Of a stretch of DNA of 39,657 bases, positions 1 to 39,657 are shown piece by piece. A program made the translations under genes and the position numbers. Location of the stretch: contig QCIO01000012.1 in NCBI GenBank assembly GCA_003216635.1, positions 1 through 39,657 on the forward strand, written 5' to 3'. Positions within the stretch are counted from its first letter, which is position 1, and every line of letters starts with the position of its first letter. Below the pieces are notes generated by a model. The model saw only the letters and a program-made list of their open reading frames with translations. It did not search any database and had not been told where the DNA came from. Source of the stretch: Prochlorococcus sp. AG-402-L23. Its GTDB lineage: Bacteria; Cyanobacteriota; Cyanobacteriia; PCC-6307; Cyanobiaceae.

Positions 1-177
1 ACACCTGAAAGAATTGATAGAAAATTGGTCGAAGATGAAGTAATTAAAGGCATTATCGAGCAATTAACATTAGAAGGCATAAAAGGAGAAATCTCAGCAA
101 TTAATGGGTTTGAAGTAAATGAATCATCAGTTATAACAAAAAATAATTTTGTTGTTAGAAAAACAAAAACTTTTTAG
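1..177 (+). CDS. C-terminal end of an unidentified protein (cut by window edge)
   Basis: Frame 1 is open from the first base to a TAG at 175-177, giving the last 58 residues of a protein that begins outside the window. The fragment is hydrophilic and Lys/Glu/Ile-rich, ending in RKTKTF, with no membrane segment or motif that I recognise. The next gene starts 20 bases downstream on the same strand, so the two may be co-transcribed. The family cannot be named from this tail. Confidence 0.7.
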   Translation, partial: TPERIDRKLVEDEVIKGIIEQLTLEGIKGEISAINGFEVNESSVITKNNFVVRKTKTF

Positions 178-197
178 ATAGAAAATAAAAATCTTTA

Positions 198-1067
198 ATG
201 AAATCTTTTATTATTTTAATTATTTTTATCAATTTTTTAATTTTTATAATTGTAAGGGATTATCAAATTAAAAAGAAAAAGTTTAAATTAAATAATGCCT
301 TAAATTCCAATTTCTTTATTCAAACAATTAATAATTTAATAGAAGAAAACAAATACAACTTGTTAGAGGAGAGGATCAGATTAAGGGAAATAGATGCTTA
401 CGGTAACGAAGATTATAAAAAATGGATTGGCAATCCACCTCTTGATGAAAAAGCCATTGAGAAAAATATAATTAATGGATCCAAGCGATTTAAAGAGGGT
501 ATACCATACTTCTGGGAAAAAGTAATTTTAAAAAAATTTGGCACTATGGAATTATTTTTCGAAAAGTGGAGATCCTATTGCAATGAAAATCCTACTATTG
601 ATGATGAGATAATTGGATCTATTAGAAAGCTCGAGACTGAAGATTGGTTTTTATTCATAGCAAGTCAAATAGAGAAATCATGCTTAAACCTAATAGAGAA
701 AAACTACTCAAGTAAATACAAGGAAAACTACAAAAAAGGTATTAGATTTGAAAATCATTGTATGGAAATTCTCAAACAAAATGGCTGGGAAGTAAAAGAA
801 ACCCCTAATACGGGAGATCAAGGGGTTGACTTAATTGCGTCAATAAATGATTTGAGAATATGTATTCAATGCAAAGATCATGAAAAAGCTATTGGTAATA
901 AAGCAGTTCAGGAAATTTCAGCTGGTAAATTATTTTGGAAAGGTACACATGCAATAATAGTCTCAAAATCTGGCTTTACAAAATCTGCTCATCAACTAGC
1001 AAAATCAAATAAAGTGGAACTAATCAATGAATATCAATTAAAAGACTTAGGAAAGTTTATTGTTTAA
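198..1067 (+). CDS. Membrane-anchored Mrr-type restriction endonuclease-like protein
   Basis: This 289-residue protein has one hydrophobic segment at residues 3-20, a charged middle region, and a C-terminal restriction-endonuclease domain from about residue 178. The Mrr-type PD-(D/E)xK signature is visible as E185 in GIRFENHC, D211 in GDQGVDLI, and Q224/K226 in CIQCKD. Mrr-family proteins cleave DNA, often modified DNA; here the nuclease would be held at the membrane with its C-terminus probably in the cytoplasm. No methyltransferase or other restriction subunit lies beside it. It follows the truncated upstream gene by 20 bases and is convergent with the MAPEG gene. The domain call is firm; the substrate is unknown. 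Confidence 0.8.
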   Translation: MKSFIILIIFINFLIFIIVRDYQIKKKKFKLNNALNSNFFIQTINNLIEENKYNLLEERIRLREIDAYGNEDYKKWIGNPPLDEKAIEKNIINGSKRFKEGIPYFWEKVILKKFGTMELFFEKWRSYCNENPTIDDEIIGSIRKLETEDWFLFIASQIEKSCLNLIEKNYSSKYKENYKKGIRFENHCMEILKQNGWEVKETPNTGDQGVDLIASINDLRICIQCKDHEKAIGNKAVQEISAGKLFWKGTHAIIVSKSGFTKSAHQLAKSNKVELINEYQLKDLGKFIV

Positions 1068-1072
1068 ATAGC

Positions 1073-1477
1073 TTATATCAATTGTGTTAAGCCCTCTTTG
1101 TAAAGCAAAAGTGTTGTAAAAATTCCTGAGGCCCACATTAAACCTCTAGCTGTTGGGATATTAAATACATATGCACCAATATATAAAAAACGAAAAATAG
1201 GATGAATAAATGCTGCAATTATTGCAATATTAGACTCTGTTAAAGTAATTAAACAAAGAAGACATGCGGGTGCATGTAGGGAAATACTTTCCCAACAATT
1301 TTGATGACACCAAACCGATCTTTTTCCAAAAGAAGGTAATTCATCGAATAAAGCCCTAGGAGCGGACATATTTTCAACAGAATATCCTGCTTTAACTCTC
1401 CCAATAGTTAATGGAATAATTGATAATAAAACTACTCCAACTGATAGACAAAGGCTCCAGGCAAAAGCTACTTGCAT
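1073..1477 (-). CDS. MAPEG-family membrane protein
   Basis: This 134-residue, mostly hydrophobic protein has about four membrane segments, the usual size and build of the MAPEG superfamily (membrane-associated eicosanoid/glutathione metabolism proteins). Supporting segments are the polar loop NMSAPRALFDELP near residue 37, the FIHPIFRFLYIGAY helix near residue 92, and the C-terminal helix. Family members include microsomal glutathione S-transferases, but bacterial substrates are mostly unknown. The stop lies 5 bases past the end of the convergent nuclease gene. A Fur-box-like inverted repeat sits about 50 bases upstream of the start, but its role is uncertain. Confidence 0.7.
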   Translation of the reverse strand: MQVAFAWSLCLSVGVVLLSIIPLTIGRVKAGYSVENMSAPRALFDELPSFGKRSVWCHQNCWESISLHAPACLLCLITLTESNIAIIAAFIHPIFRFLYIGAYVFNIPTARGLMWASGIFTTLLLYKEGLTQLI

Positions 1478-1596
1478 ATAATTTAAATAATATTATTAGC
1501 TTAATAATTGAAGCTCGTTATCGTGATAAATGAAAAATCATTATCATAGATAAAACTTTGCAAAAAATGCTGTAATTTATATTAAAAAAATCATTT

Positions 1597-1722
1597 ATGG
1601 ATATTTCAAAGATAGTTTTAATTTTTGGCATAAGTTTACTAATATATTTCGCTTTTCTATTTTTAGGATTTTTTCTTAAGAATAAAAATCTAAAGGCACA
1701 GAATCTAAAAAAAGAAGAATAG
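1597..1722 (+). CDS. Small single-span membrane protein (41 aa)
   Basis: A short ORF starts at ATG 1597 and ends at TAG 1722. Residues 5-27 form one strongly hydrophobic helix, followed by a Lys/Asn-rich tail ending KKEE. This N-in helix plus basic tail is typical of the many tiny membrane proteins of Prochlorococcus, but I do not recognise the family. The opposite-strand ORF over the same bases looks like a shadow. Function unknown. Confidence 0.5.
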   Translation: MDISKIVLIFGISLLIYFAFLFLGFFLKNKNLKAQNLKKEE

Positions 1723-1729
1723 ATTATAA

Positions 1730-1795
1730 ATGCCACGAAATTTTACTCTTTTCTCAATATTTTTATATCTTTTTGGATATATTTCATGGAAATAA
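1730..1795 (+). CDS. Possible 21-aa hydrophobic micropeptide
   Basis: ATG 1730 to TAA 1795 would encode 21 residues starting MPRNFTLF and ending GYISWK, with one short hydrophobic core. It begins 8 bases after the 41-aa gene, so it could be translated from the same message. No clear Shine-Dalgarno site is seen, and peptides this short occur by chance in AT-rich DNA, so this is only a candidate. Confidence 0.2.
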   Translation: MPRNFTLFSIFLYLFGYISWK

Positions 1796-1853
1796 AGTTT
1801 AATCCAAATAATAATGATAGATATTTGAAATTAAATAAGACAGTTGCTGGTAT

Positions 1854-2147
1854 ATGAAAAAATTTTATAAATTTCTTAAAAGTTTTCTATTTATATCACT
1901 TTGGCTTATTTTATCCTCATTTTTAACCCAATATTGGAATACCTTTCATTGGGAATATATTTACTTAAACTTCAGAATTATATTTGATAAAGAATTTTGG
2001 TTTGTTGTAGAAAAAATTCTTTTAGGATTTGATATTGGTTACTGGTTAGAAGAAGCACTAAAATTCTTAAGTTATGAAATACCTAAAGAATCTTTTAAAT
2101 ATTTACCAATTTATTTCGTATTAAAGTCTATTTGGATAAAGAATTAA
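1854..2147 (+). CDS. Hypothetical membrane-associated protein (97 aa)
   Basis: The 97-residue product opens with a basic MKKFYKFLK stretch followed by a hydrophobic segment at about residues 10-25, then an aromatic-rich body with many Trp, Phe and Tyr. A second weakly hydrophobic stretch lies near the C-terminus. The overall pattern is a membrane-anchored or peripheral protein. I do not recognise a family. It ends 9 bases before the stop of the convergent PAP/fibrillin-like gene. Confidence 0.5.
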   Translation: MKKFYKFLKSFLFISLWLILSSFLTQYWNTFHWEYIYLNFRIIFDKEFWFVVEKILLGFDIGYWLEEALKFLSYEIPKESFKYLPIYFVLKSIWIKN

Positions 2148-2156
2148 TTTATATTT

Positions 2157-2700
2157 TTAATAGATTTTAATAAATTCCTTAAAATTCTTGAATAAAGTCG
2201 GTGAATTTATTTTTGTTAAAACAAATAAAGTTCCTTTATCACCTCTGCAGATTCTAAGTTTATTACTTAAATAAGTTATCTCTAACCACCCTAATTGTTC
2301 ATTATTTATTTCTTTCATAGCCTTTATATTTTTTCTTCCAAATTTAGGACCTATAACACCAGCATGTTTAAATTTGACCCCAATTTTTTTTTTCATTTAT
2401 GTAATTAAGTCTTATTAAAATACCAGTCCCAATAATTGATTTTATTCCTCTAGGTTTAAGTAAATTAAGACCATTTAAATTTAAGGGATCAAGAATTTGA
2501 AGATTATCAATAAGAGGAGAATATTTTAAAAAAGGACTATTAGAACTACTACACCTAAGCTCCCAAAAACCCTGTAAATCATTTCTATCTTTGCTGAACG
2601 AAAAATTATTATCAATTTCAAGTTGTTCGGCAATGGTCTGAATACTCTCTGAATTTGGAGATTTAAGAAGTAAATTTAATAAATCATCTTCGGATTCCAT
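2157..2700 (-). pseudogene. PAP/fibrillin-family gene split by a frameshift in an A10 run
   Basis: Two overlapping minus-strand frames form one gene. The first (2700 down to 2368, 110 aa) has the PAP/fibrillin core with LQGFWELRCSSSNSPFLKYS, then a run of Leu/Asn-rich strand residues up to GTGILIRLNYINEKK. It then goes out of frame. The second (2396 down to 2157, 79 aa) continues naturally from KKIGVKFKHAGVIGPKFG to the end. The switch falls exactly in ten A residues on the coding strand (positions 2384-2393); nine As would restore one protein of about 180 residues. PAP/fibrillins are plastoglobule/thylakoid lipid-associated proteins. Options are a real inactivating mutation, a sequencing error in the homopolymer, or polymerase/ribosome slippage. 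Confidence 0.75.
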
Positions 2701-2718
2701 TTAATAACCGCTGAGTAC

Positions 2719-3063
2719 ATGGCTAAGGATAAATACTTACCTCCATGTGCTATATTCTACCCAGAATATGTTGATTTGATGACAAAGAGTTATTGGCTAA
2801 AGAAAATTTCAATTCCAAATGCTGATTTATTTCTGGAATATATAAGGACAGTATTACCTTGGATTAAATCTGTGGGAGGAGTAATAGTAAAAAGAGATTT
2901 AATACAAGAATCAACCTCAAAAGAATGGGATGGAGGGCAGCTTGGATTAGTAATAGAATTCGAATCAAAATTTGCTGCTAAAAAAGCATTTTATTCTGAA
3001 GTATTTCAAAAATATCTGCATTCCAGAGATTTAATGGAACTAGTTACTATAAGTACTCTTTAA
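2719..3063 (+). CDS. DUF1330-like small protein
   Basis: The 114-residue soluble protein resembles the DUF1330 family (ferredoxin-like alpha/beta barrel fold). It has an EYIRTVLPWIKSVGGVIVKRD stretch at about residues 39-59, then a Trp-Asp-Gly turn, LGLVIEFES, and AKKAFYSEVFQKYLHSR helix. Family members are small, usually dimeric and of unknown biochemical role. It starts 18 bases from the start of the PAP/fibrillin gene on the other strand, so their promoters must overlap or lie inside the genes. There is no signal peptide or membrane segment. Confidence 0.65.
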   Translation: MAKDKYLPPCAIFYPEYVDLMTKSYWLKKISIPNADLFLEYIRTVLPWIKSVGGVIVKRDLIQESTSKEWDGGQLGLVIEFESKFAAKKAFYSEVFQKYLHSRDLMELVTISTL

Positions 3064-3199
3064 AAAATCAACCAATAGCGATCTCACACTAACAACTTAT
3101 AAGTATTTATTACTAATAAATTATTTATGTAATATTTATAACTTCACTAGCAATAGTATATTTTGCAAAATTTAATTGTAAAAGTAATCCGTTAATCAA

Positions 3200-3379
3200 A
3201 TGAACTATTCAACAGAAAAAGATGATTATTTGATGACAACTCCATATACAAAAAAAATTCAACAAAAGTTTGAAAAGGTTAAATCTTTTTTAGAGCAAAA
3301 TGGATTTAATCCTTCATCAGAGAGCTTAATGCAAGATATAGTTAGTTCAGAAGAATATATTGCTAAAAATGGCTTATAA
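3200..3379 (+). CDS. Small hydrophilic hypothetical protein (59 aa)
   Basis: ATG 3200 to TAA 3379 encodes 59 residues. The sequence is charged and helical in the middle (KKIQQKFEKVKSFLEQNGF) and ends EEYIAKNGL, with no membrane segment or Cys. The balanced amino-acid composition and amphipathic helix suggest a genuine coding gene rather than chance. It stops 4 bases before the end of the convergent Psb34-like gene. The family is not recognised. Confidence 0.5.
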   Translation: MNYSTEKDDYLMTTPYTKKIQQKFEKVKSFLEQNGFNPSSESLMQDIVSSEEYIAKNGL

Positions 3380-3383
3380 AATA

Positions 3384-3563
3384 TCAGAATATATTCAGAG
3401 TCCTTAAATAATAAAAACCGCCTATTAGAAAAGGTAATAATATTCCAATAAATAATAATATGGATTTCTTTGTTTCGCCTTCTGATATGGGGTTAATTTC
3501 TGGTTCAATTGCAAAACCATTTTGTCTACCACCGCTTTCGGTTGTATAACCTTTTTTATTCAT
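3384..3563 (-). CDS. Psb34-like (ssl1498 family) photosystem II-associated small protein
   Basis: The 59-residue ORF has an N-terminal polar segment with SGGRQNGFAIEPEINP (residues 10-25), then one membrane helix at about residues 35-51. This matches the layout of the cyanobacterial ssl1498 light-stress/Psb34 family, whose N-terminal motif reads roughly EGGRLNNFAxEP before a single helix. Psb34 has been found on photosystem II assembly intermediates. In this protein the motif is GGRQNGFA rather than GGRLNNFA. I infer a thylakoid protein related to light stress or PSII repair. The assignment rests on one motif and the topology, so it is moderate. Confidence 0.6.
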   Translation of the reverse strand: MNKKGYTTESGGRQNGFAIEPEINPISEGETKKSILLFIGILLPFLIGGFYYLRTLNIF

Positions 3564-3648
3564 AAGAAAAATAATATATGCAGATTATCTCATGTAAAAA
3601 GTTATTTAAAAAAATTTTTTACATTTAGAATTAAACTAATTTTTAGAT

Positions 3649-3783
3649 CTAATAATTGATTTCAATCTGAGATTTCAATTTAGATGCTTTTTTTAAAAGA
3701 CCTACAACTTCCTTACGGCCAGTCGCAAATTTAGCCTTGTTGAGTAACTCGCTATATCTTTTTGTAATTTCTCTATGGTTCAT
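3649..3783 (-). CDS. Small basic hypothetical protein (44 aa)
   Basis: ATG at 3783 (reading left) to TAG at 3649 gives 44 residues. The sequence is Lys-rich and predicted all-helical, with KRYSELLNKAKFATGRKEVV and LLKKASKLKSQIE. There is no membrane segment or Cys. It could be a small nucleic-acid-binding or regulatory protein, but nothing shows this directly. It stands alone between the Psb34-like gene and the Lys-rich membrane protein gene on the same strand. Confidence 0.5.
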   Translation of the reverse strand: MNHREITKRYSELLNKAKFATGRKEVVGLLKKASKLKSQIEINY

Positions 3784-3869
3784 TTTAATATTACATTATT
3801 TAAATTATAAAGTTACTAAAAAAAAGTTTTTGTATAAAGGATATCAAAAAATAGTTTAAGTACCTTTAC

Positions 3870-4172
3870 CTATTTAAACCAACCTTTTTTCTTTGGTTTA
3901 ATCTCTTCTTTAATAGCTTCTTTTTTTCTCCCAAATAATCCCTTTTTTTGGACTGGTAAATTCTCTTCAACAGGTTTAGATTTTCTGTTAAATAAGCCTT
4001 TTTTAGGTTCTTTTTTAATTGATTCTTTTGTTTCGGAAATCTTTGTTTTTTTAGGTTTTAATTTTGAATTTTTGGTTTTGCTATCTGCGAATAAAGTTTG
4101 ATATACAAAAAAACCAAAAACGGCAAAGAAGCCTAATGCCTGTACTAAAGCAGTTCCAAGGTTATCAAACAT
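3870..4172 (-). CDS. Membrane-anchored Lys-rich protein with KKGLF repeats
   Basis: This 100-residue protein has one hydrophobic helix at about residues 9-28 and then an extremely Lys-rich tail. The tail repeats a short unit three times: KKGLFNRK, KKGLFGRK and KKKGWFK, spaced by acidic/Pro-containing linkers. The likely topology is a single anchor with a basic cytosolic tail that could bind acidic surfaces or nucleic acid; this is inference. Its ATG follows directly after the stop of the upstream secreted-protein gene, so the two are probably translated from one message. I know no assigned function. Confidence 0.6.
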   Translation of the reverse strand: MFDNLGTALVQALGFFAVFGFFVYQTLFADSKTKNSKLKPKKTKISETKESIKKEPKKGLFNRKSKPVEENLPVQKKGLFGRKKEAIKEEIKPKKKGWFK

Positions 4173-4358
4173 TTAGGCCTCAACTTTGTATAGTGATTCA
4201 TTTCCCTTCGTATCTATACATTTTTTATCATCAGACAAGCATACAATTTCTGCCTTCTTCTCAATATGAGAACTGCAGCCACCTGCATTTGCATTAGATA
4301 TTGAAAACAAAGTTAGTACTCCTAAAATTAAGACACATGAGGTGTTAATCGGTTTCAT
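4173..4358 (-). CDS. Small secreted Cys protein with GGCxxHxxKK motif
   Basis: I place the start at ATG 4358, which gives a 61-residue precursor; an upstream ATG at 4421 would put 21 basic/hydrophobic residues in front of the signal peptide. The N-terminus (MKPINTSCVLILGVLTLF) and the SNANA-GG junction form a clear signal peptide with a cut after about residue 25. The mature part has GGCSSHIEKKAEIVC and CLSDDKKC, giving three Cys and one His. A second gene in the window (18023-18244) has the same GGCxxHxxKK start to its mature part. Periplasmic or lumenal metal or disulfide chemistry is possible but unproven. It lies directly upstream of the KKGLF-repeat gene. Confidence 0.55.
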   Translation of the reverse strand: MKPINTSCVLILGVLTLFSISNANAGGCSSHIEKKAEIVCLSDDKKCIDTKGNESLYKVEA

Positions 4359-4443
4359 AAATTTTATTTTTATTATGGAAAAATAATTTCGCAATTGCGA
4401 AGATAATATTTTCTTCTGCAAAAAATATCCCCTTTTTATATAT

Positions 4444-4623
4444 CTATTTGTAGTAATTAACTAAGTCGATAATTAATATTGCTAGTAATGAAAAACCTAA
4501 AATGAAAGGTAAATAAGGATATTTATTTAAAATTTTGTTTAGTTGATTTTTCGATGTTTGTTTTTCCTTTTTCTTTTCTCTAGGTGGTAAGCCTAACACT
4601 TCCCTTCTCTTAGCTTCTCCCAT
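4444..4623 (-). CDS. DUF2839-like small membrane protein
   Basis: ATG at 4623 to TAG at 4444 encodes 59 residues. The N-terminus MGEAKRREVLGLPPREKK resembles the MGEAKRR opening of the cyanobacterial DUF2839 family, followed by a Lys-rich linker and one membrane helix at about residues 37-55 (YLPFILGFSLLAILIID). The family has no assigned function. It has its own gap on both sides and is probably a separate transcription unit. Confidence 0.6.
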   Translation of the reverse strand: MGEAKRREVLGLPPREKKKEKQTSKNQLNKILNKYPYLPFILGFSLLAILIIDLVNYYK

Positions 4624-4749
4624 AATTTTTTAATCTATTTAAGACTATTTTATACACTTAGCAAAAGTAGTGTATTGTTCTAGATTTAAATTATTAACGG
4701 TTAATTTATTGTAAATTTTGGATATATTAAAAATATATAAAAAAATTAC

Positions 4750-4857
4750 ATGATAGAAGTAGTTTGGTCAGTAAATATAATGATTGCAATTCTGATTATT
4801 GGTGTTGCCTTGGTTATTTATTACATATTTACTTATGACCAAAAATTTAGTTCCTAG
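4750..4857 (+). CDS. Tiny single-span membrane protein (35 aa)
   Basis: ATG 4750 to TAG 4857 encodes 35 residues that are almost entirely one membrane helix (about residues 8-27), ending YDQKFSS. The size and shape match photosystem or cytochrome small subunits, but the sequence does not match one I know. The Nif11-like gene starts 4 bases after its stop, which suggests co-transcription. Confidence 0.45.
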   Translation: MIEVVWSVNIMIAILIIGVALVIYYIFTYDQKFSS

Positions 4858-4861
4858 ATAA

Positions 4862-5044
4862 ATGTCAGATAAAGATCTAAGTAATTTTCTAAAAAAAATA
4901 GAGCAACTTAATCAAATTGCTGAGCTAATAAAAAATGATCCTAGTAAAAAGTTATCCCTTTCCAAATGCAAGAATCATGATGAAGTAATTAAATTAACCA
5001 CTGAATGGGGTTTTGATATTGGTAAAAGGTGGGGAGAATATTAA
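4862..5044 (+). CDS. Nif11-like domain small protein
   Basis: This 60-residue protein begins MSDKDLSNFLKKIEQLNQI and ends with TTEWGFDIGKRWGEY. An N-terminal helix with xxLxxFLxxIxxL and a C-terminal GF(D/x) turn is the pattern of Nif11/nitrile-hydratase leader-like domains. In Prochlorococcus such domains serve as leaders of prochlorosin lanthipeptides, but here there is no GG cleavage site and no Cys/Ser/Thr-rich core after the domain. It is therefore more likely a free-standing Nif11 protein of unknown role. It lies 4 bases after a tiny membrane protein gene. Confidence 0.55.
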   Translation: MSDKDLSNFLKKIEQLNQIAELIKNDPSKKLSLSKCKNHDEVIKLTTEWGFDIGKRWGEY

Positions 5045-5129
5045 TTTATTTTATTACCAGCATTATTAAAATTGCCATCAACTTCAAATTAAATTCCTAA
5101 GATTAATTAGTATTTCTTGTATTTGAGTT

Positions 5130-5900
5130 ATGAAAGAAATTGGAGAGATAAAGTCAAATATTTATAAAATAGCTGCTGTTACAGATAGAGGGCAAAGATT
5201 AAATAAATTAATTTCTCCTATGTATGAAGAAAAAGCTAATGAAATGGTTGAATTGATTGATGCTCTTAAAGACTTTAGTTTTGAAATATCAGAAAAATCA
5301 TTATCTGGAGAGTGGGAATTGATTTTTTCTAATGTTGAATTATTTCGAAGTTCACCTTTCTTCCTTGCTATTGAAAAGGCATTAAATGATGAATTTAAAA
5401 GTAATCTTTTTTTTAAATTACATCAATTGCAAGTAGGATCCTTTGGCATATCAACTATTGGGAGAATTGCTCAAAAGATTGATTTTGACAAAAAAGAATT
5501 TATATCTACTTTTGACACTACAATATTTGGGCTCACAACAATTCCTATCTTAGGTTGGTTCAAACTATTGCCTACTTTTGGTGGAAGAGTAATAACTTTA
5601 GCAAGTGATTTAGTTTTAAGAAATAATTTGCTTGATATGAACTTAAAAAAGACAAAAGTTTCCAAAGTTGATGGACTTAATAAGATTCCATTATTTAGTG
5701 AATTACTAATGGATAGATGGTATCCCGTTAAAGAGGTATGGAATAATTTACCTTGGAATAAAGAATCGCCAAATTGCCAGGTTTCAATTGTATATTTAGA
5801 CGAAGAAATGAGAATTATGCAGGATATGTATGGGTCTATTTTTATTTATATAAGGCCTTCAATTTCCTTGTTGAATTCAAATACAATCTCTAATGATTAA
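5130..5900 (+). CDS. PAP/fibrillin-family protein
   Basis: The 256-residue soluble protein has the PAP/fibrillin lipocalin-like layout: an N-terminal helical part (residues 1-50), the LSGEWELIFSNVELFRSSPFF strand block at about residues 58-78, a long middle, and a C-terminal CQVSIVYLDEEMRIMQD strand with a final IRPS segment. Plant and cyanobacterial fibrillins bind lipids at thylakoids and plastoglobules and protect photosystems under stress. The gene is intact, unlike the split family member at 2157-2700. No signal peptide is present. It appears to be monocistronic, with gaps of about 85 and 110 bases on either side. Confidence 0.75.
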   Translation: MKEIGEIKSNIYKIAAVTDRGQRLNKLISPMYEEKANEMVELIDALKDFSFEISEKSLSGEWELIFSNVELFRSSPFFLAIEKALNDEFKSNLFFKLHQLQVGSFGISTIGRIAQKIDFDKKEFISTFDTTIFGLTTIPILGWFKLLPTFGGRVITLASDLVLRNNLLDMNLKKTKVSKVDGLNKIPLFSELLMDRWYPVKEVWNNLPWNKESPNCQVSIVYLDEEMRIMQDMYGSIFIYIRPSISLLNSNTISND

Positions 5901-6013
5901 TTAAAAAACTAATATGTTTAGTAATTTATAGAATAAATCCATTCAAAATTTATTTTTAAAAATTAATTAATAAAAACATCTCACATCTTGAATACAAATA
6001 GGTCAAGTTCAGA

Positions 6014-6344
6014 ATGAAATTTTTTTATTATTCTTAGAAATCAAGAAAAAAATTCAATTGTTAGAAGAATATTCTTAATAGGAGGATGGGGCTTAAGTCT
6101 AGACAGATTCTACAAAGGAGATAAAAAAGGTGGTTTTTTATCAATCATTGGTTGGATTATCACATTTTTTAGCTTTATCTTTCTCAAATGTTCAGGTTAT
6201 AAATATGTAGAGGGTGTGAAAAATTATTCAGATTATTCCCCTAACCCATTAATAGTATTACCTTTACTGGCAGGAGCATATGGTGGATATCTAATAATTA
6301 AGAAGGCATTTAGATTAGCAAAGCAATTTGAAAATGCTGAATGA
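6014..6344 (+). pseudogene. TM2-domain membrane protein with N-terminal frameshift in a T7 run
   Basis: From about 6033 to the TGA at 6342-6344 one frame encodes a TM2-type protein: an IFLIGGWGLSLDRFYKGDKK segment, a GGFLSIIGW turn, a first membrane helix, and a second helix near the end. The frame has no ATG/GTG/TTG start. The ATG at 6014 opens a different frame that stops after 7 codons. Removing one T from the seven at 6020-6026 would join MKFFIILRNQ to the TM2 body, which looks like a natural N-terminus. It may be a disrupted gene, a sequencing error, slippage, or translation from a rare start such as ATT. TM2 proteins are two-helix membrane proteins of mostly unknown role. Confidence 0.6.
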
Positions 6345-6367
6345 TACGATACTACCAGCAGGTAAAT

Positions 6368-6529
6368 TCAAGATAATAATCCAGATCCTTTCAAATAAAA
6401 TTTAAATAAAAGAATCACTAAAAGGTTTACTATTGCTAAGGCTACTAAACCATTTCTATTTTTTACATCTAATTTCTTGACTAAATTAGAAAGATAAACT
6501 ACTGGATTTTCTGGCTCTTTATTATCCAA
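6368..6529 (-). CDS. Small membrane protein with TTG start (53 aa)
   Basis: A TTG codon at 6529 opens a 53-residue frame ending at TGA 6368. The N-terminal half is polar (DNKEPENPVVYLSNLVKKLD), the second half is one membrane helix at about residues 28-46, ending KGSGLLS. No ATG is available in frame near the natural N-terminus. The composition is protein-like. It ends 23 bases from the convergent TM2 gene. The family is not recognised. Confidence 0.5.
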   Translation of the reverse strand: MDNKEPENPVVYLSNLVKKLDVKNRNGLVALAIVNLLVILLFKFYLKGSGLLS

Positions 6530-6625
6530 ATTTTATTTAAATATTAATTAGACAAGAAAATATCACAGTTTCATTTGAAGAATCAAAATTGTAAAGATGA
6601 ATATCCAAAAAGAAATAAATAATTT

Positions 6626-7000
6626 CTAACCCATAATTCCTGCATTTCTTAAAAACGCTTTACCAATATTGCCAATTACAAAAAATAGAGACAAATTAAT
6701 TAAAAGGATTATTAATAATGCCAACATTTTATAGTTTGGATTAGTTGAAATGCCATCAAAACCATTATTAAGAAATCTTTTAAAAAGTGATTTGTCAATT
6801 TTTAGTTTTTGTTGCTCAGAATTAAGTTTTACTTTTTCTTCTGAAGAATCTTGATTACTTGCTTTCTCTAGAAATTCTGTAAATGCCTTAACATTTTCTT
6901 CTTTTTTATTCCCCTCATTAAGATCTTTATTGTCTTCATTCAAATTGGGGGCTGATTCGATTGAATTATTTTCCTCAGGATTAAGTTTTGAATCTTCCAA
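6626..7000 (-). CDS. Acidic tail-anchored membrane protein (124 aa)
   Basis: Residues 1-70 are very polar and rich in Glu, Asn and Lys, likely disordered. After a short basic stretch (DKSLFKRFLNNGFDG) there is one membrane helix at about residues 92-112, and the protein ends KAFLRNAGIMG. The likely topology is a cytosolic disordered domain with a C-terminal anchor. The overlapping plus-strand ORF at 6930-7115 appears to be a shadow. I do not recognise the family. Confidence 0.6.
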   Translation of the reverse strand: MEDSKLNPEENNSIESAPNLNEDNKDLNEGNKKEENVKAFTEFLEKASNQDSSEEKVKLNSEQQKLKIDKSLFKRFLNNGFDGISTNPNYKMLALLIILLINLSLFFVIGNIGKAFLRNAGIMG

Positions 7001-7179
7001 ATTAGTAGTAAATGCTAGGAGTATATTACACCATAAAAAAAACCCACTCGATCAATTGAAGAGAGGGTTAGCTAAGGTTAGAGTTCTTACTCAAATAATA
7101 ATTTATTTTAATTAAATTTGCGGTTATAGCATAATAAAGTTTTAATTTAGTTTATATTCAATGTGATTTTTTCGTAGAT

Positions 7180-7386
7180 ATGTTAGATGCGAATACTAAA
7201 AAAGCATGTAAAGATGATCCCTCAGTAAGAGAAATTAAAATTAGAAATATCGAACATGCTATTGAACAAGCAGAATTGATGATAAAAGAATCAAAAATGA
7301 GCCAAGAAGAATTAATCTTCTTAAAAAGAAAAATATCGGACTCAAGACAAGATTTAGAGATACTTTATTTAATGAAAATTCAGTGA
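7180..7386 (+). CDS. Small helical/coiled-coil protein (68 aa)
   Basis: This 68-residue protein is charged and predicted to be helical throughout, with heptad-like spacing in IRNIEHAIEQAELMIKESK and LIFLKRKISDSRQDLEIL. It has one Cys near the N-terminus and no membrane segment. It probably forms a two-helix hairpin or dimer. The roughly 180 bases upstream contain no other gene and presumably hold its promoter. I do not recognise the family. Confidence 0.55.
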   Translation: MLDANTKKACKDDPSVREIKIRNIEHAIEQAELMIKESKMSQEELIFLKRKISDSRQDLEILYLMKIQ

Positions 7387-7502
7387 ATATAAATTTGTTA
7401 ATCTTTAACAGGATTGAATTTTTGCAAAGAAAATTAATTTGTATATTTGAAGACTTATAAAGTTTAAAGGGAATGTGAGAATTTTGTATAAAGCTTCTAG
7501 TT

Positions 7503-7604
7503 ATGTCTAAAAATAATCTATATATACCTTTAAAGGTTGTTCCATACATCTTCATTTCAATTACTGCTATTGCAATAACAGCATCCACATATGTAATTAC
7601 TTAG
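7503..7604 (+). CDS. Tiny single-span membrane protein (33 aa)
   Basis: ATG 7503 to TAG 7604 encodes 33 residues: a short polar start (MSKNNLYIPLK) and one membrane helix covering most of the rest, ending STYVIT. The opposite-strand ORF through this region seems to be a shadow of this and the preceding gene. Function unknown. Confidence 0.4.
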   Translation: MSKNNLYIPLKVVPYIFISITAIAITASTYVIT

Positions 7605-7668
7605 TTCTATCCGCTATTTAAAGGTTTTAGATATTGAATAAATTAAAATATTTGTAGTAACTAACTAT

Positions 7669-7911
7669 ATGAATAAATTCAAAATAGCAATTTTTACAAT
7701 ATCAATAATCATACTTTCCCTTATTGGGATTAAAAAATTAATTTATATAAATCAAGTTAAAGATTTAAAAAATAAAGAAGAATCAACCTTAAAAGAATCT
7801 ATACGTGTTTTAAATGAATGCTTCGATCTAGAAAATAAAAATAAAAGAACTCTTAATAAATCAATTGAATTAATTGAGTATTGCTTAGAGGAATATGGAT
7901 ATAAAAACTGA
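7669..7911 (+). CDS. Hypothetical signal-anchor protein (80 aa)
   Basis: The 80-residue product has a hydrophobic N-terminal helix at about residues 5-22 behind MNKFK, then a charged helical domain with two Cys (NECFDL and EYCLEE) that could form a disulfide outside the cytoplasm. It looks like a signal-anchored periplasmic or lumenal helical protein. I do not recognise the family and no neighbour suggests a role. Confidence 0.5.
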   Translation: MNKFKIAIFTISIIILSLIGIKKLIYINQVKDLKNKEESTLKESIRVLNECFDLENKNKRTLNKSIELIEYCLEEYGYKN

Positions 7912-8034
7912 TTTCAAAACTTGAATGATGAATTTCCTTAATACTCCACTAATATGCAATTAAAAATTTCTAATCAATAATCTTGTTATGTTCCATAATT
8001 TTTTATTAATAATATTTTCCTAATTTTTTTAAAA

Positions 8035-8439
8035 ATGACTAAATTGAAATGTTCTTATTTAGGAAATTTAAACTGTGAGGCTATTCATCTACAATCTGGA
8101 AGTCTTATTAGAACAGATGCACCTTTAGATCACTGTGGTAAAGGTGAAAGTTTTTCCCCAACTGATTTATTAGCAACATCTCTAGGTACTTGCCTCCTAA
8201 CAATTATGGCAATCAAAGCCAAATCGAAAGGATTTAATTTGAAAGGTATATATTTAAATATTGAAAAACTAATGACACAAAATAGCGAGAGGAAGATAAA
8301 AGAACTAATAATAGATATTTTCATACCAGAGAGCACTTCTAATGAAACTATTGATTTTTTGAAAAAAGCTTCCAAAGAATGTCCAGTTACCAGAAATTTA
8401 TGTCAAGAAATAGATATTAAAATTAGTTGGCATCATTAA
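8035..8439 (+). CDS. OsmC/Ohr-family protein
   Basis: The 134-residue protein has the OsmC fold order: an N-terminal strand region, FSPTDLLATSLGTCLLTIMA with reactive C53 at the start of the central helix, and C116 in KECPVTRNL at the second catalytic position. In this family the cysteine pair reduces organic hydroperoxides. The plain OsmC-like form is more probable than Ohr because the motif is GTC-LLT. It is cytoplasmic and apparently monocistronic. The exact substrate is not determined by sequence. Confidence 0.85.
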   Translation: MTKLKCSYLGNLNCEAIHLQSGSLIRTDAPLDHCGKGESFSPTDLLATSLGTCLLTIMAIKAKSKGFNLKGIYLNIEKLMTQNSERKIKELIIDIFIPESTSNETIDFLKKASKECPVTRNLCQEIDIKISWHH

Positions 8440-8472
8440 TAAATCTCAAACATAGTAATTACATAAAAAATA

Positions 8473-8598
8473 ATGAAATACTTTATTGGAATAGTCATTC
8501 TTTTATTTGGAATATATATAATGACAGACTTGGCATTAAAGACTAGATATACAAGAAAAAGATTTCAAAAGGGGAAAAATAAATCTTATAAATTTTAA
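8473..8598 (+). CDS. Small single-span membrane protein with basic tail (41 aa)
   Basis: ATG 8473 to TAA 8598 encodes 41 residues: a membrane helix at about residues 3-20 and then a strongly basic tail (KTRYTRKRFQKGKNKSYKF). It starts 33 bases after the OsmC gene on the same strand and could share its transcript. Family unknown. Confidence 0.45.
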   Translation: MKYFIGIVILLFGIYIMTDLALKTRYTRKRFQKGKNKSYKF

Positions 8599-8657
8599 TA
8601 TTGTAGATTAAGGAAATAGAATTATTTTTGTACTAAGAATTAAGGCATATTTTAGTT

Positions 8658-8942
8658 TTATTTTTTCACTATTTTTTGGTCAATCAAACTAATCAAAGGG
8701 ATCATGAAATTTACATTTATTCCAACAGTGCACCATGTATAAATAATAAGAAAAAATATTTTTATAAATAAATTAGGGGGTAAGGTGAAAAATATTTTGA
8801 AAAACCCTCCAATGAATAATACCAATATTCCAATTTGAAAAAGACCTTTAATTATCCATTTAAGTCCATTTTTTTTAATGTTTATATAAAACCAGAAAAA
8901 AACAAAACTAGATAACAATAAATATATAAAATTTATGATCAT
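8658..8942 (-). CDS. Hypothetical membrane protein, about three spans (94 aa)
   Basis: The 94-residue protein is hydrophobic almost throughout, with likely membrane segments near residues 4-20, 31-51 and 58-85, and polar loops KKNGLKW and TLPPN between them. It ends DQKIVKK. I know no family for it. A Zur/Fur-box-like palindrome lies about 42 bases upstream of its start, so metal regulation is possible but unproven. Confidence 0.5.
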   Translation of the reverse strand: MIINFIYLLLSSFVFFWFYINIKKNGLKWIIKGLFQIGILVLFIGGFFKIFFTLPPNLFIKIFFLIIYTWCTVGINVNFMIPLISLIDQKIVKK

Positions 8943-8983
8943 CTTTTTAGAGAAAATCTAATAAATTTGCCATTATCAAGGCA

Positions 8984-8998
8984 TGATGACAATTATCA
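8984..8998. promoter_or_regulatory. Candidate Zur/Fur-type operator upstream of a small membrane protein gene
   Basis: The 15-base site TGATGACAATTATCA is an imperfect palindrome and differs from the cyanobacterial Zur-like pattern TGATAATnATTATCA at two positions. It lies 42-56 bases upstream of the minus-strand gene that starts at 8942. In such AT-rich DNA, similar half-sites arise by chance, so confidence is low. Confidence 0.3.
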
Positions 8999-9079
8999 CT
9001 TTTTTTTCTACAAATTTTTTTAAAAAAGGAAAAGTTATACAAAAAACAATAAAAACAAATTATTTTTTTACTTTTAATC

Positions 9080-9463
9080 TTAAAACATTTTCGATTTTAG
9101 TAAATCAACTCTTTTTTGATTAACTCCCAAATCACTTTCTCCAACTCTTGATTCTGATCTTATTGATAAGATGTTTGATTCAGGTAGAAAGGATACTTCT
9201 AAGTCGTCTACATACTTCATCCATTTACTGGTTGCCTCAGCATGAAGATAATCGCCATCAATTTCTACAATCTCAGTTCTTGGAGTTTTTTCGATAAATG
9301 TTTTAATCTCTTCAAAAGGTTTCTCAATATTGTTAACCTCCCATTCTTCTCGTACACAATGAGCAATCTCTACACAAGGTTTTAGTTCTACATGTGAGGC
9401 AAATGATGAAGGAGGGAATAAAAAGCTTGAACAAATTAAAATTGCTAAAAAAAGTATTTTCAT
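9080..9463 (-). CDS. Secreted DUF1499-family protein
   Basis: The 127-residue precursor has a clear signal peptide (residues 1-22, ending SSFASH). The mature part has the DUF1499 pattern: Cys-containing PCVEIAHCVREEW at about residues 29-41, a PFEEIKTFIEKTPRTEIVE segment, then YLHAEATSKWMKYVDDLEV and a SNILSIRSESRVGESDLGVN strand with the family's Arg/Ser/Asp signature. DUF1499 proteins are common in cyanobacteria and plastids and have no established biochemical function. It would act in the periplasm or thylakoid lumen. Its upstream side faces the small-RNA region at 9.59-9.87 kb. Confidence 0.8.
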   Translation of the reverse strand: MKILFLAILICSSFLFPPSSFASHVELKPCVEIAHCVREEWEVNNIEKPFEEIKTFIEKTPRTEIVEIDGDYLHAEATSKWMKYVDDLEVSFLPESNILSIRSESRVGESDLGVNQKRVDLLKSKMF

Positions 9464-9593
9464 TAACAGAGGAATTTAACGACCAATAATCTAACGAATT
9501 AAATTACTAATTTGTAATGATATATCTCATTATTTTTGAAGAATGGATATATGTTTTTATATTCAGGATTTAAGTATGTATTTCTAAAAATGC

Positions 9594-9684
9594 AAAAAAA
9601 AAGATCCCTCAGAAAGAGATCTTTTAAAAATTGAATTAAATCAAGTGTTCCCTTGTTTCCACTGAGATAAATCAATTCCTCCTA
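9594..9684 (-). ncRNA. Candidate Yfr2-family small RNA
   Basis: The minus strand carries the core GTGGAAACAAGGGAACACTT (complement of 9643-9662), close to the repeated GGAAACA motif of the Yfr2-5/Yfr10 family of picocyanobacterial small RNAs. A perfect 8-bp inverted repeat (9599-9606 with 9618-9625) followed on the minus strand by nine Ts in total (9602 down to 9594) is a strong terminator. A TAGATT sequence at 9696-9691 could be the -10 box, putting the start near 9684 and the length near 90 nt, which fits the family. No protein frame of note is present. Family assignment by core motif and size is probable but not proven. Confidence 0.65.
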
Positions 9685-9767
9685 CACACAAATCTAATAT
9701 CACACCTAAATACAAAATATGTAATACCTAATAGACCTCTATCTTAACTGTCACATCGCAAAGAAAT

Positions 9768-9873
9768 AAAAAGAGTACTCAAACATTGCGGTCGAGTACT
9801 TTTAAAGTTATCAGAAAAAAGTGTGTGAGGAGTTTCTGATCTATTTAATCTACTCCGTAGGTAATTTAAAAGG
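9768..9873 (-). ncRNA. Candidate small RNA displaying the Yfr1 core in a hairpin loop
   Basis: On the minus strand, an 8-bp perfect stem (9833-9840 with 9810-9817) holds a 15-nt loop with CTCCTCACACAC. This shares 14 bases (9820-9833) with the Yfr1 gene at 37727-37781. A second 7-bp stem, extendable to 10 bp with one G-U pair (9771-9780 with 9794-9803), is followed by five Ts and is a plausible terminator. A TATACT at 9883-9878 fits a -10 box with a start near 9873, for a length near 106 nt. If instead the plus strand is transcribed, the loop would be a perfect Yfr1 binding site (a decoy). Direction is inferred from the better T-tract and -10 box on the minus strand. Confidence 0.5.
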
Positions 9874-9914
9874 CTACAGTATAAATTACTAATTATTTAA
9901 ATCTTTCAGAAAAA

Positions 9915-10103
9915 TTGGCCGTTGATGAAAAAGATAATCAAAAACATAAAAAATTCATGAAAAGCATTTACAAAAAAATCATTTTTATTATTTCGGCAAT
10001 TGCTCTTTTTTCAGTAATAATGGGTGTTGTCAAATATTCGCTTTCTTATATTGAAAATAATCCCGCAAAATACTTACCTAAACAAAATCAAGACAAAAAT
10101 TAA
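9915..10103 (+). CDS. Small membrane protein, probable TTG start (62 aa)
   Basis: A TTG at 9915 opens a 62-residue frame. An in-frame ATG at residue 15 (MKSIYKK) is the alternative start and would leave the same membrane helix (about residues 22-42). After the helix comes a polar tail, YIENNPAKYLPKQNQDKN. The polar N-terminus is Lys/Asp-rich. It lies just downstream of the small-RNA region on the plus strand; if a plus transcript crosses 9.82 kb, its leader would contain the Yfr1-complementary sequence. Family unknown. Confidence 0.5.
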   Translation: MAVDEKDNQKHKKFMKSIYKKIIFIISAIALFSVIMGVVKYSLSYIENNPAKYLPKQNQDKN

Positions 10104-10168
10104 GTATAAATTCACTTCAAAAAATCTATAAAGTGTCTTAAATATGTTCTACATAAACAGCTTAAGTC

Positions 10169-10312
10169 ATGAAAATCAGAAATACTTCAGTTCTCAATCA
10201 GAATAATATTCATTTAAGTCAATTTAAAAATAAGCATAAATATCAAATACTTGAGAATTACTGGAAGAAAAGAAAGAAAGAATGTGAAAAAAATCTTTCA
10301 AAATTTTGCTAA
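10169..10312 (+). CDS. Small basic hypothetical protein (47 aa)
   Basis: ATG 10169 to TAA 10312 encodes 47 residues, very rich in Asn and Lys, with a basic C-terminal helix (YWKKRKKECEKNLSKFC) and two Cys. There is no membrane segment. It ends 9 bases before the start of the next gene, which suggests one transcript with the secreted protein at 10322. Family unknown. Confidence 0.4.
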   Translation: MKIRNTSVLNQNNIHLSQFKNKHKYQILENYWKKRKKECEKNLSKFC

Positions 10313-10321
10313 CTGATAATT

Positions 10322-10570
10322 ATGAATTTTATTTTTTCTTTTTTATTAGCATCTGTAATGTGGGTACAAGTTCCACAATGGGAAGCTGACTGGTCAAAAT
10401 GTGCTGTAGATGTTCCCGATTCATCATGTCACTGGTACGTAGCTGCTCCCGATAATACTTTTGGGGAAGGATTTAATTGGGAAAACGCTCCTTGGTTTGA
10501 TGCTAATGGATTAAAGGATGTAGCTAAGATTGAGAAAGAATCTGTAGTAGAAAAACTTCAAAATAACTAA
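10322..10570 (+). CDS. Small secreted or anchored protein with two Cys (82 aa)
   Basis: Residues 1-15 are hydrophobic and resemble a signal peptide or anchor. The rest is Trp-rich with a pair of Cys: QWEADWSKCAVDVPDSSCHW at about residues 19-38, then GFNWENAPWFDANG. The closely spaced Cys pair suggests a disulfide in the periplasm or lumen. I do not recognise a named family. It forms a possible operon with the 47-aa gene just upstream. Confidence 0.6.
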   Translation: MNFIFSFLLASVMWVQVPQWEADWSKCAVDVPDSSCHWYVAAPDNTFGEGFNWENAPWFDANGLKDVAKIEKESVVEKLQNN

Positions 10571-10653
10571 AGTTTCTATTTCATCAATTAACTTTTAAAA
10601 GTATTTAAATCTAGTTGCTTAGTGGTTAACTTTTGATTAATTAAAAAATTTTT

Positions 10654-10800
10654 ATGCGTTTCAAAGTCAATCTCAAAAAAAATGGAAAGGAATTTGATGA
10701 AGTTGTTATAGCTAATAATAAAAAAGATGCTATGGAAGTAGCTTTAAAAAACAATCCAGAAGCTCAAGCATTAAACTCTTATTGGACATTTAAGATTTAA
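10654..10800 (+). CDS. Small soluble protein, possibly nucleic-acid or ligand binding (48 aa)
   Basis: ATG 10654 to TAA 10800 encodes 48 residues beginning MRFKVNLKKNGKEFDEVVIA and ending NSYWTFKI. The strand-strand-helix-strand pattern (VNLKKNGKEFDEVVIANNKKDAMEVA in two parts) resembles a small alpha/beta domain. It ends one base before the stop of convergent znuB. Function unknown. Confidence 0.55.
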   Translation: MRFKVNLKKNGKEFDEVVIANNKKDAMEVALKNNPEAQALNSYWTFKI

Positions 10801-11586
10801 TTATTTGCGAGGCTTAGGAATCAAAAGAGATGCAACACAAATAACACTAATTGCAGGCCCAGGCGAAAGATTAAAGACTATAGAGAGAATAAATCCCAGA
10901 AGTGAGATGCATAATCCAAAAAATGAAGACCTCATCATTGCAATTCTTAAACTATGAGCATTATTTAGCCCTAACAAAGTTGGCGTAGAAAGAAGAGCAA
11001 TTACAAGAATTACTCCAACTGCTGACATTGAACTAACAATTACTAATGCCGTTGTAAAACTCAAAGCAAGATTTAATAAAGAAACGTTTATACCACTTGA
11101 GGATGCACCTTCTGGATCCAATCCCACATAAACAACCTTTTCATATCCAAAAGTCATTAAAAGTATAAATACTAAAAAAGCAATTATTGTTCTAACTAAA
11201 TCTCCAAAATTTGCTGTCAATAAATCGCCAAATAATACTGCCTCCAAATCAATCCTTATTCCGAGTAGAGGGATAATAAGGACTCCAAACCCAAGCATTC
11301 CAGCAAGAATAGTATTCATAACTGCTTCATAATTTTCACTGTTTCTATTAGTTAAACTTTCCGCAATTACCGAGCCTAAAAGACCACTGATAACACCACC
11401 AATTGAGGGGTGAATTCCAAGAGCTAAGGCTAAAGCAAGTCCAGGCAAAACACAATGAGAGATTAAATTAACTTGTAATAATCTCTTATGAGTGATTAAT
11501 ACAGTTCCCATCGCTGGACATAAGATCCCTGAGAAAATAGTTATTATTAATGGGACAAGCCACCAGTTGTTATTAATAAAAGACAT
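10801..11586 (-). CDS. znuB: Zinc ABC transporter membrane permease
   Basis: The 261-residue ABC-3-type permease has about eight membrane helices and the family's typical motifs: an early polar loop with HKRLLQVNLISHCVLPGLAL, then central ILAGMLGFGVL and a loop with VGLDPEGASSSGIN at about residues 153-167. The C-terminus (LIPKPRK) is short and basic. It moves Zn2+ through the inner membrane using energy from ZnuC after capture by ZnuA. Mn2+ transporters share the family, but the zur/znuA context points to zinc. It is separated from znuC by the opposite-strand zur gene (11604-12038), so its expression must depend on read-through from znuC or on a promoter inside zur. Confidence 0.88.
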   Translation of the reverse strand: MSFINNNWWLVPLIITIFSGILCPAMGTVLITHKRLLQVNLISHCVLPGLALALALGIHPSIGGVISGLLGSVIAESLTNRNSENYEAVMNTILAGMLGFGVLIIPLLGIRIDLEAVLFGDLLTANFGDLVRTIIAFLVFILLMTFGYEKVVYVGLDPEGASSSGINVSLLNLALSFTTALVIVSSMSAVGVILVIALLSTPTLLGLNNAHSLRIAMMRSSFFGLCISLLGFILSIVFNLSPGPAISVICVASLLIPKPRK

Positions 11587-11603
11587 TATTCGAATGATTA
11601 GGT

Positions 11604-12038
11604 ATGATCAAAAATACGGGACAAAAAAAGATTTCGGAAACAATGGTAACTAAGTCTGACATTACCAAAAGACAAGAACAACTTCTTGAAGAACTTAATA
11701 AATGCGAAGATGAATTGAGCGGTCAAGAGTTGCATAGACAATTGATAGAAAGCGGCAAAGCCATGGGATTGACAACTGTTTACAGGAATCTTCAAGTTCT
11801 GATAAAGCATGGTTTAATACGTTCTAGACATCTCCCAACTGGAGAGGTTCTTTACACTCCCGTAGATAGAGATATTCATCATTTGACCTGTGTTCAATGT
11901 GGTGAGACATCAAAAATGGAAGGATGCCCGGTAAAAGATATACATACACCCAAAACAAATTCAAAGAAATTCCAATTATTATTTCATACCCTCGAATATT
12001 TCGGGCTTTGCCAAAACTGTTATCAAGCTCAGAATTAA
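11604..12038 (+). CDS. zur: Fur-family zinc uptake regulator
   Basis: The 144-residue Fur-family repressor has a winged-helix domain at about residues 20-85 (SGQELHRQLIESG, LTTVYRNLQVLIKHGLIRS) and a C-terminal metal/dimer domain. It carries CxxC pairs at C96/C99 (HHLTCVQC) and C136/C139 (LCQNC), the structural zinc site. H92/H93 and H128 are possible sensory ligands. Zn-bound Zur would repress uptake genes. The start is ambiguous: ATG 11604, or ATG 11643 (MVTKSDITKRQ), which fits typical family length better. It lies alone on the plus strand between znuB and znuC, both on the minus strand. Zur rather than Fur is inferred from context. Confidence 0.85.
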   Translation: MIKNTGQKKISETMVTKSDITKRQEQLLEELNKCEDELSGQELHRQLIESGKAMGLTTVYRNLQVLIKHGLIRSRHLPTGEVLYTPVDRDIHHLTCVQCGETSKMEGCPVKDIHTPKTNSKKFQLLFHTLEYFGLCQNCYQAQN

Positions 12039-12051
12039 AAAGGAACATTTT

Positions 12052-12822
12052 CTAATCGCAGAAATTATTTTCCTTTATAGAACAAATGTTTATTGCATCT
12101 AATTTATCTTTTATTAGATCAGGACTACCAACTGCCAAAACACTTTTATCAAGAACTATTACTTGATCATAATTATTAAGAGACTCGCCCCAATCATGAC
12201 TACTTACGAGCAAAGAAAGTCCCGCATCAGCAAGTTGACGAACAATTTTTAGAAAATCCTCTTTTGCGGGGGGATCCAATGCCGCGCAAGGTTCATCCAG
12301 AAGAAATATTTTTGCAGGGGACATAAGAGTTTTTGCTAATAGAGCTCTTTGTTGCTGTCCTCCTGAAAGAGAATCGAGTCTTCTATTAGCCAAATTTGCA
12401 ATGCCTACTCTTTGCAATGTCGCCTCTAATTCACAACATTTATTAATCCAAGAATTAGGATATGCTAGAAGAGTCTTAATTTGAAAGGGGTTATTACTTC
12501 TCGATTTTGAATACTTAATTTGACCTAGAGATACCAATTTTTCAACTGTAATGGGAAACTTCCAATTCATAGAACTTCTTTGAGGCATAAGTGCCACTAG
12601 AGATCTAGATCTATATAAATTTTCACCGTCAATTTTTATTTCGCCTACATCTGGAGTATTTTGTCCTTGCAATATTCTCAAAAGAGTGGATTTACCTGCG
12701 CCATTTGGACCAACTAAGGCTGTTAGAGTTCCAGGCTTAATCTCAACCGAAACCTTATTTAAAACTGGCTTACTTTTTTTTTTGTATGCAAATGTTAAAT
12801 TTTCAGCGACTAAAGTAGCCAT
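12052..12822 (-). CDS. znuC: Zinc ABC transporter ATP-binding protein
   Basis: The 256-residue ATPase has Walker A GPNGAGKST at residues 38-46, a Q-loop Gln at 81, the ABC signature SLSGGQQQR at 151-159, Walker B KIFLLDEP at 171-178, and the switch His in SSHD (H209). It drives zinc import through ZnuB. Its start is at the divergent promoter region shared with znuA, 136 bases away, where the Zur-type palindrome lies. Its end is 13 bases from the convergent end of zur. A loop of about 30 residues between the Q-loop and the signature (near 104-135) is somewhat long for the family. Confidence 0.92.
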   Translation of the reverse strand: MATLVAENLTFAYKKKSKPVLNKVSVEIKPGTLTALVGPNGAGKSTLLRILQGQNTPDVGEIKIDGENLYRSRSLVALMPQRSSMNWKFPITVEKLVSLGQIKYSKSRSNNPFQIKTLLAYPNSWINKCCELEATLQRVGIANLANRRLDSLSGGQQQRALLAKTLMSPAKIFLLDEPCAALDPPAKEDFLKIVRQLADAGLSLLVSSHDWGESLNNYDQVIVLDKSVLAVGSPDLIKDKLDAINICSIKENNFCD

Positions 12823-12921
12823 TAATTAATCTTTTAAAAAAGTCACTTCACAAGCTTACCAATAATACTAGCTGCGTATTATTTTCATAACAATTGATAC
12901 CGATGCTTGTCAGGTACAATG

Positions 12922-12938
12922 AAAATGATTATCATTTT
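12922..12938. promoter_or_regulatory. Zur-type operator between divergent znuC and znuA
   Basis: The 17-base site AAAATGATTATCATTTT is a perfect 8-bp inverted repeat around a single T, close to the Zur-type pattern TGATAATnATTATCA. It lies 21 bases upstream of the znuA ATG and about 100 bases upstream of the znuC start. A TTGTCA at 12907-12912 could be the -35 of the znuA promoter, so Zur binding would block RNA polymerase. With zur next door, the assignment is strong, though binding is not shown here. Confidence 0.75.
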
Positions 12939-12958
12939 TAAGTATTTAACAATTTTTT

Positions 12959-14494
12959 ATGTCAATTTTTAAAAGACTTTTAACAAATAAAACAGGTTCA
13001 AGCAGGTCAATCATTAAAATTTCGGTAATAGCTGGAACGATTATATTTTCTGGTTTTGGGCAAGATGTCATTGCTAAAGGAAAGTCATATGTTGCAGTTG
13101 AACCACTAGTTTGTGATTTAGTTAAATCAATTGCATTACCTTCTGACGAAGTTACATGCTTAGTAGATAGAAAACAGGATGTTCATGACTTAAAGATCAA
13201 TCCAAGGCAAGCTCAATTACTAAATAGCGCAGACAAGGTATTCACTCTTGGTAAAGAAATGACTCCAAGCATGAGAAATTGGGAAAATAAAAAGAATACT
13301 GTTGTTGTAGGTGTTAGTGCAATAGACGTAGACGATCATTCTGATCATGGAGGTCATGATGATCATTCAGACCATGGTGATCATGCTGAACATTCAGCTA
13401 AGGTAGATGATCATTCTGATCATGGAGGTCATGATGATCATTCAGACCATGGTGGACATGATGATCATGCTGAGGGTGATTTCGAATGGGCAGGTAAATT
13501 CCAGCTTTCTAAGGGTTCTTACAAATGGTCATTTGAAAAAGTCGATGGCGAATATGCAGATCCTGCAATGAAGATGGTGATTCTCAAATCTAATGATATA
13601 GAGGGGTCTGAAGATTTAGCTAAAGAATTATTAGGATCTAAGGACTCAATAAGCAGAAAAAATAATGACACTCTGATCGCAAGTAATAAGGCTTTTATTC
13701 TTAACTTTGATCAAAGAAAAGAAAGCACTGTTTTTAACGTGGATATCAAAGAAGATGGTCAATATATATTTTTTACTGAACACATGCCTTTTGAGTTTGA
13801 AGCAACTCAACACTTTTTTAAAGACGTTTTAAATAGTGATGTCGAACCAATAGCACAAGTACCAGACGAAGGAGAGGGGCATCATCACCATCATGACCAT
13901 GGAGGTCTAGATCCACATGTATGGCATGATCCACATAACATCATAAAAATGGGAGATGTTATAAGCAAAAGTTTAAAGAAAGATATTTCAGTTTTTAATA
14001 GAGGGGACAGAAAATTAATTAATGAAAGATTCGAAAAAGCTGATTCACTCTTAGAAGGTTTAGATAGTTGGATCGTCGAACAAGTAAGCTCTATTCCTGA
14101 GGAAAACAGAGTAATTGTCTCAAAACACAAAGCAATGGAATACTACGGTGATGCATTTGGTTTTGAAACTATTAGTTTACTTGACTTTCTTGGAGACTCC
14201 TCAAGCTTAAGGCCAGACAACATAAGTTCTACTTTAAAAATGTTAGATGAAGAGAAAGTTCAGGCAATATTTCCTGAACAAATTCCAGCATCTAAGTTAT
14301 TAAGGAACTTAAGTAGACAAAGTTCAGTTCCTTTAGCTTCCAATCAAATATTCGTTGATGGATTGATGATGGATGGTAATACGGTTTCAGTAGCCGTACA
14401 CAACACTTGTACAATTGTTGATTCATTAGGTGGAAGCTGTGATAAAGAATCTGGCTCCAATCTTGAGTCTGAATGGTACAAACTTTCAGATTAA
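12959..14494 (+). CDS. znuA: Zinc-binding periplasmic protein ZnuA with extra inserted domain
   Basis: This ZnuA is 511 residues, much longer than the usual 300 or so. A signal segment (residues about 18-39) precedes the mature chain. Likely zinc ligands are H76 (DVHDLK), H320 (DPHVWHDP) and H390 (SKHKAME); an acidic residue near D467 could complete the site. Between the first two lie a His/Asp-rich loop (126-173, containing a 25-residue tandem repeat), an inserted domain (about 174-299, FEWAGKFQL to FTEHMPFEFE), and a His cluster (308-314). The insertion resembles one in the CobW GTPase encoded next. It captures Zn2+ in the periplasm and delivers it to ZnuB. It is divergent from znuC and 77 bases upstream of the cobW-family gene, probably one transcript. 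Confidence 0.92.
   Translation: MSIFKRLLTNKTGSSRSIIKISVIAGTIIFSGFGQDVIAKGKSYVAVEPLVCDLVKSIALPSDEVTCLVDRKQDVHDLKINPRQAQLLNSADKVFTLGKEMTPSMRNWENKKNTVVVGVSAIDVDDHSDHGGHDDHSDHGDHAEHSAKVDDHSDHGGHDDHSDHGGHDDHAEGDFEWAGKFQLSKGSYKWSFEKVDGEYADPAMKMVILKSNDIEGSEDLAKELLGSKDSISRKNNDTLIASNKAFILNFDQRKESTVFNVDIKEDGQYIFFTEHMPFEFEATQHFFKDVLNSDVEPIAQVPDEGEGHHHHHDHGGLDPHVWHDPHNIIKMGDVISKSLKKDISVFNRGDRKLINERFEKADSLLEGLDSWIVEQVSSIPEENRVIVSKHKAMEYYGDAFGFETISLLDFLGDSSSLRPDNISSTLKMLDEEKVQAIFPEQIPASKLLRNLSRQSSVPLASNQIFVDGLMMDGNTVSVAVHNTCTIVDSLGGSCDKESGSNLESEWYKLSD
13334..13454 (+). repeat. 75-base-period direct repeat in the znuA His-rich loop
   Basis: A 46-base sequence is repeated exactly at 13334-13379 and 13409-13454, with a 75-base period. 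It is in frame, so 25 residues of the His/Asp-rich loop (DDHSDHGGHDDHSDHG type) are duplicated. Shorter GATCAT units recur inside each copy. Such loops in ZnuA proteins bind zinc with moderate affinity. The exact match at DNA level implies a recent duplication. Confidence 0.9.
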
Positions 14495-14571
14495 ATTTTC
14501 CTAATAAAAACGGTTTTCATTTCTTACTATTACTATTATTAAACTATTGTTTTTCTAGTAAAAATCATTAA

Positions 14572-15927
14572 ATGAGCATCAAAGATAAAGTTCCCGTAAC
14601 CATTCTCACTGGATTTTTAGGTTCAGGGAAGACTACTTTGCTTAATAGAATACTAAGTGAAGAGCACGGGAAAAGAATAGCCGTAATTGAGAATGAATAC
14701 GGTGAAGTAGGTATAGATCAAGGGCTCGTAATTAATGCCGATGAAGAAGTATTTGAGATGTCAAATGGATGCATTTGTTGTACTGTTCGCGGTGATTTAA
14801 TAAGAGTCCTTGGCAACCTTATGAAAAGAAGAGACAAGTTTGACTATGTTTTAGTAGAAACGACTGGATTAGCAGATCCTGGGCCAGTTGCACAGACATT
14901 TTTCATGGATGAAGAAATTAGTTCTGAATTTACTCTCGATGGAATTGTGACTTTAGTTGATGCTGCACATATTGATCAGCAACTAGGTAGGAGTGATGAA
15001 AGTTCAGAACAAGTTGCATTTGCAGATGTTCTTGTCCTTAATAAAACTGATTTAGTCTCTGATGATGCACTAGATACTCTTGAATCGAGGTTGAGAGATA
15101 TGAACCGAATGACTCGAATTATTCGAGCCGAGGATGCCAAAGTACCAATTGAAACAGTCTTAAATCTAAGTGCATTTGATCTTGATCAGATCCTTAAACG
15201 CAGGCCAACATTCCTTGAACCAGAATATCCTTTTGAATGGACAGGTGTTTACGATCTTGATGCAGGTAAATATGAATTAATGCTCGAAGAAGGACCAGAT
15301 CCAGAAATGTCCCTAGTAGCTCTCCTTAACCAAGGTGAGAGCGAGGAGGAACTTAAAGATGGTGCTGAATCCTCCGTAAGACTTTATGCAGAAAAAGCTA
15401 ATACTTTAGCGAATGGAAATACTATCCCATATGGAGAACATGTAAATCTCAAATTGGGGGATAAAGGAAATAAATCCTTCATCCTGAACATAGAAAAACC
15501 AACAAAAATAGGTTTGTTTACACAGCACACTGCCGAAGAATTCAATATGAAAGTCATTAAAAGTGAAGAAAACAATTCAAAAGAAATTCCATTTAATACT
15601 GAAAGGTTCTGGCAAGCAGAGCATGAACATGATGATGAAGTAGGCTCAATTGCGATAGAGCGTTTTGGAGATGTTGACCCAGAAAAACTAAATACTTGGA
15701 TGGGAAGGCTTCTCTCAGAAAAAGGAGTGGATATATTCAGAACTAAAGGTTTCATAAGTTACTCAGGTAACCCAAGGCGAATAGTTTTCCAAGGAGTACA
15801 CATGTTATTTACTGCACAACCTGACAAAGAATGGGGTAACGAACCTCGTAGAAATCAACTTGTTTTTATCGGTAGAAATCTAAATGAGAAAGAGATGCAA
15901 GAAGGCTTTGATAAATGCCTGATATAG
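14572..15927 (+). CDS. CobW/COG0523-family zinc-linked GTPase with inserted domain
   Basis: The 451-residue G3E GTPase has the P-loop GFLGSGKT at residues 14-21, the metal-binding CxCC motif (C67, C69, C70 in GCICCT), ETTGLADP at 96-103, the base-recognising NKTD at 157-160, a HEHDDE metal cluster near 350-355, and the CobW C-terminal domain at about 357-437. COG0523 proteins act as metallochaperones or help under zinc shortage. Between the GTPase and the C-terminal domain lies an extra segment (about 220-338) with FEWTGVYDL and FTQHTAEEF, resembling the insert of ZnuA. It overlaps the WD40 gene start by 13 bases. Zinc delivery is inferred from context. Confidence 0.88.
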   Translation: MSIKDKVPVTILTGFLGSGKTTLLNRILSEEHGKRIAVIENEYGEVGIDQGLVINADEEVFEMSNGCICCTVRGDLIRVLGNLMKRRDKFDYVLVETTGLADPGPVAQTFFMDEEISSEFTLDGIVTLVDAAHIDQQLGRSDESSEQVAFADVLVLNKTDLVSDDALDTLESRLRDMNRMTRIIRAEDAKVPIETVLNLSAFDLDQILKRRPTFLEPEYPFEWTGVYDLDAGKYELMLEEGPDPEMSLVALLNQGESEEELKDGAESSVRLYAEKANTLANGNTIPYGEHVNLKLGDKGNKSFILNIEKPTKIGLFTQHTAEEFNMKVIKSEENNSKEIPFNTERFWQAEHEHDDEVGSIAIERFGDVDPEKLNTWMGRLLSEKGVDIFRTKGFISYSGNPRRIVFQGVHMLFTAQPDKEWGNEPRRNQLVFIGRNLNEKEMQEGFDKCLI

Positions 15928-16988
15928 AACCATTTAGCCCAAGAGGTATGTTCCACGTGGGATGGACAGCTGAAGTTAACGATTATGCTATAGCATGTGG
16001 CTGGGCTCTTAAAGGAAAACAATTTATTGTTGGCGACGTGGCAGGTGGTCTTTTCGCATTCGAGGGAAATACTGGAAAAATTATTTGGAAAAAAGAAAAT
16101 AAACACTCCGGTGGTCTATTAGCAATGGCCATTCATCCAGAGGGAGAAATATTTGCAACATCAGGTCAGGATGGAAATGTTCAAATTTGTAATTGTCACG
16201 AAGGTAAAGTAATTAAAACACTTGATCTTGGGAAGGGTTGGGTAGAACACCTCAAGTGGTCTAATGACGGTTTATTTCTAGCGATAGCTTCCTCAAAAAA
16301 AGTATATGTTTTTAATGAAGTTGGTGAAGAGAAATGGATCTCAGAAGACCATCCAAGCACAGTAAGTGCAATAACATGGTCAAATAAAAATGAACTAGCT
16401 ACTGCTTGCTACGGAAGAGTGACATTCTTTGACATACTTAATAATAAAACGAATCAAACACTCGAGTGGCAAGGATCATTGGTATCAATGGAATTAAGTC
16501 CTGATGGAGATATAGTGGCCTGTGGAAGTCAAGACAATTCAGTTCATTTTTGGAGAAGATCTACCGGAATGGATGCTGAAATGACAGGATATCCTGGAAA
16601 ACCAAGTCACCTTTCATTTGATGACAGCGGAAAATTACTAGCAACTAGTGGCAGTGAAAGAATTACAGTATGGAGCTTTATAGGGAATGGACCTGAGGGG
16701 ACTATGCCCGGAGAGCTATGTCACCATACAGAACCCATTTCGAGCCTTGCCTTTTCAAATAAAGGTATGCTTGTAGCCTCGGGATCTAGGGATGGTTCTG
16801 TTGTCGCAAGTTTTCTAAAAAAAGACGGTAATGGAGATCCAGTTGGGGCTGCATTCGCCGGCGATTTAGTAGGGGCAATATCCTGGAGACCTGATGATTG
16901 TGCACTTGCAGCAGTTAACGCAAAAGGTGTGGTAAATGTATGGCAATTTAAAGTTCGTACTAACCTTTTTTCTAAGGGTTTTAAGTAA
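15915..16988 (+). CDS. WD40-repeat protein coupled to the CobW GTPase
   Basis: The 357-residue protein has seven or so WD40 blades: recurring strands such as GGLLAMAIHPEGEIFATSGQ, HLKWSNDGLFLAIASSKK, SLVSMELSPDGDIVACGSQD, and EPISSLAFSNKGMLVASGSRD, ending in WQFKVRTNLFSKGFK. WD40 propellers are scaffolds for protein binding. There is no signal peptide, so it is probably cytoplasmic. Its start overlaps the stop of the CobW gene by 13 bases, giving translational coupling, so a partner role for the GTPase is likely. No metal-binding motif is evident. Confidence 0.88.
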   Translation: MPDIEPFSPRGMFHVGWTAEVNDYAIACGWALKGKQFIVGDVAGGLFAFEGNTGKIIWKKENKHSGGLLAMAIHPEGEIFATSGQDGNVQICNCHEGKVIKTLDLGKGWVEHLKWSNDGLFLAIASSKKVYVFNEVGEEKWISEDHPSTVSAITWSNKNELATACYGRVTFFDILNNKTNQTLEWQGSLVSMELSPDGDIVACGSQDNSVHFWRRSTGMDAEMTGYPGKPSHLSFDDSGKLLATSGSERITVWSFIGNGPEGTMPGELCHHTEPISSLAFSNKGMLVASGSRDGSVVASFLKKDGNGDPVGAAFAGDLVGAISWRPDDCALAAVNAKGVVNVWQFKVRTNLFSKGFK

Positions 16989-17007
16989 AAAGTATAAATT
17001 TATAAAA

Positions 17008-17163
17008 TTACCAATAGTTAGCTTTTAAATGTCTTTCCATACAAATGACCTCACAGTCATTATCTATTCCTTTTGGGTGAATATCACAATATGAGAGACA
17101 TTGAAAATATTCATCTATAGGATTAGATTTATCAGTCTTACTAACTTCTTTTGAATGATCCAT
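17008..17163 (-). CDS. Small Cys/His protein (51 aa)
   Basis: ATG at 17163 to TAA at 17008 encodes 51 residues. Cys and His are spaced as C22, C26, H29, C37, C41, H45 in FQCLSYCDIH and NDCEVICMERH, which suggests a CHC...CxxxC-type metal site. There is no signal peptide or membrane segment. It is convergent with the WD40 gene, 19 bases past its stop. It may bind zinc in the zinc cluster, but this is inference. Confidence 0.55.
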   Translation of the reverse strand: MDHSKEVSKTDKSNPIDEYFQCLSYCDIHPKGIDNDCEVICMERHLKANYW

Positions 17164-17375
17164 AAAAGAGTTCCTCAATTATTTAAAATTAAGATAGTCG
17201 AATTAAATAGCAAAAGAAATAAGCAAAACTTACTAAAAATATCTCAAAAAAATTAACAAGATTAAATACTACTCTCGGACATTTTTAATTAAAAAGCAAT
17301 GCGTATAAAAACGGATTGTCTTTAGAGAAATATTTTCCTAATTTTATATTATTGAGTTCTAGGAGGTCTTTCAAA

Positions 17376-17408
17376 ATGATCGATAGCCTGCCTGAAATTT
17401 CGGAATAA
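17376..17408 (+). CDS. Possible 10-codon leader ORF with strong Shine-Dalgarno
   Basis: An AGGAGG at 17361-17366 lies 9 bases before ATG 17376, which opens a 10-residue ORF (MIDSLPEISE) ending at TAA. Strong Shine-Dalgarno sites are rare in this window, so it may be a leader peptide or the relic of a longer gene. It could equally be chance. The rest of 17164-17722 holds a 29-codon ORF and a terminator, and otherwise no gene that I recognise. Confidence 0.2.
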   Translation: MIDSLPEISE

Positions 17409-17449
17409 ACCGAACTAATTTAATTAACTGCTCCAATTATTTTTTAATA

Positions 17450-17539
17450 ATGTCTAAGCTTCCTTCTTCTGCATCGTTTAGGTGCCCTTTAAGAAACAAG
17501 CTTAATTCTAGAGTTTTTGCCCCAGTTAAAGACAATTAG
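17450..17539 (+). CDS. Possible 29-aa small protein
   Basis: ATG 17450 to TAG 17539 would encode 29 residues starting MSKLPSSASFRCPLRNKL and ending APVKDN. The composition is balanced, with little Asn/Lys/Ile bias, so it looks more like a protein than chance reading of AT-rich DNA. A strong terminator follows about 100 bases later, so a transcript crosses this region. I see no known family; it could also be part of an RNA gene. Confidence 0.35.
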   Translation: MSKLPSSASFRCPLRNKLNSRVFAPVKDN

Positions 17540-17637
17540 TTAATTTTCGTGAGCATTAGCTTAATAGAAGTTAGCAACAAGGATCCATGATTTAGGTGCG
17601 TTATTAGCTTCAGTAAAAAATATAAGTAAGAGATAAA

Positions 17638-17665
17638 AGGGGGCTTAAATTAGCCCTCTTTTTTT
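17638..17665 (+). terminator. Rho-independent terminator (plus strand)
   Basis: An 8-bp GC-rich stem (17638-17645 with 17652-17659, one G-U pair) closes a 6-base loop and is followed by seven Ts at 17659-17665. This is one of the strongest terminators in the window. It implies a plus-strand transcript from within 17.34-17.63 kb. Confidence 0.8.
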
Positions 17666-17722
17666 AATAAGATGACTTTCTTCTGGTTTTATAGATAATG
17701 ATTAAAACAATTAAATTTAAAA

Positions 17723-17998
17723 ATGGTTCAATATTATTGCCCATATTGCAATCCTAAATATCAATTTCAAACACAATCCACAAAAGGTAATTTGATTTGT
17801 GGCTTGTGCGGAGAGGATCTTGTAAAAAAACCATTTATTAGGTTGAACCAGATAATCGCTTTAGTTGCTGCTTCATCATTACTTCTACCGTTGATATATA
17901 CTTTTATTTTTTTAATTAAAAATCAATTAAATCCTCCTAATAAAAATTATCAAGCAAATGGTACTTTAATGATCATTATCAAAGAAAAAATTTCATAA
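17723..17998 (+). CDS. Zinc-ribbon membrane protein (91 aa)
   Basis: The 91-residue protein begins with a zinc ribbon, C6PYC9 and C26GLC29, and then has one membrane helix at about residues 44-67. The C-terminal tail is polar and ends IIIKEKIS. Such proteins are membrane-anchored zinc ribbons of unknown role, with the ribbon probably in the cytoplasm. It starts 58 bases after the terminator on the same strand, so it is a separate unit. It could be linked to zinc status by its location just past the zinc cluster, but no operator is visible. Confidence 0.65.
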   Translation: MVQYYCPYCNPKYQFQTQSTKGNLICGLCGEDLVKKPFIRLNQIIALVAASSLLLPLIYTFIFLIKNQLNPPNKNYQANGTLMIIIKEKIS

Positions 17999-18022
17999 AA
18001 CAATTTTAAAAATCTCGAGCGG

Positions 18023-18244
18023 TCAACCTCTACATAGTGAATTATTTAAACAAGAATTTTTACTCTCAATATTTATTTGATCATCAATATTTTTTAATTT
18101 GTTTTTATTACTTATTACTTTAACTTTTTTGCCGCAATGTTCTTTGCAACCACCATTAAATAAATTATGTGCATACAAATTGTAACTATTCGTAAGTAAT
18201 AAAAGAAAAATTATTTTATAAATTTGATAAAAATAAGACTTCAT
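18023..18244 (-). CDS. Small secreted Cys-rich protein with GGCxxHxxKK motif
   Basis: The 73-residue precursor has an N-terminal signal peptide (residues about 1-25, ending LYAHN). The mature part has GGCKEHCGKKVKV, and a C-terminal Cys pair in SCLNNSLCRG. The mature N-terminus matches GGCSSHIEKKAEI of the protein encoded at 4173-4358, indicating a small paralogous pair. With four Cys and one His, it may carry disulfides or bind metal in the periplasm or lumen. I do not know a named family. Confidence 0.55.
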   Translation of the reverse strand: MKSYFYQIYKIIFLLLLTNSYNLYAHNLFNGGCKEHCGKKVKVISNKNKLKNIDDQINIESKNSCLNNSLCRG

Positions 18245-18287
18245 TTTTATTATGATTTTCTCGGAATTAGTAAATAAATAATATCAG

Positions 18288-18524
18288 TTAATTCCAAGGA
18301 GTGTTTATAAGTCCCCAGATATCAAAGAAGAAAAATAAAACTGCAATAACAACAAGATCCCATGCTCTTTCCCTAAAAGCCCAAGGCGCAATAAAAACTT
18401 CTCCAAGTCCGTGAAGCGCCGCCCCTACTGGTAGATGATCAAGAACCAGCAAACTGTGAGAGAGGATAAAAAGAAAGCTTGCGAAATATCTAAAAAAAAC
18501 AAATTGCCAATTACTAGAACTCAT
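18288..18524 (-). CDS. Conserved cyanobacterial membrane protein (78 aa)
   Basis: The 78-residue protein has hydrophobic segments at about residues 9-27 and 54-68 and a conserved-looking middle, LPVGAALHGLGEVFIAPWAF. The His and Glu in the loop could be functional. It appears to be a small, two- or three-helix membrane protein of the type kept across marine cyanobacteria, but I do not know its role. It is transcribed away from the ATP-grasp cassette. Confidence 0.6.
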   Translation of the reverse strand: MSSSNWQFVFFRYFASFLFILSHSLLVLDHLPVGAALHGLGEVFIAPWAFRERAWDLVVIAVLFFFFDIWGLINTPWN

Positions 18525-18652
18525 GCCTTTTAGATTTTTAAGAAATATACTTCAATGATCAAAATAATGATATAGATCGAGTCAAGAGATATTATTTTTG
18601 GTAGCCATAAATACGAATAAAGATATAAAGCTAAAGTAAAAGTTACTAAACG

Positions 18653-20095
18653 ATGAAATATATGTTTGCAAGTTATCAGCCTAAAAATAGTTTTGATGAA
18701 TACTTTAAGGATAATGTTAACTCTGCTAGAGAAATATTGATTCCACTTCTTTCATCTTTAGATAATATGGGACTTGAGGAATTAAACAGGAATCATTCTG
18801 CCGCAAAAAAATTATTACTAAGACATGGTGCAACTTTTAGATTAAACGATACTGGTTTAAAAGGTACTGAGAGAATATTACCTTTTGATCCACTTCCTAG
18901 AATAATTAGTAAAGATGATTGGGTAACGTTAGAAAAAGGCCTAAAACAAAGGCTTGAGGCAATAGATTTATTCCTAGATGATATTTATAATTCTCAAAAA
19001 ATAATTAATGATGGAATAATTCCAAGAGAATTAATAGAGAGTTCAGACGGTTGGAGACCTCAGATGATAGGTTTCAAACCTCCACTAAATAAATGGTGTC
19101 AAATTTCAGGACTTGATTTAATAAGAGATAGAAAAGGAGATTGGCATGTTTTAGAAGATAATTTAAGGTGCCCTTCTGGGGTTGCTTATTTTTTAGAAAA
19201 TAGATTAGTTATGAAGAATATTTTCCCTAATCTTTTCTCAGGAAGAATAGTAAAACCCATTGATGAATATCCATCATATCTTTTAAAAACTCTTCAAGAA
19301 CTTGCTGTTTGGACTGACACTCCCAAGATAGTTCTACTAACTCCAGGAATTTTTAATAGTGCTTATTTTGAACATAGTTATTTAGCTCAAGAAATGGGCA
19401 TCCAACTAGTTCAGGGTCATGACTTAGTTTGTAATGATGATTATGTATATTTAAAAACTACCTCTGGATTAAAAAGAGTAGATGTCATTTACAGACGAAT
19501 TGATGATGATTTCTTAGATCCACTTAATTTCAGAAAAGATTCCTGCCTTGGTGTTAGCGGATTACTTGATGTTTTTAAGGCAGGTCATGTTGCTTTAGCA
19601 AATGCACCTGGGACTGGAATAGCAGATGATAAAATGATTTATTCATTTGTTCCAAAAATGATTAAATATTATCTTGATGAAGAAATTATTATTAAAAATG
19701 TAGAAACTTATATTTGTCATTATCAAAAGGATCGAGAATATGTTCTCGAAAATTTATCAAAACTTGTTGTTAAGTCTGTCGCAGAAGCTGGTGGTTATGG
19801 AATGTTAATTGGCCCTCACTCAACAACGAGTGAGATAGAAGAATTCGCTAATAAAATTAAAAATAATCCTAGAAATTTCATAGCACAACCAACATTAGAA
19901 TTATCTACTGTGCCATCTTTATGTGATGGAGAACTATATCCATGTCATGTTGATTTAAGACCATATATCTTAAGAGGAAAAGATTCATGGGTTAGCCCAG
20001 GCGGCCTTACGAGAGTCGCATTAAAAAAAGGATCATTAGTCGTTAATTCTTCTCAAGGTGGAGGATGCAAAGATACATGGGTTGTAGGTAAATAA
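18653..20095 (+). CDS. Circularly permuted ATP-grasp type 2 protein
   Basis: The 480-residue protein is a DUF404/DUF407-type, circularly permuted ATP-grasp enzyme. Typical motifs are EDNLRCPSGVAYFLENR (about residues 167-183), YRRIDDDFLDP near 280, an ATP-binding VKSVAEAGGYGMLIGP near 373-388, and the C-terminal HVDLRPYIL and RVALKKGSLVVNSSQGGGCKD. ATP-grasp enzymes form amide bonds; this group is predicted to ligate a peptide or amino acid, with no experimentally fixed substrate known to me. It is the first gene of a cassette with an alpha-E gene one base downstream and a transglutaminase gene next. The start at ATG 18653 is supported by the gap. Confidence 0.92.
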   Translation: MKYMFASYQPKNSFDEYFKDNVNSAREILIPLLSSLDNMGLEELNRNHSAAKKLLLRHGATFRLNDTGLKGTERILPFDPLPRIISKDDWVTLEKGLKQRLEAIDLFLDDIYNSQKIINDGIIPRELIESSDGWRPQMIGFKPPLNKWCQISGLDLIRDRKGDWHVLEDNLRCPSGVAYFLENRLVMKNIFPNLFSGRIVKPIDEYPSYLLKTLQELAVWTDTPKIVLLTPGIFNSAYFEHSYLAQEMGIQLVQGHDLVCNDDYVYLKTTSGLKRVDVIYRRIDDDFLDPLNFRKDSCLGVSGLLDVFKAGHVALANAPGTGIADDKMIYSFVPKMIKYYLDEEIIIKNVETYICHYQKDREYVLENLSKLVVKSVAEAGGYGMLIGPHSTTSEIEEFANKIKNNPRNFIAQPTLELSTVPSLCDGELYPCHVDLRPYILRGKDSWVSPGGLTRVALKKGSLVVNSSQGGGCKDTWVVGK

Positions 20096-20096
20096 T

Positions 20097-21038
20097 ATGC
20101 TTTTAAGTCGTGTAGCAGAATCTCTTTATTGGATCAATCGTTATTTAGAACGTGTGGAAAACATATCTCGTTTCGTGGAAGTAAGCGAAGCAATGTCATT
20201 AGATTGTCCACCAGGAAGTGCAGAACCTTGGCTCCCGTTAATTGATGCTTCTAGTGACAGAGAATCTTTTGATAAAAGATTCCCAGAGAAAAAACCTGAT
20301 GACGTTATTAATTTTTTAATAAGAGATCGTTTAAATCCAAATAGCATAATTTCTTGCATTCAAATGGCAAGAGAAAACGCAAGACAAATCAGAGATGTCA
20401 TGACCACAGAAATGTGGGAACAGATTAATATTTTATATTGGAATATGCAAGAAGGAGAGGCAATATGGAATAAACCAAGACAAGAACAATTAAGTGAAAT
20501 AAGGAGGGAATGTCAGCTTTTTTATGGAATTACAGATGCGACTCTAAGCAAAGATCTTGCCTGGAGATTTAGCATTCTTGGAAGATTAATCGAAAGAGCT
20601 GACAAAACATCAAGAATTCTAGATGTTAAATATTATTTACTCCTACCGAGCTTAGATGAACTTGGAGGAGTTCTTGATGAGCTGCAATGGATAGCACTTT
20701 TACGTTCAGCTGGAGCTTATCAAATGTTTAGGAAAGCAGTGCAAAATTCTATAAAGCCTAATTCAGTTGCGAGATTTCTTTTACTTGATCCAATTTTCCC
20801 TAGATCAGTAAGATACTGTCTTGATGGGATAAGCAATACTCTTAAAACAATAGATGCCTCTCCATCTACTGAAAATCCTTCAGAATTAGAATGCATGAGA
20901 GGTTTGCTTAAAGCAAAGTGGAGTTATATCAGAATTGAAGATATAATAAATGATGGTTTGCATGAGGCAATCGATTCATTGCAAATGGATTTAAATAAAT
21001 TAAATGATCTTATTCAAGAAAAATATTTTATTAATTAA
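20097..21038 (+). CDS. Alpha-E domain protein (DUF403)
   Basis: The 313-residue all-helical protein opens MLLSRVAESLYWINRYLERV, the hallmark start of the alpha-E family, and continues with conserved segments RENARQIRDVMTTEMWEQIN (about residues 89-108) and WRFSILGRLIERADKTSRIL (about 157-176). It has no assigned catalytic activity. Alpha-E proteins almost always sit next to a permuted ATP-grasp gene, as here with a 1-base gap, and are taken to be its partner. The transglutaminase gene follows after 11 bases. It is cytoplasmic. Confidence 0.92.
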   Translation: MLLSRVAESLYWINRYLERVENISRFVEVSEAMSLDCPPGSAEPWLPLIDASSDRESFDKRFPEKKPDDVINFLIRDRLNPNSIISCIQMARENARQIRDVMTTEMWEQINILYWNMQEGEAIWNKPRQEQLSEIRRECQLFYGITDATLSKDLAWRFSILGRLIERADKTSRILDVKYYLLLPSLDELGGVLDELQWIALLRSAGAYQMFRKAVQNSIKPNSVARFLLLDPIFPRSVRYCLDGISNTLKTIDASPSTENPSELECMRGLLKAKWSYIRIEDIINDGLHEAIDSLQMDLNKLNDLIQEKYFIN

Positions 21039-21049
21039 TAAGTTTATTA

Positions 21050-21907
21050 ATGAGAATTAAATACCTTCACAAACTTGAATATAAATATGAAGATCCTGTT
21101 CAATTAGGCGAGCATAGATTATGTATAAAGCCAAGGTCAAATGGCTTCCAAAAACTAAAGAATTTTGAATTAAAAATAACCCCAGACCCAGAAATTATTT
21201 ATCCATTACTTGCTGCCAGCGGAGAAGAGATTAATAGAATCAGATTCAATGGATTAACAGATAATTTAATCATTGAATCAATCAGCGAAGTTGAAACTAT
21301 TAAACATCCAAACATTATTGATGGAGTTAAAAATAGAGATTTAACATTACCTTTTTGTAGAAGCATTATTAACAGAGATTTACAGGGAGCATTAGAGGGA
21401 TGGATGCCAAATGGTCAACACGATCCCTCTGCTGTAGAACTTGCTCAAGAAGCCTTAGCAGGAAGCATTAATAACGCATTATCATTTACCTACCAGCTAA
21501 TAGAGATTATTCAAGATCGGGTTAAATATACCAAAAGACATACAGGTCCAGCATGGCCCGCTAGTAGAACACTTAGAGAACGTATAGGTTCATGCAGAGA
21601 TTTAGCAATGCTGATGGTTGAAGCTTGCAGGTCTATAGGTATCCCAAGTAGATTTGTAAGTGGTTATCATTTTGAAGATCCGTTACCCTCTGAGTTGGAT
21701 TTACACGCCTGGGCTGAATTATATATTCCAGGTGCTGGCTGGAGAGGTTTTGATCCAAGCGGAAAAGGATTAATAGATGATAGATATTTAACATTGGTAT
21801 CCTCTTCAAAATCTAATTTAACCTCTGTAATTACAGGAAACTTTATAGGAAAAAATAATTTAGAAAATACTTTATCTTGGGAAATCAAACCTCTTGAAAT
21901 TAAATAA
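21050..21907 (+). CDS. Transglutaminase-like protease/ligase domain protein
   Basis: The 285-residue protein has an N-terminal beta domain (about residues 1-80: MRIKYLHKLEYKYEDPVQLG) and a transglutaminase-like core with a complete triad: C182 in GSCRDLAMLM, H219 in DLHAWAELY, and D235 in GFDPSGKG. It may hydrolyse or form peptide amide bonds. It follows the alpha-E gene by 11 bases, completing a three-gene cassette that recurs in many bacteria. The natural substrate is unknown, but the set suggests making and breaking of an amide-linked modification. Confidence 0.9.
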   Translation: MRIKYLHKLEYKYEDPVQLGEHRLCIKPRSNGFQKLKNFELKITPDPEIIYPLLAASGEEINRIRFNGLTDNLIIESISEVETIKHPNIIDGVKNRDLTLPFCRSIINRDLQGALEGWMPNGQHDPSAVELAQEALAGSINNALSFTYQLIEIIQDRVKYTKRHTGPAWPASRTLRERIGSCRDLAMLMVEACRSIGIPSRFVSGYHFEDPLPSELDLHAWAELYIPGAGWRGFDPSGKGLIDDRYLTLVSSSKSNLTSVITGNFIGKNNLENTLSWEIKPLEIK

Positions 21908-22032
21908 AACTAAATTTTTAATCTTTTAAAATAAAGAAAAAATATAAATAATAATATGTTTCCTTTTTAGTGTTAATTGATACGTTCTTAGATATATATA
22001 TCTGTTTTCATTTGTTTAATATTTAAAGAAAA

Positions 22033-22554
22033 TTGAACTCAAGTTTAGAAATTCCAGTTATCAAATCAAATAAATCAAAAATGTTTGAATTGATAAGTTA
22101 TGAAAAATTTCGCGATACAAAAGATGTTAGATTTTTTGATATTAGTGTTAATGAATCAAATTATAGAGATCTAGTTATTCACAGTGGTCCTGCGGTTAGT
22201 CCTCCAAATGATCAAGATTTTAATAATTGGCAATTTTACATTCATCACAATCAAGAGGATAATCTATTAGCTATCTCTGGGGGTAGAACATTTTTTCTTG
22301 TCAATTTTGGCTGGGATTATCCATTTTATAAAGTTAGATTAGAATCTTGCGGATATATTTTAAGGATACCTAGAGGAACTTTTCATAGATCGGTATCTGA
22401 CGAAAACGGTTCCATCGTTTTAAATCAAGCCATTAGAGATGAAGGAGGTACAGTTGAATCTGAATTCAAGGTTACGAATAGCAAAGATAACAAAAAGCTT
22501 CTAGATTGTATAACCAATCTAGAACCTAGATTTAAAATTTATAGTGTTAAATAA
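22033..22554 (+). CDS. Cupin-like protein (173 aa)
   Basis: The frame opens at a TTG at 22033; ATG 22081 (MFELISYEKF) is a likely alternative start that would give 157 residues. The body has beta-rich segments typical of a cupin-like jelly roll: WQFYIHHNQEDNLLAISGGR, then GWDYPFYKVRLES, and RIPRGTFHRSVSDENGSIV with His residues that could bind metal. No closer family is evident. It starts about 125 bases after the transglutaminase gene and may be a separate unit. Confidence 0.6.
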   Translation: MNSSLEIPVIKSNKSKMFELISYEKFRDTKDVRFFDISVNESNYRDLVIHSGPAVSPPNDQDFNNWQFYIHHNQEDNLLAISGGRTFFLVNFGWDYPFYKVRLESCGYILRIPRGTFHRSVSDENGSIVLNQAIRDEGGTVESEFKVTNSKDNKKLLDCITNLEPRFKIYSVK

Positions 22555-22637
22555 TCTTAAAAAGGAGTTCCAAATTTATATATCAATTTTAAAAATTATC
22601 TAATTGTTATAAAATAAAAATACTCAAATTTTTTTAT

Positions 22638-23156
22638 ATGAAATTTTTTAGGTTTTTAAGATATTTTTTATGCATAACTTTTTCTTTCTTGGTTTTATCC
22701 TCTCCAGTTTTTGCTGGGGCGAATGTTGCTGTTAAGGGCGAAGGAGATGAAGTCCCAAGTTATGTAAGATCTAATATTACAGGATTTGATTTCCATGGAG
22801 AGGATCTTCATTTATCTTCTATAGCTGGAGCAGTTGCTAGAGACGCAGATTTTAGTGATGTTGATTTACATGGGACAACCTTAACCCTATCTGATTTAAA
22901 AGGTTCTAATTTAAATGGAATCGACCTGACCGATACTCTTTCTGATCGAGTTAATTTCCAAAAAACAGATCTTAGAAATGCTGTTTTAATAAATATGATC
23001 GCATCAGGTAGCAGTTTTGCAGGAGCTCAAATAGAAGGAGCAGATTTTTCTTACGCTATTCTTGACAGCGAAGATCAAAGAAATCTTTGCGAAATTGCTG
23101 ATGGGATCAATCCAACAACAGGCGTTTCAACAAGAGAAAGTCTTGAGTGTAGTTAG
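22638..23156 (+). CDS. Secreted pentapeptide-repeat protein
   Basis: The 172-residue precursor has a signal peptide (residues 1-26, ending SPVFA) and then a run of A(D/N)LxX-type pentapeptide repeats at about residues 54-143, such as [30 protein letters not shown] and ADFSYAILD. These fold into a right-handed beta helix. Two Cys at the C-terminus (NLCEIADG and LECS) suggest a disulfide. Thylakoid-lumen pentapeptide proteins are common in cyanobacteria, with unknown roles. Export across the membrane is inferred from the signal peptide. Confidence 0.85.
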
Positions 23157-23163
23157 AACAAAA

Positions 23164-23517
23164 TTATAAGTAAACTTTTTTTCCATTATTAAATTTATAA
23201 ATCCTTTGTTCCTCATCTTGAAAAATCATTTCACCATTTAATTTAGATTTCTTAAATTTTGAAAGCCTTGCTCTATGAATATTGGATTTTCTATTAATAT
23301 TATCTTCGTTATCATAACTCCCAATATAGATATTTATATCAGGGTTTGAAAAGGTTTTTTCGGCCTCTCTTAAAAAGATTCTTTCAATATTTGTTTGAGA
23401 GCTCTGATGTTTATTTTTAAATTTATCTAATTTTAAGTTCTTTGGTTTTTTAGATTTAATTTTTTTGTAGACCAAAAAAATAACCCCCAAAATTAGTAAA
23501 ACTAAAAATATATTCAT
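23164..23517 (-). CDS. Hypothetical membrane-anchored protein (117 aa)
   Basis: Residues 1-18 form a single membrane helix (MNIFLVLLILGVIFLVYK), followed by a strongly basic, soluble region. The C-terminus (GEMIFQDEEQRIYKFNNGKK) resembles a small beta-hairpin domain. The anchor would place the basic domain in the cytoplasm. It starts 3 bases after the stop of the upstream 63-aa gene and is probably co-transcribed with it. Family unknown. Confidence 0.6.
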   Translation of the reverse strand: MNIFLVLLILGVIFLVYKKIKSKKPKNLKLDKFKNKHQSSQTNIERIFLREAEKTFSNPDINIYIGSYDNEDNINRKSNIHRARLSKFKKSKLNGEMIFQDEEQRIYKFNNGKKVYL

Positions 23518-23520
23518 TAA

Positions 23521-23712
23521 CTATTTAATTTTTATTTTAATATCTAAGCCTAAGTTACTTTTAGTAGTTAATATTTCTTTTTTTAAGATTCCATAAGTAA
23601 AAATTCTAGATAAAGTTTTTAAAGATTTAAAAACTAAAAAAACAGTAAATAAAAAGAAAATAATAAGGTTTTCTACAAGGATATTTTTATTTTTATTATC
23701 TAAGTTGCTCAT
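23521..23712 (-). CDS. Small membrane protein (63 aa)
   Basis: The 63-residue protein has one membrane helix at about residues 14-31, flanked by polar N-terminal (MSNLDNKNKNILVEN) and basic C-terminal parts, ending GLDIKIKIK. It lies between the sugar kinase gene (16 bases upstream) and the 117-aa gene (3 bases downstream), in a likely three-gene operon. Function unknown. Confidence 0.55.
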   Translation of the reverse strand: MSNLDNKNKNILVENLIIFFLFTVFLVFKSLKTLSRIFTYGILKKEILTTKSNLGLDIKIKIK

Positions 23713-23728
23713 GTAAGAGTTAATTCAA

Positions 23729-24598
23729 TTATTTTTCATCATTATTTGCATATGGGCCGAAAAATTCACTAGCGTCTCTTCCCATTACTTTAGCAAGATT
23801 TAAAATTTTATCTATATCCCATTTAGAAGCCATTCCATAAAGAATACCAGCAGCAAAAGAATCGCCACATCCATAAGAATCAACCTTTATTTTCTTGTTT
23901 TTAAGAGCCTTATATCTTCCTCCTGGAAATATTACACCTCCCTTCTCTCCTTCGGTTTTAATAATATATTTGGGTTTTAACGATAAATCAGAAAAAGAAA
24001 AAACTTCCCCTGGATCAAGATTACTGCCTATTAATACATCTAAAAGGACATTCGATTTATTAATTGTATTTAATCCCACTCTTGGTGTGGTACAAAGTAT
24101 TGAAGCTGATCTAGCCATTTTAAAAATCTCTGAATCAGATGCAGTAATAAAAATTCCGTCCATTTTTTTTAAAATGTTCCATTCTAATTTGTCTTTATGA
24201 GTTGGAGCTAACCTTTCTCCAATAACTGTTATTGCTCTTTCCCCTTGAGAGTCAATTAAACTAAATCCTCTTCTAGTAGGTTTATCACGCCAAGCTACAT
24301 GCAACTTAATTCCCATATTTGTGAGAATCTTGAAACACTTATCTCCATAATCATCATTACCTAATGACGTAAAAAAATGAATTTGATTTAAAGTTAAATC
24401 AGAAAGTATTTTCGAAATAATTGAGCCACCACCAGCTGGATACTCAAGGGACTTTTCAGAATGAGAAATGACTCCGGGTTTTGGTAATTGATCGACCTTT
24501 AAGAAATTTATCCACTCAACATGACCAACAACAGCAAAATTTAAATTTCCTTTTTTAAATTTATAGTCTTCAACTTTTTTATTCTTTTCAACAACCAT
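23729..24598 (-). CDS. PfkB-family sugar kinase
   Basis: The 289-residue ribokinase-fold protein has the substrate-side GGG motif (YPAGGGSIISKILSDL, residues 53-68) and the PfkB signature 2 at 240-246 (DSYGCGD), with D246 as the catalytic base, followed by SFAAGILYGM. A Cys replaces the usual Ala in the GAGD motif. The likely reaction is ATP-dependent phosphorylation of a sugar or nucleoside; the substrate cannot be read from sequence. It heads a possible operon with two small membrane protein genes. Confidence 0.85.
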   Translation of the reverse strand: MVVEKNKKVEDYKFKKGNLNFAVVGHVEWINFLKVDQLPKPGVISHSEKSLEYPAGGGSIISKILSDLTLNQIHFFTSLGNDDYGDKCFKILTNMGIKLHVAWRDKPTRRGFSLIDSQGERAITVIGERLAPTHKDKLEWNILKKMDGIFITASDSEIFKMARSASILCTTPRVGLNTINKSNVLLDVLIGSNLDPGEVFSFSDLSLKPKYIIKTEGEKGGVIFPGGRYKALKNKKIKVDSYGCGDSFAAGILYGMASKWDIDKILNLAKVMGRDASEFFGPYANNDEK

Positions 24599-24639
24599 AA
24601 GCTTTAAAATACTATTATTAAAAGAAATATTTTTGACTA

Positions 24640-25008
24640 GTGAATTCCTTTAACATTTTAAAAGATAATAAACAGATACTATCTTATCTTTACCTTTTTC
24701 TATCAATTTTGGGTGCGGTCCTGCCAATGATGGCGAATTTCGAATTTGCTAGAGAATATGGAAATAGCTTTGATATAAATAACTTCATTTCTTTAGCTAA
24801 TGCCAACCCTGCAGCTCAATCAATCTCTAGAGATTTATTAGTAGGAGCAAGTGCTATTTTTATATGGATAGTAACTGAATCAAAAAAATTGAATATCAAG
24901 AACATGTGGGTTATTTATATTGGGACTTTTCTCATAGCATTTGCATTTTCTGCACCTTTTTTCTTATTTCTAAGAGAGAGAAGAATTATTGAATTAGAAA
25001 AAAGTTAA
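24640..25008 (+). CDS. DUF2834-family membrane protein, GTG start
   Basis: The 122-residue protein starts at GTG 24640 and has three membrane segments: about residues 14-33, 66-80 and 91-110. Between the first two it has NFEFAREYGNSFDINNFISL, typical of DUF2834 proteins of bacteria. No function is known. It starts 41 bases from the start of the divergent sugar kinase gene and ends 15 bases from the convergent end of the MFS gene. Confidence 0.7.
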   Translation: MNSFNILKDNKQILSYLYLFLSILGAVLPMMANFEFAREYGNSFDINNFISLANANPAAQSISRDLLVGASAIFIWIVTESKKLNIKNMWVIYIGTFLIAFAFSAPFFLFLRERRIIELEKS

Positions 25009-25023
25009 ATATTTAAAGATTAA

Positions 25024-26253
25024 TTAAAATAATCTCTTAAATAGAATTGCAAATAAAATAAAGCAAGAACATGAAATGGAAAGCCAGATTATTGAAGCAT
25101 ACCCAAATATATCTAATATGCGTCCCGAAATAAATGGTCCAAAAAAATAACCCATAGCGAAACATTGTGATAGTAAAGCAAGTGCAAAACCTTTTTTATT
25201 TGAAGGAGCTATTCTGAAAACAACATCTGTTGATGTTGGAAGAAATGAAGCAGTGCCTAAACTTACTAATATCAATGAAAAAGAAATTAAATAAAAAGCT
25301 GGGATATTTAAATAACTAGAAATAAATAATAAAAATGAAGCGAAAGAGAAATTAATTAAACTAAATTTCAATCCAAATAATCTTTCTTTCTTTGATATCC
25401 AATAACCTACAGGCCATTGTAAAAACAACAATAAAATTAATTGAATTGAAATTATAAGGCTAGTAATTTCTTTACTTATCGCATTCCGATATACTCCACC
25501 TTTAACAAGATCCAAAGGCAAAGTTACTTGAATCAAAGCTAAAGAAGTAGTTATCAAACAAATAGATAAAATTATTATTGTTGAATTTTTATTCCATTTC
25601 AATTGTTCCTGATTAATTGGAACTACTAATTTTTTTTGGAATTTTTCTAAGTTTCTTTTAATAGAAGAACTATTTCTTGATATTAAATATGTGATAACTA
25701 ACATGCAAAATATATCATTAATAAAAATTGATTTGAAATACAAAAAATTAGTCATAAACCCCCCTAAGAATACCCCTAGAAATATTCCTAAAGCCTCCGA
25801 ACTTCTAACAAGAGAATAAGCTTTCCGTGTATCGATCGGATGGCAAAAATAGGGCACGCCAAACTCTGCAGCAGGCCAATATATTCCAGCAGCCGCCCCA
25901 ACAAATGATTGTCCAATTATGTAAAAAAAAGTATCTCTTGAAAAAATGAGGCATAAACTAGCTGCAATACTTAGTATTGATGAAGTAACTATTGGAATTT
26001 GTATTTCCCCTGTTTTATTTAAATAATTACCTGTAAAGAGTCTTGTTACGGTGCCAATTATTGCTGATATGGTAAAGCCCAAGCCAATATCTGTTGCTGA
26101 AAAGCCAATATTATTAAAAATGAGTGATGTTAAATAAATAACACCTCCTGCACCAAATGCAGCGTAAAATCTTATCTTGGTTATTAACCTCAAATGATAT
26201 GGAAATTGAATCCACCAATTTTTGCTAATTTGAAAACTATTTGGACTAATCAC
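25024..26253 (-). CDS. MFS transporter, GTG start
   Basis: The 409-residue protein has about 12 membrane helices with the major facilitator layout. Typical marks are GLGFTISAIIGTVTRLFTGN near the second and third helices, a charged central loop (RNSSSIKRNLEKFQKKL, about residues 193-209), and PVGYWISKKERLFGLK near helix 8-9. It is likely an efflux or uptake carrier of unknown substrate. Its GTG start (complement of 26251-26253) lies 2 bases from the GTG start of the divergent hydrolase gene, so its promoter must lie inside that gene. Confidence 0.85.
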   Translation of the reverse strand: MISPNSFQISKNWWIQFPYHLRLITKIRFYAAFGAGGVIYLTSLIFNNIGFSATDIGLGFTISAIIGTVTRLFTGNYLNKTGEIQIPIVTSSILSIAASLCLIFSRDTFFYIIGQSFVGAAAGIYWPAAEFGVPYFCHPIDTRKAYSLVRSSEALGIFLGVFLGGFMTNFLYFKSIFINDIFCMLVITYLISRNSSSIKRNLEKFQKKLVVPINQEQLKWNKNSTIIILSICLITTSLALIQVTLPLDLVKGGVYRNAISKEITSLIISIQLILLLFLQWPVGYWISKKERLFGLKFSLINFSFASFLLFISSYLNIPAFYLISFSLILVSLGTASFLPTSTDVVFRIAPSNKKGFALALLSQCFAMGYFFGPFISGRILDIFGYASIIWLSISCSCFILFAILFKRLF

Positions 26254-26255
26254 AA

Positions 26256-27806
26256 GTGAAAAACTTTTTTATAATTTTTTTAGGTTTTTGTGGTTTATTT
26301 TTTTGGAAAGGTTCAAAGGCTGCAGATAAAATAAATATTAAGTTTGAAGAGATGAAAATCCCTCTTACTATAGAACAATTATCAAAATTAGAAAAATACG
26401 AAGATAATTCAACAGAATTACTAGATTGGTTAAAAAAAAATAGATTTATAAGATTTTTTGAATTATCAAAATTTTTAGAATTTCCAGTTTTCAAGGAGGA
26501 GGGAATAAATAGAGAAGTATTAAGAAGTTGGATAGGGCGTAAAATTCTTACAGAATTAAGCAAAACCATTGCAGTTCCAAATGACAATGATGGGGTAGAG
26601 ATTTATAACACTATAGAAAATTTATTAGATGAAAAAAAAGAAATTTCAACTTTAGAAATCATAAAGGCATTACCTTCAGATGAAATTTCACTAGATATAG
26701 ATAATTTAATTTTAATAATTTCATCTTGGAAAAAAGAATTATCAATGCAACAAGATCTTATTTCCAAATTAAATAATCTTGAAAGAACAAACAAAAAGAC
26801 ATACAAAAATAATGAAAAAAAATCAACTAAAGAACTCATAAAGATAAATAAAAAAATTTATGCTTCTCACCGGGTAAAACCTTTTGAAATTGAAATATGG
26901 AAAAACAAAAAATTAAATAATGATAAAGAACTAATAATTTTTATGCCAGGACTTGGAGGCGAAATTAATAATTTCAAATGGATAGGCAACGAATTGTCTA
27001 GAAGAGGTTGGCCAATATTATTCATAGATCATAGAGGAAGTAATTTAGAATCATTCATAGATGTACTCGAAGGTAAGGAAACAATACCAGGGAGTGCTGA
27101 CTTTTTCTTATATAGAATTAAGGATTTAGATGCTGTCTTAAAAGCTCATGAGAATGGGGAATTTGGTTTACCTAATAATTCTTATATCTTAATGGGGCAT
27201 TCACTTGGTGCTTTAATAGCACTTTTATATGAAGGTAACAAACCAACTGATCAACTTAAGGACAGATGTGATTCTGCTTTAAAAGATTTCGCAGTAACAA
27301 ATTTATCAAAACTACTTCAATGTCAATTAAGCGAAATTCCATTCTCTGATAAAAATAATTCTAAAAAGGCAAGTGCAATAATAGGATTTAATTCTTTTGG
27401 TAGTTTACTATGGCCAAAAGAAAATAGTTCTGGCATTAAAAAACCAACTCTTCTAATAGGTGGTACATATGACCTTATTACACCATTAATGAATGAACAA
27501 TTTAAAGTTTTTTCTGCTTTAAATAATCCATCAAATAGATTTCTAATTATTGAAGGAGCAAGTCATTTCTCTCCAATAAGAATTAATAATAGTTATAAAG
27601 AAAATAATGATGTCTTCAAAATAAGTGAATCTTTTATTGGTTCAGATCCAATATTAGTACAAAATTTATCTGCGAAATTAATAGTCAAATTTTTAGAAAC
27701 TATTAAGAACCAAGAAGTCCCTAAATTAATTAAAAACCAAAGAGATTTTGGACTTGATTTCCATTTTTTAGATCTTGAAACTATAAAAGAAGTTTCCAAA
27801 AATTAG
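26256..27806 (+). CDS. Secreted alpha/beta hydrolase, DUF1400-like N-terminus
   Basis: The 516-residue precursor begins with a signal peptide (residues 1-22, KNFFIIFLGFCGLFFWKGSKA). A helical DUF1400-like domain follows (about 29-170), and then an alpha/beta-hydrolase domain: PGLGGEINNFKWIGNEL at 231-247, the nucleophile elbow GHSLGA (314-319, Ser316), an acid candidate in GGTYDLITP, and a catalytic His in IEGASHFSP. It may be a periplasmic or lumenal esterase or lipase. The start is GTG 26256, 2 bases from the divergent MFS start. Its stop overlaps the convergent permease stop by 4 bases. Confidence 0.85.
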   Translation: MKNFFIIFLGFCGLFFWKGSKAADKINIKFEEMKIPLTIEQLSKLEKYEDNSTELLDWLKKNRFIRFFELSKFLEFPVFKEEGINREVLRSWIGRKILTELSKTIAVPNDNDGVEIYNTIENLLDEKKEISTLEIIKALPSDEISLDIDNLILIISSWKKELSMQQDLISKLNNLERTNKKTYKNNEKKSTKELIKINKKIYASHRVKPFEIEIWKNKKLNNDKELIIFMPGLGGEINNFKWIGNELSRRGWPILFIDHRGSNLESFIDVLEGKETIPGSADFFLYRIKDLDAVLKAHENGEFGLPNNSYILMGHSLGALIALLYEGNKPTDQLKDRCDSALKDFAVTNLSKLLQCQLSEIPFSDKNNSKKASAIIGFNSFGSLLWPKENSSGIKKPTLLIGGTYDLITPLMNEQFKVFSALNNPSNRFLIIEGASHFSPIRINNSYKENNDVFKISESFIGSDPILVQNLSAKLIVKFLETIKNQEVPKLIKNQRDFGLDFHFLDLETIKEVSKN

Positions 27807-28828
27807 TACTCTATTCGTGGATCTAAATACGCGATTAAAATATCCACAAAGAGATTTAAAGAAACTATGAGCATAGATGTAAAAATTACAATACCTTGAA
27901 CCAAGGTATAGTCTCTCTGAGAAATTGCTTCATGTAATCTTAAAGCAATACCTGGCCATGAAAAAGTTACTTCGAACAATAGAGCACCTCCTGCTAATGA
28001 GGCCATAGTCAAGCCAGAAATAGTGACAATTGGCAAAATAGCATTAGGCAATGCATGGTTTAGAAATATTTTTTTCCTTGATATTCCTCTACATATAGCA
28101 GCATTTACGTAATCACTTTTTAATGTCTTGTCCAAATTTACTCTTAATGAGCGGCTGAATATGCCACTTAATAAAAAGCCAAGGGTAATCGAAGGAAGTG
28201 CGAGATGATAAAGGCTATCTTTCAACGAAATAAAATTATTTGAAAGAATACTATCTAAAACCAGAAAACCTGTAATTTGAGGTTGTTGCTGAAATATTGG
28301 AAATCTACCTCCAATTGGGGAAATATTAAAAAATACAGAAAATAGTAATTGTGCTAACATGGCACCCCAAAAAGGAGGGATCGCATATGTAGCAATTCCT
28401 AATATTCTAGCAATATAATCAGTCTTTTTACCTCTATTTCTTAAGCCAATTAACCCCAATGGGAATCCTATTAGTGTTGCACTTAATATTGAAAAGAATC
28501 CAAGCTCAATACTTGCAGGCAATGAATTAAGAATAATATTTAGGACTGGCTTTTGGGTACTAAGAGATTGGCCAAAATCTAAGTGCAATATATTTTTAAT
28601 ATATGAAAAATATTGATTTATTAAAGGTTCATTTAGCCCCAATTTATTTCTTAGAAATTCCCTTGAAACCTCATCTGCACCAGATCCAAGTATGGCATCG
28701 ACAGGATCTCCGGGAGCAACTCTTAATAAAATAAAAACTAATGAGGAAATTATCCACAACATTATCGGTATTAATGAAATTTTTAATAAGGAATAATTTA
28801 GTAGTTTATTTAAATTTCTACTCATCAA
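27803..28828 (-). CDS. Peptide/nickel-type ABC transporter permease
   Basis: The 341-residue protein is a DppB/OppB-type permease with six membrane helices. An early segment, ILLRVAPGDPVDAILGSGAD, and the N-terminal LNEPLINQYFSYI mark the family, and the EAA-type coupling loop reads YVNAAICRGISRKKIFLNHA (about residues 240-259). It forms a channel with a DppC partner and ATPases, which are not in the window. It overlaps the start of its upstream binding-protein gene by 11 bases. Confidence 0.88.
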   Translation of the reverse strand: MMSRNLNKLLNYSLLKISLIPIMLWIISSLVFILLRVAPGDPVDAILGSGADEVSREFLRNKLGLNEPLINQYFSYIKNILHLDFGQSLSTQKPVLNIILNSLPASIELGFFSILSATLIGFPLGLIGLRNRGKKTDYIARILGIATYAIPPFWGAMLAQLLFSVFFNISPIGGRFPIFQQQPQITGFLVLDSILSNNFISLKDSLYHLALPSITLGFLLSGIFSRSLRVNLDKTLKSDYVNAAICRGISRKKIFLNHALPNAILPIVTISGLTMASLAGGALLFEVTFSWPGIALRLHEAISQRDYTLVQGIVIFTSMLIVSLNLFVDILIAYLDPRIEY

Positions 28829-30389
28829 TTAACTCAAGATCACTCAATGAAATTATTCCTGCACCATTAAAAATAGGTTTTGATATTTTATTTTGAGACC
28901 ATGCTTTTTGAGAGGATATCCAAATAGGAATATAAGGGATTGAACTTGCTGCTATTTTTTCAATTTCAACAAGTTTTTCTAATCTTTTAATTCCACTAAT
29001 TTTTTCACTCTCAAGAAATAAACTTTCCACTTTATTAGATCCCCAGAAACTACCGCTGTAGACTGATTCACCTTTTTTACATATACCATCAACTATTTCA
29101 TTACAACTTAAAAGAGGGGTTAGATAGGCTTCTGGATCTGAATAAGCTCCAGTCCAATCGAGAATAACTGCCGTATAAATTCCTAAACTTAGATTCTTAT
29201 AAACTGTTGTAGATTCAACCCCATTTAGTTCAATATCAATACAATCTTTCAAAGAATTTTTAATTTCTTCCTGCCATGTCAGAGCAATAAGCTTGTCAGC
29301 CGGTACATTCGATCTAAAAGTAAGAGGTATTTTCAGAATATTTCCATTACAATAATTTTCTTTTTGCAATAAACTTCTCGCCTCTAAATAATCATATTTA
29401 GGCCACAGTTCTTGATTATCTTTTTTTAATATCGGAGGAATAATTGATCTAGATGGCTTCCTTAATCCATAACTTATTTTCTCACTTATTAATTTTCTAT
29501 TCAGACTTTTTGCCAAAGCCAGTCTTACATTAAGATTACTCAAGGGATAAGAACTAGTTTTAAGGCTTATAAAACTTAATTCAGTAAAAGGGCTATTACC
29601 TTCATTAAACTGTTTATTTTTGCTTAGATTATTTAGACTTTTTCTCTGACTATCATCAATTGAGTTTGATAAGAGCACGTCAATTTGTTTACTTTTTAAC
29701 GCCCCAAAAAGAGATGATGAATTTGAATACCCCACAAAATTTATGCCCTTATTTAAAGGTTTTTCACCCCAATAATTCAAATGTGGATCAATTGATTGAA
29801 CTTCATTAGAAAAACTTGTCAGCAAATACTTGCCAGTACCAACAAATTTTTCATTTAGAAACTTATCAGAATATTCTTTGTAAAATGTAGGAGATATTGG
29901 AGTTAAATTTACTGATGTAAGTAAACCATTCAAAGAGCTTGATGGTTTATTCAAATTTATTATGACTGAATATTCACTTGGCGTTTCTATTGATTTAATC
30001 TTATTTCCTAAAATGTAATTCATCGTTCCAATTCTTTTGAATCTATCAAAAGAAAACTTTATTGCATTTGAGTTAAATGAAGTTCCATCGTGAAAAAAAA
30101 CATTTTTTCTTAAATTGACAATTATTTGAAGTTTATCCTTTGAAATAATTGGCATCCCCGATGCTAATTCAGGTATTAATTCACCGTTAGAATTTAATTC
30201 ATATAATGTGTCTCCTAGAGAACTGATTAATTGAATTGCTTTAAGAGTATTAGCTCTAGCTGGATCTAAAGATTCAATTTTTCCAGAACTTGCTACTATG
30301 ATTTTTTTAGATATTCTTTTTGAGCCGCAAGAAGTCTGTAAAAAAGAAATTAAAATAATAAATATTGATAAAACAACTTTTTTTTTCAT
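28818..30389 (-). CDS. Peptide-type ABC transporter binding lipoprotein
   Basis: The 523-residue protein has a lipoprotein signal peptide with lipobox LQTSC (Cys21). It is an SBP family 5 protein (DppA/OppA/NikA type): typical parts are ESLDPARANTLKAIQLI near the start, NVFFHDGTSFNSNAIKFSFDR (about residues 105-125), and LSNLNVRLALAKSLNRKLI (about 283-301). It would catch an oligopeptide or similar ligand in the periplasm. It is the first gene of a two-gene unit with the permease. Ligand specificity is unknown. Confidence 0.9.
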   Translation of the reverse strand: MKKKVVLSIFIILISFLQTSCGSKRISKKIIVASSGKIESLDPARANTLKAIQLISSLGDTLYELNSNGELIPELASGMPIISKDKLQIIVNLRKNVFFHDGTSFNSNAIKFSFDRFKRIGTMNYILGNKIKSIETPSEYSVIINLNKPSSSLNGLLTSVNLTPISPTFYKEYSDKFLNEKFVGTGKYLLTSFSNEVQSIDPHLNYWGEKPLNKGINFVGYSNSSSLFGALKSKQIDVLLSNSIDDSQRKSLNNLSKNKQFNEGNSPFTELSFISLKTSSYPLSNLNVRLALAKSLNRKLISEKISYGLRKPSRSIIPPILKKDNQELWPKYDYLEARSLLQKENYCNGNILKIPLTFRSNVPADKLIALTWQEEIKNSLKDCIDIELNGVESTTVYKNLSLGIYTAVILDWTGAYSDPEAYLTPLLSCNEIVDGICKKGESVYSGSFWGSNKVESLFLESEKISGIKRLEKLVEIEKIAASSIPYIPIWISSQKAWSQNKISKPIFNGAGIISLSDLELIDE

Positions 30390-30406
30390 GTTTTTTAAGT
30401 ACTTAA

Positions 30407-30658
30407 TTATTCTGAAGAATTATTTGAGCAAAAAATTTGTAAGGTTATTTGACTTAACTCTAAAGCAAATGTTTTTTTAGAATTACAAGCAAAAGGCCAC
30501 TCTCTCACCCAACAAATTTTATTACCTATATTTATACCAATTACTTGAAAAGTCTTATTGCTATTTTTAATTTTCACACAAGCACCTTTATAAAGGTTTT
30601 CAGAACAAATTAAATTATTATTTTCATTTTTATTGTCTAATAGTTTTGAATGAATCAT
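30407..30658 (-). CDS. Conserved hypothetical protein (83 aa)
   Basis: The 83-residue soluble protein has a compact beta-rich region, KGACVKIKNSNKTFQVIGIN at about residues 24-43, then ICWVREWPF and KTFALELSQITLQ. This resembles a small SH3-like barrel conserved in cyanobacteria; I know no function. It lies 17 bases upstream of the binding lipoprotein gene on the same strand, so it may share a transcript, and downstream of hom by a gap of about 70 bases. Confidence 0.6.
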   Translation of the reverse strand: MIHSKLLDNKNENNNLICSENLYKGACVKIKNSNKTFQVIGINIGNKICWVREWPFACNSKKTFALELSQITLQIFCSNNSSE

Positions 30659-30728
30659 TAAGGTGTTAAAACCAATTACTTACTATCTTCGGTTTAACAA
30701 GCTATAAAGAAATTTGCAAATTATTTTT

Positions 30729-32030
30729 TTAAATACAACTTAATTGACTTGCAATAATTTTAACTTCATTTAGCGAATTTATTTCATCTTTTGATTTCTC
30801 AAAATCTCCATTATTCACCTCATGAGTAATAACCACAATTTCAGCATTGTCCTCACTTGCATCTAGCTGAACAATTGATTCGATGGATACATTATTCTTT
30901 CCAAAAATATCTCCAATCTTTCCTATTACACCTGGACTATCAAGACAAATAATTCTAAGGTAATTTTTTTTATTTATTTGTGAAGATCCTATAATATGGC
31001 AGTTTCTCCAGAAATCAAAAGATAATAATGGATCGATTGAATTATTATTTTTTACTGCAGCGGCATGCAAATTTAATATATCTGAAACTACAGATGCCGC
31101 AGTTGGGCCACTCCCAGCACCTGGACCGTATAACATGATCTCTCCAAGAGGATCAGCCTCTATCAATAAAGCATTGTTAACTCCCTTAACTGTTGCCAAT
31201 GGATGTGATTTTGGAATCAAAGAAGGTCCTACCCAAATATTCAAAGCAAGTGAATCATTACTATTAATTTGTCCCCTTTCTGAGAGCGCTAAAAGTTTTA
31301 TTTCAAATCCTAATTTATTTGCATATTCGATATCCTTGAGATTAATTTTACTAATGCCCTCAGAATGTATCTCCTCTCTTTTGATTTTCCCACCAAATGC
31401 AAGTTCACTAAGAATTGAAATCTTATCAGCAGCATCATGACCCTCTACATCTGCAGTCGGATCAAATTCTGCATACCCAAGGCTTTGCGCCAATTTTAAG
31501 GTCTCCTTATAATCAGCTTTTTCATTTGTCATCTTTGAAAGAATAAAATTTGTTGTGCCGTTTATTATCCCAACCATTCTTTTTATGCTGTTACTTTTTA
31601 ATGATCTTTTTAAGGGTTCAATTATAGGAATCCCACCGCAAACTGCCGCCTCTGACAATATATAAACTCCTTCTTTAGATGCAGTTTTATATATTTCTTC
31701 TCCATATCTTGCAATGACTGCTTTATTTGCCGTAACAACAGATTTACCTAATTTTAATGATTGCAGGATAATATCTTTAGCTAAATCAACGCCACCCATT
31801 ACTTCAACAATTACATCTATAGAGGGGTCATTAATTAATTTAAATGGATCATCAGTTAATAAATTATTATCTAGCTCAATATCCCTTTTTTTATTAAGAT
31901 CTCTAACAGCTATTTTAACAATTTCTATTTCTTTTACAATTGGATGTGAATCAACTTCAGAACTTAATATTTTATAAATACCTGAACCTACAGTCCCAAA
32001 ACCTACAATCCCAATTTTGCATTTTTTCAT
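30729..32030 (-). CDS. hom: Homoserine dehydrogenase
   Basis: The 433-residue enzyme makes homoserine from aspartate semialdehyde with NAD(P)H, on the path to Thr and Met. The Rossmann NAD(P) motif GFGTVGSG is at residues 10-17; the catalytic region (VTANKAVIARYG, about 99-110) and substrate-binding stretch (GYAEFDPTADVEGHDAADKI, about 190-209) are present; an ACT regulatory domain covers about 350-430 (DSPGVIGKIGDIFGKNNVSI). Length and domain order are normal for the monofunctional form. It follows sufE with a gap of 44 bases. Confidence 0.96.
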   Translation of the reverse strand: MKKCKIGIVGFGTVGSGIYKILSSEVDSHPIVKEIEIVKIAVRDLNKKRDIELDNNLLTDDPFKLINDPSIDVIVEVMGGVDLAKDIILQSLKLGKSVVTANKAVIARYGEEIYKTASKEGVYILSEAAVCGGIPIIEPLKRSLKSNSIKRMVGIINGTTNFILSKMTNEKADYKETLKLAQSLGYAEFDPTADVEGHDAADKISILSELAFGGKIKREEIHSEGISKINLKDIEYANKLGFEIKLLALSERGQINSNDSLALNIWVGPSLIPKSHPLATVKGVNNALLIEADPLGEIMLYGPGAGSGPTAASVVSDILNLHAAAVKNNNSIDPLLSFDFWRNCHIIGSSQINKKNYLRIICLDSPGVIGKIGDIFGKNNVSIESIVQLDASEDNAEIVVITHEVNNGDFEKSKDEINSLNEVKIIASQLSCI

Positions 32031-32074
32031 TTTTTATTTCTTTTAACTTTGAGTTTAATTTTATATTATTAAAC

Positions 32075-32494
32075 CTACAAAAATTCATTTGCTTGAGACT
32101 GCATTTTCAATAATATGTTTAAAAAACCATTTGATCTTGAAGGGGTTAAGCTTGCTTTCAAACCAGTATCTTCAATAAATTTCTTATCTATTTTAACAAC
32201 CTCATTTGGTGTTAATTCATTTAACCCAGTAATTAAAAATGCTAATAAACCCTTAGTTATTAAGGCATCTGAATATCCTTCCCAAAATAATTTGCCGCTT
32301 TTAATATTTGCCTTAACAAAAACTTCCGAAACGCATCCCTTAACTTTATTTTCTTCAACAAGGATTTCACTATTTGGTTCTTTCATTTTTTTGCCTAGCC
32401 ACAAAATGTATTCATATTTTCTTTTTGGATCTTCTGATTTCTTCAACTTTTTTAATAGTTTTGATAAATTATTGTATTTTTCCTGATTTTCCAT
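32075..32494 (-). CDS. sufE: Sulfur-acceptor protein SufE
   Basis: The 139-residue protein accepts sulfane sulfur from the SufS cysteine desulfurase for Fe-S cluster assembly. The active Cys is C54 in KVKGCVSEVFV; the family helix-strand pattern follows (SGKLFWEGYSDALITKGLLA, about 66-85). It is full length. It lies 37 bases downstream of the 5-FTHF cyclo-ligase gene. The suf operon itself is elsewhere. Confidence 0.92.
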   Translation of the reverse strand: MENQEKYNNLSKLLKKLKKSEDPKRKYEYILWLGKKMKEPNSEILVEENKVKGCVSEVFVKANIKSGKLFWEGYSDALITKGLLAFLITGLNELTPNEVVKIDKKFIEDTGLKASLTPSRSNGFLNILLKMQSQANEFL

Positions 32495-32531
32495 TTTTAA
32501 AACTATAAATTAATCACTTTAGGATCTTCTA

Positions 32532-33089
32532 TTATACAAATATTTCTTTTTCTGTGATAAAGCCTGATAAAGGAATATCCCACTCAGCTTTGGTTAATGG
32601 AATCGTACTTACACAATTAGAAGTTAATACTCCAATGCATGGAACATTTCTCCAATCATTATCTCTCCTTAATTTATCAAAATAACCTCCTCCATAACCT
32701 AATCTTGTTAAATTTTTATCAACGGATAGACATGGAACAAATATCGTGCTTATCTGCAAATAACTCAATGGGTAAGTGTAATTTGGACTTAATATCCCCT
32801 CAGAATCTTTGGTGAGAGGTTTCTCATCCCATGGATAGAATAACAACTCTTTTTTGTCTTTACATCTAGGCAAAGCTAAAGTAAATTTTTTCTTGAGACT
32901 TCTTATATCTACTTCATTTCTTAGAGGCCAATATATTGCTATATAACCAATATTTTTATATCCCTTAACAAATGAATCAACATATAATCTTACATTCTTC
33001 TCTACATTTTCTCTTTGATTAAGAGAAATCCCATCTCTTAGTTTTCTAAACGTATCCCTCTCCAATTTCTTATTTTCAAAGATCGTCAT
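32532..33089 (-). CDS. 5-formyltetrahydrofolate cyclo-ligase
   Basis: The 185-residue enzyme converts 5-formyl-THF to 5,10-methenyl-THF using ATP. The family motif is seen as RLGYGGGYFDKLRR (about residues 129-142), and an early YWPLRNEVD segment fits the substrate side. It is a normal length. The gene follows ruvC by 9 bases, so the two are likely in one operon with chlI upstream. Confidence 0.9.
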   Translation of the reverse strand: MTIFENKKLERDTFRKLRDGISLNQRENVEKNVRLYVDSFVKGYKNIGYIAIYWPLRNEVDIRSLKKKFTLALPRCKDKKELLFYPWDEKPLTKDSEGILSPNYTYPLSYLQISTIFVPCLSVDKNLTRLGYGGGYFDKLRRDNDWRNVPCIGVLTSNCVSTIPLTKAEWDIPLSGFITEKEIFV

Positions 33090-33098
33090 ATTAAATTT

Positions 33099-33572
33099 TC
33101 AGTTAAAGCCATCTTCATTTAGTTTTGTGAGTGCTACAGCCAATGCATCTGCTGAATCATCAGGTTTTGGAGGTTTGTTAAGGTCTAAGTTATACATAAC
33201 AGCATCAAGTATATCTTTCTTAGATGCCTTTCCAGACCCAGCAATTGTTAATTTTATCTGAGCAGGTGAATATTCACTAACATGAATTTTTTTAGAGGCC
33301 AATACCATCATAATTACACCTCTAGCCTGCACAACACTAATTGTAGTGCTTGACCTGTAAAAGAAAAATTTTTCTACCGCCGCTACAGTTGGGTTCCAAT
33401 GATTTATTAATTCGTTAAGATCTTGGAATATCTCATAAAGTCTATCTTCTTCTTTTTTATCTTTACCTGTCTCAATAACTCCGCAATCTAATAATATCTT
33501 TCTTTCATTTTCTATTTCAATTATTCCATAACCAACTCTAGCTAACCCAGGGTCAATCCCAATTATTCTCAC
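33099..33572 (-). CDS. ruvC: Holliday junction resolvase RuvC
   Basis: The 157-residue endonuclease resolves Holliday junctions. Catalytic acids are D7 ([14 protein letters not shown]), E67 (AAVEKFFF), D139 and D142 ([11 protein letters not shown]). It is a normal length. The gene lies 5 bases downstream of chlI and 9 bases upstream of the folate gene, in one operon. RuvA/RuvB partners are encoded elsewhere. Confidence 0.96.
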
Positions 33573-33577
33573 TTTTA

Positions 33578-34666
33578 TTAAGCTTCAGCAGACAATTGAA
33601 ATTTTGATAGATTTTCTTTTTCATCTAAATCGAATACTTTACAAAAAGCTTGAATGACTCTTTCACCTGAATCAACTTGTTCAAGAGGATCTTTTCTTAG
33701 TCTATGTCTTAAAGAACAAGAAATAACTCTTGCTATATCATCTTCTTGCACTTCAGTTCTGCCCTCAAAGGCTGCAATTGCCCTTGCAGACCTATTTGTA
33801 ACAATATCTCCACGTAAACCATCAACATCTAGTTCTCCGCAGATAGCAGAAATATTCAATCTTAGGTCATCGTCCATTTGAACAGAATTTAATATTTCTT
33901 GTGCTTTAATTACCTTTTGTTGAAGTTCATCCTGTTGTTTCTCAACACTCAATGAAAACTCATCAGGATTATCGTCAAAAGAAGTTCTTTGATCTACTAC
34001 TTGAACTCTTAATTCAGCGTCTCTAACTGTCTTAACCTCAACACTCATTCCAAACCTATCCAATAGTTGAGGCCTTAATTCACCTTCTTCTGGATTACCT
34101 GAACCAATAAGGACAAACCTCGCAGGATGTCGAACTGAAACTCCTTCCCTTTCAACTGTATTCCATCCGGAAGCAGCCGAATCTAGAAGTACATCAACCA
34201 AATGATCATCAAGCAAATTCACTTCATCAACGTATAGTAAACCCCTATTAGCTTTAGCCAACAATCCAGGTTCGAATGCCTTAACTCCTTCACTCAAAGC
34301 CTTCTCTATATCAATGGTTCCACAAAGCCTGTCTTCAGTAGCCCCTAAAGGCAAGTCAACCATAGGGACCTGTTTTTGAATACTCTCTAGATTTTCTCCT
34401 TGAGTAATTTTTTCCAAAACTTCTTTACTTTGTAAATCAGGATCAACTAGAGAACTATTATATGGATCGTCTTTAACAACATCGATTGCAGGCAACAAAT
34501 CAGCTAAGGCTCTAATCGTAGTAGACTTTCCAGTCCCTCTATCACCCATTATCATCACCCCTCCAATTCTTGGATCAATAACATTTAATAAGAGAGCCAA
34601 TTTCATTTCTTCTTGACCAATTACTGCTGTAAAAGGAAAAACTCTTCTTTTCTTTGTTGTAGGCAC
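33578..34666 (-). CDS. chlI: Magnesium chelatase subunit ChlI, GTG start
   Basis: The 362-residue AAA+ subunit drives insertion of Mg2+ into protoporphyrin IX in chlorophyll synthesis with ChlD and ChlH. Walker A is GDRGTGKST (residues 41-49) and Walker [11 protein letters not shown] (143-152). The chelatase insert [17 protein letters not shown] is at about 108-124, and a [10 protein letters not shown] sensor follows at about 197-206. It begins with GTG at 34666. It heads an operon with ruvC and the folate gene. Confidence 0.97.
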
Positions 34667-34783
34667 AGTTTTAGTTTTCTTAAATATTCAAATAATCAAT
34701 AGATGCTACTTCAGAAAATGTTTTTAGTAAATATCCATATCGAATTAAAACAACAGGTAAGTAATAACCAATCAAATTTATAG

Positions 34784-35536
34784 TTACTTATTTTTTTTTG
34801 AATTGTTCAAAAACCAGTTTATTTGATGGACAATTCCTCTTAAAACATTTATTTCGTATATTGATGTATTTGCCTTTAAAATAAAATTCTTAAATTTACT
34901 GATTTTTGGCTTAGAAGTATGTTTTAAGAGATATCCAACTCGCAAAAGCATTTTCTCTATCTCTACAAATGTATCATTTACTTCTTTCGTTGATGCTAAG
35001 TTAAAAACTTTTAATTCATTATTTAAATTCTTTTTAGAAGACTTATTTAATTCATACAAAACTATTGAAACAGCGTGAGAAAGATTTAATGAAGGATTAT
35101 TCTGAGAAGTTGGGATATTAAAAGTTTTATTTGCCAGAAGCAATTCACTGTTAGTTAAACCTCTATCTTCTCTTCCAAATATAATTGCTAAATTATTTAT
35201 CTTCTTAAAGGATAAAGTCCAATCAAATATATCTTCAGAAGATACAAAAAATGAATCTTTATTTACATCAATCCTTCCACAAGATGCTAGAACTAAATCA
35301 CAATCAAAAATTGCTTTTTGAAGATTATCAAAAATCTTACAATGTTTAAGAAATTTTTGACCTTTAAGGGCCATTTTTTTTGCTTCTAAAGAAAATATAT
35401 CGCATTTCGGAGAAACAATTCTTAATTCATCAACTTCAAAATTACTGCATAATCTAGCAACGCTCCCCACATTTAAAGGGCCATTTGGTTCAACTAATAT
35501 TACCTTTAAATTAGAAAAATTTTTTCCCAGAGTCAT
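34784..35536 (-). CDS. TrmH/TrmJ-family RNA 2'-O-methyltransferase
   Basis: The 250-residue SPOUT methyltransferase has the family's three motifs: VEPNGPLNVGSVARLCSNF (about residues 15-33), LAIIFGREDRGLTNSE (about 115-130) and IPTSQNNPSLNLSHAVSIVL (about 140-159), which form the knotted SAM site. It methylates ribose in tRNA or rRNA; TrmJ-type is most likely from the N-terminal motif, but this is not certain. The start overlaps the cytochrome gene stop by 4 bases (ATGA), so they are translationally coupled. Confidence 0.88.
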   Translation of the reverse strand: MTLGKNFSNLKVILVEPNGPLNVGSVARLCSNFEVDELRIVSPKCDIFSLEAKKMALKGQKFLKHCKIFDNLQKAIFDCDLVLASCGRIDVNKDSFFVSSEDIFDWTLSFKKINNLAIIFGREDRGLTNSELLLANKTFNIPTSQNNPSLNLSHAVSIVLYELNKSSKKNLNNELKVFNLASTKEVNDTFVEIEKMLLRVGYLLKHTSKPKISKFKNFILKANTSIYEINVLRGIVHQINWFLNNSKKNK

Positions 35537-35919
35537 TCAAGGCTATGAAGATATTTTAATAAATTGGACATATTTACAGGATCAATTTCAAAACTTGGCA
35601 TGGGAGGAGTTAGGCCTCCAGTAACTTGTTTTATTATCTCTTTATCATTCAAACGTTGAGTTATTGAGTGTAAGTCAGGGCCCACTAATCCTCTTGCTGT
35701 AATTCCATGACATCCAACACAATTTATCTTAAAAAGAGCGTATCCTTCCTTAGCAGAGCCATTAAGCTCAAGAGTTTCAATAATATATTTGTTATTTTCA
35801 TGATGATTTACGAAAAATATTGAAAAACAAATCATTAAAACTCCAAATAAAATAAAAACAAATTTTAAGAATTCTCTTTTAAAGTCTCTTTCTGCTGCAG
35901 TTGATGAAGATGTTGACAC
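35533..35919 (-). CDS. cytM: Membrane-anchored c-type cytochrome, probable CytM
   Basis: The 128-residue protein has one membrane helix (about 17-37) and one haem c site CVGCH (residues 67-71), with M107 in TPPMPSFE as the likely sixth ligand. This layout and size match cyanobacterial cytochrome cM, which takes part in electron routing under stress. It starts 55 bases from divergent petG and is coupled to the methyltransferase gene. The name is inferred from size, anchor and context. Confidence 0.7.
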
Positions 35920-35974
35920 AAAAAATAGTCTCTATGTAACAATTGTGGAAAAGAAATTCAAAAAAGGCAAAAAA

Positions 35975-36094
35975 ATGATCGAGCCACTTCTATGCGGAAT
36001 TGTTTTAGGTTTAGTTCCAATAACTCTACTTGGATTATTCGTAAGTGCATGGAATCAATACAGGAGAGGTTCAGGAATGCTGGACATTGATTAA
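35975..36094 (+). CDS. petG: Cytochrome b6f subunit PetG
   Basis: ATG 35975 to TAA 36094 encodes 39 residues, starting [20 protein letters not shown] and ending with [10 protein letters not shown] after one membrane helix (about 6-26). This is a textbook PetG sequence, needed for stability of the b6f complex in the thylakoid membrane. Its last 24 bases overlap the end of rsmD, which is read from the opposite strand. Divergent from cytM by 55 bases. Confidence 0.97.
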
Positions 36095-36670
36095 AAATGT
36101 TAATCTTGACTGCCCATAATTTCTTACATCTATAGTTTCCCACAAAACACTTTTTTTTATAAATAGGTCTGAAGAATGTTCACAAATAACTATTGCATCT
36201 TTTTTTAAAAAATTACAATTGAATAATTGATATAAAACTAATTCTTGGTAATTAACATCGTATGGAGGATCTAGATAAACAAAATCAAATTTTAATTTGT
36301 TTAAATCCATATTTCTAGATGATAAGTTTCTCTCATAATTTGGTTTTGTCCATTTCAAAACGTCTTTACAAATAACTTCGATATCATTTCTTCTATTCTC
36401 TATATTCTCCAACGAGAGTAAATTTTCTAAGCAAATTTTTGAGTTGATTTTATTTTTTTCAATTGCAAGTATTTTTCTTGCCCCGTGATTATAGGCTTCA
36501 CAAGATATGGTCCCTGTTCCACTAAATAAATCTAACCAGTTACTATTTTCAACTCTATTGTTCAATATATTAAATAAGGCCTCTCTCACTCTCAAAGTTG
36601 TAGGTCTGGTATGAGAATTATTTGGACTTTGGAGTTTTTTACCACCTATTAATCTTAAGTTTGTCTTCAT
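36071..36670 (-). CDS. rsmD: 16S rRNA (guanine-N2)-methyltransferase RsmD family
   Basis: The 199-residue enzyme methylates 16S rRNA G966. SAM motif I is [11 protein letters not shown] (46-56), the N-terminal [15 protein letters not shown] helix is at 22-36, and the catalytic motif IV is DPPY (134-137). Its last codons are antisense to the 3' end of petG (24-base overlap). It follows hisH by 13 bases in a trxA-hisH-rsmD run. Confidence 0.9.
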
Positions 36671-36683
36671 CAGTAATTATCTA

Positions 36684-37301
36684 TTATTGAATATTACTAA
36701 GCCATCGTCTCAAAAGTTTTTCACCGATTTTTCCAGATTTTTCCGGATGAAATTGACAGGCCAATAAATTATCATTCTCAATCATTGCAGTTAATTTTTC
36801 AGAGCCATAATCAACTTGAGCTGCAATAATATTTAAGTCATCTGGGATTGCATGATAGGAATGTACAAAATAGACCCAATTATTTAATTCTTCAAGCCCA
36901 AATAAAGTATTTCTTTTTGTAGGTAAAAGTTGGCACCAACCCATGTGTGGGATTCTTTGGTTAATAATATTGGGTATTTTTTTTATTTTTCCTTTTAAAA
37001 TTCCCAGCCCTTGAACTTTTCCTTCATCACTAGATTCAAAAAGGAGTTGGAGACCTAAACATATCCCAAAAAAGGACTTTCCACTTTTAATCCAATTTTT
37101 CAAATCATTTATCAAATCAGTATTTATGAGATTATTCATTGCTGGATCAAATGATCCAACACCGGGAAGTATTATCGCCTTACAAAGCTTAGAATCATTA
37201 AAGTTTTTAATTAATATAATTTCTTCTCCAAGACTTTCTAGAGATTTTGTTACAGAATGAATATTACCCATTCCATAGTCTATTAGTCCAATTTTATGCA
37301 A
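36684..37301 (-). CDS. hisH: Imidazole glycerol phosphate synthase glutaminase subunit
   Basis: The 205-residue class I glutaminase supplies ammonia to HisF in histidine synthesis. The triad is C81 (FFGICLGLQLL), H185 and E187 (QFHPEKSG). Other marks are DYGMGNIHSV and LPGVGSFDPAM. It is full length. It lies 10 bases after trxA on the same strand and is probably co-transcribed. Confidence 0.96.
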   Translation of the reverse strand: MHKIGLIDYGMGNIHSVTKSLESLGEEIILIKNFNDSKLCKAIILPGVGSFDPAMNNLINTDLINDLKNWIKSGKSFFGICLGLQLLFESSDEGKVQGLGILKGKIKKIPNIINQRIPHMGWCQLLPTKRNTLFGLEELNNWVYFVHSYHAIPDDLNIIAAQVDYGSEKLTAMIENDNLLACQFHPEKSGKIGEKLLRRWLSNIQ

Positions 37302-37311
37302 AGCTTTTAAT

Positions 37312-37635
37312 TTATAAATGCTTATTTAAAGTGCTCGAAAGAGTTGCTTTTGGCACAGCACCAACAACTGTATCAACCTTTTGACCTCCTTTAAAGATCA
37401 TTAATGTAGGAATACTTCTAATTCCGTATTGACTTGCTACATTTGGATTCTCATCTGTGTTTAATTTAAAAACTTTAATTTTACCTTCAAAGTCTTTTGA
37501 GATTTCTTCTACAACTGGTGCGACCATCCTACATGGACCGCACCATGGTGCCCAAAAATCGACCAATACTGGTAGATCACTTTGCAGTACATCCTTGTCA
37601 AATGAAGAATCAGTTACGGCTGGAGCTGATGACAT
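37312..37635 (-). CDS. trxA: Thioredoxin A
   Basis: The 107-residue m-type thioredoxin has the redox-active WCGPC at residues 31-35, the cis-Pro in SIPTLMIF, and D26. It reduces disulfides in cytoplasmic target proteins, with electrons from ferredoxin or NADPH. It heads the trxA-hisH-rsmD run. The Yfr1 gene lies about 90 bases upstream on the same strand. Confidence 0.97.
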
Positions 37636-37726
37636 AATTTAAGTTTTCCTTTTTGAAAATTTAGCAGGCAATTCTTTTAAGTGATGATTTCATTACAGAT
37701 AAAATAATATAAGTAACAAAATATCT

Positions 37727-37781
37727 AAAAAAGCCCGATTAATCGGGCGATTTAGTGTGTGAGGAGTATGGGGTTTCCCCC
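37727..37781 (-). ncRNA. yfr1: Yfr1 small regulatory RNA
   Basis: The minus strand reads a GGGG-GAAA-CCCC hairpin (37781 to 37770), an unpaired ACTCCTCACACACT core (complement of 37754-37767), and a terminator stem GCCCGATTAATCGGGC followed by six Ts. This is the complete, canonical 55-nt Yfr1 of picocyanobacteria, which is known to lie between trxA and guaB. A TATTAT at 37795-37790 fits the -10 box with a start at 37781. Yfr1 pairs with mRNAs, including porin mRNAs, through the CTCCTCACAC core. Confidence 0.96.
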
Positions 37782-37865
37782 ATCATTTCATAATAACTCC
37801 TAATTAGAAAATTTTTCAATTCAATACTTAATTCACTAATGTTTTATACTTTTGCTCTAGATGAA

Positions 37866-39029
37866 CTACTTACCCATCCCAAGCTGCTGAGCTTTTTGAT
37901 AAACCTTACCCTCTGTAAGAAGCGATGGTGCGATAACTATTTCAACTTCTTGCATTTCTTTAATATTTTTTGCCCCAAGAGTACTCATTGAGGTTCTAAT
38001 TGCTCCTAATAAGTTATGTGTTCCATCATCAAGTAAGGCGGGGCCTTTAATTATTCTTTCTAAGGATCCTGTAGAACCAACTTCAATTCTTGTACCCCTT
38101 GGCAATACTTGACTTGGAGTAGCCATACCCCAGTGAAATCCTCTACCTGGAGCGTTTGAAGATTTAGCTATTGGGGATCCAATCATTACAGCATCTGCTC
38201 CACATGCTAAACATTTACAGATATCTCCGCCCGTCACAATTCCTCCATCACCAATAATAGGAATATAACGACCACTTTCTTTAAAGTAATCATTTCTTGC
38301 CACACTACAATCAGCAATTGCAGTTGCTTGAGGGATTCCAATTCCCAAAACGCCTCTTGATGTACAAGCCGCTCCAGGGCCTATCCCAACCATTAATCCT
38401 GCGACTCCAGCATCCATGAGAAGTTTTGCAACTTCATAAGTAACACAATTACCCGCTATAACCGGGACATTCATAGATTGGCAGAGATCTTTAATATTTA
38501 AGGTTTCCTTACCTTCCATACAAAGATGTTCAGTTGAAACAACTGTTCCTTGAAGAAAAAATAAATCTATTTTGGAATTATTAAGTGTTTCTTTAAACCT
38601 AATTGCAGCTTGAGGAGTCCCACTAAAAGCTGCGACACCTCCTCTTTCTTTGACCTCCTTTATTCTTTGTAAAATCAATCCCTCCTTTACGGGTTCACTG
38701 TATATCTTTTGCATTAATGGAACAAAATCATTCTTCCCGACTGATGCTATTTGGTTCAATATTTCATCAGGATTTTCATATCGTGTTTGTATGCCCTCCA
38801 TATTAATGACCCCTAGGGAACCTAATTTTGTCAGTTCTACAGCCGTATTGACATCGACAACACTGTCCATGGCACTAGCTACGATAGGAACTTCTCTTTT
38901 GAAATCACCTATTGACCAAGAGGGATCAGTCAAATCGTAATCAAGTGTTCTATTGCCAGGGACTAAAGCTATTTCATCAATGCCATAAGCCCTTCTGACT
39001 TTTTTATTTAAACCAAGTTCAATATTCAC
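37866..39029 (-). CDS. IMP dehydrogenase-family protein GuaB3 (probable GMP reductase type)
   Basis: The 387-residue TIM-barrel enzyme of the IMPDH/GMPR family lacks the CBS domains of GuaB. Key parts are ASAMDSVVD (51-59), the Cys loop GIGPGAACTSRG with C222, GDGGIVTGGDI (260-270) and the GMATPSQVLPRGTRIEVGS flap (301-319). Length and the N-terminus place it in the GuaB3 group of cyanobacteria and actinobacteria. A cyanobacterial GuaB3 has been reported as a GMP reductase, so that activity is more likely than IMP dehydrogenase. It is preceded by the divergent start of gyrA, 179 bases away. Confidence 0.88.
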   Translation of the reverse strand: MNIELGLNKKVRRAYGIDEIALVPGNRTLDYDLTDPSWSIGDFKREVPIVASAMDSVVDVNTAVELTKLGSLGVINMEGIQTRYENPDEILNQIASVGKNDFVPLMQKIYSEPVKEGLILQRIKEVKERGGVAAFSGTPQAAIRFKETLNNSKIDLFFLQGTVVSTEHLCMEGKETLNIKDLCQSMNVPVIAGNCVTYEVAKLLMDAGVAGLMVGIGPGAACTSRGVLGIGIPQATAIADCSVARNDYFKESGRYIPIIGDGGIVTGGDICKCLACGADAVMIGSPIAKSSNAPGRGFHWGMATPSQVLPRGTRIEVGSTGSLERIIKGPALLDDGTHNLLGAIRTSMSTLGAKNIKEMQEVEIVIAPSLLTEGKVYQKAQQLGMGK

Positions 39030-39208
39030 GGAATTTTTCTTTTATTCTGATTAAATTAACAACTAAAGGGGTAATAAGCCAAGGTTTATTCAAAATCCAC
39101 AGGTTTTATTTTGATTTGTGTGTAAATGTGAGTATTTGGGAAGTAAATAAATCTTTTTTTTTATTCATTATGACAATCAGCGATTATTATTAAAGAAAGG
39201 ATTTTTAT

Positions 39209-39657
39209 ATGTCTGATAATTTAAATTCTGATAACTCAGGATTAAGCGAAGATAACGACCGAATTATTCAGACTGACCTAAGAAATGAGATGTCTCGCTC
39301 ATACCTTGAGTATGCGATGAGCGTTATAGTTGGTCGTGCTCTTCCAGATGCAAGAGATGGATTAAAACCTGTTCATAGAAGAATTCTTTATGCGATGTAT
39401 GAACTAGGTTTGACTAGCGGTAGACCATACAGAAAATGTGCAAGAGTTGTTGGAGAAGTACTAGGTAAATACCACCCTCATGGCGATACCGCTGTTTATG
39501 ACGCTTTGGTTAGGATGGCTCAGGATTTCTCTATGAGGATGCCACTCATAGATGGCCATGGAAACTTTGGTTCTGTTGATAACGACCCTCCAGCAGCAAT
39601 GAGATATACAGAATCTCGTTTACAGTCTCTTACAGATGAAAGTTTATTAGAGGATAT
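39209..39657 (+). CDS. gyrA: DNA gyrase subunit A (N-terminal part, cut by window edge)
   Basis: ATG 39209 opens a frame that runs off the end of the window with 149 residues visible. The breakage-reunion domain is clear: [20 protein letters not shown] at about 38-57, [19 protein letters not shown] at about 87-105, and the catalytic Tyr133 in MRYTESRL. GyrA with GyrB introduces negative supercoils. The quinolone-region residue in GDTAVYD is Thr where E. coli has Ser83. The frame is continuous and intact over the visible part. Confidence 0.97.

Follow-up and report, generated by a model that had tools for sequence, protein, structure and literature searches.

A role in passing metal on is attributed both to COG0523 GTPases and to zinc-binding transport proteins. 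AdcA carries an extra C-terminal domain that is ZinT-like, and ZinT itself is lipocalin-like in fold, with a zinc site made of three His.

Several described systems resemble the one reported here. ZinT and the extra AdcA domain assist the zinc-binding protein of an ABC transporter as accessory domains, working with its His-rich loop under zinc restriction (PMC7858048), and AztD of the AztABCD system is a Zur-linked helper that passes zinc to a ZnuA-type protein via a loop (PMC6689063). The Anabaena exoprotein ZepA is a Zur-regulated zinc protein with an extracellular beta-sandwich domain (PMC10957091). Members of COG0523 subfamily 5 (Haas et al. 2009) cluster with WD40 genes and znuABC, and some are predicted to be under Zur (PMC2770081). 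Algal COG0523 proteins, a CobW/WW-domain factor and ZNG3, likewise feature an extra domain or a partner of the GTPase.

Here, we analyze a zinc cluster in a 39,657-nucleotide contig of Prochlorococcus sp. AG-402-L23 (the window) and show by sequence comparison that ZnuA, outside the membrane, and a COG0523 GTPase, inside it, carry one and the same domain. In contrast to AdcA, where the extra domain is C-terminal, this domain lies inside the loop and has no ZinT Pfam match. AztD is a separate periplasmic beta-propeller, whereas the present domain is a predicted beta-sandwich inside the acceptor; the cluster's WD40 protein, unlike AztD, has no signal peptide by eye and accompanies a cytoplasmic GTPase. 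The ZepA zinc motif, H-X(2-9)-H-[FY]-H (PMC10957091), is absent, with one His in the window's ZnuA copy and two in its CobW copy. The available part of PMC2770081 makes no mention of an inserted domain in subfamily 5, and the accessory domain of the algal factors appears to differ from ours. A domain common to both host types would offer a handle on how metal held in loose His-rich loops reaches tight sites.

A zinc cluster with two domain-bearing genes

The cluster comprises the following elements:

10801..11586, minus strand: znuB, an open reading frame named by eye
11604..12038, plus strand: Fur-family regulator, probably zur, an open reading frame named by eye
12052..12822, minus strand: znuC, an open reading frame named by eye
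12920..12938, plus strand: Zur-box-like palindrome TGAAAATGATTATCATTTT between znuC and znuA, from sequence
12959..14494, plus strand: znuA, host of the first domain copy (Pfam PF01297, E 1.8e-42)
14572..15927, plus strand: COG0523/CobW-family GTPase, host of the second domain copy (PF02492, PF07683)
15915..16988, plus strand: WD40-repeat gene, neighbor of the domain-bearing CobW, from the pairing in family genomes

The palindrome is named for its likeness to a Zur-box consensus. ZnuA, a cluster A-I metal-binding protein, matches PF01297 at 146.1 bits against a cut-off of 29, and the GTPase matches PF02492 over residues 8–184 (E 2.4e-61) and PF07683 over residues 358–450 (E 1.8e-24), with the CxCC motif present as CICC. 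In the marine Synechococcus WH8102, the genes synw0970–0973, which comprise znuC, znuA and a functionally uncharacterized pair, are up at low zinc and without Zur (PMC9337993). If gene order is a guide, our findings may bear on these two zinc-responsive genes.

The two inserts are homologous

The shared domain and the His-rich stretches next to it map as follows:

13328..13473, plus strand: tandem repeat that encodes the His-rich portion of the loop in ZnuA, directly before the domain
13478..13810, plus strand: domain copy in ZnuA, residues 174–284 (BLASTP, profiles, AF2 model)
13880..13906, plus strand: second His-rich stretch, after the domain and directly ahead of the DPHVWHDP motif
15229..15555, plus strand: copy carried by the CobW-family GTPase, residues 220–328 (BLASTP, profiles, AF2 model)

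In ZnuA, a conserved tail continues beyond residue 284 to about residue 297 (~13870). The initial annotation had held that two proteins with unrelated cores, adjacent in one zinc cluster, contain the same extra segment, and both parts of this claim stand: by Pfam, the cores are distinct (PF01297 versus PF02492 and PF07683), and the segments are homologous by BLASTP and profiles. Pairwise BLASTP between the inserts gave E 2e-6, and profile–profile comparison gave a probability of 96.7 (E 3.7e-10). A search with the insert alone, as had been suggested, pointed the same way, as an HMM built only from CobW inserts recovered the three ZnuA inserts of cyanobacteria with E-values of 2e-16, 1e-15 and 8.7e-15 (best of 2,100 shuffles, E 0.33). 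The reverse profile, built from three cyanobacterial ZnuA inserts, was weaker and found 10/10 CobW inserts, with E-values between 3e-8 and 1.7e-4 (best shuffle, E 0.88). Open reading frames carrying [FW]EWxG were taken out of the decoy set of the HMM test, which left two scoring decoys, dec275 and dec809, resembling a frameshifted haloarchaeal copy and a broken Pantoea copy. What is shown is one domain family, undescribed and about 110 residues long, that is built into several unrelated metal-handling proteins.

Of the copies found, alignment A1 includes 21 and alignment A2 includes 18. Both inserts contain the motifs FEWxG, LxxGxY, DPxM and FTxHxxxEF, as first noted, and these align in register. 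A shared F-I-L-N strand claimed alongside them did not hold up: the ZnuA FILN aligns with CobW VNLKL, and the CobW FILN aligns with ZnuA VFNVDI, one strand further on, so the likeness is a chance match. The His and Glu of FTxHxxxEF are conserved as proposed. Together with Glu3, Asp28 and Phe107, these residues (His102 and Glu106) are invariant in 181/181 distinct copies, a count that close relatives dominate and from which 29 of 210 distinct copies, each shorter than 95 residues, were excluded; the five span bacteria and archaea. In ZnuA numbering, Glu3, Asp28, His102 and Glu106 are residues 176, 201, 275 and 279. Even the divergent CobW of genome G176 retains Glu3, Asp28, His102 and Glu106, having lost W4 and G6, while Glu3 and Asp28 are gone from the broken Pantoea soli copy.

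The ZnuA copy sits within the His-rich loop, directly ahead of the DPHVWHDP motif; the 40 residues preceding it contain 11 His, and the 55 following it contain 10. We take these flanks to be the known ZnuA loop ahead of the second metal-ligand His (PMC8786288, PMC6689063). Of 98 distinct extracytoplasmic copies, 96 have three or more His on each side; this set leaves out the broken Pantoea soli copy and includes 19 copies of script class 'other' assigned to ZnuA from locus and frame length. One exception is the first of two ZnuA copies in G067, with no His in the preceding 40 residues. The CobW copy lies between the GTPase domain and CobW_C, shortly before an HxHD motif, and CobW copies are without His-rich flanks. 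The idea that the segment itself stores zinc finds no footing here, as the window's ZnuA copy, 111 residues long, has a single His and no Cys, and the storage-like part is the surrounding His-rich loop, which is absent around the CobW copy. With this composition at most one site, of one His plus carboxylates, is conceivable within the domain. Metal sensing and docking, the other two roles first suggested, are both conceivable.

Predicted fold and searches for relatives

The domain is predicted to fold as a beta-sandwich, without a firm PDB match. AF2 models of the ZnuA copy (m0923f9f3abfe) and the CobW copy (m0cc6b248b1d9) reached pLDDT 80.5 and 70.5; their likeness is partly built in, because both alignments used the same 40 sequences, taken from the window and the genome-contig scan loci. 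Foldseek returned no structure at E 0.001 or better for either model, and a sequence search of the PDB gave no match over the domain. The best Z overall was 5.8 and 6.3 for the two models, amid unrelated folds. Toward a GOLD-domain or jelly-roll beta-sandwich fold, three weak matches appear in both lists (1o6u, 5azw and 9fow; Z 4.9–6.2, rmsd 3.1–3.8, 76–100 residues aligned). Of these, 5azw is GOLD by its structure title, and we take 1o6u and 9fow to be GOLD-domain structures. No ZinT, lipocalin or cupredoxin structure is among the fold matches listed for either model, an absence that carries no weight against these folds.

No Pfam or NCBIfam model reached its cut-off over the domain. At E up to 10, a setting at which HMMER filters remove most matches above about 0.1, seven Pfam families matched any of the 21 members, and no ZinT model is among them. 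NCBIfam PRK07906 matched 3/21 members (best E 2.4e-4, scoring 19.8 bits where the cut-off is 382), which we regard as chance. A literature search by title and abstract start found no paper describing the domain, and the available parts of PMC9010474, PMC8786288, PMC10642216 and PMC9820375 contain nothing on it.

Distribution of the domain

The best 80 of 274 matches in the genome-contig scan are all Prochlorococcus or closely related picocyanobacterial records. Beyond these, the domain occurs in haloarchaeal ZnuA and short haloarchaeal lipoprotein-like proteins; a membrane protein of Alicyclobacillus and CobW of proteobacteria carry it as well. CobW copies were also found in four genomes outside the window's family (G151, G176, G179 and G191), whose labels may be wrong; G191 shows 7% contamination, and some genes on its contig look proteobacterial by eye. 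The Alicyclobacillus host has an HxxxxDH motif that, we presume, resembles NicO-type nickel transporters; in Pfam it matched only DUF2207_C at E 0.23 and not the NicO-type transporter, and it had no NCBIfam match.

Presence mainly in zinc-linked proteins had been named as a supporting sign, and among 11 plasmid records with the domain, 7 indeed have ZnuA (4) or CobW (3) hosts, but the association is not zinc-specific. The remaining hosts are one membrane protein, adjoining genes annotated as cation transporters, and three standalone copies, one of which adjoins a urease (nickel) operon; for the other two, no metal transporter or chaperone is annotated within ~15 kb. The domain is peculiar neither to this cluster nor to zinc. 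We also considered a phage or virus source and rejected it: tblastn found no relative among viral-contig stretches matching the search patterns, and a search of 50,697 phage records yielded none at a threshold of E 0.01.

A putative role in metal hand-over

We propose, with a probability of roughly 0.45, that this is an accessory metal hand-over domain, docking being a close rival. The domain may help pass metal along: zinc would be collected by the flexible His-rich loop, the domain would take up one ion, held by the invariant Glu3, Asp28, His102 and Glu106, and the ion would then be handed to the host's own high-affinity site, either the ZnuA His site or the GTPase CxCC site (the role of this motif in COG0523 GTPases is treated in PMC7895991). 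Built into its host, such a domain would correspond to ZinT and AztD, which are separate or fused helpers, and could be useful given the very low zinc of open-ocean water. We counted for hand-over the homology, the metal-protein hosts, the His-rich flanks and the four invariant polar residues, as well as the separate entry into the same ZnuA loop and the zinc/Zur response in WH8102. Counted against it were the strand order, by which His102/Glu106 may lie at the opposite end of the sandwich from Glu3/Asp28, the unusual composition of one His plus carboxylates for a high-affinity zinc site, the ZnuA proteins of G354 and G473 that manage without the domain, the two standalone copies with no metal transporter or chaperone annotated nearby, the His exception in G067, and the dominance of close relatives in the invariance count.

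It is possible, if somewhat doubtful, that the domain instead serves docking, the beta-sandwich being a protein-binding surface by which the CobW copy recruits the WD40 partner or clients and by which, outside the membrane, the host attaches to a metal donor, to the permease or to the cell surface. The role of the invariant residues would then lie in the binding surface or the fold rather than in metal. The domain-bearing CobW and the WD40 gene are strictly paired, standing side by side in the same 38 of 151 family genomes, an adjacency seen also in Pantoea agglomerans (WD40 by Pfam) and Paraburkholderia (annotated), and WD40 proteins are scaffolds (PMC6689063). The single His and lack of Cys in the window's ZnuA copy, and the GOLD domains among the weak fold matches of both models, fit docking as well. 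However, no WD40 is annotated within 4–5 kb of the annotated haloarchaeal and Alicyclobacillus copies, and since the WD40 gene goes with the CobW copy, WD40 binding cannot be the domain's general function. Moreover, a pure docking surface is not expected to retain four charged residues on both sides of the membrane.

A structural spacer, fixing the distance of the His-rich loop arms or of the CobW domains with no binding site of its own, is unlikely. It would suit the dispensability of the domain in ZnuA, given that G354 and G473 have the His-rich loop alone, and the faster evolution of the CobW insert relative to neighboring domains (59–62% identity versus 88–90% for the GTPase domain in G001, G056, G101 and G110; 44% versus 82% in G413). 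The ZnuA insert, by contrast, is conserved like the ZnuA core (against G056, 84/123 identical versus 129/196 for the C-terminal core), five residues stay unchanged in bacterial and archaeal copies alike, and a spacer does not account for the standalone copies. Many beta-sandwich modules bind small organic ligands, and the host might be brought to such a ligand, a cell-surface sugar or a metal-chelator complex. Weak fold matches to CBM35 for one model and to CBM35 and CBM6 for the other, and a weak CBM_35 profile match in 1/21 members (E 0.018), point in this direction, but Z values of 4–5 reflect no more than a common arrangement and the domain also occurs in a cytoplasmic GTPase, with no cell-surface sugar nearby. 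This is the least probable of the alternatives.

Evolution of the insert

Cyanobacterial and haloarchaeal ZnuA carry the domain in the same His-rich loop; ZnuA would have gained the domain separately in the two groups or else lost it repeatedly. Recent copying of the CobW insert into the adjacent znuA was rejected, as a tree that keeps the cyanobacterial ZnuA inserts and those of picocyanobacterial CobW together is worse by 13.5 log units (p-AU 0.013). In the same insert tree, where long branches are present, uniting all ZnuA inserts (p 0.22) or joining cyanobacterial ZnuA inserts to all CobW inserts (p 0.195) was not rejected. More tentatively than for hand-over itself, we picture an undescribed, mobile metal-relay domain that, in the evolution of both bacteria and archaea, has entered the His-rich loops of unrelated metal proteins more than once, outside the membrane as well as inside; if so, an import protein and an intracellular GTPase would use the same hand-over chemistry.

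The setting is a zinc cluster of abundant ocean phototrophs that offers natural ZnuA variants with and without the domain. The ZnuA comparison began with 30 sources and retained 27 rows, with G112_b, G413_b and G151_a dropping out. G354 and G473, whose ZnuA lacks the domain, belong to the window's genus, and their CobW keeps it.

A domain shared by ZnuA and a CobW-family GTPase

The zinc cluster at about 10.8–17 kb of the window holds znuB, a Fur-family regulator, znuC, znuA, a COG0523/CobW GTPase gene and a WD40-repeat gene (ZnuA, CobW and WD40 assigned by Pfam; znuB, the regulator and znuC named by eye). The features discussed here are:

12920..12938 (+), TGAAAATGATTATCATTTT, Zur-box-like palindrome
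13328-13473, tandem repeats (units of 27 and 75 bases) coding the ZnuA His-rich loop
13478-13810, domain, ZnuA copy (residues 174-284)
15229-15555, domain, CobW copy (residues 220-328)
15915-16988, WD40 gene, sharing 13 bases with the 3' end of cobW

The initial annotation had proposed, by eye, that ZnuA and the GTPase carry the same extra domain. No Pfam or NCBIfam model covers the stretches holding the two inserts at cut-off, and the inserts align along their length with a pairwise BLASTP E of 2e-6 and a profile-profile probability of 96.7 (E 3.7e-10). As a strict test, we built a profile from 10 CobW inserts only and searched it with 1,255 decoy ORFs, reversed copies and 2,100 shuffles as background. 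It recovered haloarchaeal ZnuA copies (E 2.9e-27 to 1.4e-24), the copy from Alicyclobacillus (1e-25), standalone copies (3.7e-24 to 1.7e-21) and three cyanobacterial ZnuA copies (2e-16 to 8.7e-15), while no shuffle did better than 0.33. A search in the opposite direction, with a profile of three ZnuA copies from cyanobacteria, was weaker (CobW copies at 3e-8 to 1.7e-4; top shuffle 0.88), and a profile of four haloarchaeal ZnuA copies recovered the remaining groups with E values of 1e-43 to 1.4e-4 (top shuffle 0.043). The shared domain is real, its homology standing well beyond chance by BLASTP, by profile-profile comparison and in the CobW-only search; the F-I-L-N strand first cited as common to both inserts is a resemblance one strand out of register in the alignment.

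Spread of the domain

The window resembles Prochlorococcus: the nearest named records to its ZnuA domain, among the best 80 of 274 matches, are from that genus, including MIT 9201, MIT 9314 and MIT 9107. A profile of 21 copies matched 31 of 386 genomes of the cyanobacterial phylum. In the window's family the CobW copy occurs in 38 of 151 genomes and the ZnuA copy in 30, all within the 38. The WD40 gene, at E < 1e-100, is found in exactly those 38 and always adjoins CobW; weak matches (E 4e-30 to 3e-22) occur in 11 more of the 151. In the genome that the window comes from, where cobW-family GTPases give five matches, a search for the domain returned the two cluster copies only, plus a match elsewhere at E 0.21; this result is qualified by the chance that a contig start cuts one of the five.

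Among 72,556 plasmid records, tblastn (E up to 0.1) with the window CobW, Pantoea or Alicyclobacillus copy found the same 11 each time; the Halorubrum copy found 10 of these, and the window ZnuA copy (E up to 0.01) 7. Plasmid ZnuA hosts are from Halorubrum, two Haloarcula and Halorientalis, and CobW hosts from Pantoea agglomerans, Pantoea soli (broken) and Paraburkholderia sprentiae. The Alicyclobacillus curvatus host is a membrane protein with annotated cation transporters and a metal-sensitive regulator nearby. Short hosts with a lipobox-like SGC occur in Halosolutus, Halomontanus and Natrinema. The standalone, lipoprotein-like copy of Natrinema versiforme lies directly 3' of a urease operon (locus L178, 1-5426), which hints at nickel besides zinc. 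No metal transporter or chaperone is annotated within about 15 kb of the Halosolutus and Halomontanus copies; at 9 to 16 kb from the latter are a plastocyanin-family protein, a regulator of the ArsR family and a zinc-binding dehydrogenase. The domain forms an unnamed family linked with metal handling, which both bacteria and archaea have and which lies inside as well as outside the membrane; this goes beyond what the initial annotation was able to show.

Some plasmid copies are, or may be, damaged. The Pantoea soli plasmid (L177, about 4990-5700) carries a broken CobW-with-domain and WD40 pair, near which lie zigA and genes for a nickel transporter and for a transcriptional repressor. A second, frameshifted domain-bearing znuA stands at the end of the Haloarcula halophila plasmid record (L170, 3467-5116). 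The Paraburkholderia sprentiae CobW-with-domain (L180, 5593-6696), near nodulation genes, has a stop codon inside the GTPase part and so may be broken.

Conserved residues, flanks and predicted fold

Glu3, Asp28, His102, Glu106 and Phe107 (domain numbering) are constant in 181 distinct near-full-length copies, most of them close relatives, and also in an alignment of 21 diverse copies; Trp4, Gly6, Leu10, Gly13 and Pro29 have one variant each among the 181. A divergent CobW (genome G176) has lost Trp4 and Gly6 and kept the four polar residues. The broken Pantoea soli copy reads PFGW and GPNP, and hence lacks Glu3 and Asp28.

Outside the domain, in 96 of 98 distinct extracytoplasmic copies, again mostly close relatives, the 40 residues preceding it and the 55 following it each contain three or more His. 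Two copies depart from this: the ZnuA copy at locus L023, preceded by two His, and the first of the pair within the single ZnuA of genome G067, preceded by none. For the 69 distinct CobW copies the His counts are 0-1 before and 0-3 after, the latter mostly from the HxHD motif preceding CobW_C. The ZnuA His-rich loop differs in length among relatives.

AlphaFold2 models (mean pLDDT 80.5 for the ZnuA copy, 70.5 for the CobW copy) predict the same element order, namely three strands, a helix (43-54 or 43-57) and six or five strands; as both runs used the same 40 input sequences, this likeness supports a common fold and does not prove it. Foldseek found no match to either model in the PDB at E 0.001 or better, and the best hits of a second aligner (Z 5.8 and 6.3) mixed GOLD and Eph receptor domains, viral jelly rolls and carbohydrate-binding modules. 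We conclude that the predicted fold is a generic beta-sandwich.

History of the domain

The domain tree places CobW and extracytoplasmic copies on two sides (support 87/81). Recent copying of the domain from cobW into the neighbouring znuA was rejected (p-AU 0.013); a single group for all ZnuA copies was not rejected (p 0.22). In a tree of 27 ZnuA cores, one group of domain-bearing cyanobacterial and haloarchaeal proteins was rejected (p-AU 4e-90) and three changes are required, indicating repeated entry of the domain into the same loop, or repeated loss.

Two genomes of the window's genus (G354, G473) encode a same-locus ZnuA without the domain, its loop consisting of His-rich repeats only, beside a CobW that still has it. 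In another genome (G112), a ZnuA-family protein without domain or His-rich loop is encoded next to CobW-with-domain and WD40, in divergent orientation to them. Genome G067 has two diverged copies in one ZnuA (L008, 1081-1833; 615-aa frame), and G078 two domain copies of identical protein sequence, likewise in one ZnuA and 969 bases apart (L010, 1561-1893 and 2530-2862; 873-aa frame). The ZnuA copy is thus labile, the CobW copy stable.

Proposed function

An excerpt of PMC6689063 describes a proposed part for the ZnuA His-rich loop in transfer from ZinT, with transfer not demonstrated, and a requirement for the AztC loop in transfer from AztD to AztC. We infer that the domain, set within the loop itself, may meet the same need in a third way. 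Within ZnuA it would take metal from the His repeats and present it to the tight site via the invariant Glu, Asp, His and Glu; in the GTPase, the domain would perform the same hand-over from a donor to the CxCC site. Of this scheme, the homology, the position, the invariant residues and the zinc setting are shown, whereas metal binding, hand-over and its direction are proposed. Docking has nearly the same likelihood, and is most plausible for CobW given its constant WD40 partner. Zinc storage, also suggested initially, is unlikely, since the domain need hold at most one His and no Cys. We count the domain among the accessory domains of metal-handling proteins, a known kind.

Surroundings of the zinc cluster

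The palindrome TGAAAATGATTATCATTTT lies in the gap between znuC and znuA, which point away from each other, and ends 20 bases upstream of where znuA starts; it is the sole single-mismatch match in the window to what we take to be the Zur-box consensus. Matches with up to three mismatches to this assumed consensus number 15, against a mean of 11.9 in shuffles, which is no excess. According to a passage of PMC9337993, WH8102 synw0970-0973 (znuC, znuA and two further genes whose function is unknown) are up at low zinc and without Zur; by gene order, synw0971-0973 may be counterparts of znuA, cobW and the WD40 gene here. Adjoining the cluster is an 82-aa small ORF (10322-10570), which begins with a signal-like stretch and contains several Trp and two Cys. 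On the 3' side of the cluster stand three consecutive genes (18653-21907; 480, 313 and 285 aa) that by eye encode ATP-grasp-like, alpha-E-like and transglutaminase-like proteins.
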